A DNA stretch of 61,538 bases from positions 1-61,538 of the forward strand of contig NZ_FOQF01000023.1 of NCBI RefSeq assembly GCF_900113655.1, read 5' to 3'. The notes under the pieces are model-generated. The model saw only the letters and a list, made by a program, of their open reading frames with translations. It was not told where the DNA came from and did not search any database. Positions 1-61,538 of this stretch are shown here, one piece after another (the first letter of the stretch is position 1; each line of letters opens with the position of its first letter). Made by a program: the position numbers and the translations under genes. The DNA comes from Pseudobutyrivibrio sp. OR37. GTDB taxonomy: Bacteria; Bacillota; Clostridia; Lachnospirales; Lachnospiraceae.

Positions 1-114
1 GGAGCATTCCTGTAATTCATAAATAACACCAATTGAATAAAAAAGAACCTCAAGGTAAGATTGAGATGCATCTTGGCGGATGTAACAAATCAATCAAAAC
101 ACTGGAGGTTCCAA

Positions 115-1404
115 ATGAATTATACACAGAATGAAAAAATCGAACAAGTAACAGATGAGACATTAGTTGTTGGTGTGGATATAGGAAGCCAAACTCACTA
201 CGCTAGAGCATTTGACAACCGAGGACGTGAGTTAACAAGAAAAGTATTTGTATTTCATAATGACTTAGAAGGGTTCAATTCCTTTAATTTCTGGACAGAG
301 ACATTAAAAGCTGATAATAAAAAGACAAAAGTTTTAGTAGGCTGTGAGCCAACAGGTCATTATTGGTTTTCATTAGCAAAGTATTTGAAAGACCATCAAA
401 AGAAGCTTGTAATGGTAAATCCATTCTCTGTTAAAAAGATAAAGGAATTAGATGATAACAGCCCAAAGAAAACAGATGCTAAAGATCCAAAAACAATTGC
501 AAAATTGGTTATAGATGGTAGATATTCAGAGCCATATATACCGGAAGGCATTTATGCCGAAATAAGAGATTTGGTATACAGCCGCGATAGAATTATGAAG
601 CAGCATAACATTTCTGCAAATAGAATTCAGCGCTGGCTTGCAATACATTTCCCAGAGTATCTGGGATTATACAAAAGATATGATGCTGTGTGTGGCTTAA
701 TGATTCTTGAAAAGGCGCCTTTGCCACAAGATATCATTACACTTGGAGTAGACGGTGTTAAACAAATCTGGAAAGATGCTAAAAAACGAGGCCGTGGAGT
801 AAGTAAAGATAGGGCAGAGACCCTGGTTGAGGCGGCTCATAATAGTATTGGACTAGAAGGAGGCATCGGTGCAAAAAGTGAGTTCTTTATGCTACTTGAA
901 GAGCATCGCTTATGGGCTTCGCAATTAGAAGCTATAAATAAGGTACTTGAAGAAGCAATTCGAAAAGTATCAAACGTGGAGAAGTTACTCGCCATTAAAG
1001 GAGTAGGAGTTGTAACAATAGCAGGATTCATAGCTGAGGTTGGTGATATAAGACGCTTTAAATCACCAAAACAAATCCAAAAGTATGCTGGGCTAGAACT
1101 AGTGGAAAGAAGTTCTGGAAAGCATAAAGGAAAAACGAGAATCAGTAAACGAGGAAGACGTAAACTGAGAAGAATTCTTTATCAAGTAATGGTGCCATTG
1201 CTAGCAAGGAACCATGAATTTAGAGAAATCTATGATTATTATGTTACTCGTGTTAAGAATCCGCTGAAACGCAGACAAGCCATGATGGCCGTAAGCTGCA
1301 AATTGATTCGCGTATTTCACGCGGTATTAACAAAAGGTATGGATTATGACAGATTCAAAATGATGACGGATATCCATAGGAATAGCGAGCTAATCGCTGC
1401 CTAG
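115..1404 (+). CDS. IS110-family transposase (DEDD RuvC-like)
   Basis: This 429-residue protein is a recombinase of the IS110 family. The N-terminal RuvC-like DEDD domain shows Asp22 in VVGVDIGSQTH, a Glu in VGCEPTGHYW, and the Asp pair in KKTDAKDPKTIAKL. The C-terminal half is a Transposase_20 domain: a helix-hairpin-helix stretch (LLAIKGVGVVTIAGF) followed by YAGLELVERSSGKHKGK, whose serine is the family's second catalytic group. The length is normal for the family and the frame is intact, so it may be active. ATG 115 was chosen because GGAGG at 104-108 sits just upstream; an in-frame TTG at 61 has no such site. Confidence 0.93.
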   Translation: MNYTQNEKIEQVTDETLVVGVDIGSQTHYARAFDNRGRELTRKVFVFHNDLEGFNSFNFWTETLKADNKKTKVLVGCEPTGHYWFSLAKYLKDHQKKLVMVNPFSVKKIKELDDNSPKKTDAKDPKTIAKLVIDGRYSEPYIPEGIYAEIRDLVYSRDRIMKQHNISANRIQRWLAIHFPEYLGLYKRYDAVCGLMILEKAPLPQDIITLGVDGVKQIWKDAKKRGRGVSKDRAETLVEAAHNSIGLEGGIGAKSEFFMLLEEHRLWASQLEAINKVLEEAIRKVSNVEKLLAIKGVGVVTIAGFIAEVGDIRRFKSPKQIQKYAGLELVERSSGKHKGKTRISKRGRRKLRRILYQVMVPLLARNHEFREIYDYYVTRVKNPLKRRQAMMAVSCKLIRVFHAVLTKGMDYDRFKMMTDIHRNSELIAA

Positions 1405-1640
1405 TCAAAAAAGAAACTTGTAAACAGGAAGCGTCCGCCAATAGTTGGTGCTGAATACAGGAATGACAAAATATAGAGAACAAAGTAGAGCTAGTAGCTG
1501 CGTTGACATTTATTATAGGGCAACGACCCTGACTGAGGAGCATGAGCAGCACCCAACTACGGATAAGCAGTACGAAGGAATTTAGGACCTGACAGAGGTC
1601 AGTGATCCTGGTAGACATGAGAGGTTAGTTACTGTAGGTG
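1405..1640 (+). ncRNA. candidate IS110 bridge RNA region
   Basis: Noncoding DNA directly after the transposase can fold into nested stems on the + strand. Bases 1442-1453 (TAGTTGGTGCTG) pair with 1547-1559 with one bulge, enclosing AGGG/CCCT at 1517-1530; a further stem is GACCT/AGGTC at 1586-1600. IS110-family recombinases are known to use a bridge RNA made from the element's noncoding arm, with loops that pair to target and donor. Position and structure fit, but the guide loops are not identified, so this is inference. Confidence 0.35.
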
Positions 1641-1781
1641 ATTAGGGAGACAAGAGGGCCTTCATAAAGAAAAAACAAAGACGTTCTTTTTGTTGTACCA
1701 AAAATCATCAGAAAAGGGCTCCAAGAAGCCAACTTCATATCTGTAATGCACTATTTTGATCAATATAAGTAACTGTAAACA

Positions 1782-1820
1782 GTTTAACAAAGCTTGATAA
1801 ATCAAGGTTCTTTGTTAAAC
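1782..1820. repeat. inverted repeat upstream of the S41 peptidase gene
   Basis: GTTTAACAAAG (1782-1792) pairs with CTTTGTTAAAC (1810-1820), and CTTGA (1793-1797) pairs with TCAAG (1802-1806), making a 16-bp interrupted hairpin. It lies in the 448-base gap between the transposase and the peptidase gene. The rest of that gap after about 1640 shows nothing recognisable. It could be a terminator for leftward or rightward transcripts or a remnant of the insertion; no clean T-run follows. Confidence 0.5.
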
Positions 1821-1852
1821 ATCAACAAAAAAGAATAGAGAGGATATTTGTT

Positions 1853-3157
1853 ATGAAGATAGGCAAACTGAAGAGATTTTTTATAGTCATAGGTGTATTT
1901 GCAGCAGCATTACTGCTACTAATCCTAATATATCAATTGGCATTCAATCCATACAGGGGGACAGCTGATAAATATGTGGAACCTCTAGCACTAGAGGATG
2001 AGCTTACTGAAAAACAAGTGCTTAAGGATATGGATTACACTATAAAGATGCTGCGCAGCCATCATCCTGCATGGCTTGAAAAGGATAATGCAAAGGTGCA
2101 GGCGGTGGAAAGAGAATACAAAAATCAGCGTGAGCAGCTATTAAATGATGAAAGCGATAGCTATACAACCTTAGATGAATGGCGCATTATATCTAAAATC
2201 ACAAACAAGTTAAATGATGGTCATACAGGCTGCCTGTATAAATCAGATAATAATCGCTACATAGAAGATGCAACTCAGGTTGAAGCATATGGAGTTCCGA
2301 CACAGATAAATGGAGCATCTACAGATGCGCTGCTTAAGGATTTTAAAGAGCTATTCTCTTATGAAAGAGAAGAATATTTAATAGTGTTCTTTAAAGATGC
2401 CATACAAAACGAAGCATATCTGAAAATGCTTGGAGTAGATACTAAAGAAGGGGTAACCTTTACATTTAATACAGAAAATGGAAATAAGGATTACCATTAC
2501 AATTTTGTCTCTTTTGAGCAGATTAAAAGAATCCAAGATGATACCAACGAAGATTGGGTATATTATGACATTGATGTGGATAATAACATGGCAGTATTTA
2601 CCTTGAAGGAATGCAATTATGATGAACATTATAAAAACACCTTAGACAGCTTTTTTAAAGAGGTAAATGATAAAGATATAGATAATATTGTTGTAGATTT
2701 GCGTGGCAATGGTGGTGGAAATTCATACGTTGCAGATGAATTCTTAAGCTATCTTGATATAGATGGCTATAATACATGGGCATGCGCCATTAGATATGGA
2801 GCTTATTTAAAGAAATGTGATGCAAGCTATACAAAGATAAACAAAAAGCCGGATGCCTTCAGTGGCAATCTGTATGTGCTAACAGATTTAAATACATATA
2901 GCGCAGCCATGGATTTTGCAATGTATGTAACTGATAACCATTTAGGAAAGATAGTAGGTGAAGCTTCTGGAAACATGCCAGATAGTTATGGAGATGTTCT
3001 TACATTTGTAACTCCAAACTCAAAGCTTACGCTTAGAGCTTCATTTAAGAAGTGGTACAGAATAGATGAGACCAAAGCTGGCCAGCCTATCGAGCCAGAT
3101 GTAAAGTGTGATCCTAGTGATGCCCTTAATGTCACCAGGGATTTGATTTGTAACTAG
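1853..3157 (+). CDS. membrane-anchored S41-family (C-terminal processing-like) peptidase
   Basis: This 434-residue protein has one N-terminal membrane segment (about residues 9-29), so the bulk is probably extracytoplasmic. Features of peptidase family S41 are KLNDGHTGCLY in the first half, IVVDLRGNGGGNSYVADEF in the second, and YSAAMDFAMYV, whose serine sits where the S41 nucleophile is expected. The C-terminal GQPIEPDV is the usual end of the catalytic fold. No PDZ domain is evident, unlike typical CtpA. Start ATG has an AGAGAGGA site upstream. Substrate is unknown. A promoter for the next gene lies inside its last codons. Confidence 0.8.
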   Translation: MKIGKLKRFFIVIGVFAAALLLLILIYQLAFNPYRGTADKYVEPLALEDELTEKQVLKDMDYTIKMLRSHHPAWLEKDNAKVQAVEREYKNQREQLLNDESDSYTTLDEWRIISKITNKLNDGHTGCLYKSDNNRYIEDATQVEAYGVPTQINGASTDALLKDFKELFSYEREEYLIVFFKDAIQNEAYLKMLGVDTKEGVTFTFNTENGNKDYHYNFVSFEQIKRIQDDTNEDWVYYDIDVDNNMAVFTLKECNYDEHYKNTLDSFFKEVNDKDIDNIVVDLRGNGGGNSYVADEFLSYLDIDGYNTWACAIRYGAYLKKCDASYTKINKKPDAFSGNLYVLTDLNTYSAAMDFAMYVTDNHLGKIVGEASGNMPDSYGDVLTFVTPNSKLTLRASFKKWYRIDETKAGQPIEPDVKCDPSDALNVTRDLICN

Positions 3158-3176
3158 CACAGCGATTGTATATAAT
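3148..3176 (+). promoter_or_regulatory. predicted sigma-A promoter for the DUF4430 gene
   Basis: TTGTAA (3148-3153), 17 bases, then TATAAT (3171-3176). The -35 box overlaps the end of the S41 peptidase gene. A small AATCAC/GTGATT hairpin follows in the leader before the start codon at 3234. Confidence 0.5.
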
Positions 3177-3233
3177 ATGACCACAAAGGCATAATCACGA
3201 ATGTGATTAATACAGACAACATGGAGGAAAACA

Positions 3234-3656
3234 ATGGAAAAGAACAATTCAAAGAAGATAATAATAGGTGGTGTGATTTTAGTTGCATTAATTGCAGTAT
3301 TTGCAATTTGCTACAATCTTTTTGTTGCAAAGCCAACAGCAGGTAGTAAGAGTGTAGTGATTGAAGTAGTAGATAGCACAGGTGCAACTACATCTTATGA
3401 TGTTAATACAGATGCAGAGTATTTAAAGGATGCAATGGACGAGCTTGCAGACAGCGATGATAGCTTCTCTTACAGCGGAACTGATGGAGATTACGGTATC
3501 ATGGTAGAGGTTGTAAACGGCGAGCAGGCAATCTTTGCAGAGGATAATGCATATTGGGCACTTTACGTAAATGGTGAGTATGGTCAGTATAGCGCAAACC
3601 AGCAGCCTGTAGCTGATGGCGACACATATACATGGACCTACGAAAAGGCAAACTAG
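3234..3656 (+). CDS. DUF4430-domain exported protein
   Basis: The 140-residue protein has a short basic N-terminus, a hydrophobic segment (about residues 10-31) and a small extracellular domain. The end, with WALYVNGEYGQYSANQQPV and DGDTYTWTYEK, is typical of DUF4430, a fold related to the C-terminal domain of transcobalamin and intrinsic factor. There is no lipobox, so it is probably an uncleaved membrane anchor. GGAGG lies just upstream. It is followed after four bases by an ECF S component, which suggests a ligand-capturing partner for vitamin uptake; cobalamin is the natural guess from the fold but is not proven. Confidence 0.8.
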   Translation: MEKNNSKKIIIGGVILVALIAVFAICYNLFVAKPTAGSKSVVIEVVDSTGATTSYDVNTDAEYLKDAMDELADSDDSFSYSGTDGDYGIMVEVVNGEQAIFAEDNAYWALYVNGEYGQYSANQQPVADGDTYTWTYEKAN

Positions 3657-3660
3657 TTAA

Positions 3661-4182
3661 ATGCAAAATAGAATTACAACAAAGGACATAGCGATGATAG
3701 GCCTTATGGTGGCCATTATCGAGGCTTGCAAAATGGCCCTCAGCTTTGCACCTAATATAGAGCTGACTACCTTTTGGCTGATTATGTTTACCAGACAGTT
3801 TGGCAAGAAGGTGGCAGTGATAGTACCGGTGCTGATTCTTGTTGAAGGGATGATGTATGGCGTAAATACCTGGTGGGTGATGTATCTTTACATATGGCCA
3901 CTGCTTGTGATTTTGGCATATATGTTCAGAAAGGTTGATTCAGCAATCTTTTGGGCAATATTTTCCGGAATCTTCGGGCTTTGCTTTGGTATGCTTTGCT
4001 CCATCACATATTTCTTCATAGGAATGAGGGACGGCGGCATCATCGGCGGCTTTAACACAGCCTTCCCTTGGTGGATTTCAGGAATTCCATGGGATATGGT
4101 GCACTTTGCAGGAAATTTTGTGTTGATGCTGGTTTTGTATTATCCTATTGGAAATGTAATGAAACGCAATTGTAAAGGATGA
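3661..4182 (+). CDS. ECF transporter S component, probable cobalamin-type
   Basis: This 173-residue integral membrane protein has about five to six hydrophobic helices and the short N-terminal MIGLMVAIIEACK segment common in ECF substrate-binding (S) subunits. Such subunits bind a vitamin and dock with a shared EcfAA'T energising module, which is not encoded here. Its gene starts four bases after the DUF4430 gene, so the two are probably one operon. The substrate is inferred from the DUF4430 partner only; another micronutrient is possible. No strong ribosome site is visible, consistent with translational coupling. Confidence 0.75.
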   Translation: MQNRITTKDIAMIGLMVAIIEACKMALSFAPNIELTTFWLIMFTRQFGKKVAVIVPVLILVEGMMYGVNTWWVMYLYIWPLLVILAYMFRKVDSAIFWAIFSGIFGLCFGMLCSITYFFIGMRDGGIIGGFNTAFPWWISGIPWDMVHFAGNFVLMLVLYYPIGNVMKRNCKG

Positions 4183-4186
4183 TAAA

Positions 4187-4660
4187 ATGAAAAACAACGA
4201 TAAAACAAATGTAATGCGTGTCCTTGACTCAAAGAAAATTTCTTACGAGAGTCATTCATACGAGCCAGATGCAACAATGACTGGCGAAGAGATTGCTGGT
4301 GTCCTAGGGGAGCCAGCTGAAAAGGTTTTTAAGACACTTGTAACTCAGGGAAAAACAGGAGCCTACTACGTATTCGTAGTTCCTGTAGTTGAGGAGCTTG
4401 ACCTTAAAAAGGCAGCCAAGGCCGCAGGAGAGAAATCTATTGCCATGATAAAGCAAAAGGATTTGCTGGGCCTTACAGGCTACGTCCACGGTGGATGCTC
4501 TCCAATCGGCATGAAAAAGCAATTCCCAACCTTCATCCATGAGACTGCAGCAGGCTACGATAAAGTATTCGTAAGCGCAGGTAAGGTGGGCTTTCAGATA
4601 GAGCTTTCACCAGCAGATCTTATTAAGGTAGCAAATATTAAGGCTGTGGATCTGGTGTGA
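4187..4660 (+). CDS. ybaK: Cys-tRNA(Pro)/Cys-tRNA(Cys) deacylase YbaK
   Basis: At 157 residues this matches the YbaK/EbsC family, which hydrolyses mischarged Cys-tRNA(Pro) in trans. Visible family features are the N-terminal YEPDATMTGEEIAGVLGEPA, FKTLVTQGKTGAYYVFVVPV, DLKKAAKAAGEKSIAMI, the GYVHGGCSPIGMKKQFPTF loop and the closing GFQIELSPADLIKV. It starts five bases after the ECF S gene and is probably cotranscribed, though no functional link to vitamin uptake is apparent. Confidence 0.9.
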   Translation: MKNNDKTNVMRVLDSKKISYESHSYEPDATMTGEEIAGVLGEPAEKVFKTLVTQGKTGAYYVFVVPVVEELDLKKAAKAAGEKSIAMIKQKDLLGLTGYVHGGCSPIGMKKQFPTFIHETAAGYDKVFVSAGKVGFQIELSPADLIKVANIKAVDLV

Positions 4661-4733
4661 TACTAGTGTGACAAAGACTGTTATATACTGTAACCATCAA
4701 ATAAACCAATACAGTTTATAGGAGGAGAAAATT

Positions 4734-4940
4734 ATGGCAGTTGTAATCATCGCAGCGTTAGTATTATATGTAGTAGAATTTGTAACATTAGCACAGTTAC
4801 ACAAGGAAGCTAATGAATTAAAGAATGACGATTTAGTTTTTCTTGAGAACGCATTTGGATATACATATATTGATGAGGATTTCGAGCAGGTTGAGGCTGA
4901 AATTCTCAAGCTTAAGGAAGAACTAAGATATGCAATTTAA
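4734..4940 (+). CDS. small single-pass membrane protein
   Basis: A 68-residue protein with an N-terminal hydrophobic helix (residues 1-20) followed by an acidic, probably helical tail rich in Glu and Lys. A strong AGGAGG site (4721-4726 region) precedes the ATG and a clear terminator follows, so it looks like a real monocistronic gene. I do not recognise the family and no function can be given. Confidence 0.6.
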   Translation: MAVVIIAALVLYVVEFVTLAQLHKEANELKNDDLVFLENAFGYTYIDEDFEQVEAEILKLKEELRYAI

Positions 4941-4977
4941 ATGGATTGCATTTAACATAATAGAAATGTAAAATCGA

Positions 4978-5008
4978 ATGGAGCAGGTTATCTGCTCCAT
5001 ATTTTTTT
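4978..5008 (+). terminator. rho-independent terminator
   Basis: ATGGAGCAG (4978-4986), loop GTTAT, CTGCTCCAT (4992-5000), then a run of seven T. It ends the transcript of the 68-residue protein gene. Confidence 0.9.
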
Positions 5009-5029
5009 GCGATAAATGGAGGTTAAAAA

Positions 5030-5887
5030 ATGTCTTACGCAGAGTATGCTAAACATTATTTTACCATGCCAGATTGCATACTATTTTTACTTTTAGCAAT
5101 GCTATTACTGGCAGTGGTGTACGGAATATTTTTTGTATTTGCTAACAAAACATTCGAAGGAGAGCTGAAGATTCAGCACGAATTCTTCTCATTATCAGAA
5201 AGATTTTACGAGCTAATCTTTTCAGGCGGCAGTATCATCGGATTTATGGCGGCGTACTATCTGATAAATAGATTTGTTACATCTGGATCATTTTATGAAT
5301 TCTGGAGTGATTATAAGGATTATTTACTTCTGGTGTTCATGATAATCTCAATACTTTTGAACACATTCTTGGATCATGTCTTTGTAAAGCTAAAGAGACT
5401 AGACAAAAGCGAAATGGCATCCATCCGCCTTACAGGAATGATATATATGATTGTTATCTTCTGCTATATCAAATTTATCTACGAGGATAATAACTACGAC
5501 ATGTTCATCACATATTTCCTTACATTGATGATTGGTCGATTCGTATATTTTGATGCAAGCTTCAAGGATTTTATTGAGTGCATGAAGCAGGCGATTAAGA
5601 ACATCCCAATTATGTTAATTGGCTTGACCTTCCTTGGAATCCTTTGTTTACGCGGTTATTCATCAGACTATCTGCTGAAGCACAACGGTGTAATCACCAA
5701 TATTTTCTTCTGCCATTTGTATATTATCGTGGCAATATTTATCATGCATTTTGCAGTAGATATTTATTTCAATTATAGAAGCAAACGCCATGCAGAAGAA
5801 AGCCAGCCTGAGCGAAAGCCAAAAAGAAAGCCTAGACCAGCGCAGAGACCTCACAAACCAGATATACAGAATCTAGAGGATTTTTAA
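5030..5887 (+). CDS. multi-pass membrane protein of unknown function
   Basis: A 285-residue protein with about seven hydrophobic segments between residues 15 and 245 and a cytoplasmic-looking tail that is strongly basic and proline-rich (KRKPRPAQRPHKP). No catalytic motif or known transporter signature is seen. GGAGG precedes the ATG and a terminator lies immediately upstream, so it is its own transcription unit. The basic tail could bind nucleic acid or acidic lipid; that is only a suggestion. Confidence 0.65.
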   Translation: MSYAEYAKHYFTMPDCILFLLLAMLLLAVVYGIFFVFANKTFEGELKIQHEFFSLSERFYELIFSGGSIIGFMAAYYLINRFVTSGSFYEFWSDYKDYLLLVFMIISILLNTFLDHVFVKLKRLDKSEMASIRLTGMIYMIVIFCYIKFIYEDNNYDMFITYFLTLMIGRFVYFDASFKDFIECMKQAIKNIPIMLIGLTFLGILCLRGYSSDYLLKHNGVITNIFFCHLYIIVAIFIMHFAVDIYFNYRSKRHAEESQPERKPKRKPRPAQRPHKPDIQNLEDF

Positions 5888-5925
5888 CCTGTAACATTAA
5901 AAAAATCACCTCTTGTCCCAAATTG

Positions 5926-5953
5926 TTGAATAGATTTAGAAGTTATGTAGAAT
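5926..5953 (+). promoter_or_regulatory. predicted promoter of the LytTR operon
   Basis: TTGAAT (5926-5931), 16 bases, TAGAAT (5948-5953), about 26 bases before the LytTR gene start at 5980. Confidence 0.45.
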
Positions 5954-5979
5954 ATAAATCATAGGAGGCGCCAATAGTT

Positions 5980-6441
5980 ATGAAGATAAATATTGACGTA
6001 GATGATTCATTACAGCAGGATGTGATAACCATTCATTGTCGGGAGATTACAGACGAGATTCTAGAACTGCAGCGTCTGCTGTCTCAGCGGCAAACAGGTT
6101 CACAAAGGATTTCAGCATACATGGATGATACGGAATATTATGTGGATGTGAAATCTATTGTATTCCTGGAAAGCGGTGGCAACTATATAGCAATACATAC
6201 TGCTAAATCAATCTACAGAATCAGACAAAAATTATATGAGCTTGAAGAAATACTCCCAAGAGATTTTATCAGGGTATCCAAATCCACTATCGTAAATACG
6301 GATTTGATATCTTCGATAAAAAAGAATATCACGGGAGCAAGTGAGATTACCTTTAGGAATTGCACCAAGCAGGCTTATGCATCGAGGAACTATATTAAAG
6401 CATTGATAGAGATTATGGATGAAAAGAGGTTGAAAAAATGA
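5980..6441 (+). CDS. LytTR-domain DNA-binding regulator
   Basis: The 153-residue protein has a short N-terminal helical part (to about residue 45) and a C-terminal LytTR domain: YYVDVKSIVFLESGGNYIAI, then YRIRQKLYELEEILPRDFIRVSKSTIVN and ISSIKK. There is no receiver domain, so it belongs to the stand-alone LytTR regulators that usually act with a cotranscribed membrane protein. AGGAGG precedes the start. Its stop overlaps the next gene by four bases (ATGA), so the pair is translationally coupled. Confidence 0.9.
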   Translation: MKINIDVDDSLQQDVITIHCREITDEILELQRLLSQRQTGSQRISAYMDDTEYYVDVKSIVFLESGGNYIAIHTAKSIYRIRQKLYELEEILPRDFIRVSKSTIVNTDLISSIKKNITGASEITFRNCTKQAYASRNYIKALIEIMDEKRLKK

Positions 6442-7157
6442 AAGATAATAGGATTAAATCAATATTTAGAGGCTTGGCACTTATCGCATTTGCGGTATGT
6501 TGTTTAATTGGAAACAGCGATAAATTCGCCGATATGCCACTTTTTAGAATAGGTGTGAGCTTGTTATTATTGGTGGTTTTAGTAGAAACAATCATTGAAA
6601 AGAATTTTATTAGCATATTTTGCGTATTAGGCTGTGGTGCATGTGTTTATCAAAATGAACTTGGCCTTAAGGATGTTAATTTCTTATTAATTATCGGTTT
6701 ATTCATTCTGATTGGAGTTGGTATGAATCTAATATTTGGCAAGAAACCAAAGATTAACGTGATTAAGGATGGCCACAAGGGTTCAGTGGAAAGCGCAGGA
6801 AACATAGAATACTGGGAAGATGATGGAAATTTCAGCATAGATAACAGTCTTGGACAGCGCACTCAGTACGTTAAGATTCAGAACCTGAAAAAGGGTGACA
6901 TCGATAATTCACTTGGTTCACTTACAGTATATCTTACAGGCAGCACTGTTGATGCAGATGGTGCAGTACTTGATATAGACAATGGAATGGGAAGCCTAAC
7001 GGTTTATATCCCAAAGGATTTCAGAGTACGTTTTAACTGTGATAATGGCATGGGCAAAATCAATATGCATGGAGAATGCAGCCAGGATGAAAGCCTGCCA
7101 CTTGTAAAAGCCAATGTGGATAATGGAATGGGAACTATAGATTTTTATTTTGAGTAA
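6438..7157 (+). CDS. LiaF/toastrack-like membrane protein
   Basis: This 239-residue protein has four N-terminal hydrophobic segments (roughly residues 9-95) and a C-terminal beta-rich domain with a recurring aspartate-asparagine-glycine pattern: DNSLGSLTVYL, DNGMGSLTVYIP, CDNGMGKINMHGE and DNGMGTIDFYFE. That pattern is typical of the toastrack domain of LiaF and related envelope-stress proteins. Coupled to the LytTR regulator by a four-base overlap, it probably senses or represses at the membrane. The inducing signal is unknown. Confidence 0.8.
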   Translation: MKDNRIKSIFRGLALIAFAVCCLIGNSDKFADMPLFRIGVSLLLLVVLVETIIEKNFISIFCVLGCGACVYQNELGLKDVNFLLIIGLFILIGVGMNLIFGKKPKINVIKDGHKGSVESAGNIEYWEDDGNFSIDNSLGQRTQYVKIQNLKKGDIDNSLGSLTVYLTGSTVDADGAVLDIDNGMGSLTVYIPKDFRVRFNCDNGMGKINMHGECSQDESLPLVKANVDNGMGTIDFYFE

Positions 7158-7158
7158 T

Positions 7159-9111
7159 ATGATAGAAAAAGATTTTTTAGACAGATATACAAAACAATTA
7201 AGCAATCAACAATTAGAAGCAGTACAGACAGTAGAAGGGCCTGTGCTGCTTCTTGCTGTGCCAGGAAGTGGTAAAACTACAGTGCTTGTTAATAGGCTAG
7301 GCTACATGATTTACTGCAAGGGCATTGCCCCTGAAAACATCCTGACACTTACATATACAGTGGCTGCCACAAAGGATATGGCCACGCGTTTTACACACAT
7401 CTTCGGGGAAGAGCTTTCAGGCAGACTAGAGTTTAGAACCATCAACGGCATCTGTGCCAAGATAATTGCCTACTATGGAAGAATGATTGGAAAGACTTCC
7501 TTCGAACTATGTAGCGATGAAAAGTTTACAGGGCAGCTTCTTACAAACATATATCTGAATGTTGAACAGGATTATCCCACAGAAAGTGATATTAAGGGGC
7601 TTCGCACGTTGATTACATATTGCAAAAATATGTATCTAAATGCTGATGAGATTAAGAAGCTGGGTAAGGATAATGATATAGATTTATATCGTATTTACGA
7701 ACTGTATAATGCCAAGCTTAAAGAGCAAAGTATGATGGATTATGATGATCAGATGATTTATGCCTACAAAATCCTGAAGGGCTCAACTGTTACATTAAAG
7801 TATTTTCAGGACATATACAGATACATCTGCGTGGATGAGGCTCAGGATACATCAAAGATTCAGCACATGATAATCTCCCTGCTTGCAGGAGCAAAGGGGA
7901 ACCTTTTCATGGTAGGTGATGAGGATCAAAGTATCTACGGATTTAGAGCTGCATATCCAGATGCTCTTCTTAATTTTGAGAAGGAGCATCCAGGGGCAAA
8001 GGTGTTGGTGATGGACAAAAACTATCGTTCTAATGCAAGGATAGTAGAGGCTGCAGATATATTTATCCAGCACAACAAGGAGCGCCATGCCAAGCATATA
8101 TGCGCTACCAAATCAGCTGCAAGCGATATTAATTATGTCTCAATAGCAAGGGAGGCTCAGTACAGCTATCTTATGAAGGTGGCTGAAAATCCAGCCACAA
8201 GGACAGCAGTGCTATATAGAGATAACGAAAGCGTACTTCCACTGGTGGATTTGTTAGAACGAAACAATGTCCCTTACAACATTAAAAGCGCTGACCTGAC
8301 CTTTTTCAGTAATCGCGTGGTAATTGATATTGTAAATATGCTCAGATTTGCCTTCGTTCCTATGGATGAAGAGCTTTTCATGAAGATATATTTCAAGTTT
8401 CAGGCTTATATCAAAAAGACTGATGCAATCGCCATGTGCCAGCTGGCGGAAGCAAATCACAGCGGTATATTGGATGCAGCAGAGCTTGTAAATATGAACC
8501 CTCACGTGCTGGGAAACTGTCGCTCATTAAGAACTCATTTCAAAAACATGGCAAATGAGAATCCATACAAAGCCATTAATAGAATTGAAAACTTTATGGG
8601 TTACGGCGATTACCTTGGGGATAACAACATCGACACTAATAAAATCTTCATACTAAAACAGCTTGCCAAGCAGGAAAAGGATATTCCGTCATTCCTTAAT
8701 CGTCTGTCTGTATTAAGACAGCTGCTTATGGAAAAGAAGAATGACCCAGGCACAAAGTTTATCCTATCTACCATCCATTCCAGCAAGGGATTAGAGTACG
8801 ATTCGGTAATATTAATGGATGTATTAAATGGAGTATTTCCTAACAAGGTTCTAAGAAAACACACCAAGGCAACTCCTCAGGAGAAGAAGGATTACGAGGA
8901 GGAGCGCAGAATCTTTTACGTGGGAATGACCAGGGCCAGGGAGCATTTGACAATATTCAAATACAAGGACAGACCATCAGCCTTTTTGAAGGAATTGTCA
9001 AATAAGCAGGAAATTCCAGAGGAAATGCTAGAAAGCAAGCCGGCCAATACCTATTCGGCCACCCAGGCTACCTCTTATCTACAAAGAATGATGAGAAATT
9101 CACAGAAATAA
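7159..9111 (+). CDS. UvrD/Rep-family SF1A DNA helicase
   Basis: All superfamily 1A helicase motifs are present in order: VPGSGKTTVLVNRL (Walker A), CVDEAQDTSKIQHM (Walker B), GDEDQSIYGFRAA, MDKNYRSNARIVEA, TIHSSKGLEYDSVILMDV and RIFYVGMTRAREHL. At about 650 residues it is shorter than PcrA, and the C-terminal RNA-polymerase-binding tail is not evident, so it is better called UvrD-like than PcrA. ATG 7159 directly follows the previous stop; an in-frame TTG at 7150 would give three more residues and an 8-base overlap. Probably cotranscribed with the LytTR operon. Confidence 0.9.
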   Translation: MIEKDFLDRYTKQLSNQQLEAVQTVEGPVLLLAVPGSGKTTVLVNRLGYMIYCKGIAPENILTLTYTVAATKDMATRFTHIFGEELSGRLEFRTINGICAKIIAYYGRMIGKTSFELCSDEKFTGQLLTNIYLNVEQDYPTESDIKGLRTLITYCKNMYLNADEIKKLGKDNDIDLYRIYELYNAKLKEQSMMDYDDQMIYAYKILKGSTVTLKYFQDIYRYICVDEAQDTSKIQHMIISLLAGAKGNLFMVGDEDQSIYGFRAAYPDALLNFEKEHPGAKVLVMDKNYRSNARIVEAADIFIQHNKERHAKHICATKSAASDINYVSIAREAQYSYLMKVAENPATRTAVLYRDNESVLPLVDLLERNNVPYNIKSADLTFFSNRVVIDIVNMLRFAFVPMDEELFMKIYFKFQAYIKKTDAIAMCQLAEANHSGILDAAELVNMNPHVLGNCRSLRTHFKNMANENPYKAINRIENFMGYGDYLGDNNIDTNKIFILKQLAKQEKDIPSFLNRLSVLRQLLMEKKNDPGTKFILSTIHSSKGLEYDSVILMDVLNGVFPNKVLRKHTKATPQEKKDYEEERRIFYVGMTRAREHLTIFKYKDRPSAFLKELSNKQEIPEEMLESKPANTYSATQATSYLQRMMRNSQK

Positions 9112-9169
9112 ACCTCAAAATATGTTATTATGATGTTAACTGGCAATGTATTGTAGAAGGAGGATTATT

Positions 9170-9712
9170 ATGGCGGAAAACAAGTATGCAGGAACCAAGA
9201 CAGAAAAGAATCTTTGGGAAGCTTTTGCAGGCGAATCAATGGCAAGAAATAAGTACACTTATTTCGCATCGGTAGCAAAGAAAGCTGGCTATGAGCAGAT
9301 AGCAGCTTTATTCCTTAAGACAGCTGACAATGAAAAAGAGCATGCTAAGCTATGGTTCAAGGCTTTGGGGGAAGTTGGGGATACACCTACCAATCTTTTG
9401 CATGCAGCAGAAGGCGAAAATGCTGAGTGGACTGATATGTACGATAGAATGGCCAAGGAAGCTGAAGAAGAAGGTTTCCCAGAGCTTGCAGCCCAGTTCA
9501 GAGGGGTTGCAGCCATCGAAAAGGCACATGAAGAAAGATACCGTAAGCTTTTGCATAATGTGGAAGCCATGGAAGTCTTTAAGAAGAGTGGCGTAACCAT
9601 GTGGGAGTGCCGCAACTGTGGTCACATTGTTGTGGGCGTAGAGGCTCCTGAGGTTTGTCCGGTTTGTAAACATCCTCAGTCTTACTTCGAAGTAAGAGAA
9701 GAAAATTATTAA
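9170..9712 (+). CDS. rbr: rubrerythrin
   Basis: This 180-residue protein has the two-domain layout of rubrerythrin: an N-terminal four-helix di-iron domain with [23 protein letters not shown] and [14 protein letters not shown], and a C-terminal rubredoxin-like domain with WECRNCGH and [13 protein letters not shown] supplying four cysteines. It reduces hydrogen peroxide in anaerobes using electrons from NAD(P)H-linked carriers. ATG 9170 was chosen because GAAGGAGG lies just upstream; an in-frame ATG at 9146 lacks one. It is monocistronic, ending in a bidirectional terminator. Confidence 0.95.
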
Positions 9713-9727
9713 TACAAGAATTAACAA

Positions 9728-9757
9728 AGAGCTAAGGCCTATACAGGTCTTAGCTCT
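9728..9757. terminator. bidirectional terminator between convergent genes
   Basis: AGAGCTAAGGCCT (9728-9740) pairs with AGGTCTTAGCTCT (9745-9757) with one G-T pair. It serves rubrerythrin on the + strand and overlaps the last codons and stop of the PHP gene on the - strand. Confidence 0.75.
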
Positions 9758-10509
9758 ATTACGTTATCGCCATATATAATGTTGTTCTTGTTAAGGAAAT
9801 CTACAAATCCAGGTAAGCTTTCAGGCTGCATTACATCTCTTGGAGCGTGGGCATCGCAGCCGATTACAAATTTTGCACCCATCTGCGACGCCAGGCTAAA
9901 GAATCTGTCGCAAGGATAGTTGCGGCCTGTGGCAAAGCCCAGCATATTTACCTCTAGTGGAATGTTCATATCAATAGCAGTTTGAATTACAGGACGCATG
10001 TGCATCTGGAATACATCTTCGTCACCAACATAATTGATTAAATCAGGATGTGCCAAATATGAGAAGAGGCCTGTTTGCATTCCTTCGATAGTAAGGGCTG
10101 CGTAATCAATAAGGTTTTGCTCATCTTCTGTCATAGCCCCTGAATAAAATCCTGTGATTTCATCTGGGACAAAATGCTGTCCCTGAATGATATAGTCCAA
10201 AGGGAACTGACGTAGATAGTTAATTAGCTTGTCGAAATATTTGTGTGTATATTCCACTTCATATCCGATTAAAATCTGAATATCGTCTTTATATTCATCT
10301 TTTAACTTTTGTAAAGTCTGGGTATAATTTTCCACCTCGGACATTTTCATACGGATATGAGATTCGTAGGTATCAGGGTATGGCTGAGGCACATGGTCCG
10401 AAATACCGTAGATTTTAAAGCCTGCAGCGATGGCTGATTCGATATACTCACGCTCTGTACCGCTGGCGTGATTGCACCTAACTGTGTGTGAATGGTAATT
10501 AGCTAACAT
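9739..10509 (-). CDS. PHP-domain phosphatase, HisK/HisJ-like
   Basis: The 256-residue protein belongs to the PHP metallophosphoesterase family close to histidinol-phosphatase HisK. Metal-binding motifs are visible: NYHSHTVRCNHASGTEREY at the N-terminus, YGISDHVP, YEVEYTHKY, LAHPDLI and VIGCDAHAPRDV. No other histidine biosynthesis gene is nearby, so the substrate may be histidinol phosphate or another sugar or alcohol phosphate. Start 10509 was chosen because TTGGAGG lies upstream at the right distance; the longer TTG start at 10524 would be read from inside that ribosome site. Confidence 0.85.
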   Translation of the reverse strand: MLANYHSHTVRCNHASGTEREYIESAIAAGFKIYGISDHVPQPYPDTYESHIRMKMSEVENYTQTLQKLKDEYKDDIQILIGYEVEYTHKYFDKLINYLRQFPLDYIIQGQHFVPDEITGFYSGAMTEDEQNLIDYAALTIEGMQTGLFSYLAHPDLINYVGDEDVFQMHMRPVIQTAIDMNIPLEVNMLGFATGRNYPCDRFFSLASQMGAKFVIGCDAHAPRDVMQPESLPGFVDFLNKNNIIYGDNVIELRPV

Positions 10510-10637
10510 TATGAAATCCTCCAAATATCATAAATAATAGCACAATAGTGACAAGTTTGCATTTGCTCAGAGAAAAGAGGATAAAAAATGACTACAGACT
10601 GAATAATTATCCAATGTTCAGAATATTTTATTTAAGA

Positions 10638-10768
10638 TTTAATTTTCGGGAAAAATGTAGTATAATAGCCTTCGTCGCTGTACGGTGTAAAAGTTTACAG
10701 TGCTAAAGTCTTGTAGGCTCTGTCTACAAAATAGAGACTGATACGATAAATAGAGGGAGGATAATTAA
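10638..10768 (+). promoter_or_regulatory. promoter and structured leader of the APC permease
   Basis: TATAAT at 10661-10666 with a weak TTTAAT at 10638-10643 gives a plausible promoter. The following leader of about 100 bases contains two small inverted repeats: GTAAA/TTTAC at 10687-10698, and TTGTAG/CTACAA at 10711-10729 enclosed by AGTCT/AGACT (10707-10739). GGGAGG precedes the ATG at 10769. I recognise no riboswitch class. Confidence 0.4.
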
Positions 10769-12187
10769 ATGGATTCTAAACGTATCAAATGGTCCACACT
10801 TGCATTTATGGCATTTTCGACAGTATGGGGATTCGGAAATGTATTAAATGGATTTATTTACTTCAACGGTATCCAGAGTATTTTCAGCTGGATTCTCATG
10901 TTTGCTCTTTACTTTGTACCATATGCACTTATGGTAGGTGAGCTTGGTTCTGCATTCAAGACATCAGGTGGTGGTGTCAGCTCATGGATTTTCGGAACTA
11001 CAGGAGCAAAGGCAGCTTACTATGCCGGATGGACATACTGGGCATGCCACATTACTTACATCGCTTCTAAGTCATCAGGTGGCTTAAAGGCTCTTAGCTG
11101 GGCAGTTTTCAGAAATGGTGAAACATACGATAGCTTCCCAACACTTGCAGTTCAGCTTGTAACATTCGCTATTTTACTTGTATTCTGCTATGTTGCTTCA
11201 CGTGGTCTTAACCCACTTAAGAAGCTTGCAACTATCGCTGGTACATCTATGTTTGTAATGTCTATTCTTTACATCCTTATGATGTTTGCAGCACCTGCAA
11301 TCAACCCACATGCAGCATACGTTCCAATGGAATTTACAGCAAAGACACTTATTCCATCATTCAACGTTAAGTACTTTACATCACTTTCTATCCTTGTATT
11401 CGCAGTAGGCGGATGTGAGAAGATTTCTCCATACGTTAACAAGGTAGAAAACCCATCAAAGGGATTCCCTAAGGCAATGATTACACTTGCTGTTATGGTT
11501 ATGGTATGTGCTATCCTTGGTACAATCGCTATGGGTATGATGTTTGATCCAGCTGATGTTAATGCTAACTTCGATGCATACAACTCAAACGGTTCTTACT
11601 GGGCATTCCAGAGACTTGGTGAGTACTATCATGTTGGTAACGCTATCATGATTATCTATGCACTTTGCAATGCAATCGGTCAGCTTTCAACACTTGTTAT
11701 TTCTATCGATGCACCACTTCGTATGCTTCTTGATAACGAAGATGCTAGAGAGTTCATCCCTTCTAAGCTTCTTAAGAAGAACGATGCAGGCGCTTATGTA
11801 AATGGTATCAAGATGGTAGCAGTTCTTTCAGGTGCAATCATCCTTATCCAGTCATTCGTTCCTGGTGCAGCTGTAGTTCTTAAGCAGCTTACAAAGCTTA
11901 ACTCAGTATGTATGCCACTTCGTTACCTTTGGGTATTCTTCGCATACATCATGCTTCGTAAGGCTGGTGAGAAGTTCAATCCTGAGTACAAGTTCGTTAA
12001 GAATCAGGCTGTAGCAATCTTCGCAGGTTGCTGGTGCTTCTTCGTAACAGCAGCTAGCTGCTTACTTGGTATGTATGTAGAGGGCGATTTATTCAACACA
12101 TTCCTCAACATCCTTACACCAATCGTACTTGCAGCACTTGGCGTAATCTTACCAATGATCGCTAAGAGAGAGCAGTCTAATCAGTAA
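10769..12187 (+). CDS. APC-superfamily amino acid permease
   Basis: A 472-residue transporter with about twelve membrane helices. The N-terminal SVTWG-like part (FSTVWGFGNVLNGFIYF), VGELGSAFKTSGGGVSSWIF and FAVGGCEKISPYVNKVENP are typical of the amino acid-polyamine-organocation superfamily, in the glutamate/GABA antiporter-like branch. Substrate cannot be read from the sequence. Codons are strongly biased toward a few highly used ones (CTT, GGT, ATC), suggesting high expression. Its 3' end overlaps the convergent AraC gene by 11 bases. Confidence 0.85.
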   Translation: MDSKRIKWSTLAFMAFSTVWGFGNVLNGFIYFNGIQSIFSWILMFALYFVPYALMVGELGSAFKTSGGGVSSWIFGTTGAKAAYYAGWTYWACHITYIASKSSGGLKALSWAVFRNGETYDSFPTLAVQLVTFAILLVFCYVASRGLNPLKKLATIAGTSMFVMSILYILMMFAAPAINPHAAYVPMEFTAKTLIPSFNVKYFTSLSILVFAVGGCEKISPYVNKVENPSKGFPKAMITLAVMVMVCAILGTIAMGMMFDPADVNANFDAYNSNGSYWAFQRLGEYYHVGNAIMIIYALCNAIGQLSTLVISIDAPLRMLLDNEDAREFIPSKLLKKNDAGAYVNGIKMVAVLSGAIILIQSFVPGAAVVLKQLTKLNSVCMPLRYLWVFFAYIMLRKAGEKFNPEYKFVKNQAVAIFAGCWCFFVTAASCLLGMYVEGDLFNTFLNILTPIVLAALGVILPMIAKREQSNQ

Positions 12188-13013
12188 TACCGTGACGTTT
12201 ACGGTATTCACTTGGTGACATATCTTTATATCTTTTAAAGGCCTTGGAAAATGTAAATGCATCGCAGTATCCAACCATAATAGCAATATTATTGATGGAT
12301 TCAGATGTATTAGATAACAATTCCGAGGCTTTTTTTATTCTGTAGGTGGCAAGATATAGCTGAGGGGTGTACCCCGTGGCGTGCTTGAAAACACGCGTAA
12401 GGTAACTGCGGTTCAGCCCACAGGCTCTTGCAATATCTTCTACATTAATAGGCTCTGAATATTTCAGCTGAATATATCTAATTGCGCTTTTAACATAATT
12501 AAGTCTTGGGTCAATCTCTACTTCTGGTTGTTTATTAACAGATTTGGTGTTTAAGCAATTGAAGAATTCATAAACCTTTGCGTAGCAATAGCATTCTTTA
12601 TCTGCGTTATCATAGATATCATTAATATATTGCTCAAGCTCGCCAGCATCACCAGAAGAAGTAAAAACGGGATTTTCGGCGGTGATGCCTGCACTGGCAA
12701 AAAGCTCAGTGCTTCTTGGCCCATCCACATGAATCCATACATAAGACCAAGGGTCATCCTTATCAGCTTCGTAGTAAGCGGTGCACTTTGCAGGAATCAG
12801 AAATCCCTGGTTAGCATGAATATCAAATCTTTTTCCATCTAATATAAGATACCCTTTCCCAGATATTACATAGTGGAAAATCGTTCTAGTTCTAATAATC
12901 GGACCATAGCTGTAGGATGGTTCACATTTATAACAGCCCACTTCAAATAAATAGAAATCATTTGAACTAGTCATATCAACGAACTTTACCTTATCTACCC
13001 CATTTACATTCAT
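12177..13013 (-). CDS. AraC-family transcriptional regulator of cluster I
   Basis: This 278-residue protein has an N-terminal cupin-like AraC sensing domain (YHVISGKGYLILDGKRFDI-like segment near residues 45-70) and a C-terminal double HTH: VEDIARACGLNRSYLTRVFK and INNIAIMVGYCDAFTFSKAFK with the closing MSPSEYRKRHG. It is divergent from the GH36 gene and probably senses a galactoside or arabinoside. AGGAG lies six bases before the ATG. A perfect palindrome between the divergent genes and a near copy before the binding-protein gene are candidate binding sites. Confidence 0.9.
   Translation of the reverse strand: MNVNGVDKVKFVDMTSSNDFYLFEVGCYKCEPSYSYGPIIRTRTIFHYVISGKGYLILDGKRFDIHANQGFLIPAKCTAYYEADKDDPWSYVWIHVDGPRSTELFASAGITAENPVFTSSGDAGELEQYINDIYDNADKECYCYAKVYEFFNCLNTKSVNKQPEVEIDPRLNYVKSAIRYIQLKYSEPINVEDIARACGLNRSYLTRVFKHATGYTPQLYLATYRIKKASELLSNTSESINNIAIMVGYCDAFTFSKAFKRYKDMSPSEYRKRHGITD
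12186..12208. terminator. hairpin at convergent gene ends
   Basis: AATACCGT (12186-12193) pairs with ACGGTATT (12201-12208). It lies on the stop codon of the permease and inside the 3' end of the AraC gene. T-runs are poor on both sides, so termination is only likely, not certain. Confidence 0.45.
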
Positions 13014-13027
13014 AACATTCTCCTACA

Positions 13028-13044
13028 ATGTCACAAAGTGACAT
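13028..13044. promoter_or_regulatory. candidate AraC operator (perfect palindrome)
   Basis: ATGTCAC-AAA-GTGACAT is a perfect 7+3+7 inverted repeat in the divergent AraC/GH36 intergenic region. Further half-sites are GACAT at 13061-13065 and ATGTCA at 13081-13086. The same core recurs at 15331-15345. Confidence 0.6.
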
Positions 13045-13128
13045 GAATATATAAAATTACGACATCAACATAAAATAGCGATGTCAATATAATGATTATA
13101 GCAAAAATGAAAGAAGCGAGGAGACAAA

Positions 13129-15330
13129 ATGGATATAAAGTTTAATGAGAAGGAAAAACAATTTCATCTTTTTAATTCAAAGATTAGCTACGTAATTGGA
13201 ATATGCCTAGACGGCGAAATCGGCCAGTTGTACTTCGGAAAAAGAATAAATGAAAACCAGGTGGTGCTTGACTATCAGTCTGCAGGCTTGCGTCCTTTGT
13301 GCTGTAACGTAAAGGAAGAGGAAAACTACACTAAGGAGCTGGCTCTTTTAGAATATCCAGCCTTTGGTAACGGAGATTTTAGAGACCCTGCATACGAGAT
13401 TCTCCAGGCAAATGGTTCTAGAGTAACAAATTTAATCTTTAGCAGTTATCGTATTTACGATAGTAAGGAGACTATACCAGGACTTCCTGCTACCTACACA
13501 AATACTGATGATGAAGCAAAGACTCTTGAAATTATCTGCAGGGATGAAGTGGCTGGAATAGAAGCTACATTATATTACACCATTTGGAGAGATTACCCTG
13601 TAGTCTGCCGACACACTAGAATCAAAAATGTGGGTGATGAAGAATTTAAGATAGAGAAAGCTTTAAGCTGCAACCTTGATATTCCTGATATCAATTATGA
13701 GCTGATGCATTTTGAAGGAGCCTGGGGTAGAGAAAGAACACCAATCACACGCGACGTATCCCATGGTATTGCATCAGTGGAAAGCATGCGCGGCCATTCA
13801 AGTGCAAACTACAATCCTTTTGTAATAATGAAGCGCAAGAACACAGACGAGTTTAAGGGCGAGGCTATGGGCTTCAGCCTTGTGTACAGCGGCAATTTCA
13901 CTGTCATGACTCAGGCAGATACCTTCGGAAAGCTTAGATTCAACATGGGCATAAACCCAAAGTGGTTTAGCTGGCCATTGGCTCCACAGGAGTGCTTTGA
14001 TACTCCAGAGGTTATCATTACCTACACTCAGGATGGATTAAATGATTTAAGCCAGAATCTTCACAAGCTGATGAACAACAACCTGGTTAGAAGCTGCTAC
14101 AAAAACAAGCCAAGACCTATCCTTCTAAATAACTGGGAAGCAACAGAGATGGATTTCACAGAAGAGAAAATCCTTCAGATTGCAAAGAAGGGCAAGGAAG
14201 CTGGAGTAGAGCTTTTTGTCCTTGATGATGGTTGGTTTGGAGCAAGAAATGATGACCATGCAGGACTTGGAGACTGGGTAGTAAATACTGACAAGCTTCC
14301 AGAGGGAATCACAGGATTATCTAAGAAGATTAATGACATGGGCCTTAAGTTTGGTCTTTGGATTGAGCCAGAAATGACAAACGAGGATTCCGATATGTAC
14401 AGAGCACATCCGGATTGGGTATTGGCTGCTCCAAACAGAAAGAGAACCTTAGGCCGTCACCAGATGGTGCTTGATTATTCAAAGCCTGAAGTGGTGGACA
14501 ATCTTTACGACCAGCTTTACAAGGTGATTTCCACAGCAAGCATTGATTACATCAAATGGGATATGAACCGTTCTATTACAGAATGCTTTAGCCAGAATCA
14601 TGATGCAAGAGAGCAGGGAACCATCTATCACAAGTACATTCTTGGAGTGTACAGCCTATACGAAAGATTGAAGGCAGCCTTCCCTAATATCCTTTTTGAA
14701 TCATGCGCCAGCGGTGGAGCCAGATTTGACGCAGGAATGCTTTACTATGCACCACAGGCTTGGACATCAGATGATACAGATGGCTACGAGCGTGTAAAGA
14801 TTCAGTATGGCACAAGCTTCGGTTATCCGATTGCATCAATGGGCTCTCACGTATCAGCTTCTCCAAATCTCCAGACAGGAAGAAGCATGAAGATTAAGGA
14901 TAGAGCAAATATTGCTTATTTTGGTACCTTCGGCTACGAGCTGGATTTAAACGAGATTTCCGAGGAGGAATTTGCTGAAGTAAAAGAACAGATAAAGTTC
15001 ATGAAGGAGAATCGCGAGCTGTTCCAGTACGGCACAGTTTATAGATTACAGTCTCCATTTGACCATAACATCGCATCATGGATGGTTGTATCTGAGGATA
15101 AGAAAAAGGCAATCCTTACCACATATAAAAAGGAAAATGTTCCAAACATGGGAATTGAGAAGGTGAAGCTTGCAGGCCTTAATCCTGATTTTAAGTACAC
15201 AATCAACGGTGCAGCTCAGATGTATGGCGACTATTTAATGGAAGCTGGAATATCTATGAGCGAGAAGAACAAATTCTGGTTTGAAAGTGATGGGGATCAT
15301 TCTTCACGTTTGTATGTGCTTGAAGCATAA
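13129..15330 (+). CDS. alpha-galactosidase, glycoside hydrolase family 36
   Basis: A 733-residue GH36 enzyme of normal length for the family, with no signal peptide, so it is cytoplasmic. The N-terminal beta-sandwich precedes a TIM barrel containing FVLDDGWFGARNDD, GLKFGLWIEPEM, YIKWDMNR with the nucleophile Asp478, and ESCASGGARFDAGM followed by WTSDDTD with the acid/base Asp548. It removes terminal alpha-D-galactose from imported oligosaccharides. It heads cluster I and is followed by the importer and a surface hydrolase. GCGAGGAG precedes the ATG. Confidence 0.95.
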   Translation: MDIKFNEKEKQFHLFNSKISYVIGICLDGEIGQLYFGKRINENQVVLDYQSAGLRPLCCNVKEEENYTKELALLEYPAFGNGDFRDPAYEILQANGSRVTNLIFSSYRIYDSKETIPGLPATYTNTDDEAKTLEIICRDEVAGIEATLYYTIWRDYPVVCRHTRIKNVGDEEFKIEKALSCNLDIPDINYELMHFEGAWGRERTPITRDVSHGIASVESMRGHSSANYNPFVIMKRKNTDEFKGEAMGFSLVYSGNFTVMTQADTFGKLRFNMGINPKWFSWPLAPQECFDTPEVIITYTQDGLNDLSQNLHKLMNNNLVRSCYKNKPRPILLNNWEATEMDFTEEKILQIAKKGKEAGVELFVLDDGWFGARNDDHAGLGDWVVNTDKLPEGITGLSKKINDMGLKFGLWIEPEMTNEDSDMYRAHPDWVLAAPNRKRTLGRHQMVLDYSKPEVVDNLYDQLYKVISTASIDYIKWDMNRSITECFSQNHDAREQGTIYHKYILGVYSLYERLKAAFPNILFESCASGGARFDAGMLYYAPQAWTSDDTDGYERVKIQYGTSFGYPIASMGSHVSASPNLQTGRSMKIKDRANIAYFGTFGYELDLNEISEEEFAEVKEQIKFMKENRELFQYGTVYRLQSPFDHNIASWMVVSEDKKKAILTTYKKENVPNMGIEKVKLAGLNPDFKYTINGAAQMYGDYLMEAGISMSEKNKFWFESDGDHSSRLYVLEA

Positions 15331-15345
15331 GTCACAAATTGACAT
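15331..15345. promoter_or_regulatory. second candidate AraC operator with -35-like box
   Basis: GTCACAAATTGACAT matches the palindrome at 13028-13044 at all but one base of the shared 15-base core (AAAG versus AAAT). TTGACA at 15339-15344 inside it could serve as a -35 box for the binding-protein gene, but no good -10 is seen at 17 bases. Confidence 0.5.
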
Positions 15346-15444
15346 CTTTAGGAAAAAGAAATCCATACAAACTAGGGTTAAATGAAGCTAATATGAAAAT
15401 ATCTTCAGAGAGGCTAAATATATTATAGAGGGAGGTTTTTTAGC

Positions 15445-16764
15445 ATGAAGGCGAAGAAATTAATTAGTCTGTTACTGAGTTCAGTAATGGCAATGTCGAT
15501 GGTGGCATGCGGCGGTGCTGCAGACACATCATCAACAGAAGAAACAGCGGATTCTACTGCTACAGAAACAGAGGCAATGAAGGGAAGCGTTGAAGGAGAG
15601 CTTACTGTTTCAATCTGGGATGAAAACCAGAGAAAAGGACTACAGGAAATCATTGATGAATGGTCAGCACAGTCAGGGGTAAAGGCTACTATTCAGGTTG
15701 TAGGCTGGGATGATTATTGGACACTTCTAGAGGCAGGTGCTTCTGGTGGAGAATTACCTGATGTATTCTGGATGCATTCAAATCAGGCACAGAAATACAT
15801 GGAAAACGATATGCTCATGGATTTAACAGACAAAATCGCAGCGAGCGATAAGATTGACATGGGCAACTACTATGAAGGTATCGTAAACCTATATCAGTCA
15901 AACGGTAAGCAGTACGCAGTTCCAAAGGATATCGATACAATCGCACTTTGGTACAACAAGACAATCTTTGATGAGATGGGCGTTGCTTATCCAGATGATA
16001 CATGGACATGGGATGATTTCGTAGATGCTGCAGCAAAGCTTACAAATGATGAGCATTGGGGATATGCTATTGCACCATCTAACAACCAGGATTCATTCTA
16101 CAACGCAGTTTATTCTATGGGCGGAGAAATCATCAGCGATGACAAGAAGTCATCAGGCTATGACAATCCAAACACAGTTAAGGCAATCAAGATGTTCGTA
16201 GATATGGTTCAGGCAGGTTCTTGCCCAGATCTTAACACAATTTCTGAGTCAGCAGCAGATGTACTTTTCGAGTCAGGCAAGGTTGCTATGGTAACACAGG
16301 GCTCTTGGATGGTAGCAGCATTCAAGGATAACGAATACACAGCAGCAAACTGTGATGTTGCAGTTCTTCCAAAGGATGCTACAACAGGCAAGAGAGTATC
16401 TATTTACAATGGTTTAGGTTGGGCTGCTTCAGCTAACACAAAGAACCCAGACGCTGCATGGTCTCTTATCGAGTGGCTAGGTAGCAAGGAGATGCAGGAG
16501 AAGCAGGCCGAGCTTGGTGTTACAATGTCAGCTTATGAAGGCTGCTCAGACCTTTGGGTAAACTGCACAGACGTATTTGATCTTAACGGTCACATGAAGA
16601 TGCTTGATGCAGATTTAGTATTCAGACCATATTCTAAGTACACAACAGTTTGGGAGGATATGCAGACAGAAAAACTCAAGGAAGCTTGGACAGGTGACAA
16701 GGATGTTGAGACTGTTTGCAAGGAAATCTGCGACAGCATGAATCAGACTCTCAGCGAGGAGTAA
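15445..16764 (+). CDS. CUT1-type sugar ABC transporter substrate-binding lipoprotein (cluster I)
   Basis: A 439-residue exported lipoprotein: basic N-terminus, hydrophobic core and lipobox MVAC at residues 19-22 region, then a Ser/Thr/Glu-rich spacer. The mature part is a family 1 solute-binding protein (LTVSIWDENQRKGLQEI, PDVFWMHSNQAQKYMEND, KYAVPKDIDTIALWYNK-type pattern). It captures an oligosaccharide for the two permeases that follow. GGGAGG precedes the ATG. A hairpin element lies between it and the first permease gene, which may favour higher expression of the binding protein. Confidence 0.93.
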   Translation: MKAKKLISLLLSSVMAMSMVACGGAADTSSTEETADSTATETEAMKGSVEGELTVSIWDENQRKGLQEIIDEWSAQSGVKATIQVVGWDDYWTLLEAGASGGELPDVFWMHSNQAQKYMENDMLMDLTDKIAASDKIDMGNYYEGIVNLYQSNGKQYAVPKDIDTIALWYNKTIFDEMGVAYPDDTWTWDDFVDAAAKLTNDEHWGYAIAPSNNQDSFYNAVYSMGGEIISDDKKSSGYDNPNTVKAIKMFVDMVQAGSCPDLNTISESAADVLFESGKVAMVTQGSWMVAAFKDNEYTAANCDVAVLPKDATTGKRVSIYNGLGWAASANTKNPDAAWSLIEWLGSKEMQEKQAELGVTMSAYEGCSDLWVNCTDVFDLNGHMKMLDADLVFRPYSKYTTVWEDMQTEKLKEAWTGDKDVETVCKEICDSMNQTLSEE

Positions 16765-16796
16765 CTTTTTTCTTCTTCATATTGTTAAATAAAGGT

Positions 16797-16884
16797 TCAT
16801 CCTGTAGGTAACAAGCTTTAATGTTTCTCAGGCTAAATATTAATTGAGCTAAGAAATATTAGGCTTGTGACCGTAGCAGGATGA
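16797..16884 (+). repeat. long hairpin element with TA/GTAG internal loop, copy 1
   Basis: TCATCCTG (16797-16804) pairs with CAGGATGA (16877-16884). An asymmetric internal loop, TA on the left and GTAG on the right, follows; then GGTAACAAGC (16807-16816) pairs with GCTTGTGACC (16863-16872) with one mismatch, and AATGTTTCT with AGAAATATT. The same architecture and sequence recur at 32670-32808. It sits between a binding-protein gene and its permease gene, a place where stabilising or attenuating hairpins are common. Confidence 0.7.
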
Positions 16885-16914
16885 TTATTTTTCTAAAGCA
16901 GGAGACATAATGTT

Positions 16915-17808
16915 ATGGGAAACAAAAAGAAAATAACTAATCGCCAGAGGAGCGAATTCATCTGGGGATGGCTTTTTATTCTGCCAACTATGGTAGGTCT
17001 AATCGTTCTAAATATCATTCCAATATTTCAAACAATATATCAAAGCTTTTTCAAAACAGGGGATTTTGGAAAAGGAAATATCTTTGTAGGCGGCGCCAAC
17101 TATGTGAAGGTTTTTTCTGACACAGAGGTTTGGCAGGCTCTATGGAACACACTGAAATATGCAGTGGTTGAGGTTCCAATTTCTATTATCATTTCATTAG
17201 TTTTAGCAGTATTTTTAAATGGGAAAATAAAAGGTAAGAGCACCTTCAGAACAATCTTCTTCCTTCCAATGGTAGCAGCACCAGCAGCTATCGCTATGGT
17301 TTGGAGATGGCTTTACAATTCTGAGTTCGGCCTTTTAAATCATATATTACCAGGAAAAACAAACTGGATTTCAAATCCAAAAATCGCAATCTATTCGATT
17401 GCAATCATCGGTATCTGGTCAATCATCGGTTACAACATGGTTCTGTTTTTGGCAGGACTTCAGGAGGTACCAAGGGATTATTACGAGGCAGCTGCAATAG
17501 ATGGGGCAACAGGTGTGCAGCAGTTTTTCAGCCTTACAATTCCTCTTATCTCCCCAACCATCTTTTTCGTTTTGGTGACAAGAGTTATTGCGGCAATGCA
17601 GGTATTCGATGTTATCTACATGGTTATCGACAACAACAATCCAGCGCTTACGAAGACACAGTCACTGGTTTGCCTGTTCTATAAATATTCATTCACACAG
17701 AGTAATAAGGGCTATGGCGCCACAGTAGTAGTGGTACTTCTTGTAGTAATAATGTTCTTTACAGTACTACAGATGATAGGCCAAAAGAAGTGGGTACATT
17801 ATAACTAA
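16915..17808 (+). CDS. sugar ABC transporter permease, MalF/UgpA-like (cluster I)
   Basis: The 297-residue membrane protein has six predicted helices and the CUT1 permease EAA loop (YYEAAAIDGATGVQQFFSLTIPLI), which contacts the shared ATPase. It pairs with the MalG-like permease immediately downstream. No ATP-binding subunit is encoded in the cluster, as is usual for CUT1 importers that share an MsmK-type ATPase. An AGGAG-like site precedes the ATG. Confidence 0.93.
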   Translation: MGNKKKITNRQRSEFIWGWLFILPTMVGLIVLNIIPIFQTIYQSFFKTGDFGKGNIFVGGANYVKVFSDTEVWQALWNTLKYAVVEVPISIIISLVLAVFLNGKIKGKSTFRTIFFLPMVAAPAAIAMVWRWLYNSEFGLLNHILPGKTNWISNPKIAIYSIAIIGIWSIIGYNMVLFLAGLQEVPRDYYEAAAIDGATGVQQFFSLTIPLISPTIFFVLVTRVIAAMQVFDVIYMVIDNNNPALTKTQSLVCLFYKYSFTQSNKGYGATVVVVLLVVIMFFTVLQMIGQKKWVHYN

Positions 17809-17821
17809 AGGGGTGAATGAA

Positions 17822-18643
17822 ATGAGAGATAAAAACAAAGCAATCATATATATCATACTGATAATCATGTCATTTATTATGCTGGTTCCATTTGCATGGA
17901 TGGTGCTTACCGCATTCAAAACAGTAGGCGAATCAACACAGATGGATCCATTCGTAATCATACCTGCACACTGGAGAACAGAAAACTTTGTGAAGGTAGT
18001 GCACAACGTAAATTTTGGAAGATTATATTTTAACACTATCGCAATGATAGCCCTGCGCGTGCTTTGTGCGGTGCTTACATCTACAATCGCAGGCTATGCA
18101 TTTGCAAGACTTCAGTTTAAGGGAAGGGATTTGATGTTTGGATTGGTATTGTTTCAGATGATGATACCATCACAAATTTTCATAATTCCTCAATACGTAA
18201 TGGTAAGTAAATTGGGTTGGACTAATTCACTTTTGGGATTATTGTTCCCAGGATTAGTATCTGCCTTTGGAACATTCCTTTTAAGACAGGCATATTTAGG
18301 CTTGCCAAAGGAGCTTGAGGAGGCAGCAAGATTAGACGGCTGCAACATCGGCCAGACCTTCTTGTTTATCATGGCTCCTCTTACAAAATCATCAATGGTT
18401 GCCCTGGGAATTTTCACAGCGGTATTTGCATATAAGGATTTGATGTGGCCAATGATTGTATGCCCTGATACAAACAAGACCACACTTGCAAGCGCACTAT
18501 CAAAGATGCAGGGACAGTTCTCATCCAACTATCCTGAGCTGATGGCGGCAGCACTTATTGCATGTCTGCCAATGATAGTAATTTACGTAATTTTCCAGAA
18601 GCAATTCATAGAAGGTATAGCCACATCTGGAGGAAAACTTTAG
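17822..18643 (+). CDS. sugar ABC transporter permease, MalG/UgpE-like (cluster I)
   Basis: A 273-residue permease with six helices and the EAA loop LEEAARLDGCNIGQTFLFIMAPL. It completes the importer with the upstream MalF-like subunit. Start ATG 17822 is preferred because AAAGGGG at 17807-17813 lies eight bases upstream; the in-frame GTG at 17813 falls inside that site. The gene is followed 37 bases later by the surface hydrolase gene. Confidence 0.93.
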   Translation: MRDKNKAIIYIILIIMSFIMLVPFAWMVLTAFKTVGESTQMDPFVIIPAHWRTENFVKVVHNVNFGRLYFNTIAMIALRVLCAVLTSTIAGYAFARLQFKGRDLMFGLVLFQMMIPSQIFIIPQYVMVSKLGWTNSLLGLLFPGLVSAFGTFLLRQAYLGLPKELEEAARLDGCNIGQTFLFIMAPLTKSSMVALGIFTAVFAYKDLMWPMIVCPDTNKTTLASALSKMQGQFSSNYPELMAAALIACLPMIVIYVIFQKQFIEGIATSGGKL

Positions 18644-18680
18644 AAGATTATTTAGGAGAATAATAATTGAGGAGGTTGTG

Positions 18681-21600
18681 ATGAAAAACAAATGGGTAAA
18701 AAAAGCGATTGCCCTTGCTTTGGCATCGCAGGTAGTGGCAACAGGGGTGCCAGTACAAGCAGAGGCTGTAGATGAAGTAAAAGAAGTCAAAGAACAGACA
18801 ATCGAAGATGAAGAGGTAGCGAAGGGGGCTACTGAGGAGGAAGAAAAGGAAGAGAAATCCGAGGAAAAATCTGAGGAGAAGAAAGAAGAGGAATCTTCTA
18901 AAAAGGATGAAAAGGAAGAGTCAGCTGAATCTGAAAAGGATTTAGAAGAGGAAGTTAAGGAAGAATCAGAGGACGAGGATTCCGAGGAAGAAGATGAAGA
19001 TGAAGATAAAGATGACAAGGATAAAAAGGACAAGAAAAAGAAGAAGCTGAAAAAGGCTGATGATAAAATCCCAAGTCCTGTATATGCTTATAATTTTGAG
19101 GATGAGGATTCTGTAAAGAACAAGCTTCGCGATGATGCAAGGATTGTAAAGGATGAGCAGAAGGATAGCAGTGTTTTATATTTGCCAGGAAATGGCTCAA
19201 TGGATTTACCAGAGGATTTATTTGCAAAGATTGCAGATAGTGAAAACGGTGAGTTCACAATGTCACTTTGGGTAAATCCTTCATCAGATGCACAGAATTA
19301 TTCAAAGTTTTTCGATGCAAGTAATGCACCAATCGGCGAAACAAATTCAGGAGCAAACTGGTGGAACGATCCTGATTTTGCATTTGCAGCAGGTGGCGGC
19401 GCTTACGATATGACACTTTATGTAGGTAAGCCAAACGAAAGCACAGATGTAAAGACAAAGGTTAAATTTGATAAGCAGCTTACAAGAGATGCTTGGCAGT
19501 ATCTTACAGTTACATTTAAAGAGGATGAATACAAGGTTTATTTAAACGGTAAGAGCCTTGGCTACACAGATGGCGCTGACAACACTAAAAAGGTTGTGGA
19601 TGTGCTTCCAAAGCTACTGGATTCAGACTATCTTAAGACTTTAAAATACGCATCTCTTGGTAAATCATATTACACATCAGATAACGATTTTAAGGGCTAC
19701 ATGGATGATGTAGAGTTTTATGATGTAGCATTATCTGAAGACCAGGTTAAGGAATTGTACAGCACATTCCCAGCTATGAAAAAGCCAGTATCACGTGGCA
19801 CGCTGGATATCGATATGAGTGCAAAGACAGGTCCTGTAAAGCACGGTGCAACAGGCTATCTTTACGGTGTAGGTGAAGATAACGTTCCTAGCGTAAATCT
19901 TCAAACAGCCATCAAGCCATACATGTGCGAGCAGAAGCCAGCAGAGGGCTTGCAGCATCCAAACGGTGACGTGCTTATCATGGCAGACACCTTCTTAGAG
20001 GCAGGTGGTGATTCAATCCAAATCGCATGCCCTGATATCTATGCAAACTGGCCATACGAATATGAAGGAATGGATGAATATTGCGAAAAGCTTCAAACAA
20101 TGGTTAAGCAAACCAAGGAAGCAGGCCTTAGTGATGTGGCAGTATATGTTCTATTCAACGAGCCAGAAGGAAACTGGTTCAACGAAATCTGGAGCAATGA
20201 CATGTCAAAGTTTGATGCAGCATGGCTCAAGGCTTATAAGGCTGTAAAGGAAATCGACAAGGATGCCAAGGTGGCAGGTCCAAACTTCTGCTGCTATCAG
20301 GCTAGACAGTTAGAAACCTACATGCAGTTCTGTGCTGAAAATGATTGCATCCCTTATCAGATTTCATGGCATGTACTTAACAACGATTTGTACAATAACT
20401 TCCATAATAATGTGGTTCACTATAGAGACCTTGAAAAGAAATACTGGATTGAGCCAGGGCTTATCACAGAGCCAAGAGAAATCGTTATCAACGAGTATGC
20501 CGATTTCACACACCTTGGAGTACCAGGTGCTCTTGCAAGATGGATTGGTCTTTTCGAGGATGAAAAAGTAACAGCTTGTCTTGCATACTGGCACATTTCT
20601 AACAACCTTAGCGATTTGGCAGCAGACAACAACGAGCCAAACGGTGCATGGTGGTTGTACAAATGGTATGGTGAGCTTTCTGGTGAGACAGTAAACATTG
20701 ATGTATCAGGCCTTCCACAGACACAGTTCTATGGTGTTGCATCAGTGGACAGCAACAAGAAATCTTCAAACGTAATCTTCGGTGGCGCAGAGAATGCTGT
20801 ATTGAATCTTAACAATATCGACAAGAGCATTTTCGGTGACAAGATTGAAGTTAAATTTGAATGTACTGATTGGACAGGTATTAATGGTGCAGCAGTAGCT
20901 CCTACATATATGAAGAAGGAAGTATACGAAGTAGGTGAGGACGGAAGCTGCCAGATTAAGATGGACGAATTAGTTGCAGCGGCAGCTTACAATCTTACAA
21001 TCACACCAGCTGATGCTGATGCCGAAGTTGGTTTAGTAGAAAATGGTCCTTGGAAGAAGACATACGAAGGCGAGGAAGCAGAGCTTACAGGCGGCGCAAG
21101 AGAGGCTGGAAAGAACCAAAGCTTTGCATGCTCAGGCATTGGTCAGGCACAGGGACTTGATAGCGAAAGCGCAAAGGCTACCTTCAAGGTAGATGTTCCA
21201 GAGGATGGCTACTATAGATTTGACATGGTTTATGGTGCCGGTACAGGCAACAACACCTACAACACAGCAGCAAATGATCCAAAGAATGCGATTCAGAAGC
21301 TATTTGTAGATGGTGAGTACAAGACAGATATGTATCTTCAGAATACTCTTACATTCTACATGTCAGGATTACATACAGAATATGTATATCTTACAAAGGG
21401 TGCACATGATATTTCTGTAAGCGGTACAGATAGCGAAGGTAAAGCATCAATCGACTGCGTATATCTTACATTTGTTGGTGATGAAAATGCGCTTTACAAT
21501 GACAAGAATGTAAAAACTTACGAGGCAGAGCTTAGCGATTACAACATCCTTGGCAGCCAGACAGCAACAACAGTACGTACAGCAAACGATGTAAATGGCT

Positions 21601-22958
21601 ATACAGGTGCAGGCTATGCAGTAGGCCTTGACACATCAGTTAAGAATGGTGGTGGTATCCGTTTCATCACATTTGCAAAGGAAAACGGAACCTACAAGCT
21701 TTCAGTTAAATACAATGGAAGCGACGCTGCAGAAATCGGCGTGTATGTAAACAACTCTAACAAGACTTTAGATAGAAAGGTTGATACTCTTAAGGCAGCA
21801 GCAACTGGTAGCGAATGGAGCACAGTTACTACAGATGTATTCTTAGAGCGTGGTATTAACATCATCGACCTTGATGCAACTAGTGCAGCACTTGCTGTAG
21901 ATAACCTTACAATCGAAAAGGTCGATAACAAAAATATCACAGCTATTGAAGCTGAGGATTGCAAGCTTATTGGTGATGTAACAGTAGCAGAAAATCCAGC
22001 AGCTTCAGGTGGAAAATTTGTAAACGAAATCCTTGCATCAAAGGATGGAAAGAATGCACTTGAAATCGAGTACAATGCTCCAAGTGCTGGCAAGTATGAG
22101 CTTGTTGTATATCAGTCAAACAAAGAGTTATTTGGTAGCCACGCATACAATGCTCAGATGATTGATAGATTCATCACATTAGATGTAAATGGCAAGGATG
22201 AAAAGACTGTATACTTCAGAAATACATACAGTGTAGATTCTTTCAGAAGCCAGTGCGTAGCACTTGACCTTAAGGCAGGAAAGAACGTTATCAAGATTTA
22301 CAATAACGATTATCGTCATCATAAGAATGGTGTAAATGGTGTAAACACTTGCGTTAACTACACACCAAATCTGGATAAGTTCGAGTTTGTTCAGGTATCA
22401 AAGACAGCAGAGCCTGAGGAACCTAAGCCAGAGAATCCAGGCACAGACAAGCCACAGCCATCTAAGCCAAGCAACCCATCACAGCCTAGCCAGCCATCTG
22501 GCGGTAATGGCGGAAGCTCATCTTCTAATGGAAGCAACCAGGCAAGCAGTGGCACAAAGACAATCGCTGAAGCTAACGTTCCAGCAGCAGGCCCAGCAGT
22601 ATCAGGTTCTACATCAGCTCAAGCAGGTAAGAATAATACCGCAGCTTCTGTAGCTCCTAAGAAATCTGCTTCAACAAACGCAGCTAAACCAAAGACTGCA
22701 GAGGCAGCCGATGAGGAAACAGAGGTTGAAGAAACAGAGGAAGTAGAAATCAAGGATGAAGCAGCACCACAGGCAGTAGATGAAAAGGCAGATGAAACTA
22801 GTGATGATTCTGTAGAAATCCAGGAAGAAGAAACTCCTACAGCAGTAGAGGAAAGCTCTAATTCAGGATTACTTGCAGGAATCATCATAGTAGCAATCCT
22901 TGCAGCTGGCGCAGCAGTCACATTCCTATTGAAAAAAGGAAAATTAAATATCAAGTAA
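18681..22958 (+). CDS. large membrane-anchored glycoside hydrolase, clan GH-A, GH39-like (cluster I)
   Basis: A 1425-residue surface protein. Order: signal peptide (1-29); very acidic Glu/Lys/Asp-rich stretch (about 30-130); LamG-like beta-sandwich (about 130-365); catalytic barrel (about 375-690) with LFNEPEGNW (Glu494, likely acid/base) and VINEYADF (Glu605, likely nucleophile); two or three CBM35/CBM6-like modules (about 790-1240, with YEAELSDY and IEAEDCKL); Pro/Ser then acidic linker (1245-1390); terminal membrane helix and KKGKLNIK tail. There is no LPXTG. The NEP/NEY pair marks clan GH-A; GH39 is the closest fit I can suggest. GGAGG before ATG 18681. It probably trims an extracellular glycan to feed the importer. 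Confidence 0.8.
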   Translation: MKNKWVKKAIALALASQVVATGVPVQAEAVDEVKEVKEQTIEDEEVAKGATEEEEKEEKSEEKSEEKKEEESSKKDEKEESAESEKDLEEEVKEESEDEDSEEEDEDEDKDDKDKKDKKKKKLKKADDKIPSPVYAYNFEDEDSVKNKLRDDARIVKDEQKDSSVLYLPGNGSMDLPEDLFAKIADSENGEFTMSLWVNPSSDAQNYSKFFDASNAPIGETNSGANWWNDPDFAFAAGGGAYDMTLYVGKPNESTDVKTKVKFDKQLTRDAWQYLTVTFKEDEYKVYLNGKSLGYTDGADNTKKVVDVLPKLLDSDYLKTLKYASLGKSYYTSDNDFKGYMDDVEFYDVALSEDQVKELYSTFPAMKKPVSRGTLDIDMSAKTGPVKHGATGYLYGVGEDNVPSVNLQTAIKPYMCEQKPAEGLQHPNGDVLIMADTFLEAGGDSIQIACPDIYANWPYEYEGMDEYCEKLQTMVKQTKEAGLSDVAVYVLFNEPEGNWFNEIWSNDMSKFDAAWLKAYKAVKEIDKDAKVAGPNFCCYQARQLETYMQFCAENDCIPYQISWHVLNNDLYNNFHNNVVHYRDLEKKYWIEPGLITEPREIVINEYADFTHLGVPGALARWIGLFEDEKVTACLAYWHISNNLSDLAADNNEPNGAWWLYKWYGELSGETVNIDVSGLPQTQFYGVASVDSNKKSSNVIFGGAENAVLNLNNIDKSIFGDKIEVKFECTDWTGINGAAVAPTYMKKEVYEVGEDGSCQIKMDELVAAAAYNLTITPADADAEVGLVENGPWKKTYEGEEAELTGGAREAGKNQSFACSGIGQAQGLDSESAKATFKVDVPEDGYYRFDMVYGAGTGNNTYNTAANDPKNAIQKLFVDGEYKTDMYLQNTLTFYMSGLHTEYVYLTKGAHDISVSGTDSEGKASIDCVYLTFVGDENALYNDKNVKTYEAELSDYNILGSQTATTVRTANDVNGYTGAGYAVGLDTSVKNGGGIRFITFAKENGTYKLSVKYNGSDAAEIGVYVNNSNKTLDRKVDTLKAAATGSEWSTVTTDVFLERGINIIDLDATSAALAVDNLTIEKVDNKNITAIEAEDCKLIGDVTVAENPAASGGKFVNEILASKDGKNALEIEYNAPSAGKYELVVYQSNKELFGSHAYNAQMIDRFITLDVNGKDEKTVYFRNTYSVDSFRSQCVALDLKAGKNVIKIYNNDYRHHKNGVNGVNTCVNYTPNLDKFEFVQVSKTAEPEEPKPENPGTDKPQPSKPSNPSQPSQPSGGNGGSSSSNGSNQASSGTKTIAEANVPAAGPAVSGSTSAQAGKNNTAASVAPKKSASTNAAKPKTAEAADEETEVEETEEVEIKDEAAPQAVDEKADETSDDSVEIQEEETPTAVEESSNSGLLAGIIIVAILAAGAAVTFLLKKGKLNIK

Positions 22959-22965
22959 TATGATG

Positions 22966-22992
22966 ACTCCCAGCTTCGGCTGGGAGTTTTTG
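22966..22992 (+). terminator. rho-independent terminator ending cluster I
   Basis: ACTCCCAGC (22966-22974), loop TTCG, GCTGGGAGT (22979-22987), followed by T residues. The UUCG tetraloop makes it especially stable. Confidence 0.92.
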
Positions 22993-22999
22993 GGTAAAT

Positions 23000-23028
23000 T
23001 TGCGCAAATCGTAAAATCCATATATAAT
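23000..23028 (+). promoter_or_regulatory. predicted promoter of the alanine symporter gene
   Basis: TTGCGC (23000-23005), 17 bases, TATAAT (23023-23028), directly after the cluster I terminator. Confidence 0.6.
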
Positions 23029-23059
23029 AGCTCAGTATGTTTTTAGAATGGAGTTATTT

Positions 23060-24469
23060 ATGTTATTAGATTTACTTACAAAGATTGATGATGTGATGTA
23101 TTATCCAATCCTTATTATTGTTATGGGTGTTGCAGGATTATATTTCACATTTAGAACCAGATTTGTTCAGATTAGACTTTTTAGAGAAGCCTGCAGGCTT
23201 GTAATGGAAAAGCCAGAGGACAAGGCTCATGTATCATCCTTTCAGGCGCTGATGGTGTCTACAGCATCGCGAGTTGGAACAGGAAATATCGTAGGTGTAT
23301 CTACTGCTATTTGTATCGGTGGCCCAGGTGCCATGTTTTGGATGTGGATTATGTGTATCATCGGCGCAGCCAGTGCTTTTGTTGAAAGTACATTAGCGCA
23401 GATTTATAAGCAGAAGGAAGATGATGGCAGCTGCTATGGTGGTCCTGCTTACTATATAGAGAAGGCGCTTCATGCACCATGGTTATCTGTGTTGTTTTGC
23501 ATCTTTTTGATTTCTACTTATGCATTTGGATTCAATTTGCTTTGCTCATATAATCTACAGTCTTCATTTGCTGCATATAGCTTTTATGATCCAAAGCTTA
23601 CACCAATCATTGTAGGAGCTGTAATCGCTGTATTAGTAGGAGCATGCATCTTAAGCGGAGGCAAAAGAATTATTAAGCTGACAGAGGTGTTGGTTCCATT
23701 TATGGGAATAGCCTACGTGGTAGTTGCTATAATAGTTATTCTTGTAAACATCACTAATGTGCCAGCAATGTTTGCAGTAATCTTTAAGAATGCATTTGAT
23801 TTTAAATCAATCTTCGGTGGTGTTTCAGGTTCATGCTTAATCTACGGAATCAAAAGAGGATTGTATTCAAACGAAGCAGGTGTAGGTTCAGCTCCAAATG
23901 CTTCGGCATCAGCAAATGTTACTCATCCTGTAAAGCAGGGATTGGTACAGACAGTATCCGTTTACATTGATACAATCTTACTTTGTACTGCAACAGGACT
24001 TATGTGTTTAAGCTCTGGTGTTGCACCATCTGAGGAAGTAAGCGGAATCCTTTACGTGCAAAAGGCTATATCTACAGTGTTTGGACATTTTGGTCCAGCA
24101 TTTATCACTGTTGCAATGATTCTTTTTGCATTCACAACATTACTTGGAAATCTTTACTATGTAGATAATGCTTTGATTTATCTCAACGGGAAAAAGAACC
24201 CAAGTGCTAAATTCATGGTCATCTTCAGATTATGCTGCGTAGCAGTCATTTTCTTCGGAGCAATCATTTCCATGGATACAGCCTGGGCTGCAGCAGATAT
24301 CACTATGGGACTTATGACAATCATCAACCTCCCATGCTGTGCCCTTTTGTACGGAGTAGTCAACAAGACCTTAAAAGACTACGAAAAGCAAAAGAAGGAA
24401 GGCAAGAACCCTGTATTTACAGGAAGCCATGTTGGACTAAAGGAAGATGAAATAAGCTTCTGGAAATAA
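23060..24469 (+). CDS. alanine/glycine:cation symporter (AGCS family)
   Basis: A 469-residue sodium-coupled amino acid carrier with about ten to eleven helices. Family marks are FQALMVSTASRVGTGNIVG near the N-terminus, GGPGAMFWMW, the SNEAGVGSAPNASASA motif, and YVDNALIYLNGK. The sodium site is formed by conserved helices of this family. ATG 23060 has GGAG six bases upstream; an upstream in-frame ATG at 23048 lacks a site and would itself contain it. The gene is isolated between two nearly identical terminators, so it is a single-gene unit. Confidence 0.92.
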   Translation: MLLDLLTKIDDVMYYPILIIVMGVAGLYFTFRTRFVQIRLFREACRLVMEKPEDKAHVSSFQALMVSTASRVGTGNIVGVSTAICIGGPGAMFWMWIMCIIGAASAFVESTLAQIYKQKEDDGSCYGGPAYYIEKALHAPWLSVLFCIFLISTYAFGFNLLCSYNLQSSFAAYSFYDPKLTPIIVGAVIAVLVGACILSGGKRIIKLTEVLVPFMGIAYVVVAIIVILVNITNVPAMFAVIFKNAFDFKSIFGGVSGSCLIYGIKRGLYSNEAGVGSAPNASASANVTHPVKQGLVQTVSVYIDTILLCTATGLMCLSSGVAPSEEVSGILYVQKAISTVFGHFGPAFITVAMILFAFTTLLGNLYYVDNALIYLNGKKNPSAKFMVIFRLCCVAVIFFGAIISMDTAWAAADITMGLMTIINLPCCALLYGVVNKTLKDYEKQKKEGKNPVFTGSHVGLKEDEISFWK

Positions 24470-24485
24470 AATCAATATGTATAGA

Positions 24486-24521
24486 TTCTTGCTGACAATT
24501 TCCTTGTTTGGTCAGCAAGAA
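24486..24521 (+). repeat. 11-bp hairpin after the symporter gene
   Basis: TTCTTGCTGAC (24486-24496) pairs with GTCAGCAAGAA (24511-24521). No T-run follows, so it may protect the 3' end rather than terminate; a clear terminator lies 14 bases further on. Confidence 0.6.
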
Positions 24522-24534
24522 GTCATGTACAAAA

Positions 24535-24561
24535 ACTCCCAGCCTGTGCTGGGAGTTTTTG
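24535..24561. terminator. bidirectional rho-independent terminator
   Basis: ACTCCCAGC (24535-24543), loop CTGT, GCTGGGAGT (24548-24556), with A-run before and T-run after. Its stem is identical to the terminator at 22966-22987. Confidence 0.9.
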
Positions 24562-24716
24562 CATGTCCTGCAAAACATAGTGCTTTAGCATCTTTCGTAA
24601 TAGGAAAATAATTACTATACAAACTAGAAAACTAATATGTTAAAATATCTCTAACCAAATCTTATAATCTGAGTAACAAAATTGCTATTCATAGATAAAT
24701 TCGGGAGGCTTAGATT

Positions 24717-26054
24717 ATGGGAGAGACAAAAACAGTAGGCTACAAAGATATATTAAAGATAGCTAATTGCAGGAAGCTATTGTTTTCAAATTTTATTAAC
24801 AGATTTGGAGATTCAATAGATGCTATAGCATTTACATGGCTGGTGTATCAGTTGACAGGTAGCGCAACCTGGTCAGCAATTATCTTTGGACTTAATCAGC
24901 TACCAGGAATAGTTGTGCTTCCACTGGCTGGAGCATGGGTAGAGGGCAAGAACAAGAAAAAGATTATCGTATATACGGATTTGCTTCGCGGGCTAGTGAT
25001 AGCTGGATTTGTAGTTTTGTATTATCTGCATTTGGTTAATCCTTTTATCATGGCAGGGTTTACACTGCTAATCACTGCAATCGAATCTATTAATGAATCT
25101 GCAGCAGGCGCTTTTGTGCCAGAGATAGTTCAGGGTGATTATTACACTATCATGCAGAGCATGAAGATGACAGTGGCTCAGGTGGTTAATTTAATAGGAA
25201 TGGCACTTGGTGGAGTTATTATCGCAGCATTTGGTGTAGGCACAGCGATGCTTATAGATGTGGCAACATTCTTTATTGGAGCTTTCATTATTATATTAAT
25301 AGATTATAGTAAGTGTAAGCTTCAGAGTGCTAGTATCAATGAACAGGACTATATGACCAAGCTCAAAGAAGGCTTTAAATATATTAAGGGAAATACTACA
25401 GTCATTTATTTCTGTATACTCGCAGTACTATTGAACTTTGTGCTTTCACCAGTCAGTGCATTGTTAACACCACTTGTATCTAGTGTATATATGAAGGATG
25501 CAGATTTTTTAAGCATTATTATGGTCGGACAGTGGGGCGGCGCGATTATTGCATCACTTATTTTGCCAAAGCTTGTATCTAAGATTTCTTTTGATGGGGC
25601 TGTGGGAGCCCTTGGTGCGATTGCGGGAATTGGAGTTATTATACTATCTAGAGGTGCGTTAGTAAAAGAAAGCATGATTTTTTCAATAGCTCTTGGGTTA
25701 GGTAGCATGTTTGTAATGGGAGTAAGCTTGTCTTTATTGTCAGGATTATTAAGCGTTGAGTTTGTGAAGAAGGTGGATCCTGATTATATGGCAAGATGTA
25801 GTGGCGCATTTAATGCAGTTGCAACAGCATCACTGCCACTTGGAGCATTTTTGGTAACAGTTGTTACAGTAAAGCTTAATGCTGATTCGATACTTTTATA
25901 TACAGGAGTGCTAGGTATATTAATCTTTGGCGGAATCTACTTTGCGAAAAAAGCAAATATGGGCAAGGAGAAGAATATAGATGCAAAACAATCTATCAGA
26001 GAACATCAGAGCAAACAGGAAGCGGATGCTTCTTACCCAGGAGCAGCTGGCTGA
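24717..26054 (+). CDS. MFS exporter, MefA/MFS_3-like
   Basis: A 445-residue major facilitator protein with twelve helices. The opening SNFINRFGDSIDAIAFTWLVYQLTGS, split here as an N-terminal RFGDSIDAIAFTWLVY motif, and LPGIVVLPLAGAWVEGKNKKK are typical of the MFS_3 exporters (macrolide efflux, enterobactin exporter). Substrate is unknown. GGGAGG precedes the ATG. Its last 25 codons are read in a second frame as the start of the XRE/TPR regulator (74-base overlap), so expression of the two is probably linked. Confidence 0.85.
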   Translation: MGETKTVGYKDILKIANCRKLLFSNFINRFGDSIDAIAFTWLVYQLTGSATWSAIIFGLNQLPGIVVLPLAGAWVEGKNKKKIIVYTDLLRGLVIAGFVVLYYLHLVNPFIMAGFTLLITAIESINESAAGAFVPEIVQGDYYTIMQSMKMTVAQVVNLIGMALGGVIIAAFGVGTAMLIDVATFFIGAFIIILIDYSKCKLQSASINEQDYMTKLKEGFKYIKGNTTVIYFCILAVLLNFVLSPVSALLTPLVSSVYMKDADFLSIIMVGQWGGAIIASLILPKLVSKISFDGAVGALGAIAGIGVIILSRGALVKESMIFSIALGLGSMFVMGVSLSLLSGLLSVEFVKKVDPDYMARCSGAFNAVATASLPLGAFLVTVVTVKLNADSILLYTGVLGILIFGGIYFAKKANMGKEKNIDAKQSIREHQSKQEADASYPGAAG

Positions 26055-27096
26055 GGCAATGGGCGTAACCGTGGGCACAGTGTCGAAATGGGAAAACGGA
26101 AACTGTGTCCCTGATATAAATACGATGATGGATTTGGCGGATTTCTTTAATCTTTCTATGGATGCGCTGGTGGGGTATTCCATGGTATCAAAGAGAGTGG
26201 ATGATATTATCGAGGAATCATTTGAGTTATACAGGGAACATAGGCTTGACGAGGCAAGGGAGCATCTCGATAAAGCTGTAGTGAGATATCCTAATGATGT
26301 AAAGATTTTGAGGAGAGCTGGTAGTGTATATTACATAAGCTGGTATCAGGATAATAAAAATGAGGATTTTAGAAATCGTGCCATAGAATTATTTAATCGA
26401 GCATTACGCATACTAGCGGATTCTCCAGAAAACAAAATCGATGAGATTGCAATCCTTAAGCAACTTGCCTTGCTTGAGAAAGACAATGAAAAGCAGATAG
26501 AGATTATAAAGCATATAAATGTAGATGGAATATATGATGATTTGCTTGGAGAAATATATTGGCATCAAGGGAAAAAGGAAGAGGCGTTAGCTTGCTATAC
26601 AAAAAAGTTTCATTTCAGTGTTCTTGACGCTACTGATGTAGCAGGGCATATGCTGGATTATTTCTTCTCAAATAAAAAGTATAAGGAGCTGCTTGAATTA
26701 TATCAGTGGGTAGAACAAACTGTAGCAGGGCTTATGCTTTCAGATAAACCATCTTATTTAACAAGGTATGTTGCTATGATAAAAACATGTGAGGCTATAT
26801 GTTATGAACTCATTGGCAATCATGAGAAAATGATGTCGGAAATAGCTTTAGCTATTGAAAAAGCAAAAGCTTTCGACGCAGATCCAGTGTATGACATCTA
26901 TACAAATGTCAGATTTGTTTATGGTACTAAGAAAGATTTGCCAGTAGCTTATGATGATAAAGATGGCAATACCGTTTTAGGAATAAAGCAAATTGTAGAT
27001 GAAATATATAGCACAGGCGACCTGGGCTTCACCAAAAAAGAACTGCAAGCTATAAAGCGAGTGCAGGAGTATATAGTAAAGCTTATTAACAATTAA
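25981..27096 (+). CDS. XRE-family regulator with TPR-like C-terminal domain
   Basis: A 371-residue protein with an N-terminal XRE helix-turn-helix (LTQEQLAEAMGVTVGTVSKWE, residues about 18-40, then NTMMDLADFFNLSMDALVGY) and a long helical part with TPR-like repeats (for example LYREHRLDEAREHLDKAV and YWHQGKKEEALACY). This layout resembles peptide-responsive regulators of the RRNPP group, though no signal peptide gene is visible. AAGGAG ten bases upstream lies inside the exporter gene. It may control the exporter it overlaps. Confidence 0.82.
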   Translation: MQNNLSENIRANRKRMLLTQEQLAEAMGVTVGTVSKWENGNCVPDINTMMDLADFFNLSMDALVGYSMVSKRVDDIIEESFELYREHRLDEAREHLDKAVVRYPNDVKILRRAGSVYYISWYQDNKNEDFRNRAIELFNRALRILADSPENKIDEIAILKQLALLEKDNEKQIEIIKHINVDGIYDDLLGEIYWHQGKKEEALACYTKKFHFSVLDATDVAGHMLDYFFSNKKYKELLELYQWVEQTVAGLMLSDKPSYLTRYVAMIKTCEAICYELIGNHEKMMSEIALAIEKAKAFDADPVYDIYTNVRFVYGTKKDLPVAYDDKDGNTVLGIKQIVDEIYSTGDLGFTKKELQAIKRVQEYIVKLINN

Positions 27097-27178
27097 ATAG
27101 CTTGAAAATATGATATCATGCTATAATATGACTACGAATAAATTAGTTAGTAATAGAATAAGTGATTGGAGGAACATT

Positions 27179-27451
27179 ATGGTTTATCCTTTTATGACGC
27201 TAAATGACAATACTGAAATAGTGCATTCTGAAATGCATGAAGATGGCAGAGTTCTTGTTCATATAGAGACTCCTGATGAAAAAGTATGTTTTAAGCATGC
27301 AGATTGCTGGCTCCCTGAATATAAATGGGAAGATGTATATGAATACACTGATGAAGAGCTTGCAAAGCTTGAGGAGTTTTTGAAATCAACGGCGCATCTT
27401 ATTATAGAATTTTCCCAAGAAGGAGGTTTTGATAATGCCTCAAATTTTTAG
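27179..27451 (+). CDS. small acidic protein paired with DUF4160
   Basis: A 90-residue acidic protein with several aromatic residues (CWLPEYKWEDVYEY) and no membrane segment. ATG 27179 has GGAGG upstream; a longer reading from 27110 lacks a ribosome site. It overlaps the DUF4160 gene by 17 bases in another frame. DUF4160 genes are often found beside a small partner of the DUF2442 type; this protein occupies that position but I cannot confirm the family. Function unknown. Confidence 0.65.
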   Translation: MVYPFMTLNDNTEIVHSEMHEDGRVLVHIETPDEKVCFKHADCWLPEYKWEDVYEYTDEELAKLEEFLKSTAHLIIEFSQEGGFDNASNF

Positions 27452-27713
27452 AATGGGAGAGTACTGGATTTATTTTTGGACTAATGAAAATAAGCCCGTT
27501 GAGCCAATTCATGTTCATGTGGCTAAAGGAGCACCTACTGCCAATGCTACAAAGATATGGATTACAAGTACTGGTAAATGTTTATTGGCAAATAATAATT
27601 CCAAAATAGCGGAACACACTCTTAGAAATATAATGAGAATGATTGAAGCAAGAAGTGATGATGTGATTTCAAAATGGTTATTATATTTTGGGGAAATATC
27701 ATATTACTGTTAA
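27435..27713 (+). CDS. DUF4160-domain protein
   Basis: This 92-residue protein starts PQIFRMGEYWIYFWTNENKP and contains EPIHVHVAKG and CLLANNNSKI, the core pattern of DUF4160. These small proteins occur widely with a small partner in bacterial chromosomes and mobile elements, and have been suspected of toxin-antitoxin roles, without firm proof known to me. AAGGAGG at 27419-27425 inside the preceding gene drives translation from ATG 27435. Confidence 0.8.
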   Translation: MPQIFRMGEYWIYFWTNENKPVEPIHVHVAKGAPTANATKIWITSTGKCLLANNNSKIAEHTLRNIMRMIEARSDDVISKWLLYFGEISYYC

Positions 27714-27838
27714 AAAATGATAAATATAAGGTTATTTGGATGTATATATGGTGAAGCAAGGCACAGTCCATCCTCTCAAACAGGGATGGAAGGAAAATGT
27801 GTTTTTAAAAGGAGATATTACAGGGATATAATTATAGC

Positions 27839-27873
27839 AGGGCTACTGAGAAGTTTTCTCAGTAGCCCTTTTC
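27839..27873 (+). terminator. strong rho-independent terminator
   Basis: A 14-bp perfect stem, 27839-27852 with 27856-27869 (AGGGCTACTGAGAA and its complement), then TTTTC. It closes the transcript of the DUF4160 pair. The 301 bases from 27714 to 28014 otherwise hold only a short open frame that I do not consider a gene and the leader of sufC. Confidence 0.9.
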
Positions 27874-27927
27874 TTTACAAAAATAGGCTACCATTTTTAC
27901 AAATCCATGTTAATATAATATGGCTGA

Positions 27928-27952
27928 ATTAGTTTGACACAATTAAATTAGT
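27928..27952 (+). promoter_or_regulatory. possible promoter/regulator region of sufCB
   Basis: TTGACA at 27934-27939 lies between two direct copies of AATTAGT (27928-27934 and 27946-27952). No convincing -10 box is seen at normal spacing. Rrf2-type iron-sulfur regulators bind AT-rich repeats of this sort, so control by cluster status is possible but unproven. Confidence 0.25.
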
Positions 27953-28014
27953 CTTTCCTAACTACCACTGGCATGGGGTTAGGGAGTGTAGCACATAGAA
28001 CGAGGAGTATAGAT

Positions 28015-28755
28015 ATGTTAGAAATCAAAAATCTTACATACAAGGTTGATGATGAAAATGATTCCGTTAAAGAAATCATTGATGGTCTTGACCTTACAGT
28101 TGAAGATGGTAAGTTTATCGTCATCACCGGTCCTAACGGTGGCGGTAAGTCCACACTTGCAAAGCTTATCATGGGTGTTAACCAGTTGACAAGCGGACAA
28201 ATTATCCTTGATGGTGTGGATATCTCAGATAAAAATATCACTGAGCGTGCAAAAATGGGAATCAGCTTTGCTTTCCAGGCACCAGTTCACTTCAAGGGAA
28301 TCAGAGTAATCGATTTACTTCGTCTTGCAGCAGGTGAGCACATTTCTGTTGCAGTAGCTTGTGAGTACCTTTCAAAGGTAGGACTTTGCGCTAAGGATTA
28401 TGTAGAGCGTGAGGTTAACGGTTCACTTTCAGGTGGTGAACTTAAGCGTATCGAAATCGCCACAGTACTTGCACGTGGAACCAAACTTTCTATCTTTGAT
28501 GAGCCAGAGGCTGGAATCGATCTTTGGAGCTTCCAGAATCTTATCAAGGTATTTGAGAACATGCGAAAGGATATCAATGGAACAATCATTGTTATCTCAC
28601 ACCAGGAGCGCATCCTAAATATCGCAGATGAAATCGTAGTTATTGAAAACGGCAAGGTTAAGAAGCAGGGGCCTAAGGATGAAATTCTCCCAGAGCTTCT
28701 TGGTACATCGGCAGCAGCCAGCATTGCCTGCGAAAAGTTAGGAGGTGACCAGTAA
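28015..28755 (+). CDS. sufC: Fe-S assembly ATPase SufC
   Basis: A 246-residue ABC-type ATPase with Walker A GPNGGGKSTLAKLIMG, Q-loop region SFAFQAP, signature LSGGELKRIEIA, Walker B LSIFDEPEAGIDLW and switch ISHQ. PVHFKGI and DEPEAGID are typical of SufC. It energises iron-sulfur cluster assembly with the SufB/D-like partner whose gene overlaps its stop by one base (TAATG). ATG 28015 has GAGGAG upstream. No sufS, sufU or second scaffold gene is adjacent. Confidence 0.92.
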   Translation: MLEIKNLTYKVDDENDSVKEIIDGLDLTVEDGKFIVITGPNGGGKSTLAKLIMGVNQLTSGQIILDGVDISDKNITERAKMGISFAFQAPVHFKGIRVIDLLRLAAGEHISVAVACEYLSKVGLCAKDYVEREVNGSLSGGELKRIEIATVLARGTKLSIFDEPEAGIDLWSFQNLIKVFENMRKDINGTIIVISHQERILNIADEIVVIENGKVKKQGPKDEILPELLGTSAAASIACEKLGGDQ

Positions 28756-29678
28756 TGGCTCTTGATGCAATTCAAAAGAACATTTTACATGAGGTTGCTG
28801 ATTTAGATGGCATACCTCAGGGTGCATATAATATCCGTTCAAACGGTGCCAGCGCAGCACGTAACACTACTGCTAACATCGACATCGTTACAAAGGAAGA
28901 TAAGCCAGGTATCGATATCATCATCAAACCAGGCACAAAGGGCGAAAGCGTTCATATCCCTGTAGTCCTTACACAGAGCGGTCTTAAGGATATGGTTTAC
29001 AATGATTTTTATGTTGGAGAGGATGCAGATGTTACTATCGTAGCAGGCTGCGGTATTTCTAACTGTGGTGACCAGGATTCTCAGCATGATGGTATCCACA
29101 CATTCCACGTAGGCAAGAATGCCAAGGTTAAATACGTAGAAAAGCACTATGGCGAAGGTGATGGAAAGGGAGCTCGTATCCTTAATCCTGTAACAAACGT
29201 ATATCAGGAAGAGGGCAGCCATGTAGAGATGGAAATGGTTCAGATTAAGGGCGTAGATTCTACAGTTCGTACTAACTACGCTGAGCTTGCTGAAGGAGCA
29301 ACACTTCTTATCCACGAGGCACTTATGACTCACGGCAGCCAGAAAGCCACATCAGATTACAAGGTTCTTCTTAATGGAAAGGACGCTAGCACAGATGTAG
29401 TTTCTCGTTCAGTTGCAAAGGATGATTCAGAGCAGATTTTCGAAGTAGCAATCGAAGGAAATACAGCCTGCAGCGGTCATGCAGCATGTGATGCCATCAT
29501 TATGGGAAATGCTCACGTAGTAGCTATCCCACGTCTTGACGCCAAGAACGTAGATGCAGCCCTCATCCACGAGGCAGCCATCGGCAAAATCGCCGGCGAC
29601 CAGCTCATCAAGCTCATGTCGCTTGGCCTTACAGAAGAAGAGGCTGAGGAACAAATCGTAGCCGGGTTCTTAAGATAA
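28755..29678 (+). CDS. SufB/SufD-family Fe-S scaffold (minimal SUF-type)
   Basis: A 307-residue protein of the SufBD family, clearly shorter than classical SufB (about 470) because the N-terminal domain is reduced. The beta-helical core is followed by CSGHAACDAIIMG and LIHEAAIGKIAGDQLIKLMS, the conserved C-terminal Cys/Glu/His region, then GLTEEEAEEQIVAGFL. With SufC alone it makes a two-gene set like the minimal SUF-type (SMS) systems of anaerobes. AGGAGGTGA precedes the start within sufC. Confidence 0.88.
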   Translation: MALDAIQKNILHEVADLDGIPQGAYNIRSNGASAARNTTANIDIVTKEDKPGIDIIIKPGTKGESVHIPVVLTQSGLKDMVYNDFYVGEDADVTIVAGCGISNCGDQDSQHDGIHTFHVGKNAKVKYVEKHYGEGDGKGARILNPVTNVYQEEGSHVEMEMVQIKGVDSTVRTNYAELAEGATLLIHEALMTHGSQKATSDYKVLLNGKDASTDVVSRSVAKDDSEQIFEVAIEGNTACSGHAACDAIIMGNAHVVAIPRLDAKNVDAALIHEAAIGKIAGDQLIKLMSLGLTEEEAEEQIVAGFLR

Positions 29679-29730
29679 AAAGGCTTCCCCCTGGGGGGAA
29701 GCTGTCAGCGTAGCTGACTGATGAGGGGAA
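29679..29730 (+). repeat. REP-like double-hairpin repeat
   Basis: GCTTCCCC (29683-29690) pairs with GGGGAAGC ending at 29702, followed by GTCAGC/GCTGAC (29704-29718) and then TGATGAGGGG. This arrangement resembles short interspersed repeats that I associate with Clostridia genomes. It directly follows the scaffold gene stop and may act as its terminator or mRNA protector. Confidence 0.6.
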
Positions 29731-29846
29731 CTATCTATAAGTTATTATGTGAATAAACAAAGAATTTAATAATAAAAAACTGTGTATTTCAGTTTTCGCC
29801 CCTCCAGAGGTGCTATCATTGTAGTAGTCACCTATGGAGGTTTTTT

Positions 29847-30206
29847 ATGGCTATAGCACCTATCGGAGGATTAAGTACATACAGTCCAATCTCAAGTGTT
29901 CAGCCTATGAACTATTCAGTTCAGAATGAGGCTGAGGTTTCAGATGTGTATGCAGCAGATGTTACCAAAAACACAGCAGGGGTTAATGGGGCAAATCCTG
30001 TCCAGTATCCTAACGCTACAGTCAGAGAAATTGGTGGTGATTCCATACCGGTTGATCCAATAGCAAGGCAAAAGCGCAACATTCAGGTGTCCTCTGACTT
30101 CAATGATATAGCCACCAAGTTCCTTTCAGGAAATACATCCTATGGTGTAAATGGAAGAGGCAGTACATACAACACATCAGGCTCACGCTTTGATGCCTAC
30201 GCTTAA
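29847..30206 (+). CDS. small hypothetical protein, low complexity
   Basis: A 119-residue protein rich in Ser, Asn, Val and Gly, with no signal peptide or membrane segment. It has a strong GGAGG ribosome site and its own terminator, so it is a credible single gene. The C-terminal GRGSTYNTSGSRFDAYA looks disordered. I do not recognise it. Confidence 0.6.
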   Translation: MAIAPIGGLSTYSPISSVQPMNYSVQNEAEVSDVYAADVTKNTAGVNGANPVQYPNATVREIGGDSIPVDPIARQKRNIQVSSDFNDIATKFLSGNTSYGVNGRGSTYNTSGSRFDAYA

Positions 30207-30237
30207 GAAATAACATAAATAATAATTAGGAATTTAC

Positions 30238-30288
30238 AAATCCTGTCACAAATAAGCTAAATGTAGCTTGGCTGTGACAGGATTTTTA
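30238..30288 (+). terminator. rho-independent terminator
   Basis: AAATCCTGTCACA (30238-30250) pairs with TGTGACAGGATTT (30273-30285); the loop holds a second small stem (AGCTA/TAGCT). A T-run follows. Confidence 0.88.
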
Positions 30289-30370
30289 TTATTCTACTAA
30301 AGTTCTGTCACAACAACCCCTATGTAATATGATAAAATACTCTAAACTGGCAACAATTATGGAGAGGTCT

Positions 30371-31549
30371 ATGGAGTACAGAAGTAATAAAAATGGGGAT
30401 CAGATATCAATACTTGGTTATGGTTGCATGAGATTCACCACAAAGGCGGGGGCTATTGATATAGATAAGGCTGAGCAGGAAATCATGACAGCTTACAATA
30501 GTGGAGTTAATTACTATGACACTGCCTACGTGTATCCTGGTAGCGAGGCGGCGTTGGGGGAAATATTAGAACGCAACTCTATAAGAGAAAATGTAAATAT
30601 TGCGACTAAGCTGCCTCAGTATTTGGTTAGCAGCGCAGCAGCTCTTGATAAATATTTCAACGAAGAATTAAAGAGGCTGCGCACAGATTATATCGACTAT
30701 TATCTTATGCATCACATGACAGCTATGAACCAGTGGGATAAGCTGGAAAAACTTGGGGTGAAGGAGTGGATAGCCCAAAAGAAGGCCAGTGGACAGATAA
30801 GAAACATTGGGTTTTCTTATCATGGCAACACTGAAGATTTCATAGGCATACTAGATGCTTATGATTGGGATTTCTGCCAGATTCAATATAATTACATGGA
30901 TGAACATTCTCAGGCAGGCCTTAGGGGACTGAAGCATGCGGCAAGTAAGGGGATTCCTGTGGTTATAATGGAGCCACTGCGTGGAGGTAAGCTGGTTAGT
31001 CTTCTGCCGGACAAAGCAAAAGAGAAGATTGCTCAGTATGAGAAGGGCTATACTCCAGCTGAGCTTGGCCTTAGATGGCTTTGGAATCAGCCAGAGGTTA
31101 CATGTGTGCTTTCTGGAATGAATTCTGTAGAGATGGTGCAGGAAAATTGCAGGATTGCAGCTGATGCCAAGGCAGATTCATTTACCGGGGAAGACTTTGA
31201 ATTGGTGGAGCAAGTGAAAACTATCATTTCCGAATCAGAGCTTGTAGGTTGTACAGGCTGTAGATATTGTATGCCATGTCCTAAGGGGGTAGATATCCCA
31301 GCACTTTTCAGGTGTTACAACATGACAGCACTAGAAAGCAAATCAGCAGCCAGATTTGAGTATGCCCAGACAGTAGGCCTAAAGGATGAGCCAGCATTTG
31401 CCACCCAGTGCATTGAATGCGGCAAATGCGAGCAGCATTGTCCTCAGAGCATTCCAATAAGAGAGATGATAAAGAAGGCTGACAAAGCTGTTAGGCCATT
31501 GCCATACAAGATTGGTATAAACATTGCTAGACGAATTATGTTAAAATAG
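30371..31549 (+). CDS. aldo/keto reductase with C-terminal 4Fe-4S ferredoxin domain
   Basis: About 392 residues. The N-terminal AKR barrel contains LGYGCMRF, YYDTAYVYPGSE with the catalytic Tyr, IATKLP with the Lys and YLMHHM with the His. The C-terminal part has two cysteine clusters, CTGCRYCMPCPKGVDIP and CIECGKCEQHCPQSIP, so it carries iron-sulfur clusters and probably exchanges electrons with ferredoxin. Proteins of this type are common in anaerobic Clostridia; the substrate is unknown. ATG 30371 with GGAGAGG upstream is preferred; in-frame starts at 30329 and 30359 are possible. Confidence 0.87.
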   Translation: MEYRSNKNGDQISILGYGCMRFTTKAGAIDIDKAEQEIMTAYNSGVNYYDTAYVYPGSEAALGEILERNSIRENVNIATKLPQYLVSSAAALDKYFNEELKRLRTDYIDYYLMHHMTAMNQWDKLEKLGVKEWIAQKKASGQIRNIGFSYHGNTEDFIGILDAYDWDFCQIQYNYMDEHSQAGLRGLKHAASKGIPVVIMEPLRGGKLVSLLPDKAKEKIAQYEKGYTPAELGLRWLWNQPEVTCVLSGMNSVEMVQENCRIAADAKADSFTGEDFELVEQVKTIISESELVGCTGCRYCMPCPKGVDIPALFRCYNMTALESKSAARFEYAQTVGLKDEPAFATQCIECGKCEQHCPQSIPIREMIKKADKAVRPLPYKIGINIARRIMLK

Positions 31550-31594
31550 AAGCCAAGGACATAATCTACTAGTTAGAAGATAGGAGGAGAGGTA

Positions 31595-32146
31595 ATGAGC
31601 AAGGTACTTATATTTATGGCCGAAGGTCATGAGGAAATCGAAGCACTTACAGTTGTTGATTTACTTAGGCGTGCCGATATTGAAATAGAGATGGTTTCAA
31701 TCACAGGAAATAAGAAGGTGCCAGGAGCACATGGCATTACAACATACTGCGATAAGCTGATTGAAAACACTGATTTTGAAAGTGCGGATATGCTTGTGCT
31801 TCCAGGAGGAATGCCAGGTACACTTAATCTTGAATTATGCGAGCCTCTCATGGATCAGGTTCATGGCTTTAACACATCTAAGAAGGGGCTTGCAGCCATC
31901 TGCGCAGCACCAACTGTTTTTGGCAAGGCTGGTATCCTTAAGGGAAAGAAGGCCACCTGCTATCCAGGCATGGAGAAGGATTTGCTGGATGCAGATTTTT
32001 CTACAGACCCAGTTTGTCACGATGGCCACATCATCACAAGCCGTGGCATGGGAACAGCTATCCCATTTGCACTTGAAATCGTAAAGACCTTCAAGGGTGC
32101 AGATGTAGCAGATAAGCTTGCCAAAGGAATAGTTTATAAAGTATAG
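31595..32146 (+). CDS. DJ-1/PfpI-family protein (YajL/ThiJ-like)
   Basis: A 183-residue single-domain protein. MAEGHEEIEALTVVDLLRR and the nucleophile elbow AAICAAPTVFGKAG (Cys in the AICAAP turn) mark the DJ-1 subfamily, along with SRGMGTAIPFALEIV. Members act as glyoxalase or deglycase-like stress proteins or chaperones; the precise activity is disputed. TAGGAGGAGAGG precedes the ATG. It is 18 bases upstream of luxS and probably cotranscribed. Confidence 0.9.
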   Translation: MSKVLIFMAEGHEEIEALTVVDLLRRADIEIEMVSITGNKKVPGAHGITTYCDKLIENTDFESADMLVLPGGMPGTLNLELCEPLMDQVHGFNTSKKGLAAICAAPTVFGKAGILKGKKATCYPGMEKDLLDADFSTDPVCHDGHIITSRGMGTAIPFALEIVKTFKGADVADKLAKGIVYKV

Positions 32147-32164
32147 GAAGGATTATAGGAATAA

Positions 32165-32626
32165 ATGGAAAGAATTAAGAGCTTTACAATCAATCACAAC
32201 ATCCTTACACCGGGATTCTACATCTCACGTGTGGATGATGGAGATATCATCACTTACGATTTGCGTACTCGCAAGCCAAACGCAGGTGATTACATGGATA
32301 ATGCAACAATGCACTCAGTTGAGCACATGATTGCAACATATATCCGCAATTCAGAAATCGCAGACCACGTTATCTACTTTGGACCAATGGGCTGCCAGAC
32401 AGGATTCTATCTTGTTGTAAAGGGCGTTGATTCAAAGAAGACATTCGAGGTTGTAAAAAAAGTATTTAAACAGACAGTAGACCACGAAGGCGACGTCTTC
32501 GGAAAAAGCGCCATCGAGTGCGGTCACTACGAAAATTTGGACATCCAGCTCGCAAAGACTGAATGCGCCCGCTATCTAGACGTACTCAACTCATGGACAA
32601 ATATGGAGTTCACATATCCATCGTAG
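32165..32626 (+). CDS. luxS: S-ribosylhomocysteine lyase LuxS
   Basis: A 153-residue LuxS of standard length. The metal site HSVEH (His50, Glu53, His54) and catalytic Cys77 in GPMGCQTGFY are present, with the third metal ligand region ECGHYENLD. It splits S-ribosylhomocysteine into homocysteine and DPD, the precursor of autoinducer-2, in the activated methyl cycle. The gene for the preceding step, MTA/SAH nucleosidase, is next on the same strand. Confidence 0.97.
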   Translation: MERIKSFTINHNILTPGFYISRVDDGDIITYDLRTRKPNAGDYMDNATMHSVEHMIATYIRNSEIADHVIYFGPMGCQTGFYLVVKGVDSKKTFEVVKKVFKQTVDHEGDVFGKSAIECGHYENLDIQLAKTECARYLDVLNSWTNMEFTYPS

Positions 32627-32669
32627 AAAGCTCTCTGCAACTAGTAAAATAAGAGTAATAGTATAAATA

Positions 32670-32808
32670 GCTGGTAGGTCTCAAGAGCCTATAAATAGCC
32701 TGTAGGTAACAAACTATTATGTTTCTCAAGGAGACATCTAGTCGACGGAGAAATATAATAGTTTGTTACCGTAACAGGCGAGAGAAAAACTTAGAGACCG
32801 TAACCAGC
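32670..32808 (+). repeat. nested hairpin element with TA/GTAA internal loops, copies 2 and 3
   Basis: Outer stem GCTGG (32670-32674)/CCAGC (32804-32808), then TA against GTAA, then GGTCTC/GAGACC. Inner stem GCCTG (32698-32702)/CAGGC (32775-32779), then TA against GTAA, then a perfect 23-bp stem, GGTAACAAAC-TATTATG... (32705-32727) with 32748-32770. Both share the asymmetric loop of the element at 16797-16884, and the inner one shares its sequence too. It fills the luxS to nucleosidase gap. Confidence 0.75.
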
Positions 32809-32832
32809 GAGCCATAAACTAGGAGGTAGAAA

Positions 32833-33519
32833 ATGAAGTTAGGTATTATTGGTGCAATGCAGATAGAGATTGAGAATTTGAAGCCTTCGATTGAGAAGCA
32901 AAGATTTGAGACCATCAGCGGCGTTGATTTCATTTCAGGCGAAATCAATGGCGTAGAGGTAGTAGCAGCCGTTTCAGGAATCGGCAAGGTCTTCGCTGCA
33001 ATCTGCACAGAGATTATGATTTTACATTTTGGAGTAGACCATGTGATTAATATTGGCGTGGCCGGCTCTCTTGTAAAGGACCTTAAGGTTCTCGATGTAG
33101 CTGTTGCAGATTCTGCAGTTCAGCACGATATGAACACAACAGCCCTTGGCGACCCAGCAGGTCTTGTTTCAGGAATTAACATTGTTAATTTCACGGCTGA
33201 TGCGAAGCTTAAAAAGGCAGTTTGTGAGGTACTTGATGCAAAGGGAATCTATTATCAGACAGGTGTAATTGCATCAGGTGATTTGTTTGTAGACACTGAT
33301 AAGCAGCGTCAGAATATCCGCATGAAATTCGACGCAATTGCTGCTGATATGGAGGGCGGAAGCATCGCTCACACATGCTATGTCAATAATGTTCCATTTA
33401 CACTTATCCGCTCTATTTCCGATGCAGATGGTAGTGCAATGGACTACAATACCTTTGCTGGTAAGGCCGCAGAGCAGTCAATCAGCATCGTTTTAGATGT
33501 TATTGCTAAGTTAAAATAA
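32833..33519 (+). CDS. mtnN: 5'-methylthioadenosine/S-adenosylhomocysteine nucleosidase
   Basis: The 228-residue protein matches MTA/SAH nucleosidase (Pfs): MKLGIIGAMQIEIENL at the start, VAAVSGIGKVFAAI, INIGVAGSL, the substrate-binding ADMEGGSIAHTCY and the catalytic SDADGSAMDY. It produces S-ribosylhomocysteine for LuxS and recycles methylthioadenosine. AGGAGG precedes the ATG. The hairpin element upstream separates it from luxS. Confidence 0.96.
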   Translation: MKLGIIGAMQIEIENLKPSIEKQRFETISGVDFISGEINGVEVVAAVSGIGKVFAAICTEIMILHFGVDHVINIGVAGSLVKDLKVLDVAVADSAVQHDMNTTALGDPAGLVSGINIVNFTADAKLKKAVCEVLDAKGIYYQTGVIASGDLFVDTDKQRQNIRMKFDAIAADMEGGSIAHTCYVNNVPFTLIRSISDADGSAMDYNTFAGKAAEQSISIVLDVIAKLK

Positions 33520-33640
33520 TAACAATCTGACATCAAATCGCAAAATTTGACCCTTATTAGGTAAAGAATACACTCTACAAAATACACAAAAAAATAGATA
33601 ATATATCACAGTTAGATAAAAATTTAACAAATTATCAAAA

Positions 33641-33675
33641 TAGGATGTACAATGTACATCCTATTGTTGTATAAT
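33641..33675 (+). promoter_or_regulatory. phosphoketolase promoter with perfect 23-bp palindromic operator
   Basis: Positions 33641-33663 are a perfect inverted repeat, TAGGATGTACA, central A, and the complement TGTACATCCTA. A -10 box TATAAT lies at 33670-33675, and the best -35 candidate TGTACA (33646-33651) is inside the palindrome. A repressor bound here would block RNA polymerase. The preceding intergenic stretch from 33520 is AT-rich with nothing else recognised. Confidence 0.75.
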
Positions 33676-33722
33676 GTCAATTGTCTTTTAGGAAATTCTA
33701 AAGTATTTAAAGGAGATGTAAA

Positions 33723-36089
33723 ATGAATCACACACAGATTACTGACGAGTACTTAGAGAAAATGGACGCCTACTGGCGTGCTACTAACTATCTCGCAGCA
33801 GCACAGTTGTATCTTCTTGACAATCCACTCCTTCGTGAGCCACTCACAAGAGAGCAGGTTAAGAAGAAAATCGTAGGACATTGGGGAACAGTACCAGGAC
33901 AGAACTTTATATACGTACACCTCAATCGTGTAATTAATAAATATGACCAGGATATGATCCTTATTTCTGGTCCAGGTCACGGCGGAAACTTCTTCGTGGC
34001 TAACACATATCTTGAAGGCTCTTACAGTGAGGTATATCCAAACGTAAGCCGTGATATCGATGGTATGCAGAAGCTTTGCAAGCAGTTCTCATTCCCAGGC
34101 GGTATCTCAAGCCACGTTGCTCCAGAAAACCCTGGTTCAATCCATGAGGGTGGTGAACTTGGATATTCTATCGCTCACTCATTTGGTGCAGTATTCGATA
34201 ACCCAGAGCTCGTTGCAGCTTGCGTTGTTGGTGATGGTGAGGCTGAGACAGGCCCACTTGCTACATCATGGCAGTCAAACAAATTCTTAAATCCCGTTAC
34301 AGATGGTGCGGTTCTTCCAATCCTTCACCTTAACGGATTCAAGATTTCAAACCCTACAATCCTTGCTCGTATGTCACACGAAGAGCTTGTAAACTTCTTC
34401 ACAGGTATGGGCTGGGAGCCACACTTCGTTGAAGGTGATGACCCTAAGGTTATGCACAAGAAGATGGCAGAGACTCTTGATGAGTGTATGGATAAGATTA
34501 AGGCTATCCAGAAGCACGCTAGAGAGACAGGCGATGCTACAAGACCAGTATGGCCAATGATCGTTCTTCGTACACCAAAGGGATGGACAGGCCCTAAGGT
34601 AGTAGACGGAAACAAGATTGAAGGATCTTTTGCGGCTCACCAGGTTCCAGTTATGATGGACAAGCCAGAGCACATGGAAATCCTTGAGAAGTGGTTAAAG
34701 AGCTATCGTCCAGAGGAGCTCTTCGATGAGAATGGTCGTCTTATTCCTGAACTTGAGGAGCTTGCTCCTAAGGGAGACAGACGTATGGGTGCTAACCCAC
34801 ATGCAAACGGTGGTAAGCTTCTTCACGACCTTAGACTTCCAGATTTCCGCGATTACGCAGTAGATGTTCCAGCTCCAGGCGCTGTTGAAAAGCAGGATAT
34901 GATTGAGCTTGGTGGATACATCCGTGACGTATTCAAGCTTAACGAGGATCAGAGAAACTTCCGTATCTTTGGACCAGACGAGACAATGTCTAACCGTCTT
35001 AACAAGGTATTCGAGGTTACAAATAGAGATTGGAACTCACCAATCGAAGAAGGCACAGATCAGTTCCTTGCAAAGGATGGTCGTGTAATGGATTCAATGC
35101 TTTCAGAGCACATGTGTGAAGGCTGGTTAGAGGGCTACCTTCTTACAGGTCGTCACGGCTTCTTCGCAAGCTACGAAGCTTTCATCAGAATCATCGATTC
35201 TATGGCAGCTCAGCATGCTAAGTGGCTTAAGGTTTGCAACAGCCTTCCATGGAGACGTCCAATTGCATCACTTAACCTTCTTCTTACATCAAATGTATGG
35301 CAGCAGGATCACAACGGATTTACACACCAGGATCCAGGTTTCCTTGATCACATCGCTAACAAGAAGGCAGACGTGGTAAGACTTTATCTTCCACCAGATG
35401 CTAACTGCTTGCTCTCTACAATGGATCACTGCTTAAAGAGCAAGAACTATGTAAACGCAATCGTTGCATCTAAGCACCCAAGACCACAGTGGCTTACAAT
35501 GGAGCAGGCTGTTAAGCACTGCACACAGGGTATTGGTATCTGGGATTGGGCTTCAACAGATACAGGAGAAGAGCCAGACATCGTACTTGCTTGCTGTGGT
35601 GACACACCTACACTTGAGGCTCTTGCAGCTGTTGACATCCTCCACAAGGAGATGCCAGAGGTTAAGGTTCGTTTCGTAAACGTAGTTGACCTTATGAAGA
35701 TGGAGCCAAGCAACAAGCACCCACATGGTCTTACAGATGTTGAATATGATTCAATCTTTACAAAGGATAAGCCAATCATCTTCGCATTCCATGGATATCC
35801 AACACTTATCCATGAGCTTACATATACAAGAACTAACAGAAACATTCATGTATATGGTTACCATGAGGAAGGTACAATCACAACTCCATTCGATATGAGA
35901 GTTCAGAATAAGATTGACCGTTTCAACCTTGTTATTGCTATGCTTAACAACATGCCACAGATTGGTAATAAGGGCGCATTCCTCAAGCAGAAGATGAAGG
36001 ATAAGCTCGTAGAGCACAAGACATACATCCATGATGTAGGTGTTGATATGCCTGAAATCGCTGAGTGGAAGTGGACAGGTCTTAACTAA
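33723..36089 (+). CDS. xfp: xylulose-5-phosphate/fructose-6-phosphate phosphoketolase
   Basis: A 788-residue thiamine-diphosphate enzyme of normal length. Family marks are [45 protein letters not shown], the ThDP site [15 protein letters not shown] near residues 170-184, and [10 protein letters not shown]. It converts xylulose 5-phosphate to acetyl phosphate and glyceraldehyde 3-phosphate. Codons are highly biased, as in abundant glycolytic genes. It is monocistronic between an operator and a terminator, next to the arabinoside cluster, which fits a role in pentose fermentation. Confidence 0.96.
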
Positions 36090-36108
36090 TTAAATTCCAA
36101 TAATAATA

Positions 36109-36145
36109 TAAGCTCATTGCCTGTTGTGCAATGAGCTTATTTTTT
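36109..36145 (+). terminator. rho-independent terminator of xfp
   Basis: TAAGCTCATTGC (36109-36120), 7-base loop, GCAATGAGCTTA (36128-36139), then six T. Confidence 0.92.
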
Positions 36146-36176
36146 GTATGATGATTGTATTGGGTGGGTGAATGTT

Positions 36177-37976
36177 ATGCATAGCATTATTAGTAGATAC
36201 AATGATCTTAAGATAGGCAAAAAGCTTATTATTATATTTTTGTTAATATCTATAATACCTATTATTCTTTTACAGGTATTTCATTTTACTAGTGTCAGGG
36301 AAACTATGACTTCTCAAGTGGATGAAATCATCCAAAGTGATTTAATCCAAATTTCAGAGAGAACTAATCTCAGCTTGGAAAACTATACAAATTTAATGTA
36401 CCAGATATATGTGGATGAGAATGTAATCGATGAGGTTATGATTCTTATGAATGGCACTCCCACAAGGAGAGCGGCAGCAAAAAGTGATATTAGAGAGCTG
36501 CTTCATAGATATACCAGTGTGGTAGAAGGGGTGCGCTCTATCAGCCTTGTGTGTAAGAATGGAGAGTCGGTAACCTACGATTTTGCCACAGATTCCTCCA
36601 TGTATAATATCTGGGATAGATTTAAAGATATGAGAATTGCACCGCCATATCTGGATGCGGAAAGTAAATCTGGAATGGTTATTACTCCTAGTATGAAGTT
36701 TGATGAGAATGGAGTGAAAAAATACTATTTTCATATATCAAAACGACTATATAACTTTGATCAGTTGGAAAAGGGTAGCATAGCAACAGTCATAATGACG
36801 ATTGATGAAAAGATGCTTAACAGTATTTGCAATTCATCGGAAGAAAGTAAGACAGGTATCAATTTCATCTTGGACGACAATGGCAAGGTAATCTCATATC
36901 CTAGTGAAGCCTATGTAGCAATGAGCACTGGGGAAAACTTAGAAGCCTTTGTACGAGAAAGTGGATATTTACAAAGTAGCCATAATATAGGAATCAATAA
37001 ATACAAGGATGAATCCACAGGGTGGACATTCGTAAACGCTTATGATACAGATGAGATGCTAAAGGATGTTAGAAGGATTCAAATCATAACAGTATTAATA
37101 AGCGCTGTCATTATTATGGTAGTGGGATTGATTATTTTTTACACCACAAGAACCTTTGACAAATCCGTAAATACGATAGTAAAGGGAATGCAGACTGTTC
37201 AGGCGGGAGATTTGGACAAGCGGATATCAGTAAAAAGTAAGGATGAATTTGGAACAATAGCAACGAATTTCAACATAATGACAGCCAGGGTAAAGGAGCT
37301 GTTGCAGCAAATATCATCTGCTAAGGATAGGCAGCGCCATGCGGAACTAAAGGCATTAGAAGCCCAGATAAATCCACATTTTTTGTATAATACCCTGGAT
37401 TCAATCAATTGGATGGCAATTGAGCATGGGGAAAATGAAATCAGTAAAGCACTTAGTAACCTGGGGTTGATATTAAGGCATTCAGTGAGCAAGGTGGAGG
37501 AAAAGACGCCTATAATTGCAGAATGTGATTTCCTTCAAAGATATTTGGAGTTGCAGCAGATTAGATATGAGGGGGCATTTAAATATGAGATTAATATGCA
37601 GCCGGAATTAAAGAATCTATATATTCACAAGCTGCTTATTCAGCCATTTGTAGAGAATGCTATATTACATGGATTTGAAGGAATAGAAGAAGGTGGAATG
37701 CTTTCTATAAATATGGACATATCAGAGGATAACAGGTTCCTTCAAATAAGTATTGCAGATAATGGGAATGGAATTGAGGAAGAGCTTGTTAACAAGATGA
37801 ATAATCGAGATGCTGTTATCAATGATGACAACATAGACAAAGCGGGGTTAGGCCTGAAAAATGCATTTTCAAGGCTAGTAATGTATTACGGAGGTATGGC
37901 TCATTGGAATATTAATAGTGTGGAGAAAATCGGAACTGAGATAACATTGTATATTCCTAAAAGTGAGTGTGAGTAG
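36177..37976 (+). CDS. YesM-type sensor histidine kinase (cluster II)
   Basis: About 600 residues: membrane helix near residues 16-36, a large extracytoplasmic Cache-like sensor, second helix (IITVLISAVIIMVVGLIIF), HAMP domain, His_kinase domain with the phospho-acceptor His401 in AQINPHFLYNTLD, and an HATPase domain with ADNGNGIEEEL and KAGLGLKNAF. This is the LytS/YesM class, usually paired with AraC-type response regulators for glycan genes, as here (two bases downstream). ATG 36177 is preferred because longer in-frame starts overlap the xfp terminator; ribosome site is weak. Confidence 0.9.
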   Translation: MHSIISRYNDLKIGKKLIIIFLLISIIPIILLQVFHFTSVRETMTSQVDEIIQSDLIQISERTNLSLENYTNLMYQIYVDENVIDEVMILMNGTPTRRAAAKSDIRELLHRYTSVVEGVRSISLVCKNGESVTYDFATDSSMYNIWDRFKDMRIAPPYLDAESKSGMVITPSMKFDENGVKKYYFHISKRLYNFDQLEKGSIATVIMTIDEKMLNSICNSSEESKTGINFILDDNGKVISYPSEAYVAMSTGENLEAFVRESGYLQSSHNIGINKYKDESTGWTFVNAYDTDEMLKDVRRIQIITVLISAVIIMVVGLIIFYTTRTFDKSVNTIVKGMQTVQAGDLDKRISVKSKDEFGTIATNFNIMTARVKELLQQISSAKDRQRHAELKALEAQINPHFLYNTLDSINWMAIEHGENEISKALSNLGLILRHSVSKVEEKTPIIAECDFLQRYLELQQIRYEGAFKYEINMQPELKNLYIHKLLIQPFVENAILHGFEGIEEGGMLSINMDISEDNRFLQISIADNGNGIEEELVNKMNNRDAVINDDNIDKAGLGLKNAFSRLVMYYGGMAHWNINSVEKIGTEITLYIPKSECE

Positions 37977-37978
37977 GT

Positions 37979-39466
37979 ATGAATATAGTTATAGTTGAAG
38001 ATGAAATCAAAATAAGAAATGGGTTATCCAGATTATTATCCAGCTATGGGGAGCATGATGTAATTGCCAAGGCGAAAAACGGTAGAGAGGGATTGGAAAC
38101 CATAGAAAGCCTTCATCCTGATTTGGTATTCACTGATATTAAAATGCCAGAGATGGATGGACTACAGATGTTAGAAGAAATAAAAAATCGCCAGATAAAA
38201 TGCCATAGCGTAATACTTACAGGCTATGCCGAGTTTGATTATGCCAAGCGTGCTATCACCTGTGGAGCTGATGATTATTTGCTTAAGCCGATTACCGTGG
38301 ATGCGGTAGACGGAGTGTTAAAATCCATCTCTGCCAAGATTAGTGCAGAGGCCACTAGAATAGACGCTGATCCTGCATCGTATATTAGAGCAATAGTTTC
38401 AGGAGCCCTTGAAAACAATGATGAAAACATAGGTAAGGCTGAGCGGATATTTGAATTATCAAAAGGATATGAATTATGCTTTTTAAGAGGATATAGCACA
38501 AGCGGATGCTTTGACAAGACTACCGTTATGGAAAAGTTTAAGGAATATAAGGGCTTGTATGTATCTGAAGATAATAAGGATTTGTTCATGCTTTATGATA
38601 AGTCTACCGGCAAGTATTCATCTGACGAGGAAATAGTAGCCATGCTTGACCGCAGAATAGATGTTGTTGATTGCCTAAAGGATTCTGTGTGGTATATGGC
38701 AAGCTTGTCTAGCTTGAAGGAGCTAAAGGATATTGCTCTTCAATCTGATAAGAATTTTTTGAATGGAGAAATGATTGACACTAGAATAGTATCAGAAAGC
38801 AATAATAATATCGTATATACGGATTATAAATATAGTAAAGATACAGAAAAAGAAATAGAAAAAATACTTGTGAATAATGATGAGGAAGGCTGGCAAAAAT
38901 GGAGTGATGGCTTTGCCAAAGGATTCATAGGAAAAGCCTACGATCCATATTCTGTAAGAATTGCATATCAAAGCCTTGCAGGGTTTATTTTGCAGCTTGC
39001 CATTAAAATATGGCCTGATAAAGGCAGGCAACTTAGGGAATTAGATACAGTAGAAAAGATATCAAGGGCAAAGCTGTTATCTGAAATAAAGGAATGCTTG
39101 GACGAGGCGGCAGCAGTAGTGTTTGCTGGTGAAGCTACCCGTGATGATATTCACAACTATACTATATTAAAGGCTATTGCCTATATTAGAGAAAACTATG
39201 CTAACAAGATTTCCCAGGAAGAAGTAGCAAATTATTTGTCTATAACTCCAGAATATTTAAGCACACTTTTCCATAGAGAAATGAATAAGAATTTCTCTTC
39301 ATTTGTTAATGAGTTTAGAGTAAGCCATGCTAAGCGCCTGCTTACAGGCAGCAATCTGAAGATATACGAGATTGCAGAACAGGTAGGTTTTACAGATACC
39401 AAATACTTTAATAGAGTATTTAAGGATATAGAGGGAGTATCGCCTAAGGAGTTTAGAGAAAGATGA
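37979..39466 (+). CDS. YesN-type response regulator (REC + AraC HTH, cluster II)
   Basis: A 495-residue regulator. Residues 1-120 form a receiver domain with acidic pocket EDE, phospho-acceptor Asp53 in FTDIKMPEMDG, and the Lys in DYLLKPI. The middle is a helical linker. The C-terminal double HTH of AraC type shows ISQEEVANYLSITPEYLSTLF and IYEIAEQVGFTDTKYFNRVFK, ending GVSPKEFRER. It probably activates the arabinoside importer operon downstream. The gene overlaps the next by four bases. Confidence 0.93.
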   Translation: MNIVIVEDEIKIRNGLSRLLSSYGEHDVIAKAKNGREGLETIESLHPDLVFTDIKMPEMDGLQMLEEIKNRQIKCHSVILTGYAEFDYAKRAITCGADDYLLKPITVDAVDGVLKSISAKISAEATRIDADPASYIRAIVSGALENNDENIGKAERIFELSKGYELCFLRGYSTSGCFDKTTVMEKFKEYKGLYVSEDNKDLFMLYDKSTGKYSSDEEIVAMLDRRIDVVDCLKDSVWYMASLSSLKELKDIALQSDKNFLNGEMIDTRIVSESNNNIVYTDYKYSKDTEKEIEKILVNNDEEGWQKWSDGFAKGFIGKAYDPYSVRIAYQSLAGFILQLAIKIWPDKGRQLRELDTVEKISRAKLLSEIKECLDEAAAVVFAGEATRDDIHNYTILKAIAYIRENYANKISQEEVANYLSITPEYLSTLFHREMNKNFSSFVNEFRVSHAKRLLTGSNLKIYEIAEQVGFTDTKYFNRVFKDIEGVSPKEFRER

Positions 39467-40665
39467 GAAAAGGTCTGAAACTAATAACACTGGCTATGTG
39501 CATGGCAATTACAAATACAGCCTGTGGAAGAAGTACTTCTGATGTGGAAAACACACCTGATGAAAAAGAACAATTGTTGATATGGTCTTACTATGAAACA
39601 GAAGCACAGGCTAATGGGCTGGATAAGTTAACAGCCAGCTTTAACAAAAGCCAGGATAAATATCAGGTGTCATGGGAATATGTTCCAATGACAGAATTTG
39701 ACAAGAAAATCTCCAGGGCATATACAGAACAAGAGCTTCCAGATGTGGTAATTATTGATAATCCTGATATGAAAAAATTCATTCAGCTGGATATGTTTGA
39801 AGATATATCTGAGTATGCCAGTACCCTTAATCTAGATACAGATTATTATGAGGCATCTGTAGATACTATCAAATACAATGATAAATACTACGGAGTTCCG
39901 TTTAACAGCAACAATGTTTGTTTGATATATCGAAGTGATTTGTTAATGGAGGCAGGTGTTACACCACCTAAAACCTGGGATGAGCTAAAGGAGACTGCAA
40001 AGCTATTATCAAAAGATGGTACCTATGGATTTTTGATGAGTGCCATGGATTCTGAGCAAGGCTCATTTCAGTTATTATCATGGGTGATGGCTGCCTCTGA
40101 TTCTGATACACAGCTTACCAGGGAAGCAATCAGTGAATCCTATGACTATTTAGCAGGACTCATAAAAGATGGCTGTATGCCGGCGGATTGTCTTAACTAC
40201 AGCCAAACAGATATTGCAAGAAGATTTATAGAAGGGGATATAGCTATGATGGAAAACGGACCATGGGTTTTTTCTATGCTAGATGAAGCAGGAATTAGCT
40301 ATGGCCTTTCACCTATGCCTATGAATAAAAGAAATGCAGTAATACTAGGTGGAGAAAACTTAGGAATAATCAAAGGTAAAAATGTAGAAGGCTCCATTGA
40401 GTTTATAAAATATTGCATGGAAAAGGGTGGAACGGAAAGATTCTGCAGCGATGCAAATCTACTTCCATCCAGAATAAAATCTGCAAATAAGATAATAGTG
40501 GATAATCCTAAGCTGGAAATTATTAGTCAGCAAATGAATTATGCAATTCCTCGCACAGGAATAGAGGGATATTCCAGAATATCCAAGCAATTACCTAAGA
40601 GCTTTGCAGATGTAGTGACAGGAGAATTAACACCAGATGAAGCGGCAGGTAAAACCTTGAACTAA
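39463..40665 (+). CDS. substrate-binding lipoprotein coupled to the two-component genes
   Basis: A 400-residue family 1 solute-binding protein with signal peptide and a lipobox-like NTAC (Cys at residue 22). SYYETEAQANGLDKLTASF, PDVVIIDNPDMKKFI and YGVPFNSNNVCLIYRSDLLM match sugar-binding proteins. It overlaps the response regulator by four bases, so it is translated with the sensor pair and not with the transporter, which has its own binding protein 133 bases later. It resembles that protein closely along its length. It may present the ligand to the kinase, making a three-component sensor (inference). Confidence 0.88.
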   Translation: MRKGLKLITLAMCMAITNTACGRSTSDVENTPDEKEQLLIWSYYETEAQANGLDKLTASFNKSQDKYQVSWEYVPMTEFDKKISRAYTEQELPDVVIIDNPDMKKFIQLDMFEDISEYASTLNLDTDYYEASVDTIKYNDKYYGVPFNSNNVCLIYRSDLLMEAGVTPPKTWDELKETAKLLSKDGTYGFLMSAMDSEQGSFQLLSWVMAASDSDTQLTREAISESYDYLAGLIKDGCMPADCLNYSQTDIARRFIEGDIAMMENGPWVFSMLDEAGISYGLSPMPMNKRNAVILGGENLGIIKGKNVEGSIEFIKYCMEKGGTERFCSDANLLPSRIKSANKIIVDNPKLEIISQQMNYAIPRTGIEGYSRISKQLPKSFADVVTGELTPDEAAGKTLN

Positions 40666-40718
40666 AATTAGGATGAATTTTTTCCACCTTTTTTAATTTA
40701 TTAGAATTTTTTAAAATC

Positions 40719-40797
40719 AAAACCTCTCTTAGAATACTTATATAAACAAAGGAGATACAAAGTATCTCGGGGGTAAGTATTCGAAGGGAGGTTTTTT
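40719..40797 (+). promoter_or_regulatory. 21-bp stem sequestering the ribosome binding site of the cluster II binding protein
   Basis: AAAACCTCTCTT (40719-40730) pairs with AAGGGAGGTTTT (40784-40795), which contains the ribosome site of the ATG at 40798. After one A-G mismatch, GAATACTTA (40732-40740) pairs with TAAGTATTC (40774-40782). Inside, GAGATAC (40752-40758) and GTATCTC (40762-40768) form a small hairpin. Six T follow the main stem, so it could also terminate transcription. No known riboswitch consensus is recognised. Confidence 0.65.
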
Positions 40798-42069
40798 ATG
40801 AGATTTAAGAAAGCCGTATCAATGGCATTAGCAGGTGCAATGGCAGCGTCACTTATGGTAGGCTGCGGCAGCTCAGGAAGTGGAGCAGAAGCAACTGGTT
40901 CAGGGGAAGGAACACAGTCAGCGCAGGCAGGAGACAAGCAAGAGGTAGTTATTTGGGATTACTTTGAGACAGATGCTCAGAAGAAAATGATGGAATCCCT
41001 GATTAATGGATTTAACTCATCACAGGATGAATACGTAGCAAGTCATACTTATGTACCATTTGCAGATTACGAGAAGCAGTTAACACTTGGTATTGCATCT
41101 GGCGAGCTTCCAGATGTAGTTATTCTTGATGGTTGCGATATGTCATCATTTATAGCAATGGATTTGTTTGGTGACATTTCAGATGCTGATATTGATTGGT
41201 CAGAGTACCTGGAGGGACCAATGAATTCTACAATGATGGATGGCAAGCATTATGGTCTTCCATTTGCTACAAACTGTACAGCTCTTTTCTACAACAAGGA
41301 TATTCTTGATGATGCAGGAGTTCCTTATCCAGACGAAAACACTACATGGGACGAATTCCATGAGATGGCTAAGAAGCTTACAGATTATGGCGTAACAGGC
41401 TTTGGTAATGCAGCAATCGGAACAGATGAAGGTACATTCCAGTGCCTACAGTGGTTATACACAGCAGGTGGTTCTTACACAGATATCGAAGGTGGCAAGG
41501 ATGCATATCAGCTTATGCAGGATATGATTAACGACGGCTCTTGGTCTAAAGAGTGTGTAAACTGGGCACAGACAGATGTTTGTAACAACTGGAAGGCTGG
41601 TAACATTGCTATGATGCAGAATGGTCCATGGCAGATTCCTGGTATCGAAGCAGATGCTCCTGATATGAACTATGGTGTAACTGTTCTTCCTAAGAAGGAT
41701 GCTTCAAGCGGCCAGGCTACTTCAATCCTTGGCGGCGAGAACATGGGCGCTGTTAAAAAGGACAATATGGAAGGCGCTAAGGCATTCCTTGAGTACTACA
41801 ACCAGACAGATGTTATGGTAGATGCAATGAAGCAGTATGGTTCATTCCCTCCTAAGACAGAGGCAGCTAAGGATAGCTATTGGACAGATGATCCTATTCA
41901 GGCAGAGTTCATTACACAGCTTGAAACTTCTATTCCAAGAGGACCTTCACCAATTTGGCCTTCATATTCAAATGCAATTCAGACTGGTTTCCAGGAAGTA
42001 CTTACACTTGCTAAGTCGCCAGATCAGGCTGCAAAGGATACACAGGCAGCAGTTGATGCCGTTAAGTAA
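40798..42069 (+). CDS. CUT1-type sugar ABC transporter substrate-binding lipoprotein (cluster II)
   Basis: A 423-residue lipoprotein with lipobox MVGC (Cys at residue 22) and a Gly/Ser-rich spacer. The mature protein is a family 1 binding protein (WDYFETDAQKKMMESLI, PDVVILDGCDMSSFIAMD, YGLPFATNCTALFYNK). It delivers an oligosaccharide, probably an arabinoside, to the two permeases. Strong codon bias and a terminator-like hairpin after it suggest it is made in excess over the permeases. Confidence 0.94.
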   Translation: MRFKKAVSMALAGAMAASLMVGCGSSGSGAEATGSGEGTQSAQAGDKQEVVIWDYFETDAQKKMMESLINGFNSSQDEYVASHTYVPFADYEKQLTLGIASGELPDVVILDGCDMSSFIAMDLFGDISDADIDWSEYLEGPMNSTMMDGKHYGLPFATNCTALFYNKDILDDAGVPYPDENTTWDEFHEMAKKLTDYGVTGFGNAAIGTDEGTFQCLQWLYTAGGSYTDIEGGKDAYQLMQDMINDGSWSKECVNWAQTDVCNNWKAGNIAMMQNGPWQIPGIEADAPDMNYGVTVLPKKDASSGQATSILGGENMGAVKKDNMEGAKAFLEYYNQTDVMVDAMKQYGSFPPKTEAAKDSYWTDDPIQAEFITQLETSIPRGPSPIWPSYSNAIQTGFQEVLTLAKSPDQAAKDTQAAVDAVK

Positions 42070-42081
42070 GAATTAACATTT

Positions 42082-42109
42082 GGCGGGGAAGTAATTCCCC
42101 GCCATTTTT
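42082..42109 (+). terminator. partial terminator between binding protein and permease
   Basis: GGCGGGGAA (42082-42090), loop GTAA, TTCCCCGCC (42095-42103), then A and five T. In this position it probably lowers readthrough into the permease genes instead of ending the operon. Confidence 0.88.
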
Positions 42110-42135
42110 AGAAATAGTTATTTTGGAGGGATGTT

Positions 42136-43050
42136 ATGATTTCTAGAAAAAAGAAGTTGAATGGACCAGGGAAAATGGGATTTTTGTTTTCTCTTCCAGC
42201 AGTAATCTATATGCTTATCTTTGTTGGATATCCCACAATTTCAAATATCATTCTTAGTTTAAAGAATGTAAATGTTTTCAATTTTTCAAGACCTGAAGCA
42301 CAAGAGTTTATAGGTCTATCTAACTATATAGAATTGTTTACAGATGCAAATTCTGTAATGAGCAGAGCGATTTTGAATACACTTATTTTTACAGTAGCTT
42401 CAATCTTTTTCCAGTTTATTATCGGATTTATTCTAGCATTATTATTTAGTAAGAAGTTCCCAGCATCAGCATTTTTTAGAGGTGCAACAATGATATCCTG
42501 GTTGCTTCCAGTGACTGTAGCAGGTCTTCTGTTTAAGTTTATTTTTGCAAGCTCAGGTGGTATTGCAAACCAGCTGTTGATGTCACTTCATATCATCAAA
42601 TCGCCTGTTGATTGGCTGTTAAATGGCCCAACAGCCATGGTGGCTATTGTAGTTGCGAATATTTGGATTGGAATTCCTTTTAATATGATGTTACTGCTTA
42701 CAGGTCTAACAACTGTACCAGCAGATATTTATGAAAGTGCAAAAATCGATGGGGCCAATAAGCTTCAGACTTTGTTTAAGATAACAATTCCAGTGATTAA
42801 GCCAGCTATCATGTCAGTGCTTACACTTGGATTCGTATATACGTTTAAGGTATTTGATTTGGTTTGGGTAATGACTAAGGGTGGCCCAATCAATGCAACA
42901 GAACTAGCATCAACCTATGCATACAAGCTGTCATTTGAACAGTTTGAATTCAGTAAGGGCGCAGCTTCTGCAAACATTCTATTTTTAATTCTATTTGTAG
43001 TAGGAATGTTCTACATCAAGCTAATAAATGCAGAAGAGGAGGTAATGTAG
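42136..43050 (+). CDS. sugar ABC transporter permease, MalF/UgpA-like (cluster II)
   Basis: A 304-residue permease with six helices and the EAA loop YESAKIDGANKLQTLFKITIPVI. It forms the channel with the MalG-like subunit whose gene begins two bases after its stop. GGAGGG precedes the ATG. No ATPase is encoded in this cluster either. Confidence 0.93.
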   Translation: MISRKKKLNGPGKMGFLFSLPAVIYMLIFVGYPTISNIILSLKNVNVFNFSRPEAQEFIGLSNYIELFTDANSVMSRAILNTLIFTVASIFFQFIIGFILALLFSKKFPASAFFRGATMISWLLPVTVAGLLFKFIFASSGGIANQLLMSLHIIKSPVDWLLNGPTAMVAIVVANIWIGIPFNMMLLLTGLTTVPADIYESAKIDGANKLQTLFKITIPVIKPAIMSVLTLGFVYTFKVFDLVWVMTKGGPINATELASTYAYKLSFEQFEFSKGAASANILFLILFVVGMFYIKLINAEEEVM

Positions 43051-43051
43051 G

Positions 43052-43885
43052 ATGAAACGAGAAAGAAAAGAAAATACCATAAGCTTCATAATCGGATTCA
43101 TCATTTTTGTAATCCTTATGTTTCCTCTATATTGGATGATTGTTACAGCACTTAAAACGCAGGTGGAAATCTTCCAGGTTCCTACTCCACTGTGGCCTAA
43201 AAACCTTACACTAGAAGCTTTTCAAAGCCAGTTTTCTGAATCATCAGCAACTATGAAGGGCTTTAAGAATAGCTTTTTAATAGCATTTTCTTCAATGGTA
43301 ATATCAACAGTATTGTCTATTCCAGCAGCATACGGTCTTGCAAGATTTAGATTTAATGCCAAAAAGCTGTTGATACTGTTTTTTTTAATGATGCAAATGT
43401 TGCCATCTACACTTATTTTGACACCACTTTACATTATGTTTTCAAAAGTGGGATTATTAAATAATTACTTGGCGCCAATCCTTGCAGATGCGACTTTGGG
43501 AATTCCCTTCTCAATCATCATTCTTCGTACTTATTTCCTTTCTATACCAAAGGAGCTAGACGAGGCAGCGGCAATAGATGGCTGCAATCCGGTAACATCA
43601 TTTTTTAAAATAATGTTGCCGATTGCAAAGCCAGGTGTGATTGTAGCAGCGGTGTTCTCATTTGTTTATGCATGGGGCGATTTGATTTATGGAATCACAT
43701 TTATGACAGATCCAAACATGAGACCAATCACATCAAATATTTACAATTATGTGCAGCAATATCAGACACTTTGGAATGCAACTATGGCATTTGGACTTGT
43801 AGCAATCTTTCCAATTGTGTTGATATTCATATTTATGCAGAAATACATTGTTAGTGGACTTACAAACGGAGCAGTAAAGGCATAG
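43052..43885 (+). CDS. sugar ABC transporter permease, MalG/UgpE-like (cluster II)
   Basis: A 277-residue permease with six helices and the EAA loop LDEAAAIDGCNPVTSFFKIMLPI. It is the second channel subunit of the cluster II importer, translated from AGGAGG located in the end of the preceding gene. Confidence 0.93.
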   Translation: MKRERKENTISFIIGFIIFVILMFPLYWMIVTALKTQVEIFQVPTPLWPKNLTLEAFQSQFSESSATMKGFKNSFLIAFSSMVISTVLSIPAAYGLARFRFNAKKLLILFFLMMQMLPSTLILTPLYIMFSKVGLLNNYLAPILADATLGIPFSIIILRTYFLSIPKELDEAAAIDGCNPVTSFFKIMLPIAKPGVIVAAVFSFVYAWGDLIYGITFMTDPNMRPITSNIYNYVQQYQTLWNATMAFGLVAIFPIVLIFIFMQKYIVSGLTNGAVKA

Positions 43886-43894
43886 GGGGAACAA

Positions 43895-45847
43895 ATGAAA
43901 TTTAAAGCAAATTCTTCAATACCAATAAGTGACATCAAAATTACAGACGAATTTTTTAACAAGTACAGAGACTTAGTTGGTGATGTAATCATTCCATATC
44001 AGTGGGATGTTTTAAATGACAGGTTAGAGGATGTTGAAACCAGTCATTGTATTGAGAATTTTAAAATAGCGGCAGGTCTATCAAACGGAAAATTTGAAGG
44101 AGCAGTTTTCCAAGATACGGACCTTGCAAAATGGTTAGAGGCTGTCGGATTTTATCTGGCAGCCTATGGCCGCAATGAGAAGCTGGAAGCTATGGCAGAC
44201 GAAGCTATAGATTTGATCGAAAAGGCGCAGCAGCCTGATGGATATCTGGATACCTATTTCATAATCAATGCGCCAGATAAAAAATGGAAGAATCTTTGTG
44301 AAGGCCATGAATTATATACAGCAGGCCATTTTATGGAAGCCGCAGTTGCTTATTATGAAGCTACAGGCAAAAGAAAGATAGTAGATGTAGTATGTCGCCT
44401 GGCAGATTTATTATGTAATGTTTTTGGTAAGGAAGATGGAAAATGTCACGGATATCCTGGACACCCAGAGGTGGAAGTTGGATTAGTAAAGCTATATAGA
44501 ACAACAGGCGAGAAGAAATATCTTGATTTGGCAAAGCATTTTATTGATATACGAGGCGTAGGGGAAAACTATTTTTTGCAGGAAGAAAAGCAACCTGATT
44601 TTGAGAGAATCTTCCCTGAATTTGCAAACTACGATCCAAGCTATAGCCAGTCCCATCTACCAGTCAGAGAGCAAAAGACTGCAGAAGGCCATGCTGTTAG
44701 AGCAGCATATCTGTATAGCGCAATGGCAGATGTAGCAGTAGAAACAGATGATAAGGAATTGTTAGATGCCTGCAAGGTGCTTTGGGATGATATGGTTCAC
44801 AGAAGAATGTATGTCACAGGAAGCATCGGATCATCTGGTTGGTTGGAAAGATTTACAACAGACTACGATTTACCAAATGATTGTAATTATTCTGAGTCAT
44901 GCGCATCCATCGCACTTGCCATGTTTGGAAAAAGGATGGGTGAAATCACAGGAGAAGCAGCATATTTTGATGAGGTAGAAAGAGCTCTATATAACACAGT
45001 TTTGTCGGGAATTGCTATGGATGGTAAGGGATTTTTCTATGTAAATCCTTTGGAAGTTTGGCCAGCTGCATGTATGGATCACACATCACGTCTTCATGTA
45101 AAAAGCGAGAGGCAAAAATGGTTTGGAGTAGCCTGCTGCCCACCTAATATAGCAAGGACACTAGCATCTTTGGGACAGTATATAGCATATACCTCTGAGA
45201 ATAAGATTTATTTGAATATGTATGTTTCATCTAGGATAAAGGCTGAAGTATCAGGTAAGGAGGTCAGGCTTGATATTAAAAGCGAAGTACCTTGGAATGG
45301 CAAAGTATCAGTTCATATAGAATCAGATAAACAAATGGAAGGAACCCTTGCACTTAGAATTCCTTATTATGCAAAGAATCCAAAAATCTGCGTTAGTGGG
45401 GCAGGACTTGATATGAAACAGGACAAAGGTTATATCAATGTGACCTTATCTGGCACGAGCATGGATATAAATTTTGAATTTGATATGAATGCAAGATTCA
45501 TCCGCTCTAATCCAAAGGTAAGAGCAGATGTTGGAAAGCTTGCAATCATGAAAGGACCATTAGTGTACTGCCTAGAGGAAATTGATAATGGGGACAACCT
45601 GGCATGCACCTTTGTATCTTCAAAAACTAAATTTGAGGAAGAGTTTGATAATAGCATTTTAGGAGGCACCACTAGAATCAGCTTTGATGGCTATCGCCTA
45701 AAGGAAGAAGGCTGGGATTCTAATACATTATATGGTGAGCTTGAAAATGAATTTGAGGAGGTGAGACTGACAGCGGTTCCTTATTGTTATTGGGGAAACA
45801 GAAAGAAGAATGAAGAAATGTTAGTTTGGATGAAGGAGAAGTTTTAA
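43895..45847 (+). CDS. beta-L-arabinofuranosidase, glycoside hydrolase family 127
   Basis: A 650-residue GH127 (former DUF1680) enzyme without signal peptide, so cytoplasmic. The (alpha/alpha)6 barrel includes QPDGYLDTYF, GHELYTAGHFMEAAVAYY and HLPVREQKTAEGHAVRA. The catalytic region has NYSESCASIALA (Glu334, Cys336) and ACCPPNIARTLASLG with Cys414-Cys415, matching the zinc-bound cysteine nucleophile region of Bifidobacterium HypBA1. It releases beta-L-arabinofuranose from imported oligosaccharides such as extensin-type arabinosides. It follows the permeases by nine bases. Confidence 0.92.
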   Translation: MKFKANSSIPISDIKITDEFFNKYRDLVGDVIIPYQWDVLNDRLEDVETSHCIENFKIAAGLSNGKFEGAVFQDTDLAKWLEAVGFYLAAYGRNEKLEAMADEAIDLIEKAQQPDGYLDTYFIINAPDKKWKNLCEGHELYTAGHFMEAAVAYYEATGKRKIVDVVCRLADLLCNVFGKEDGKCHGYPGHPEVEVGLVKLYRTTGEKKYLDLAKHFIDIRGVGENYFLQEEKQPDFERIFPEFANYDPSYSQSHLPVREQKTAEGHAVRAAYLYSAMADVAVETDDKELLDACKVLWDDMVHRRMYVTGSIGSSGWLERFTTDYDLPNDCNYSESCASIALAMFGKRMGEITGEAAYFDEVERALYNTVLSGIAMDGKGFFYVNPLEVWPAACMDHTSRLHVKSERQKWFGVACCPPNIARTLASLGQYIAYTSENKIYLNMYVSSRIKAEVSGKEVRLDIKSEVPWNGKVSVHIESDKQMEGTLALRIPYYAKNPKICVSGAGLDMKQDKGYINVTLSGTSMDINFEFDMNARFIRSNPKVRADVGKLAIMKGPLVYCLEEIDNGDNLACTFVSSKTKFEEEFDNSILGGTTRISFDGYRLKEEGWDSNTLYGELENEFEEVRLTAVPYCYWGNRKKNEEMLVWMKEKF

Positions 45848-45877
45848 TGTAGTAGAAAGGAGAATTAAGGGGGACAA

Positions 45878-48800
45878 ATGTCAAACACGAGAATGAAGAA
45901 GAAGGTTCTGTCGCTTGCACTGGCTACAATTACAGCATTTACAGCTTTGCCAGGTAGTATGGGGACAATTGATGTGTTGGCTAAGGAAGACAAGGGATCA
46001 AGCCAAACAAAGACCACAGAGGAAGCTGATGGAAGCTATACATTATCCAATGATTATTTCTCTGTAAACATAGGTAAATACGGCCAAATTAGAAAGCTGT
46101 ATATAGTGGGGGATAAATATCCTACAAACTATGTGATGAACGAAGAAAACGCTCCAGCACAGGGGGCTAGCAGCACCCACCAATGGATGGGAGAGCTGAT
46201 GCTTGCAACTAAATTTGCTGATGGTGCATATACGGAAGGATACACAAGCCAGTCCGACTCGGATAGAACCATCGAACTTAAAGATAACAAGGTAATAGTT
46301 ACATACGGCGGGAATGCAACTGAAGCCAAAGGAATAAAAGGTTATCAGGTTAAGGAAACCTATACTCTTGTTAATGACAGGATAAAGTGGGACATCGAAA
46401 TAGAAAATAAAAGTGAAGATGTCCTTACCGTAGGGGATTTAGGACTTCCTATTACGTTTAATGAGTATTGGTCAGGTGGAGATGAAATCTACGAGACAAG
46501 AGTTGTAGACCATAGCTTTGTGGGAAAGAATTCTTCATACATATATGCGACTCGTCCTAGTGGGCAGGGGCAGTATGTATTACTTACTCCAGATGATGCA
46601 ACTGATGCCAGCTTTGAGTATCAGGACCATTGGCGTGTTGAGGAAAGAAGCGCCAATGAAAAATCCTGGTGTCAGGACCAGGATGGATGGGCAAGTGGTC
46701 TGAATGTTTTCTATATCCATTCAGATGCCATTAAGAAGACAAATCGAGGATATCTGGATAATACTACATTAAAGCTGAAGAAGGGTGAGTCTAAAAAGTA
46801 TTCTTTCGATTTTAGTCCTGTTGATAATGAAGACGATATGAAGTCTACCCTTTATGAAGAGGGAATTATAGATGCGGTGGCTGTTCCTGGTATGACATTT
46901 GCTAAGAACATGCCAGCAAAAATGTATCTTCATACAAAGTATGATGCTAAGGATTTGAAGGTAAGTATTAAATGTCCTCATGAGTTGAATCTATTTGAGG
47001 ACAATAAGAATAGTGTCAGCAATAATCTTCCATGCGAAAAAAGCGAAGCTGGTACTTATGCAAAATACGAATCCACAAAACTTATAGACGGCGAACAATA
47101 TCATATATACGATATTGCCTTTGATGATTTAGGACAAAACGATGTAGTGGTTTCCTATGACAATGGTACAAAGGAAACAGAGCTACAATTCTACATTATG
47201 GATGATGTCAGCAAAGCATTGAATACTCATTCGCAGTTCATGGTAGATAATACCCAGTGGGATGCTGAAGGCGAGCTATATGATAAGGTTTTTGATGATT
47301 GGATGATGGATACCAAATCAAAGCGCGGTGTTTTCAATGGCTATTGGGGTTGGGGCGATGATTGGGGATTGACCCACGGTGAATATATTGCTGAAAAGAA
47401 TGTTTACATCCCAGTAGAAAGGGAAATAACTGCTATTGATGAGTATTTGGACACTGCAATATGGCATGGACTTATGCAGGAGCATCAAGAGGATTATCTT
47501 ATACATGACTTCCAGATGAAGGAGCCAAATGATACACCTACATACCGTGGCTATGCATATCCTCACATCTACAACACCTACTATTCAATGTACAAGATTG
47601 CTAGTAAATATCCTAATATTGTAGATTACATCGAGGATAAGGATACTTATCTATTGAGAGCCTATAACATAATGAAGGCTCTGTATTCAGACGGGGTATA
47701 TTATAACTGGTCAACAGGTGTAATGGGCGAGCTAACTACTCCTGACATTATCGCCTCTTTAAAGGCAGAAGGATATACCGATGAGGCTGCTGAGATTGAA
47801 GATATTATGGCAAGAAAGTATAAGAATTTCTCTAGCACCAAGTATCCTTATGGCTCAGAGTATTCTTATGATAATACAGGTGAGGAAGCTGTATATACTC
47901 TTGCTAAGCTAAATCTTGGAAGTGATGAAGCTAATGCCCTAAGCATGATGCAAAAGATTGATTTGAAAACAAGGGCATGTAGAGGACTTCAGCCTGTATG
48001 GTATCACTACGCTAATCCTACCACTATCTGTGGCGAAAGCTGGTGGAACTTCCAGTATACAGCTGCTCTTGCCGGATACTGCATGGATGATTATTTGCGA
48101 CTTGAAAACAATGGATTAAATTCTATTGAATCGGCTGAAGCAGAGAGGGTTAATTACGCAGCAAAGCTGGCAAACCTTACATGCATCAATTCAGGTCAGA
48201 TAGATGCTGACCCAGAAAATATAGGTACCGTAGCCTGGACTTATCAAAGTGAAATGGGAAATCTAGGTGGACAGGGAACTGGCGGTGGAAAGATTCACAA
48301 TGGCTGGAGACAGATGGCTGGCGAGGCAGATTTGGGTCTCTTTGGAGCGCTTCAGATTCTATCTGCAGATGTTGCTACAGATCCAGTATTTGGTTTATTT
48401 GGATATGGCTGTAATGTAACAGATAATGGTGAAAGCTATTCAATAGAGCCACTTGATGGATTGAATACTAGATTAAATCTAATCGATGATGGTTGTTATG
48501 TAGAGCTTGATAGAGACAGATACGTAAATGCGATAATTGCCAAAGATTGCAGTGATGTAAAGCTTACTGTAACAAATTTAGAAAGAACAGAGCATAACAC
48601 AGATATCGACTTAACAGGATTAGCAGATGGTTGCTACACCATTCTTGTCGATGGTAAAGAGCGCGGAACCTTTAAGGCAACAAAGAATGAGACAGTGACA
48701 GTATCTGTTCCACTGGGCAAAAAGGATACATCTGTAGTTGAGTTCAAGATTGGTGCAGCTGCCAAAAATACAGCTCCTATTGTAGATGCAGGTAAGGATA

Positions 48801-51800
48801 TTGAAACATATCTTCCAGAAGTAGATGGTATAGATGAGGCTACAATAGTCATTGACTTCAATCTTTCTGCAAATCAGGAGAATGGAACAAGACTTATCGA
48901 ATTTGGTGATTTAGATGAAAACTACTTGTATGTGAACTTCAAAGGAAATAATCAGTTAAGCATCGCTGCTACTGACATGAAGTCAAAGAAGCTGAAAACA
49001 GTGGATACCGTATATGCGATATCCCCAGAATATGATAAGAAGCTTGTACTGACAAATGATAAGGGCGAGATTGTTGTTTATCTTGATGGAGACAAAATAG
49101 CTACATTGGATTCTGGATTCGTATTTTCGAAGATGGGAGATGCTCAGAGAAATTACCTGGGACGTTCACACGAGGAATCTATTAGCTTCTTAAATGGCAA
49201 AATCAAAGGCTTTAGCATGTATTCAAAAGCATTTGATGAAGAAGAGGTTTCAAAGCTTTTTGGAGATTTGAAGGATAGAGAAATAGTATCTATAAAGGAT
49301 GCAGCAGTTGTAACCAAGATAAACGAAGCACCTAAGCTTCCAAAAGAAGTTAGCGCCCTGTATTCAGATGGCGTATACAGAAATGTGGAAGTGAAATGGG
49401 ATGAAGTATCTGCAGAATCTTATGGTGCTAAGGGCGTGTTTACTGTAGAAGGTTCAGTAGATAAATCTACAGTTAAGGCCAAAGCTAATGTTGTTGTAGT
49501 TGATGGAAAAGAGGTAAATCTTGCAGCGTATGCAACACCTAGCGCTATCGTAAACACTCCACAGGATTTAGGTGGTGTAGCTGGTTTAAATGATGGTTAT
49601 GACCCATCAGCTTCAAATGATACTTCCCATGGAGTATGGCACAACTGGTTAGGAGGCGCTCAGGGCGCACCAGCATGGGTAATGTACACTTGGGATGATG
49701 AGGTTATTATTACTGGCCAGGATGCATACTATTTCAAGGATAATGGAGGAAACTTCTCACCTGCAGCTGTAAAGCTGGAGTATCTTGAGGGTGATGAGTG
49801 GAAGGAATGCGACATAGTAGAAGGTCTTGGAACAGAACTTGATAAATACAACACTACAACTATCAAACCTATTCAAACAACAGCACTTAGAATGACTCTT
49901 AATCCTAAGACTTTAGGCTGTGGTGTAATTGAGTGGAAAGTATATGGATTTAAAGAAGGTGCTGTGGATAAGTCAGCATTGAACAGTGCTATTTCAAGAG
50001 CTGAAAAGATTGATCCATTCTTTGTCAAAGCTGGATATTCAAATATGAAGTCTATTTTGGCAGAGGCTAAGGAATTGGTTACAAAGATGGGTGTGTCTCA
50101 AAAAGAATTAGATGAGATGACTGATAGACTTAATAATGCAGTTAGTTCCCTTGATATGGATACCAACCTGGCATTAGGTGCAGCAGTTTCAACAAGCTAT
50201 GTTTCTAGCTGGGAAACATTAGGAGCAGTAAATGATGGAGTGTCATCATCAGCATCCATGGAAAAGCCTGCAACTGGTGCTTATGGTTCATGGGGCAACA
50301 CATCAGAATATGAGACCATTACATACACCTGGGATAAAAAGATAAGCATTAGCAAATCGGCTATTTACTTCTGGAAGGATAATGATTCTGAGGAAGTAGT
50401 GGGAATTCAATTCCCTAAGAATTACACCATTAGTTACAAGGACGGTGATGATTGGAAAGAAGTAAAGGATGCATCAGGCTATGGTCTTGAAGCTGATAAA
50501 TATAATGTTACATCCTTCAAGCCTGTTATGACTGATGGATTAAGGATTCAGTTAAATAAGAAGGAAGCTAATAACTCTGGTGTAGGTGTAATTGAATGGG
50601 CAGTTCTAGGTGGTGAGCCAGTGGAAGAAGAGCTTGAAGAGCTAGAAAAGGAAGATGTGGAAAAACTGCTAGAAAAGGATGTGGAGTCAGAAGAAAAGAA
50701 AGAAGAGAAGGAGTCTGATAGCGAAGAATCTGTTGAATTACCTGATGAAGAAGCTACTGAAAAAGATGCTGAAACAACAGGGGAAAACACAGATGAAGTT
50801 GAATCTGTCACAGCAGAGGATTCTAAGCTGAAAGTTACAACAGATGAAGTAGTGCCAGAGGAAAAGCTGACAGAATTAGAAGAAGCTACAGGAACAACCT
50901 TACTTTTAGGAGCTGTTGCAACTACAAGACTAAGAGCATCAGCTATTGACGATGGATATCCTAATTCTTCATTGGATTATAAGTGGACAGTAAAGAGCAA
51001 GCCAAACAATGCAGCGGTAGCTATAGACAAGGCTAATCAGGCAATCACTGATGTAAGCTTTAATCAAGCTGGTAACTATGTACTTACACTTACAGTCTCA
51101 GATGGAGAACTTTCATCATCTGATGATATCAAGATTAAGGTTGCAAAAGGTGATAAGCTACCTGAAAAGCTTTGCGAATATGATTTCACTGAAAAGTCAT
51201 TAGACAAGAAAGCTAGATTAGTTAAGGATATCAATGATACTGGATATGATTCAAGCTATAGCTACAATCCAAATCCTGTATTCGCAACAGAGGATGGAGC
51301 AAGCTTTGTTAACATGACTGGAGGCTTCTGCGGATATGTTAAGCTTACAGACGAATTAACAAAGGGCAAGGTAAAAGAAGCCAAAACAAAGGAGCCTATC
51401 ATTAATCCTGTCAATCCTTTCAAGCCATCACAAGGTGGAAGCACAGGTACCACACCAGTTAATCATGAGGTAAACAAAGCTGTAAGCCCAGCAAAGGACA
51501 TCACAGTAATTGATACTCCTAAGGTGCCTGCTGCTGGAAATGTAGCAGTAAATAAAAAGTCAGGTGCTGGAAATAACAAGAAGGCAAAAGCTGATGATAG
51601 TGTAGAGGTGGATGAAAATGCTAATGATACTTCTGTAGAAGAGAATAATGTAAATAGAGAAACAAAAGAAGATATCTCACAAAGTGAGGAAAACATATCT
51701 GATGAAGAAACACCTACTACAGGCGAGAAAAAAGATAGTAATGCAATTCTGATATTAATATTCGTTGTACTGGCACTAATTCTTGTAAGTGGCGGATATG

Positions 51801-51838
51801 CAATATTCGCAAAGACATTGAAAAAGGGCAATAAGTAA
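45878..51838 (+). CDS. giant surface protein with DUF5695, LamG and F5/8-type modules (cluster II)
   Basis: A 1986-residue protein. Order: signal peptide (1-36); DUF5695 domain (about 45-900, beginning YTLSNDYFSVNIGKYGQIRK), probably an (alpha/alpha)6-type carbohydrate-active region; LamG-like (970-1130); Ig-like Big_4 type (1130-1210); F5/8-type C module (1210-1365); FIVAR-like helical spacer (1365-1430); second F5/8-type module (1430-1585); acidic stretch (1585-1650); PKD/Ig-like (1665-1765); a LamG start that breaks off (1770-1830); linker; TPTTG, hydrophobic helix and KKGNK tail. TPTTG resembles a sorting signal without its leading Leu. It likely acts on the plant glycan imported by cluster II; the reaction is unknown. 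Confidence 0.8.
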   Translation: MSNTRMKKKVLSLALATITAFTALPGSMGTIDVLAKEDKGSSQTKTTEEADGSYTLSNDYFSVNIGKYGQIRKLYIVGDKYPTNYVMNEENAPAQGASSTHQWMGELMLATKFADGAYTEGYTSQSDSDRTIELKDNKVIVTYGGNATEAKGIKGYQVKETYTLVNDRIKWDIEIENKSEDVLTVGDLGLPITFNEYWSGGDEIYETRVVDHSFVGKNSSYIYATRPSGQGQYVLLTPDDATDASFEYQDHWRVEERSANEKSWCQDQDGWASGLNVFYIHSDAIKKTNRGYLDNTTLKLKKGESKKYSFDFSPVDNEDDMKSTLYEEGIIDAVAVPGMTFAKNMPAKMYLHTKYDAKDLKVSIKCPHELNLFEDNKNSVSNNLPCEKSEAGTYAKYESTKLIDGEQYHIYDIAFDDLGQNDVVVSYDNGTKETELQFYIMDDVSKALNTHSQFMVDNTQWDAEGELYDKVFDDWMMDTKSKRGVFNGYWGWGDDWGLTHGEYIAEKNVYIPVEREITAIDEYLDTAIWHGLMQEHQEDYLIHDFQMKEPNDTPTYRGYAYPHIYNTYYSMYKIASKYPNIVDYIEDKDTYLLRAYNIMKALYSDGVYYNWSTGVMGELTTPDIIASLKAEGYTDEAAEIEDIMARKYKNFSSTKYPYGSEYSYDNTGEEAVYTLAKLNLGSDEANALSMMQKIDLKTRACRGLQPVWYHYANPTTICGESWWNFQYTAALAGYCMDDYLRLENNGLNSIESAEAERVNYAAKLANLTCINSGQIDADPENIGTVAWTYQSEMGNLGGQGTGGGKIHNGWRQMAGEADLGLFGALQILSADVATDPVFGLFGYGCNVTDNGESYSIEPLDGLNTRLNLIDDGCYVELDRDRYVNAIIAKDCSDVKLTVTNLERTEHNTDIDLTGLADGCYTILVDGKERGTFKATKNETVTVSVPLGKKDTSVVEFKIGAAAKNTAPIVDAGKDIETYLPEVDGIDEATIVIDFNLSANQENGTRLIEFGDLDENYLYVNFKGNNQLSIAATDMKSKKLKTVDTVYAISPEYDKKLVLTNDKGEIVVYLDGDKIATLDSGFVFSKMGDAQRNYLGRSHEESISFLNGKIKGFSMYSKAFDEEEVSKLFGDLKDREIVSIKDAAVVTKINEAPKLPKEVSALYSDGVYRNVEVKWDEVSAESYGAKGVFTVEGSVDKSTVKAKANVVVVDGKEVNLAAYATPSAIVNTPQDLGGVAGLNDGYDPSASNDTSHGVWHNWLGGAQGAPAWVMYTWDDEVIITGQDAYYFKDNGGNFSPAAVKLEYLEGDEWKECDIVEGLGTELDKYNTTTIKPIQTTALRMTLNPKTLGCGVIEWKVYGFKEGAVDKSALNSAISRAEKIDPFFVKAGYSNMKSILAEAKELVTKMGVSQKELDEMTDRLNNAVSSLDMDTNLALGAAVSTSYVSSWETLGAVNDGVSSSASMEKPATGAYGSWGNTSEYETITYTWDKKISISKSAIYFWKDNDSEEVVGIQFPKNYTISYKDGDDWKEVKDASGYGLEADKYNVTSFKPVMTDGLRIQLNKKEANNSGVGVIEWAVLGGEPVEEELEELEKEDVEKLLEKDVESEEKKEEKESDSEESVELPDEEATEKDAETTGENTDEVESVTAEDSKLKVTTDEVVPEEKLTELEEATGTTLLLGAVATTRLRASAIDDGYPNSSLDYKWTVKSKPNNAAVAIDKANQAITDVSFNQAGNYVLTLTVSDGELSSSDDIKIKVAKGDKLPEKLCEYDFTEKSLDKKARLVKDINDTGYDSSYSYNPNPVFATEDGASFVNMTGGFCGYVKLTDELTKGKVKEAKTKEPIINPVNPFKPSQGGSTGTTPVNHEVNKAVSPAKDITVIDTPKVPAAGNVAVNKKSGAGNNKKAKADDSVEVDENANDTSVEENNVNRETKEDISQSEENISDEETPTTGEKKDSNAILILIFVVLALILVSGGYAIFAKTLKKGNK

Positions 51839-51843
51839 TATAG

Positions 51844-51880
51844 AAAGACCTATTTGGGATAAATGCCAAATAGGTCTTTT
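51844..51880 (+). terminator. rho-independent terminator ending cluster II
   Basis: AAAGACCTATTTGG (51844-51857), 8-base loop, CCAAATAGGTCTTT (51866-51879), then T residues. Confidence 0.9.
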
Positions 51881-51901
51881 CTTAACTAAGTGTTGACACT
51901 A

Positions 51902-51935
51902 CACTTGTTAATGCAAGTGGAAGATTAGATATAAT
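51902..51935 (+). promoter_or_regulatory. promoter with palindrome before the DUF4869 pair
   Basis: CACTTG (51902-51907) and CAAGTG (51914-51919) form an inverted repeat over the likely -35 region (TTGTTA at 51905-51910, 19 bases from TATAAT at 51930-51935). TTGACA at 51893-51898 is too far from that -10 box. Confidence 0.45.
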
Positions 51936-52014
51936 TAAAAGGTAGGATTTATTGATTTTAGCATCAAACTAAAATAAACTATAAGACAGTAAAGACGTAA
52001 TAAAGAGGTGCTGT

Positions 52015-52464
52015 ATGCTGAAAATATTTTATGGAACAGTGGAAGAAAATCTTTATGGGCCAGCTTGGTTTAATAATAACTATGAACAAGAATGGTTCGA
52101 AGATACATTTGTGCAGGATATGGTAAGAGACGTTGATAAAACAACCTATAAAGAGGGGGAAGTTTTCGAAAGCAGTGTTTTAGGGGCTATCCCGCCAGAA
52201 AAACTATCTGGTGGAGTTAAAACACTTATTTCAATATATAAGAATCCAACTCTTGTTTTCGATGCAACTAGTTGTGGAGATAATTGTGCAATATGGCTTC
52301 AAAAAATTGGTCAAAAAGAAGATATTACAGTTACCTTACGCTATGCTATGAGATTTGAAGAAATAAATGATTTTGAAATATGCCTGTTGAATACAAATAG
52401 CATATATAAAGATAAAAAAGAATTTACTCTTGCAGCATTAACTGTTATAGATGAGGTCTTATAA
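52015..52464 (+). CDS. DUF4869-domain protein
   Basis: A 149-residue soluble protein. The pattern of DUF4869 is clear: LKIFYGTVEENLYGPAWFNN at the start, VLGAIPPEKLSGGVKTLIS in the middle and DATSCGDNCAIWLQKI after it. Function is unknown. AAGAGGTG precedes the ATG. Its stop overlaps the P-loop protein gene by one base (TAATG), so the two are probably made together in fixed ratio. Local codon use is more AT-rich than in the sugar clusters, hinting at a different origin. Confidence 0.8.
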   Translation: MLKIFYGTVEENLYGPAWFNNNYEQEWFEDTFVQDMVRDVDKTTYKEGEVFESSVLGAIPPEKLSGGVKTLISIYKNPTLVFDATSCGDNCAIWLQKIGQKEDITVTLRYAMRFEEINDFEICLLNTNSIYKDKKEFTLAALTVIDEVL

Positions 52465-53429
52465 TGATAGGAAGTCACCATATTATAGTAGAGACTAAAA
52501 AAATAAAATATGAGTTTGAAATCAAAAGGAATATTACGGTAATCCGTGGTGATAGTGCAACAGGAAAAACCACGTTGATTGATTTGCTTAGTCAATTTGC
52601 TAGATTCCAGGGGAGAACAGGTGTCAAAGTAGAGTCAGATGTTCCTTGTGTGGTATATGCTGATGGGTTAATTAGCTGGCAGGAAGCAATTAAATCTGTC
52701 TCAGACTCAATTATCTTCATTGACGAGGACTATGATTTTATTAAAACGAAGGAGTTTGCCAGTGTAATAAAAAATACATCAAACTATTATGTGCTGATAA
52801 CCCGTGATTATCTTAAATGTCTGCCATATAGCGTAAACGAAGTTTATGGTATAAGAAATTCTGGTAAGTACAATTTCCCGCAACGTGTATATAATGAATT
52901 TTATCCTTTGTATGATGATGTTGAAAATAAAAAAATATCGGCAAAGTGTTTAATAGTTGAAGATAGTAAATCAGGCTACCAGTTTTATTCAGTAGCGGTT
53001 CCCGACATTTCTTGCATAAGCGCAGATGGAAATTCGAATATTTATAAAAAATTATTGTCACTAGATACTAAAGATGGTTGTTATGTTATAGCTGATGGAG
53101 CTGCGTTTGGCGCTTTTATAGATAAAATCCTTCAGCTTAGAGATATGGGATATAAAATAGGATTGATTTTACCAGAATCCTTCGAGTGGTTTATCTTGAA
53201 ATCAAAAGTAGTAGATATTAATGATTTGCAAAAAATATTGGAAACACCAGAAGATTATATTGATTCTAGAATATATTTTAGTTGGGAGAGATTTTTTACA
53301 GAACTGCTGGAAAAAGGGACAAGCGGATCTATAGCGGAATACCATAAGGATGAGCTGTCTCAGTATTATTTAGAAGGAAAGAACAGGGAAGCAATCCTTA
53401 ATACAGTAAAGCTTTTTTTGGAGGAATAA
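52464..53429 (+). CDS. P-loop NTPase partner of DUF4869
   Basis: A 321-residue protein with a Walker A motif GDSATGKTTL (residues 29-38) after a short beta-rich start, and a Walker B-like IIFIDED (83-89). The C-terminal two thirds (from about residue 150) have no motif I know, but end in a helical segment. The short N-terminal NTPase resembles an ABC/AAA-type ATP-binding core lacking a signature motif. Role unknown; a pair of a small DUF and an NTPase in AT-rich DNA could be a defence or regulatory module, which is speculation. Confidence 0.75.
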   Translation: MIGSHHIIVETKKIKYEFEIKRNITVIRGDSATGKTTLIDLLSQFARFQGRTGVKVESDVPCVVYADGLISWQEAIKSVSDSIIFIDEDYDFIKTKEFASVIKNTSNYYVLITRDYLKCLPYSVNEVYGIRNSGKYNFPQRVYNEFYPLYDDVENKKISAKCLIVEDSKSGYQFYSVAVPDISCISADGNSNIYKKLLSLDTKDGCYVIADGAAFGAFIDKILQLRDMGYKIGLILPESFEWFILKSKVVDINDLQKILETPEDYIDSRIYFSWERFFTELLEKGTSGSIAEYHKDELSQYYLEGKNREAILNTVKLFLEE

Positions 53430-53461
53430 ATTTATTTTATAGCAAAAACTGTTTTTAGCTA

Positions 53462-53490
53462 TTGCATTATATGGTGGCTAATCTTATACT
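53462..53490 (+). promoter_or_regulatory. predicted promoter of folT-folC
   Basis: TTGCAT (53462-53467), 17 bases, TATACT (53485-53490), about 30 bases before the riboswitch. Confidence 0.6.
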
Positions 53491-53517
53491 GTAGGCGAAA
53501 CAAAAAACAAGACAAAT

Positions 53518-53616
53518 GCAGAGTAGAATTTAAAGCGTTAAGTGCCGTTTGCACAGGGAGTTGGCAGATGGACGAAGGAGGTTACCGCGGTTTTAAATTC
53601 GCATCCCGCTGCTACA
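53518..53616 (+). ncRNA. tetrahydrofolate (THF) riboswitch aptamer
   Basis: The sequence has the conserved THF riboswitch elements in order: GAGTAGA, GCGTTAAGTG, GGGAGTTGGCAGATGGACGAA, split as GGGA and ACGAA around a hairpin, then CCGCGG and TTCGCATCCCGCTGCTAC. Stems: GTAG (53523-53526) with CTAC (53612-53615), and AATTTAAA (53527-53534) with TTTAAATT (53592-53599). It lies directly before a folate transporter gene, as is typical for folT-associated copies. Confidence 0.92.
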
Positions 53617-53632
53617 TAGTAAGGTAAGCTAT

Positions 53633-53680
53633 ATACACCTTCATTGTAGGAAAAGGAAACTGCAAAGGAGGTGTATTTTT
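53633..53680 (+). promoter_or_regulatory. expression platform: ribosome-site-sequestering hairpin
   Basis: ATACACCT (53633-53640) pairs with AGGTGTAT (53669-53676), covering half of the AAAGGAGG ribosome site (53664-53671) of folT. Six or more T follow, so it can act as a terminator, a translational block, or both when folate is abundant. Confidence 0.7.
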
Positions 53681-53681
53681 T

Positions 53682-54200
53682 ATGAAAAAACTTATGAACA
53701 CAAGAACACTTACACTTGCAGCTATGCTTACAGCCATCGGCATTGTGCTGGGCTTCTTTAAGCTACCAATCAATCAGCTGATTGAAATCAGATTTGGTTC
53801 CCTGCCAATCGCATTAGCAGGTATGCTGTTTGGACCAGGCGTTGCAGGTGTAGTAGGCGCCATCACAGATATCGGAGGATATTTGGTTAAGCCTACAGGC
53901 CCATTTTTCCCTGGCTTTACTATCAGTGGAATAGTAAGTGGAATCATTTTTGGATTAATGCTTCACGGTAAGAAATGTACATTGCCTAGAATTTTTGCAG
54001 CTCAGGTAGTACACACCTTTATTGTAGGCGTAGTCATGAACAGCTACTGGCTCAGCCTTCTTTATCTAAAGAACGGCTATCTTGCAGCAATCGTTACACG
54101 TCTTCCAAAGGAGCTTATCATGATTCCTGTGTACACCGTGCTTATGTATGCAGTTCTTAATTCACTTGAAAAGGTAGGAATAAAGAGATTAGCAGTATGA
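53682..54200 (+). CDS. folT: folate ECF transporter S component FolT
   Basis: A 172-residue membrane protein with about six helices. LTLAAMLTAIGIVLGFF, EIRFGSLPIALAGMLFGPG, GAITDIGGYLVKP and FFPGFTISGIVSGIIFGL match the FolT family. It binds folate and docks with the shared ECF energising module encoded elsewhere. The upstream THF riboswitch confirms the substrate. Its end overlaps folC by four bases. Confidence 0.94.
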   Translation: MKKLMNTRTLTLAAMLTAIGIVLGFFKLPINQLIEIRFGSLPIALAGMLFGPGVAGVVGAITDIGGYLVKPTGPFFPGFTISGIVSGIIFGLMLHGKKCTLPRIFAAQVVHTFIVGVVMNSYWLSLLYLKNGYLAAIVTRLPKELIMIPVYTVLMYAVLNSLEKVGIKRLAV

Positions 54201-55483
54201 TGAAATATAGCTATGATGAGGCATTGAATTTTTTCAAGAGTATGCCACATTTCATGCCGCCAAAGGATGGCAGCAGTGGAAAGGATATGTTTTCGCTGGA
54301 TGCGGAGCTGGCACTTCTAGAAAAGCTTAACAGGCCTCAGGATAAACTTAAATATGTGCATATAGCCGGAACCAATGGAAAGGGTTCCACCACTACATAT
54401 TTGGCTAATATTTTAAATGAGGCATCCGTTGTTACGGGTGCCTTTACTTCACCATTTTTATATCGATATAACGAAATGTTTAGGGTGAATGGCAATGATA
54501 TTTCTGATGAAGATTTTGCAGATGTGTTTTCTCAGGTTAAGCCTTCTTATGATGAGTTGTCAGCTGAAGGGATTTTTGTTAGCGAATATGAATTCCTGAC
54601 AGTAATGGCCTTCATTTATTTTATTAAGATGGACTGTGAGCTGGTGCTGCTGGAAGTGAGCATGGGTGGCAGAATGGACACTACTAATGTGATTCCAGCA
54701 CCACTTGTGTCTGTAATCACTCCAATCAGTTATGATCACATGACTATTCTTGGGAATACGCTAACTGATATTGCTGCTGAAAAAGCTGGGATAATAAAGC
54801 CTGGAACTACAGTGGTGAGTGCAGTGCAGGAACGAGAGGTTGAACAGGTGCTTGAAGAAGTATGCGCAAAACAATCAGTCAGCCTTGAAATTGTAAAAGC
54901 AAGCCAAATAATTAATAGAGATATACACGGACAGAGATTTATTACATCAGATGGCATGGAGTATGAAACTACTATGCTTGGTACCTATCAGATAGACAAT
55001 GCAGCAGTTGCTATAGCAGCAGCAAGAACGCTGTTCGCCCTAGGTTATCCAATTAGTGAAGAAGCTATAGCAGAAGGTATCGCAAATACGAAGTGGTTTG
55101 GAAGATTCACCCTGCTTTCAGACGACCCTCCTGTAATAATAGACGGAGGCCATAACAGACAAGGAGCCACAGTCCTTCGCCAGTCCTTAGAAGAATACTT
55201 CCCAGGCAAGAAGATTACATTCGTACTTGGCATCCTAGCCGACAAGGAAGTAGACATCATCCTAGACACACTGCTTCCTATTGCAGATAAGTGCTACACT
55301 GTAGCCGTTCCAAACCCTCGAACCATGCCACCAGAAAAGCTAGCAGAGATGATAAGCTCAAGAGGCGTGGATGCAGTCGTACTCGGTGCTGATGTGACAC
55401 TTGATAGCATCAAGGAAAAAGCAGATGTAGTCTGTATTGCAGGCTCACTATATCTAATATCACAAATAAATAATATTACCTAG
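54197..55483 (+). CDS. folC: folylpolyglutamate/dihydrofolate synthase FolC
   Basis: A 428-residue Mur-ligase-type enzyme with the ATP loop VHIAGTNGKGSTTTYLANIL, the folate-binding TGAFTSPFLYRYNEMFRVNG, EVSMGGRMDTTNV and a C-terminal domain with IIDGGHNRQGA. It adds glutamates to imported folates and so traps them in the cell, which explains its place in one operon with folT. Two adjacent ATG codons (54197 and 54200) are possible starts. Confidence 0.94.
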   Translation: MMKYSYDEALNFFKSMPHFMPPKDGSSGKDMFSLDAELALLEKLNRPQDKLKYVHIAGTNGKGSTTTYLANILNEASVVTGAFTSPFLYRYNEMFRVNGNDISDEDFADVFSQVKPSYDELSAEGIFVSEYEFLTVMAFIYFIKMDCELVLLEVSMGGRMDTTNVIPAPLVSVITPISYDHMTILGNTLTDIAAEKAGIIKPGTTVVSAVQEREVEQVLEEVCAKQSVSLEIVKASQIINRDIHGQRFITSDGMEYETTMLGTYQIDNAAVAIAAARTLFALGYPISEEAIAEGIANTKWFGRFTLLSDDPPVIIDGGHNRQGATVLRQSLEEYFPGKKITFVLGILADKEVDIILDTLLPIADKCYTVAVPNPRTMPPEKLAEMISSRGVDAVVLGADVTLDSIKEKADVVCIAGSLYLISQINNIT

Positions 55484-55484
55484 G

Positions 55485-55530
55485 TTGACATGCCTAACCA
55501 GAAAACTTAAAATTAAAAGAGTTTTAAGTT
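55485..55530 (+). promoter_or_regulatory. promoter and leader hairpin of the phosphoglucomutase gene
   Basis: TTGACA (55485-55490), 17 bases, TAAAAT (55508-55513) is close to the sigma-A consensus. AACTTAAAA (55504-55512) and TTTTAAGTT (55522-55530) form an inverted repeat overlapping the -10 box, a possible operator or leader stem. Confidence 0.7.
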
Positions 55531-55551
55531 GAAAACAAGGAGATGAATATT

Positions 55552-57234
55552 ATGTACAATGATGATTATAAGCGCTGGTTAGCAGCGGATTTAGATGATC
55601 CAGATTTAAAGCCAGAGCTCACAAAGATTGAGGGAAATGACGAAGAAATCAAGGATAGATTTGCAGTAGCACTTGCTTTTGGTACTGCTGGTCTTCGTGG
55701 TGTGCTTGGTGCAGGTACAAATAGAATGAACGTATATGTAGTACGTCAGGCTACACAGGGACTTGCAAACTGGGTTAAGACTCAGGGCGGCAATCAGACA
55801 GTTGCTATCAGCTATGATAGCCGTATCAAGAGCGATGTTTTCGCTAAGGCTGCAGCTGGTGTTCTTGCTGCTAATGGTATCAATGTTCGTATTTACGATG
55901 CACTTATGCCAGTTCCAGCACTTTCATTTGCTACTAGATACTATAATTGTAATGCAGGTATCATGGTTACAGCTTCACACAACCCTGCTAAATATAATGG
56001 ATACAAGGCTTACGGTCCAGACGGATGCCAGATGACAGATGATGCAGCAGCTATCGTATATGCTGAGATTCAGAAGACAGATGTCCTCACAGGTGCAAAG
56101 GTCATGTCTTTCGCTGAGGGTGTTGAGAAGGGACTTATCAAGTTCGTTGGCGATGATTGCAAGAACGCATTCTACGCAGCAATCGAAGAGCGTCAGGTTC
56201 GTCCAGGTCTTTGCAAGACAGCTGGTCTTAAGCTTGTTTACAGCCCACTTAACGGTTCTGGTTTAGTTCCAGTTACACGTGTTCTTAACGATATTGGTAT
56301 CACAGATATCACAATCGTTCCTGAACAGGAATATCCAAACGGATACTTCACAACATGTAGCTATCCAAACCCAGAAATCTTCGAGGCACTTGAGCTTGGT
56401 CTTGAGCTTGCTAAGAAAGAGGGCGCAGATTTAATGCTTGCTACTGACCCAGATGCAGACCGTGTTGGTATCGCTATGAAGTGTCCAGACGGAAGCTATG
56501 AGCTTGTTTCTGGTAACGAGGTTGGTGTACTTCTTCTTGATTACATTGCAGCAGGACGTATCGAAAAGGGCACAATGCCAAAGAACCCTGTAGCAGTTAA
56601 ATCAATCGTTTCTACACCACTTGCAGATGCAGTTGCAGAGCACTACGGCGTAGAGCTTCGTTCAGTTCTTACAGGCTTTAAGTGGATTGGTGATCAGATT
56701 GCTGGTCTTGAGGCTGATGGAGAAGTAGATAGATTCATCTTCGGTTTCGAGGAGTCTTACGGATATCTTGCTGGTCCTTACGTACGTGATAAGGATGCAG
56801 TTATCGGTTCAATGCTTATCTGCGAGATGGCTGCTTACTACCGCAGCATCGGAAGCTCTATCAAGCAGCGTCTTGAGGAGATTTACGCTGAGTATGGCCG
56901 TTACCTCAACAAGGTAGATTCATTTGAATTCCCAGGCCTTTCAGGTATGGATACAATGGCAGGCATCATGAGCCAGCTTCGCGAGAACCCACCAAAGGAT
57001 ATCGCAGGCATCGCTGTAACAAAGGTTACAGATTACAAGAACACAGCTGAGACAGGTCTTCCTTCAGCAAACGTTCTTATTTATGGTCTTGAGAATGGAT
57101 GCACAGTTGTTGTTCGTCCTTCAGGTACAGAGCCAAAGATTAAGACTTACTTCACAACAAAGGGTAAGGATCTTGCTGAGGCACAGGCTATGAAGGATAA
57201 GCTTGCAGAAGCTCTTAAGCCACTATTTAGCTAA
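55552..57234 (+). CDS. phosphoglucomutase/phosphomannomutase
   Basis: A 560-residue alpha-D-phosphohexomutase. The phosphoserine loop TASHNPAKYNGYK (Ser142), metal loop DPDADRVG, sugar-binding FGFEESYGYL and phosphate-binding RPSGTEPKIKTY are all present. It interconverts hexose 1- and 6-phosphates for glycogen, nucleotide-sugar and galactose metabolism. ATG 55552 lies nine bases after AAGGAG; an ATG at 55543 abuts that site. Strong codon bias indicates high expression. Confidence 0.93.
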   Translation: MYNDDYKRWLAADLDDPDLKPELTKIEGNDEEIKDRFAVALAFGTAGLRGVLGAGTNRMNVYVVRQATQGLANWVKTQGGNQTVAISYDSRIKSDVFAKAAAGVLAANGINVRIYDALMPVPALSFATRYYNCNAGIMVTASHNPAKYNGYKAYGPDGCQMTDDAAAIVYAEIQKTDVLTGAKVMSFAEGVEKGLIKFVGDDCKNAFYAAIEERQVRPGLCKTAGLKLVYSPLNGSGLVPVTRVLNDIGITDITIVPEQEYPNGYFTTCSYPNPEIFEALELGLELAKKEGADLMLATDPDADRVGIAMKCPDGSYELVSGNEVGVLLLDYIAAGRIEKGTMPKNPVAVKSIVSTPLADAVAEHYGVELRSVLTGFKWIGDQIAGLEADGEVDRFIFGFEESYGYLAGPYVRDKDAVIGSMLICEMAAYYRSIGSSIKQRLEEIYAEYGRYLNKVDSFEFPGLSGMDTMAGIMSQLRENPPKDIAGIAVTKVTDYKNTAETGLPSANVLIYGLENGCTVVVRPSGTEPKIKTYFTTKGKDLAEAQAMKDKLAEALKPLFS

Positions 57235-57240
57235 AAAATT

Positions 57241-57816
57241 ATGAAAGAATTAGATGAGAGATACAGCACAGCGGAGGAGGCTATTATAGGAGCCTTCCTC
57301 CTGCTGAGTAAAGAAAAGCAATTTGAAAAAATCACCGTGGCCGATGTGGTCAAGAAATCAGGGGTGGTTCGAAGCACATTTTACAATCATTATGAGAATG
57401 TGCCAGCTTTGATTTGCGCTGCAGAAGACAAAACCATAAATGATATTTTTCAATTGATGGAGAGCTTTCATCCAAAGGATGACCATCAGCTGTGTCATTC
57501 ATATTTTCTGGCGATTTGCAATTACACCAAGGATAATCCCTTTTTAACCAGCTTATTGCACAGTCCAAGAGGGGATAGCTTCCTTGAAAAGGCCATGCTT
57601 ATGTTTCATCGTTATGTTAATAGGGTAAGCGAAAACGATGCCATCATAATTGGCGATAAACAGCGCTTTTCTTATTACATAGCAGCAACAATCGGAATAA
57701 ATCTTGGTGTCCTCCATAAGTGGACAGCAGAGGATTGCAAAACAGCTCCAGAAGAAATAGCTGATATTTTAACAACCGTTTTCTTAAATGGAGTACTTCC
57801 ATTTATGGTATCTTAA
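57241..57816 (+). CDS. TetR-family regulator
   Basis: A 191-residue protein with an N-terminal TetR HTH (EKITVADVVKKSGVVRSTFYN then HYENVPALI) and a helical C-terminal ligand domain. It starts six bases after phosphoglucomutase and is probably cotranscribed with it, yet it is convergent with, and overlaps by four bases, the ligase gene of the condensation/carrier/ligase set. Either group could be its target. Ligand unknown. Confidence 0.85.
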   Translation: MKELDERYSTAEEAIIGAFLLLSKEKQFEKITVADVVKKSGVVRSTFYNHYENVPALICAAEDKTINDIFQLMESFHPKDDHQLCHSYFLAICNYTKDNPFLTSLLHSPRGDSFLEKAMLMFHRYVNRVSENDAIIIGDKQRFSYYIAATIGINLGVLHKWTAEDCKTAPEEIADILTTVFLNGVLPFMVS

Positions 57817-59342
57817 GCTATTTCAGTTCGTTTGATTTTTCCAGTAGTATTTCTAATAAAAGGCTCAGTCCTAATTACTAGACTAGTGATATGTCGGTAG
57901 CTAGGCTGGGCTTTATTATATTTATCAATAAAATCCTGAAGCGTTCTGTTGATATCTGCAGGTGCCATAAGCTTCCTTTGTGCATAATCCATATCTGGAT
58001 ATATGTGAGCGGTAAGCCCTGTATTGTTGCCTGATATGATAACCTCAGACACCAAAGGGTTCAAAGCAATTCTATTTTCTATCTCTTCAGGAGAAATGTT
58101 TTCCCCATTTGACATAATGATAAGATTTTTAACACGTCCGTTGATAAATAGATAGCCATCCTCATCTATGTAGCCCTTGTCACCAGTGTGCAGCCATCCA
58201 TCGGTAAATACAGCACGGGTTTCAGATGGCATTTCAAAATAGCCTTTCATAACGCTGGTGCCACGCACCATAATTTCGTCGTTTTCGATTTTGATTTCGA
58301 TGTTGTCCAGTGGCTTTCCAATGGAACCAGGCTTGTGGCAATCAGGAGTGTTGGTGGTGATTACAGGAGAGCATTCCGACATTCCATAGCCTTCCAATAT
58401 ATCAACATCATATTTTTTAAACTCTTCAATATAAAACGGATCAAGATGGGCACCGCCGGTGAAGATGATTCGCAAGTTACCGCCAAATACATTTTGTTTA
58501 ACAGCCTCCACAGGTGCAGCAGGATTAGCGGACAATCTTTTATAAATAGATTCAATCATCAGTGGCACCATAAGGATTACCTCTGGTTTGAAGATGCTCA
58601 TATTTCTAACCAAATGCATGAATGAATCGTTTATGCATAAGATAGAGCCCAATGAAAATCCCTTTAGCCAGTCCATAACAAGGCAGTAGGCGTGGTGGAT
58701 TGGAAGTACGCTCATCATTACGCAGCCAGGGTCCACCTGGTAATGAACGTTTGCCACATTGTCGAAAAGATTTTTCTGGGTGAGCATTACGCCCTTGCTT
58801 TTTCCAGTGGTGCCAGAGGTGAAGATGATTGTGGCAAGGTCATTTGGCGCTGACGCCTTAACATCAACGGAGGTATTGCCCAGGTTCATAAGCTCTGCCA
58901 ATGCACCAATCTGTCCATTTTGAACAAATTGATCGTAGGAGTCGTTCAAAAGCCAAATCTGTTTAAGGTTAGGACATAGCTTAAGAGCCTGTTCGGCCAG
59001 TCCAATCAGCCTTGGACTTAAGAATAAAACCTTGGTATGAGAGCGGTTTAATAAATCAATCAAATCCTCTGCTGGCAACAGTGCATCAAGGGGTACTGCC
59101 ACATTATCGCCAGTTACAATGGCTAGATAGCTGGCAACCCACTGGACGCTGGTTTCACCAATCAGTGCCACATGGTCAGATGATATGCCAGTTTTAGCCA
59201 GCCCGCCACGAATTAAGCGAATCATTTTATCAAGGCTGTCGTAGGTAACCTCCTTGATTTCCTTTTTATCTAAATATCTAATTGCTGTCAGCTGCTTGTA
59301 AGATTTGGCAGCATTTTCCCAAAGTGTACGCAAATTATCCAT
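57813..59342 (-). CDS. AMP-dependent acyl/amino acid ligase of the stand-alone trio
   Basis: A 509-residue ANL-superfamily enzyme. Core motifs: TIIFTSGTTGKSKG (171-184), LEGYGMSECSPVI, WLHTGDKGYIDEDGYLFINGR, SNGENISPEEIENRI and the catalytic Lys in TTGKIKRTE at the C-terminus. It should activate a carboxylate as an adenylate and load it on the adjacent carrier protein, whose stop overlaps its start by one base (TAATG). Whether the substrate is a fatty acid or an amino acid cannot be decided; the general architecture is closer to acyl-CoA synthetases. Confidence 0.88.
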   Translation of the reverse strand: MDNLRTLWENAAKSYKQLTAIRYLDKKEIKEVTYDSLDKMIRLIRGGLAKTGISSDHVALIGETSVQWVASYLAIVTGDNVAVPLDALLPAEDLIDLLNRSHTKVLFLSPRLIGLAEQALKLCPNLKQIWLLNDSYDQFVQNGQIGALAELMNLGNTSVDVKASAPNDLATIIFTSGTTGKSKGVMLTQKNLFDNVANVHYQVDPGCVMMSVLPIHHAYCLVMDWLKGFSLGSILCINDSFMHLVRNMSIFKPEVILMVPLMIESIYKRLSANPAAPVEAVKQNVFGGNLRIIFTGGAHLDPFYIEEFKKYDVDILEGYGMSECSPVITTNTPDCHKPGSIGKPLDNIEIKIENDEIMVRGTSVMKGYFEMPSETRAVFTDGWLHTGDKGYIDEDGYLFINGRVKNLIIMSNGENISPEEIENRIALNPLVSEVIISGNNTGLTAHIYPDMDYAQRKLMAPADINRTLQDFIDKYNKAQPSYRHITSLVIRTEPFIRNTTGKIKRTEIA

Positions 59343-59581
59343 TATGATGCCTCCTGTAAATCCTGAATCATTGAAAGAGCCTCGTCGATAGTGCGAATAT
59401 TTACGATACGCTCCTGCTGAAGCTCAATATCAAATTCGTCCTCCAATTCTCCTAAAAATGACATGAAATCAAGAGAACTAAAATCCAAATCTTCTCTGAA
59501 TCGGCTGTCTCCCTTCAGATTATCAGGTGAAACCTGGCAGTACTGTGAAACTAATTCCTTAAACTGTTTTTCCATTGACAT
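59342..59581 (-). CDS. stand-alone acyl/peptidyl carrier protein
   Basis: A 79-residue carrier protein with the phosphopantetheine attachment motif DFSSLDFMSFL (Ser36 before Leu37), preceded by SRFREDLDF and followed by the acidic ELEDEFDIEL helix. It is distinct from a housekeeping AcpP by sequence and context. The start at 59581 is used because GGAGGG lies upstream; a longer reading from 59596 would begin within that site. It sits between the ligase and the condensation-like gene in one operon. Confidence 0.92.
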   Translation of the reverse strand: MSMEKQFKELVSQYCQVSPDNLKGDSRFREDLDFSSLDFMSFLGELEDEFDIELQQERIVNIRTIDEALSMIQDLQEAS

Positions 59582-59601
59582 AACTAATCCCTCCACTTCG
59601 T

Positions 59602-60984
59602 TTATACGATATTTATAATTTCTCCAATAGTAAGATTTGGCTGCTCCACTCCTCTAAAGATTATTCGCATTAGATAATAGTTGAAAAGCTCCACCTGTTT
59701 TTCTGTCAGGTCTGCCACCTGATAATGATATGAAAAATTCATTCCGCCATCTTCTGTGTGAGACACAGTCAGATACATCTTTTTGGTGGCAGCACCGTTT
59801 GCAAACCATTTGCAATACATAGGAATGTCTGTTAGATATGGGTTTTCCATCTTCACAGGAAGAGGCTGATAGGTGAGATAGCAGCTTTCGTAGGTTGTGT
59901 TCTTTGGCGTGCCATATCTTTTTTCAATCTCCTCATAAATCAAATCCGGGTCGTAGTTGGAATGCATGTAGATTTGATTTTGCATGTTTTGAATTTGATA
60001 AGCAGCCTCCAGAAAATCTGTGTCATCTTCAATCACGGTGCGGCAAGGGAACATTATGGTTCGGCTTCCGCCGGAGGTCCACTCATCGTGAGTAGACCTG
60101 CGGGAAATAAAATTCTGTATGGAAATATCCTTTTGCCCATTGTTCACCTTTGAAAGATATGTGCGGATGCCAAGCAGTAGAAGATTTGTCATGGAAAGCT
60201 GATGGTTTTGGCAAAAATCAAACAGCTGCTTTGCCCCATCCGCTTCCAGCTTATAATCCTTCACCTCAACGAAAAGATTTCTAAGCTCAATATCTGCACA
60301 ATTGAGAGCGGGGTTATTATGGGCGCGCCTTGAGGCCGCGAGTGTAGCTGGGCCTGCAATATCACTGTAGATAGGCTCGCCCCATTTATCTATTAAATCA
60401 TCCCAAAACTTTTTATCTTTTAAAAAGCGCTTCTCATTTGAGGCCTTTTTCAAATCGTTTTGAAGAACTGTTTCATAATCTGCCAAATCTGCAGGAAGAG
60501 GGGCATCGAATCTGAAATGTGTGTAGAGAGACATAATGTCGTTTGTAAGAACTGTCACCCCGCAGGAATCGATAAGCCTGTGATCCATGTGTAGGAAAAA
60601 TCCATTGTAGCCATCGGGAAGCTTCATTAGAAAGATTTCAAACATAGGAATATCATCACCATCGAAGGTGTTGTAGGCCCAGGACTGCATTGTCTCATCC
60701 GCCTTATCCATGGTCATATCAGATAAATCCTTCAGTGGAATATCGTAATTTTCGTCCTCTGAAAGATATTGAAGAATATCACCATTTTTATCAGGCTTTG
60801 TAAATCGCACTCGCATACAGCCGTAGCGTTTAATCTCCAGCTGAATACATTTTTTCAGCAAATCAAAATCCAGATTAGCCTGCAAGGATGCAACAATGCT
60901 TAGGCCAGAAACCTGCTGCGTACCGTATTTACGAATCCAGTTGTAGTGCATTTTCTGCGCCGGGGTAAGTGGGTATTTTTTCAT
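59602..60984 (-). CDS. stand-alone NRPS condensation-domain-like acyltransferase
   Basis: A 460-residue protein of the condensation/PapA/WS-DGAT superfamily. The start YPLTPAQKMHYNWIRKYGT is a typical condensation C1 motif. The active-site motif is FLHMDHRLIDSCGV, with His135 and Asp139 of HxxxD kept, although the first His of the usual HHxxxDG is Asp and the final Gly is Ser. FISRRSTHDE and RTIMFPCRT lie in the C-terminal half. It would join a carrier-bound acyl group to an amine or alcohol. GGAG precedes the ATG; the gene leads the operon. Confidence 0.85.
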   Translation of the reverse strand: MKKYPLTPAQKMHYNWIRKYGTQQVSGLSIVASLQANLDFDLLKKCIQLEIKRYGCMRVRFTKPDKNGDILQYLSEDENYDIPLKDLSDMTMDKADETMQSWAYNTFDGDDIPMFEIFLMKLPDGYNGFFLHMDHRLIDSCGVTVLTNDIMSLYTHFRFDAPLPADLADYETVLQNDLKKASNEKRFLKDKKFWDDLIDKWGEPIYSDIAGPATLAASRRAHNNPALNCADIELRNLFVEVKDYKLEADGAKQLFDFCQNHQLSMTNLLLLGIRTYLSKVNNGQKDISIQNFISRRSTHDEWTSGGSRTIMFPCRTVIEDDTDFLEAAYQIQNMQNQIYMHSNYDPDLIYEEIEKRYGTPKNTTYESCYLTYQPLPVKMENPYLTDIPMYCKWFANGAATKKMYLTVSHTEDGGMNFSYHYQVADLTEKQVELFNYYLMRIIFRGVEQPNLTIGEIINIV

Positions 60985-61092
60985 AACTTCATCTCCATCA
61001 TTTTTGTTTTAAAGGAAGTTAACACATTTGAAATGGCAATACTAGAGACTAGAAGACTTATTAAACAAAACGAAAGAAAGTGTCCACGACAT

Positions 61093-61098
61093 ATCATA
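61093..61098 (-). promoter_or_regulatory. possible extended -10 promoter of the trio operon
   Basis: On the minus strand TGTGTATGAT places TATGAT at 61098-61093 with an upstream TG, about 110 bases before the start of the condensation-like gene. No good -35 box is visible. Confidence 0.35.
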
Positions 61099-61132
61099 CA
61101 CATCCCCTAAAAATGTTCGATAACACCAAATA

Positions 61133-61160
61133 TTGACACATTTTTGGTAATGAGTATGAT
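61133..61160 (+). promoter_or_regulatory. predicted promoter pointing right
   Basis: TTGACA (61133-61138), 16 bases, TATGAT (61155-61160). It faces the right-hand insertion sequence and no gene on the + strand follows it in the window, so it may be an outward remnant, drive a short RNA, or be fortuitous. The 340-base stretch from 60985 to 61324 otherwise holds only short inverted repeats (ATTGCG/CGCAAT near 61194-61224, CGCGC/GCGCG at 61247-61260, GACTTA/TAAGTC near 61309-61324). Confidence 0.45.
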
Positions 61161-61324
61161 TAAACATAGGGGTTAATAAAGATTATTAGGTAATTGCGAA
61201 ACTCGCTGATGCTCGTCCGCAATCTTGATTATAAAATCGGATATTTCGCGCATAGGCGCGGAATTACTTTTGAAAGATAATTTTAGGCGCACTAAATAAG
61301 CCTGACTTATGAAGTTGGTAAGTC

Positions 61325-61538
61325 CTAAGCGATTAAAGGTTTCAGGCTACGGACAAATTCATGGTGGTTAATTTTATCAGCCAAAATGACAGTTACAAGC
61401 TGAGTTATTCCAGCAAGTATCAGATCAGCATGAAGAGTTTTTTCGTTTTGAGTTCTGCGTCCAGCAAGGCAAAGGTTTTCTTTGATGTGATTAATGTCTC
61501 GCTCAACCGCGGTCCTAATTTTATAAGTTGATTCCCAT
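61325..61538 (-). CDS. DDE-type transposase, C-terminal fragment cut by the window edge
   Basis: The last 70 codons of a transposase read leftward from the window edge to a TAG at 61325-61327. The fragment begins WESTYKIRTAVERDINHIKE and continues NLCLAGRRTQNEKTLHADL and LILAGITQLVTVILADKI. YKIRTAVERDINHIK with its Glu fits the final acidic region of DDE transposases of the IS4/IS1182-like type. The first part of the gene lies outside the window, so intactness is unknown. Confidence 0.8.
   Translation of the reverse strand, partial: WESTYKIRTAVERDINHIKENLCLAGRRTQNEKTLHADLILAGITQLVTVILADKINHHEFVRSLKPLIA

What the first reader, a model, noticed from the sequence alone, without database searches (positions are those of the whole stretch)
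57813..60984. Compact stand-alone condensation, carrier and ligase operon
Three adjacent minus-strand genes encode separate proteins for what an NRPS module does in one chain: activation (AMP ligase), carrier (Ser36) and condensation (His135/Asp139). No thioesterase, reductase, phosphopantetheinyl transferase or transporter is adjacent, and the condensation active site is variant (DHRLIDS instead of HHxxxDG). One-base overlap and short spacing show a real operon. The product could be an N-acyl amino acid, an acylated amine or a small lipid. It is flanked by an insertion sequence and a TetR gene. I know of no characterised system with exactly this trio.
Basis: partly seen in the sequence, partly recalled or inferred. 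Interest (0 to 1): 0.75.

Follow-up and report, generated by a model that had tools for sequence, protein, structure and literature searches.

The report
Regulated fatty acid amide operon
These genes are a known kind of small gut-bacterial pathway that joins fatty acids to amines, here found with a conserved regulator gene and DNA switch that suggest the cell makes it on demand, perhaps to neutralise toxic fatty acids.

Summary
The three genes are real and correctly placed, but the trio is not unknown. It is the fatty acid amide (FAA, "CTA") operon of gut Clostridia. The condensation protein is 52% identical over 457 residues to OaaC of Coprococcus eutactus (PDB 12KH), and its "variant" site is that family's usual one: DHxxxDS in 93 of 94 rows of its clade. 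C, carrier and ligase stand together in 69 of 69 loci long enough to judge.

New here, and not mentioned in the two held papers' text: a TetR gene accompanies the trio in 61 of 63 judgeable loci, and 9-13-9 dyads lie upstream of C, in the window at 61092-61122 and 61055-61089. The two TetR-less loci are the only two without a dyad, and their genomes hold no close TetR copy. Many relatives add an alpha/beta hydrolase, more distant ones also an SCP2 protein. Best reading: an inducible fatty-acyl amide synthase, plausibly for fatty-acid detoxification. The amine is unknown and may differ from OaaC's.

The parts
59602..60984 (-). Stand-alone condensation protein (C; OaaC-like), 460 aa; His135 and Asp139 in DHRLIDS
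   Evidence: PF00668 E 3.3e-38; 12KH E 2.3e-170, 51.9% identity; tree
59342..59581 (-). Acyl carrier protein, 79 aa, Ser36 for phosphopantetheine (longer ORF reaches 59596 with a GTG start)
   Evidence: PF00550 E 2.1e-9
57813..59342 (-). Fatty acyl-AMP ligase (A; OaaA-like), 509 aa
   Evidence: PF00501 E 5.6e-62; best NCBIfam model a long-chain-fatty-acid-CoA ligase subfamily, below its cut-off; amino-acid adenylation model far below its cut-off
57241..57816 (+). TetR_C_8 regulator, convergent with the ligase; conserved fourth gene of the cassette
   Evidence: PF14278 E 5.9e-9; present in 61 of 63 judgeable loci
61092..61122 (-). Dyad O1, TATCGAACA-N13-TGTATGATA, 108-138 bp upstream of C (proposed operator)
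   Evidence: 16 of 18 positions of the clade consensus; only such site in the genome at up to 1 mismatch, counting its reverse reading as the same site
61055..61089 (-). Dyad-like O2, TCGTGGACA-N13-TGTTTAATAAGTC, next to O1 (proposed second operator)
   Evidence: 17 of 19 positions; coordinates
61121..61175 (+). Remnant of the old right-hand neighbour's upstream region; marks the outer border of the cassette
   Evidence: 44 of 56 columns match the sequence after pgm in operon-free genome G004; TTGACA-16-TATGAT, 11 of 12
61190..61538 (.). Fragment of a multi-copy insertion sequence at the contig end (true left end not determined); not part of the system
   Evidence: transposase-like ORF 61325-61537, no family above its cut-off in Pfam or NCBIfam

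Best explanation
It is a fatty acid amide (FAA/CTA) operon with its own regulator. The ligase activates a fatty acid with ATP and loads it onto the holo carrier (Ser36). The condensation protein, using His135, lets a small free amine attack the acyl thioester and releases an N-acyl amine, so no thioesterase is needed. The convergent TetR protein most likely binds the dyads upstream of C and represses the operon until a ligand, probably a fatty acid or acyl thioester, removes it. The likely benefit to the cell is disposal of growth-inhibiting free fatty acids. Shown here: family membership, gene set, active-site residues, purifying selection, the conserved dyads and their tie to TetR. Inferred: the chemistry (from OaaC), repression, its ligand, detoxification (about one in two). 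Unknown: the amine.
For: C matches OaaC (12KH) over its whole length and falls with it in one clade, support 100/99, away from seven modular NRPS C domains. Trio order C-ACP-A in 69 of 69 judgeable loci. DHxxxDS in 93 of 94 clade rows (91 distinct sequences). The ligase resembles fatty-acyl and oxalyl ligases. Fold hits include the starter C domain RzmA, CDA C1 and stand-alone VibH. OaaA/ACP/C make N-acyl amides in vitro; CTA+ Blautia and Coprococcus make more acyl amines, and amines rescue B. wexlerae from oleic or linoleic acid. Unsaturated fatty acids are toxic to Butyrivibrio fibrisolvens (PMC2836310, abstract only). TetR in 61 of 63 loci. O1 at 14 of 18 or better in 53 of 81 upstream regions against 0 of 81 shuffled, with a sharp optimum at spacer 13; a 9-13-9 dyad at 13 of 19 or better in 79 of 81. 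TetR and dyad both present in 61, both absent in 2, of 63. Genome-wide, the four dyad-less clade genomes checked (those of L048, L073, L118, L121) hold no TetR match above 40% identity and none longer than 168 residues. In the genus the 11 exact O1 sites all lie just upstream of a C gene, none in the 14 genomes without an FAA-type C.
Against: No product, expression or DNA binding was measured. The dyad consensus was drawn from the same loci in which it was counted. Outside that set: L119 and L120 (TetR adjacent) carry a dyad (15 of 19; in L120 a symmetric one with spacer 12), L118 and L121 (no TetR) carry none, but L117 (no TetR in 4.5 kb behind the ligase) scores 13; its genome holds only a TetR fragment of 73 residues at 60% on another contig. 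The two TetR-less loci of the 63 are both sheep MAGs labelled Blautia. 5 of 15 genus genomes with C have no exact O1. The TetR model is mediocre (pLDDT 78, pTM 0.60), and its fold hits mix FadR/FasR with EthR and MtrR. Detoxification was shown in Blautia, without a gene deletion in the sections I read. 14 of 29 genus genomes show no FAA-type C, so the operon is dispensable.
Confidence: 0.88

Rival explanations
1. The acyl acceptor is not a small free amine but a lipid, sugar or wall component, so the operon modifies the cell envelope.
For: 71 positions are fixed in at least 95% of 88 close rows but differ in OaaC (at 70 of them the window differs too), so the acceptor may differ. A sister clade of C proteins without a neighbouring ligase or carrier exists (L122-L124).
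Against: The relatives described in the two papers I read use free amines; no gene between pgm and the contig-end IS other than TetR and the trio.
Confidence: 0.08
2. The product is made as a signal to the host (GPCR ligand), not for the bacterium's own protection.
For: FAAs activate human receptors (PMC13142362; PMC13060934 abstract).
Against: At least 17 of the 80 record titles name an animal source (deer, sheep, goat, buffalo, mouse, rabbit), so selection for a human receptor is unlikely; the operon has its own regulator. Both can hold: the host effect can be a side effect.
Confidence: 0.15
3. The TetR gene is a passenger, and the dyads serve another regulator such as a global fatty-acid one.
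For: In the window TetR starts 6 bp after pgm and might be read through from it; no shared motif was found upstream of TetR itself; L117 has a weak dyad without an adjacent TetR.
Against: TetR stays with the trio when the order changes (L066, TetR upstream); co-absence of TetR and dyad in 63 loci and in four whole genomes; in the genus exact dyads occur only at the operon, which argues against a global regulon.
Confidence: 0.17

Closest known systems
Oaa system of Coprococcus eutactus (OaaA, OaaACP, OaaC; PDB 12KH)
   Same: Three stand-alone proteins with the same roles; C 51.9% identical over 457 residues; DHxxxDS site (PMC13142362).
   Different: 71 positions fixed in the window's subfamily differ in OaaC, for example residue 132, two before the site (His here, Lys in OaaC), so the amine may not be aminovalerate. 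OaaA and OaaACP sequences and the Oaa gene neighbourhood were not available to me.
CTA operon of Blautia wexlerae and Coprococcus catus (PMC13060934)
   Same: Order C, carrier (T), A in one operon; Lachnospiraceae.
   Different: Their sequences were not seen; TetR, regulator, SCP2 and lipase and hydrolase do not occur in that text.
FAA gene clusters of Chang et al. 2021, Nat Microbiol 6:792
   Same: Founding description of the family, as told by the two papers above.
   Different: Paper not held; I saw nothing of it, so it may already describe the regulator or the neighbours.
VibH (vibriobactin), stand-alone condensation enzyme
   Same: Stand-alone C fold, in the fold list (1l5a, rank 40); that it uses a free amine is recalled.
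   Different: Aryl rather than fatty acyl donor (recalled); other family.

Membership tests
FAA/CTA operon of Clostridia | Stand-alone C protein in the FAA clade, apart from modular NRPS C domains | tested here: met
   Tree of 71 rows: window with OaaC 100/99; seven NRPS C domains on another branch 100/100
FAA/CTA operon of Clostridia | (D/H)HxxxD(S/A/G) active site with conserved second His and Asp | tested here: met
   DHRLIDS, His135, Asp139
FAA/CTA operon of Clostridia | Stand-alone carrier with phosphopantetheine Ser between C and A | tested here: met
   carrier behind C in 74 of 74 judgeable loci
FAA/CTA operon of Clostridia | Ligase activates a fatty acid | tested here: inconclusive
   Sequence nearest fatty-acyl and oxalyl ligases, not amino-acid A domains; substrate not assayed
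FAA/CTA operon of Clostridia | Makes N-acyl amides from a free small amine | not testable with these tools
   Needs biochemistry
FAA/CTA operon of Clostridia | C is a homodimer opened by holo-ACP (shown for OaaC) | not tested
   Only a monomer model was made
Modular NRPS | C, A and PCP in one multidomain chain with acceptor PCP | tested here: not met
   Three separate ORFs; only one PF00668 match in the genome
TetR-type acyl-CoA sensors (FadR/FasR kind) | Acyl-CoA or fatty-acid binding C-terminal domain | tested here: inconclusive
   FadR and FasR among top fold hits but so are EthR and MtrR, TM 0.57-0.67; by sequence the profile finds 3kkc, 4mk6 and other TetR proteins first

The most novel reading that the evidence does not exclude
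The window shows a self-regulated version of the FAA pathway: a present-or-absent four-gene cassette (C, carrier, ligase, dedicated TetR) with paired 9-13-9 operators, in which free fatty acids or their acyl thioesters induce their own conversion to N-acyl amines. Its subfamily would use one uniform amine, different from aminovalerate. Bacterial 'endocannabinoids' would then be products of an inducible fatty-acid resistance circuit in rumen and gut Lachnospiraceae, with regulators recruited separately in the two main clades.
Probability: 0.35. Interest if true: 0.65.

Novelty: new member of a known kind. Interest (0 to 1): 0.42.

Why it matters
Gut bacterial fatty acid amides act on human receptors, and why bacteria make them is open; the Blautia preprint proposes fatty-acid detoxification. 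A dedicated regulator with a conserved, located operator turns that into a direct test: which molecule lifts repression. The subfamily also reaches Butyrivibrio and Pseudobutyrivibrio, rumen genera for which unsaturated fatty acid toxicity is a practical question in animal nutrition.

Tried and rejected
Uncharacterised trio: rejected by 12KH and the two papers. Modular NRPS remnant: rejected by the tree and by the genome holding one C domain. N-acyl amino acid from an amino-acid A domain: not favoured; TIGR01733 scores 129 against a cut-off of 317. Amine supply from within: no PF00282 decarboxylase over the cut-off in the genome; other amine routes were not searched. Missing hydrolase elsewhere in the genome: none found, while the same query rang in 9 of 14 genomes; the 5 silent ones are the own genome, two of its genus, G275 and G086. 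G275 does show a hydrolase fragment at a contig end (L117), so the query can miss fragments. Shared operator upstream of TetR: none found. Exact palindromes with 6-base arms did not reveal the operator; half-site counts in the same call and the spacer scan did. The C fold search did not list 12KH; the library ends at 2026-04-08, so I infer that 12KH came later. Search for the regulator in print: searches (listings) and passages; nothing found, but Chang et al. 2021 could not be read, so I do not claim that it is unpublished. Passages only were seen of PMC12479983, PMC9886687 and PMC11565975; they merely cite Chang et al.

Full report
Observation. The carrier most likely starts at the ATG at 59581 (79 aa, Ser36) rather than the GTG at 59596. 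Carrier stop and ligase start share one base, and C and carrier are 20 bp apart. Against Pseudobutyrivibrio relatives L002 and L003, dN/dS is 0.042 and 0.044 for C, 0.017 and 0.070 for the carrier, 0.070 and 0.064 for the ligase, and 0.070 and 0.056 for TetR; dS is 0.5-1.6, so these are rough, but all four genes are clearly kept.

Identity. A PDB sequence search gives 12KH at E 2.3e-170; the next hit is at 3.7e-8. 12KH is OaaC of Coprococcus eutactus (data-availability passage). Blastp gives 51.9% identity over 457 residues. I read the abstract, introduction, results, discussion and bioinformatic methods of that preprint (PMC13142362): OaaA loads a fatty acid on OaaACP, and OaaC joins it to aminovalerate or GABA; the C protein is a homodimer opened by holo-ACP; the family site is (D/H)HxxxDS, with Ser 42%, Ala 36% or Gly 17% in last place. 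A second preprint (PMC13060934; abstract, sections 6, 7 and 11, and passages) calls the trio the CTA operon, finds it in 36 species, all Lachnospiraceae, from 7,781 isolate genomes, shows more acyl amines in strains with it, and shows amines rescuing B. wexlerae from oleic or linoleic acid. The founding paper (Chang et al. 2021) is not held.

Relatives. A scan of species genomes found 112 relatives and kept the best 80. Counting only loci with enough flanking sequence: carrier next to C in 74 of 74, ligase in 69 of 69, TetR anywhere in 61 of 63 and convergent behind the ligase in 59 of 63, hydrolase just upstream of C in 43 of 75 and anywhere in the locus in 48 of 75. Exceptions for TetR: L048 and L073 lack it, L066 has it upstream of C, L005 has it further away. 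In 397 genomes of the family I count 53 with a C protein at 34% identity or more, one of them partial; the reported tally of 84 includes NRPS fragments. In 391 genomes of the class 20 match at E up to 1e-30, in five families. In the genus 15 of 29 have a full-length C, the reported 17 including two weak NRPS matches; a 16th, G024, has ligase and TetR at a contig end.

Tree. With 71 of the 132 C sequences in hand, the window sits next to Butyrivibrio fibrisolvens 16/4 (L021), inside a clade with OaaC at its base (100/99); a second clade of 26 rows (34-39% identity to the window) is supported 99/96; seven modular NRPS C domains form their own branch. For that second clade I fetched 26 of 38 places. 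There a divergent TetR, an SCP2 protein, the hydrolase and the trio follow one another: 21 of 26 had a divergent TetR, 18 an SCP2 protein, and 23 the hydrolase called directly; one search's 26 of 26 for the hydrolase counts 3 loci through an overlapping ORF cluster only. Three of these TetR proteins were scanned and match PF21303, two of them just under its cut-off, not the PF14278 of the window's TetR. So the two clades seem to use two different TetR proteins.

Hydrolase. One upstream protein (L012, 321 aa) matches Hydrolase_4 and Abhydrolase_1 and, weakly, an esterase (5g59) and monoglyceride lipases. It could free fatty acids for the ligase or cleave the product. The window genome has no detectable copy.

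Cassette borders. In 13 of 29 genus genomes TetR lies beside the same phosphoglucomutase/phosphomannomutase-family gene (here pgm; PF02878-PF02880) as in the window; in 15 it is not within the 1.5 kb or less seen behind pgm (two of these, G022 and G026, have C elsewhere); G018 could not be judged. In G004, whose pgm matches the window's at 100% and which has no C, pgm is followed by a MoxR-like AAA ATPase gene (PF07726); in B. fibrisolvens 16/4 the operon and TetR lie between those same two genes, and window bases 61121-61175 match the ATPase gene's upstream region. So the present-or-absent unit is TetR plus trio plus dyads, about 57235-61121. Seven other genomes without the operon at that place (one, G026, has it elsewhere) match the far flank of L002 or L003, but with further genes missing between, so they are less clean. 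The insertion sequence lies outside the unit.

Operator. Nine-base words upstream of C pointed to TATCAAACA (37 of 81 regions). Asking for TATCAAACA and TGTTTGATA at each spacer from 5 to 21, spacer 13 stands out: 53 of 81 regions at 14 of 18 or better, against at most 9 at any other spacer, and 0 of 81 shuffled (one mononucleotide shuffle each). Over 900,878 bases of the 80 loci, sites of 15 or better lie upstream of C 46 times and elsewhere 2 times. A second motif of the same 9-13-9 form, O2, reaches 13 of 19 in 79 of 81 regions (1 of 81 shuffled); in at least 13 of these the best O2 hit is the O1 site itself, so the count means at least one dyad. The two regions below are L073 and L048, the two loci without TetR. 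Among the 63 loci where TetR can be judged: 61 with both, 2 with neither, none mixed (chance 0.0005 if loci were independent, which they are not fully). In the genus, 11 exact O1 sites occur in 10 of 29 genomes, all upstream of a C gene; 5 genomes with C have no exact site; the 14 without FAA-type C have none, 3 of them having one stray site with one mismatch; the reversed-pattern control rang in 2 genomes.

Outside the 80 loci: L088, L090, L091 and L093 carry dyads (L089 and L092 do too but repeat L034 and L066). L119 and L120, with TetR, carry one. L118 and L121 carry none. L117 scores 13 without a TetR in 4.5 kb. Three orphan-C loci, the four second-clade loci tested and L136/L137 carry none. 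A whole-genome search with the window's TetR found full-length copies at 39-60% in G164, G236 and G086, a 73-residue piece at 60% in G275 (the genome of L117), and only weak, unrelated-looking matches or none in the genomes of L048, L073, L118 and L121.

Regulator. The stretch VRSTFYNHYEN in the DNA-binding half is nearly invariant in 27 sequences, fitting a conserved operator. The model's best folds are EthR, FadR with and without stearoyl-CoA, a DhaS-like protein, MtrR and FasR; this allows but does not show a fatty-acyl ligand.

How it works. Chemistry follows OaaC with good confidence. That the purpose is fatty-acid disposal rests on the Blautia preprint, on the toxicity of unsaturated fatty acids to B. 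fibrisolvens (PMC2836310, abstract), and on the dedicated regulator; I put it near one in two. The amine is open: 71 positions fixed in the window's subfamily (88 rows, three of them repeats) differ in OaaC.

Verdict. A real and conserved operon, but a new member of a known kind. The added value is the regulator, the operator and the wider gene set.

Noticed in passing
L122-L124: FAA-like C proteins (37-39% identity, site DHRIMDS) with no ligase or carrier detected in the 13.5-15.5 kb fetched, sister to the window's clade; their acyl donor is unclear.
   Followed up: partly
L136 and L137: Distant C proteins (27-28%) beside a ligase and a carrier in other gene orders, C-A-ACP and ACP-A-C.
   Followed up: no
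L125-L152 (without L136, L137): Second FAA clade with divergent TetR, SCP2 protein and alpha/beta hydrolase ahead of the trio; regions upstream of SCP2 are rich in GGTCGAAA (13 of 18), a possible operator for its different TetR.
   Followed up: partly
L021:7643-9742: In Butyrivibrio fibrisolvens 16/4 the ligase and TetR genes each appear split between frames; draft errors or decay.
   Followed up: no
window 57229-57246: TetR begins 6 bp after the pgm stop; in L002 the gap is about 170 bp. TetR may be co-transcribed with pgm in this strain.
   Followed up: no
G275:C124:5302-5520: A 73-residue piece of this TetR (60% identity) lies away from the operon in the genome of L117, perhaps a decaying or contig-cut copy.
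   Followed up: no
window 52015-53429: A DUF4869 protein followed by an overlapping P-loop protein, an unexamined pair.
   Followed up: no
window 45878-51838: A 1986-aa ORF with DUF5695, laminin-G-like and bacterial Ig-like domains, probably a secreted surface protein.
   Followed up: no
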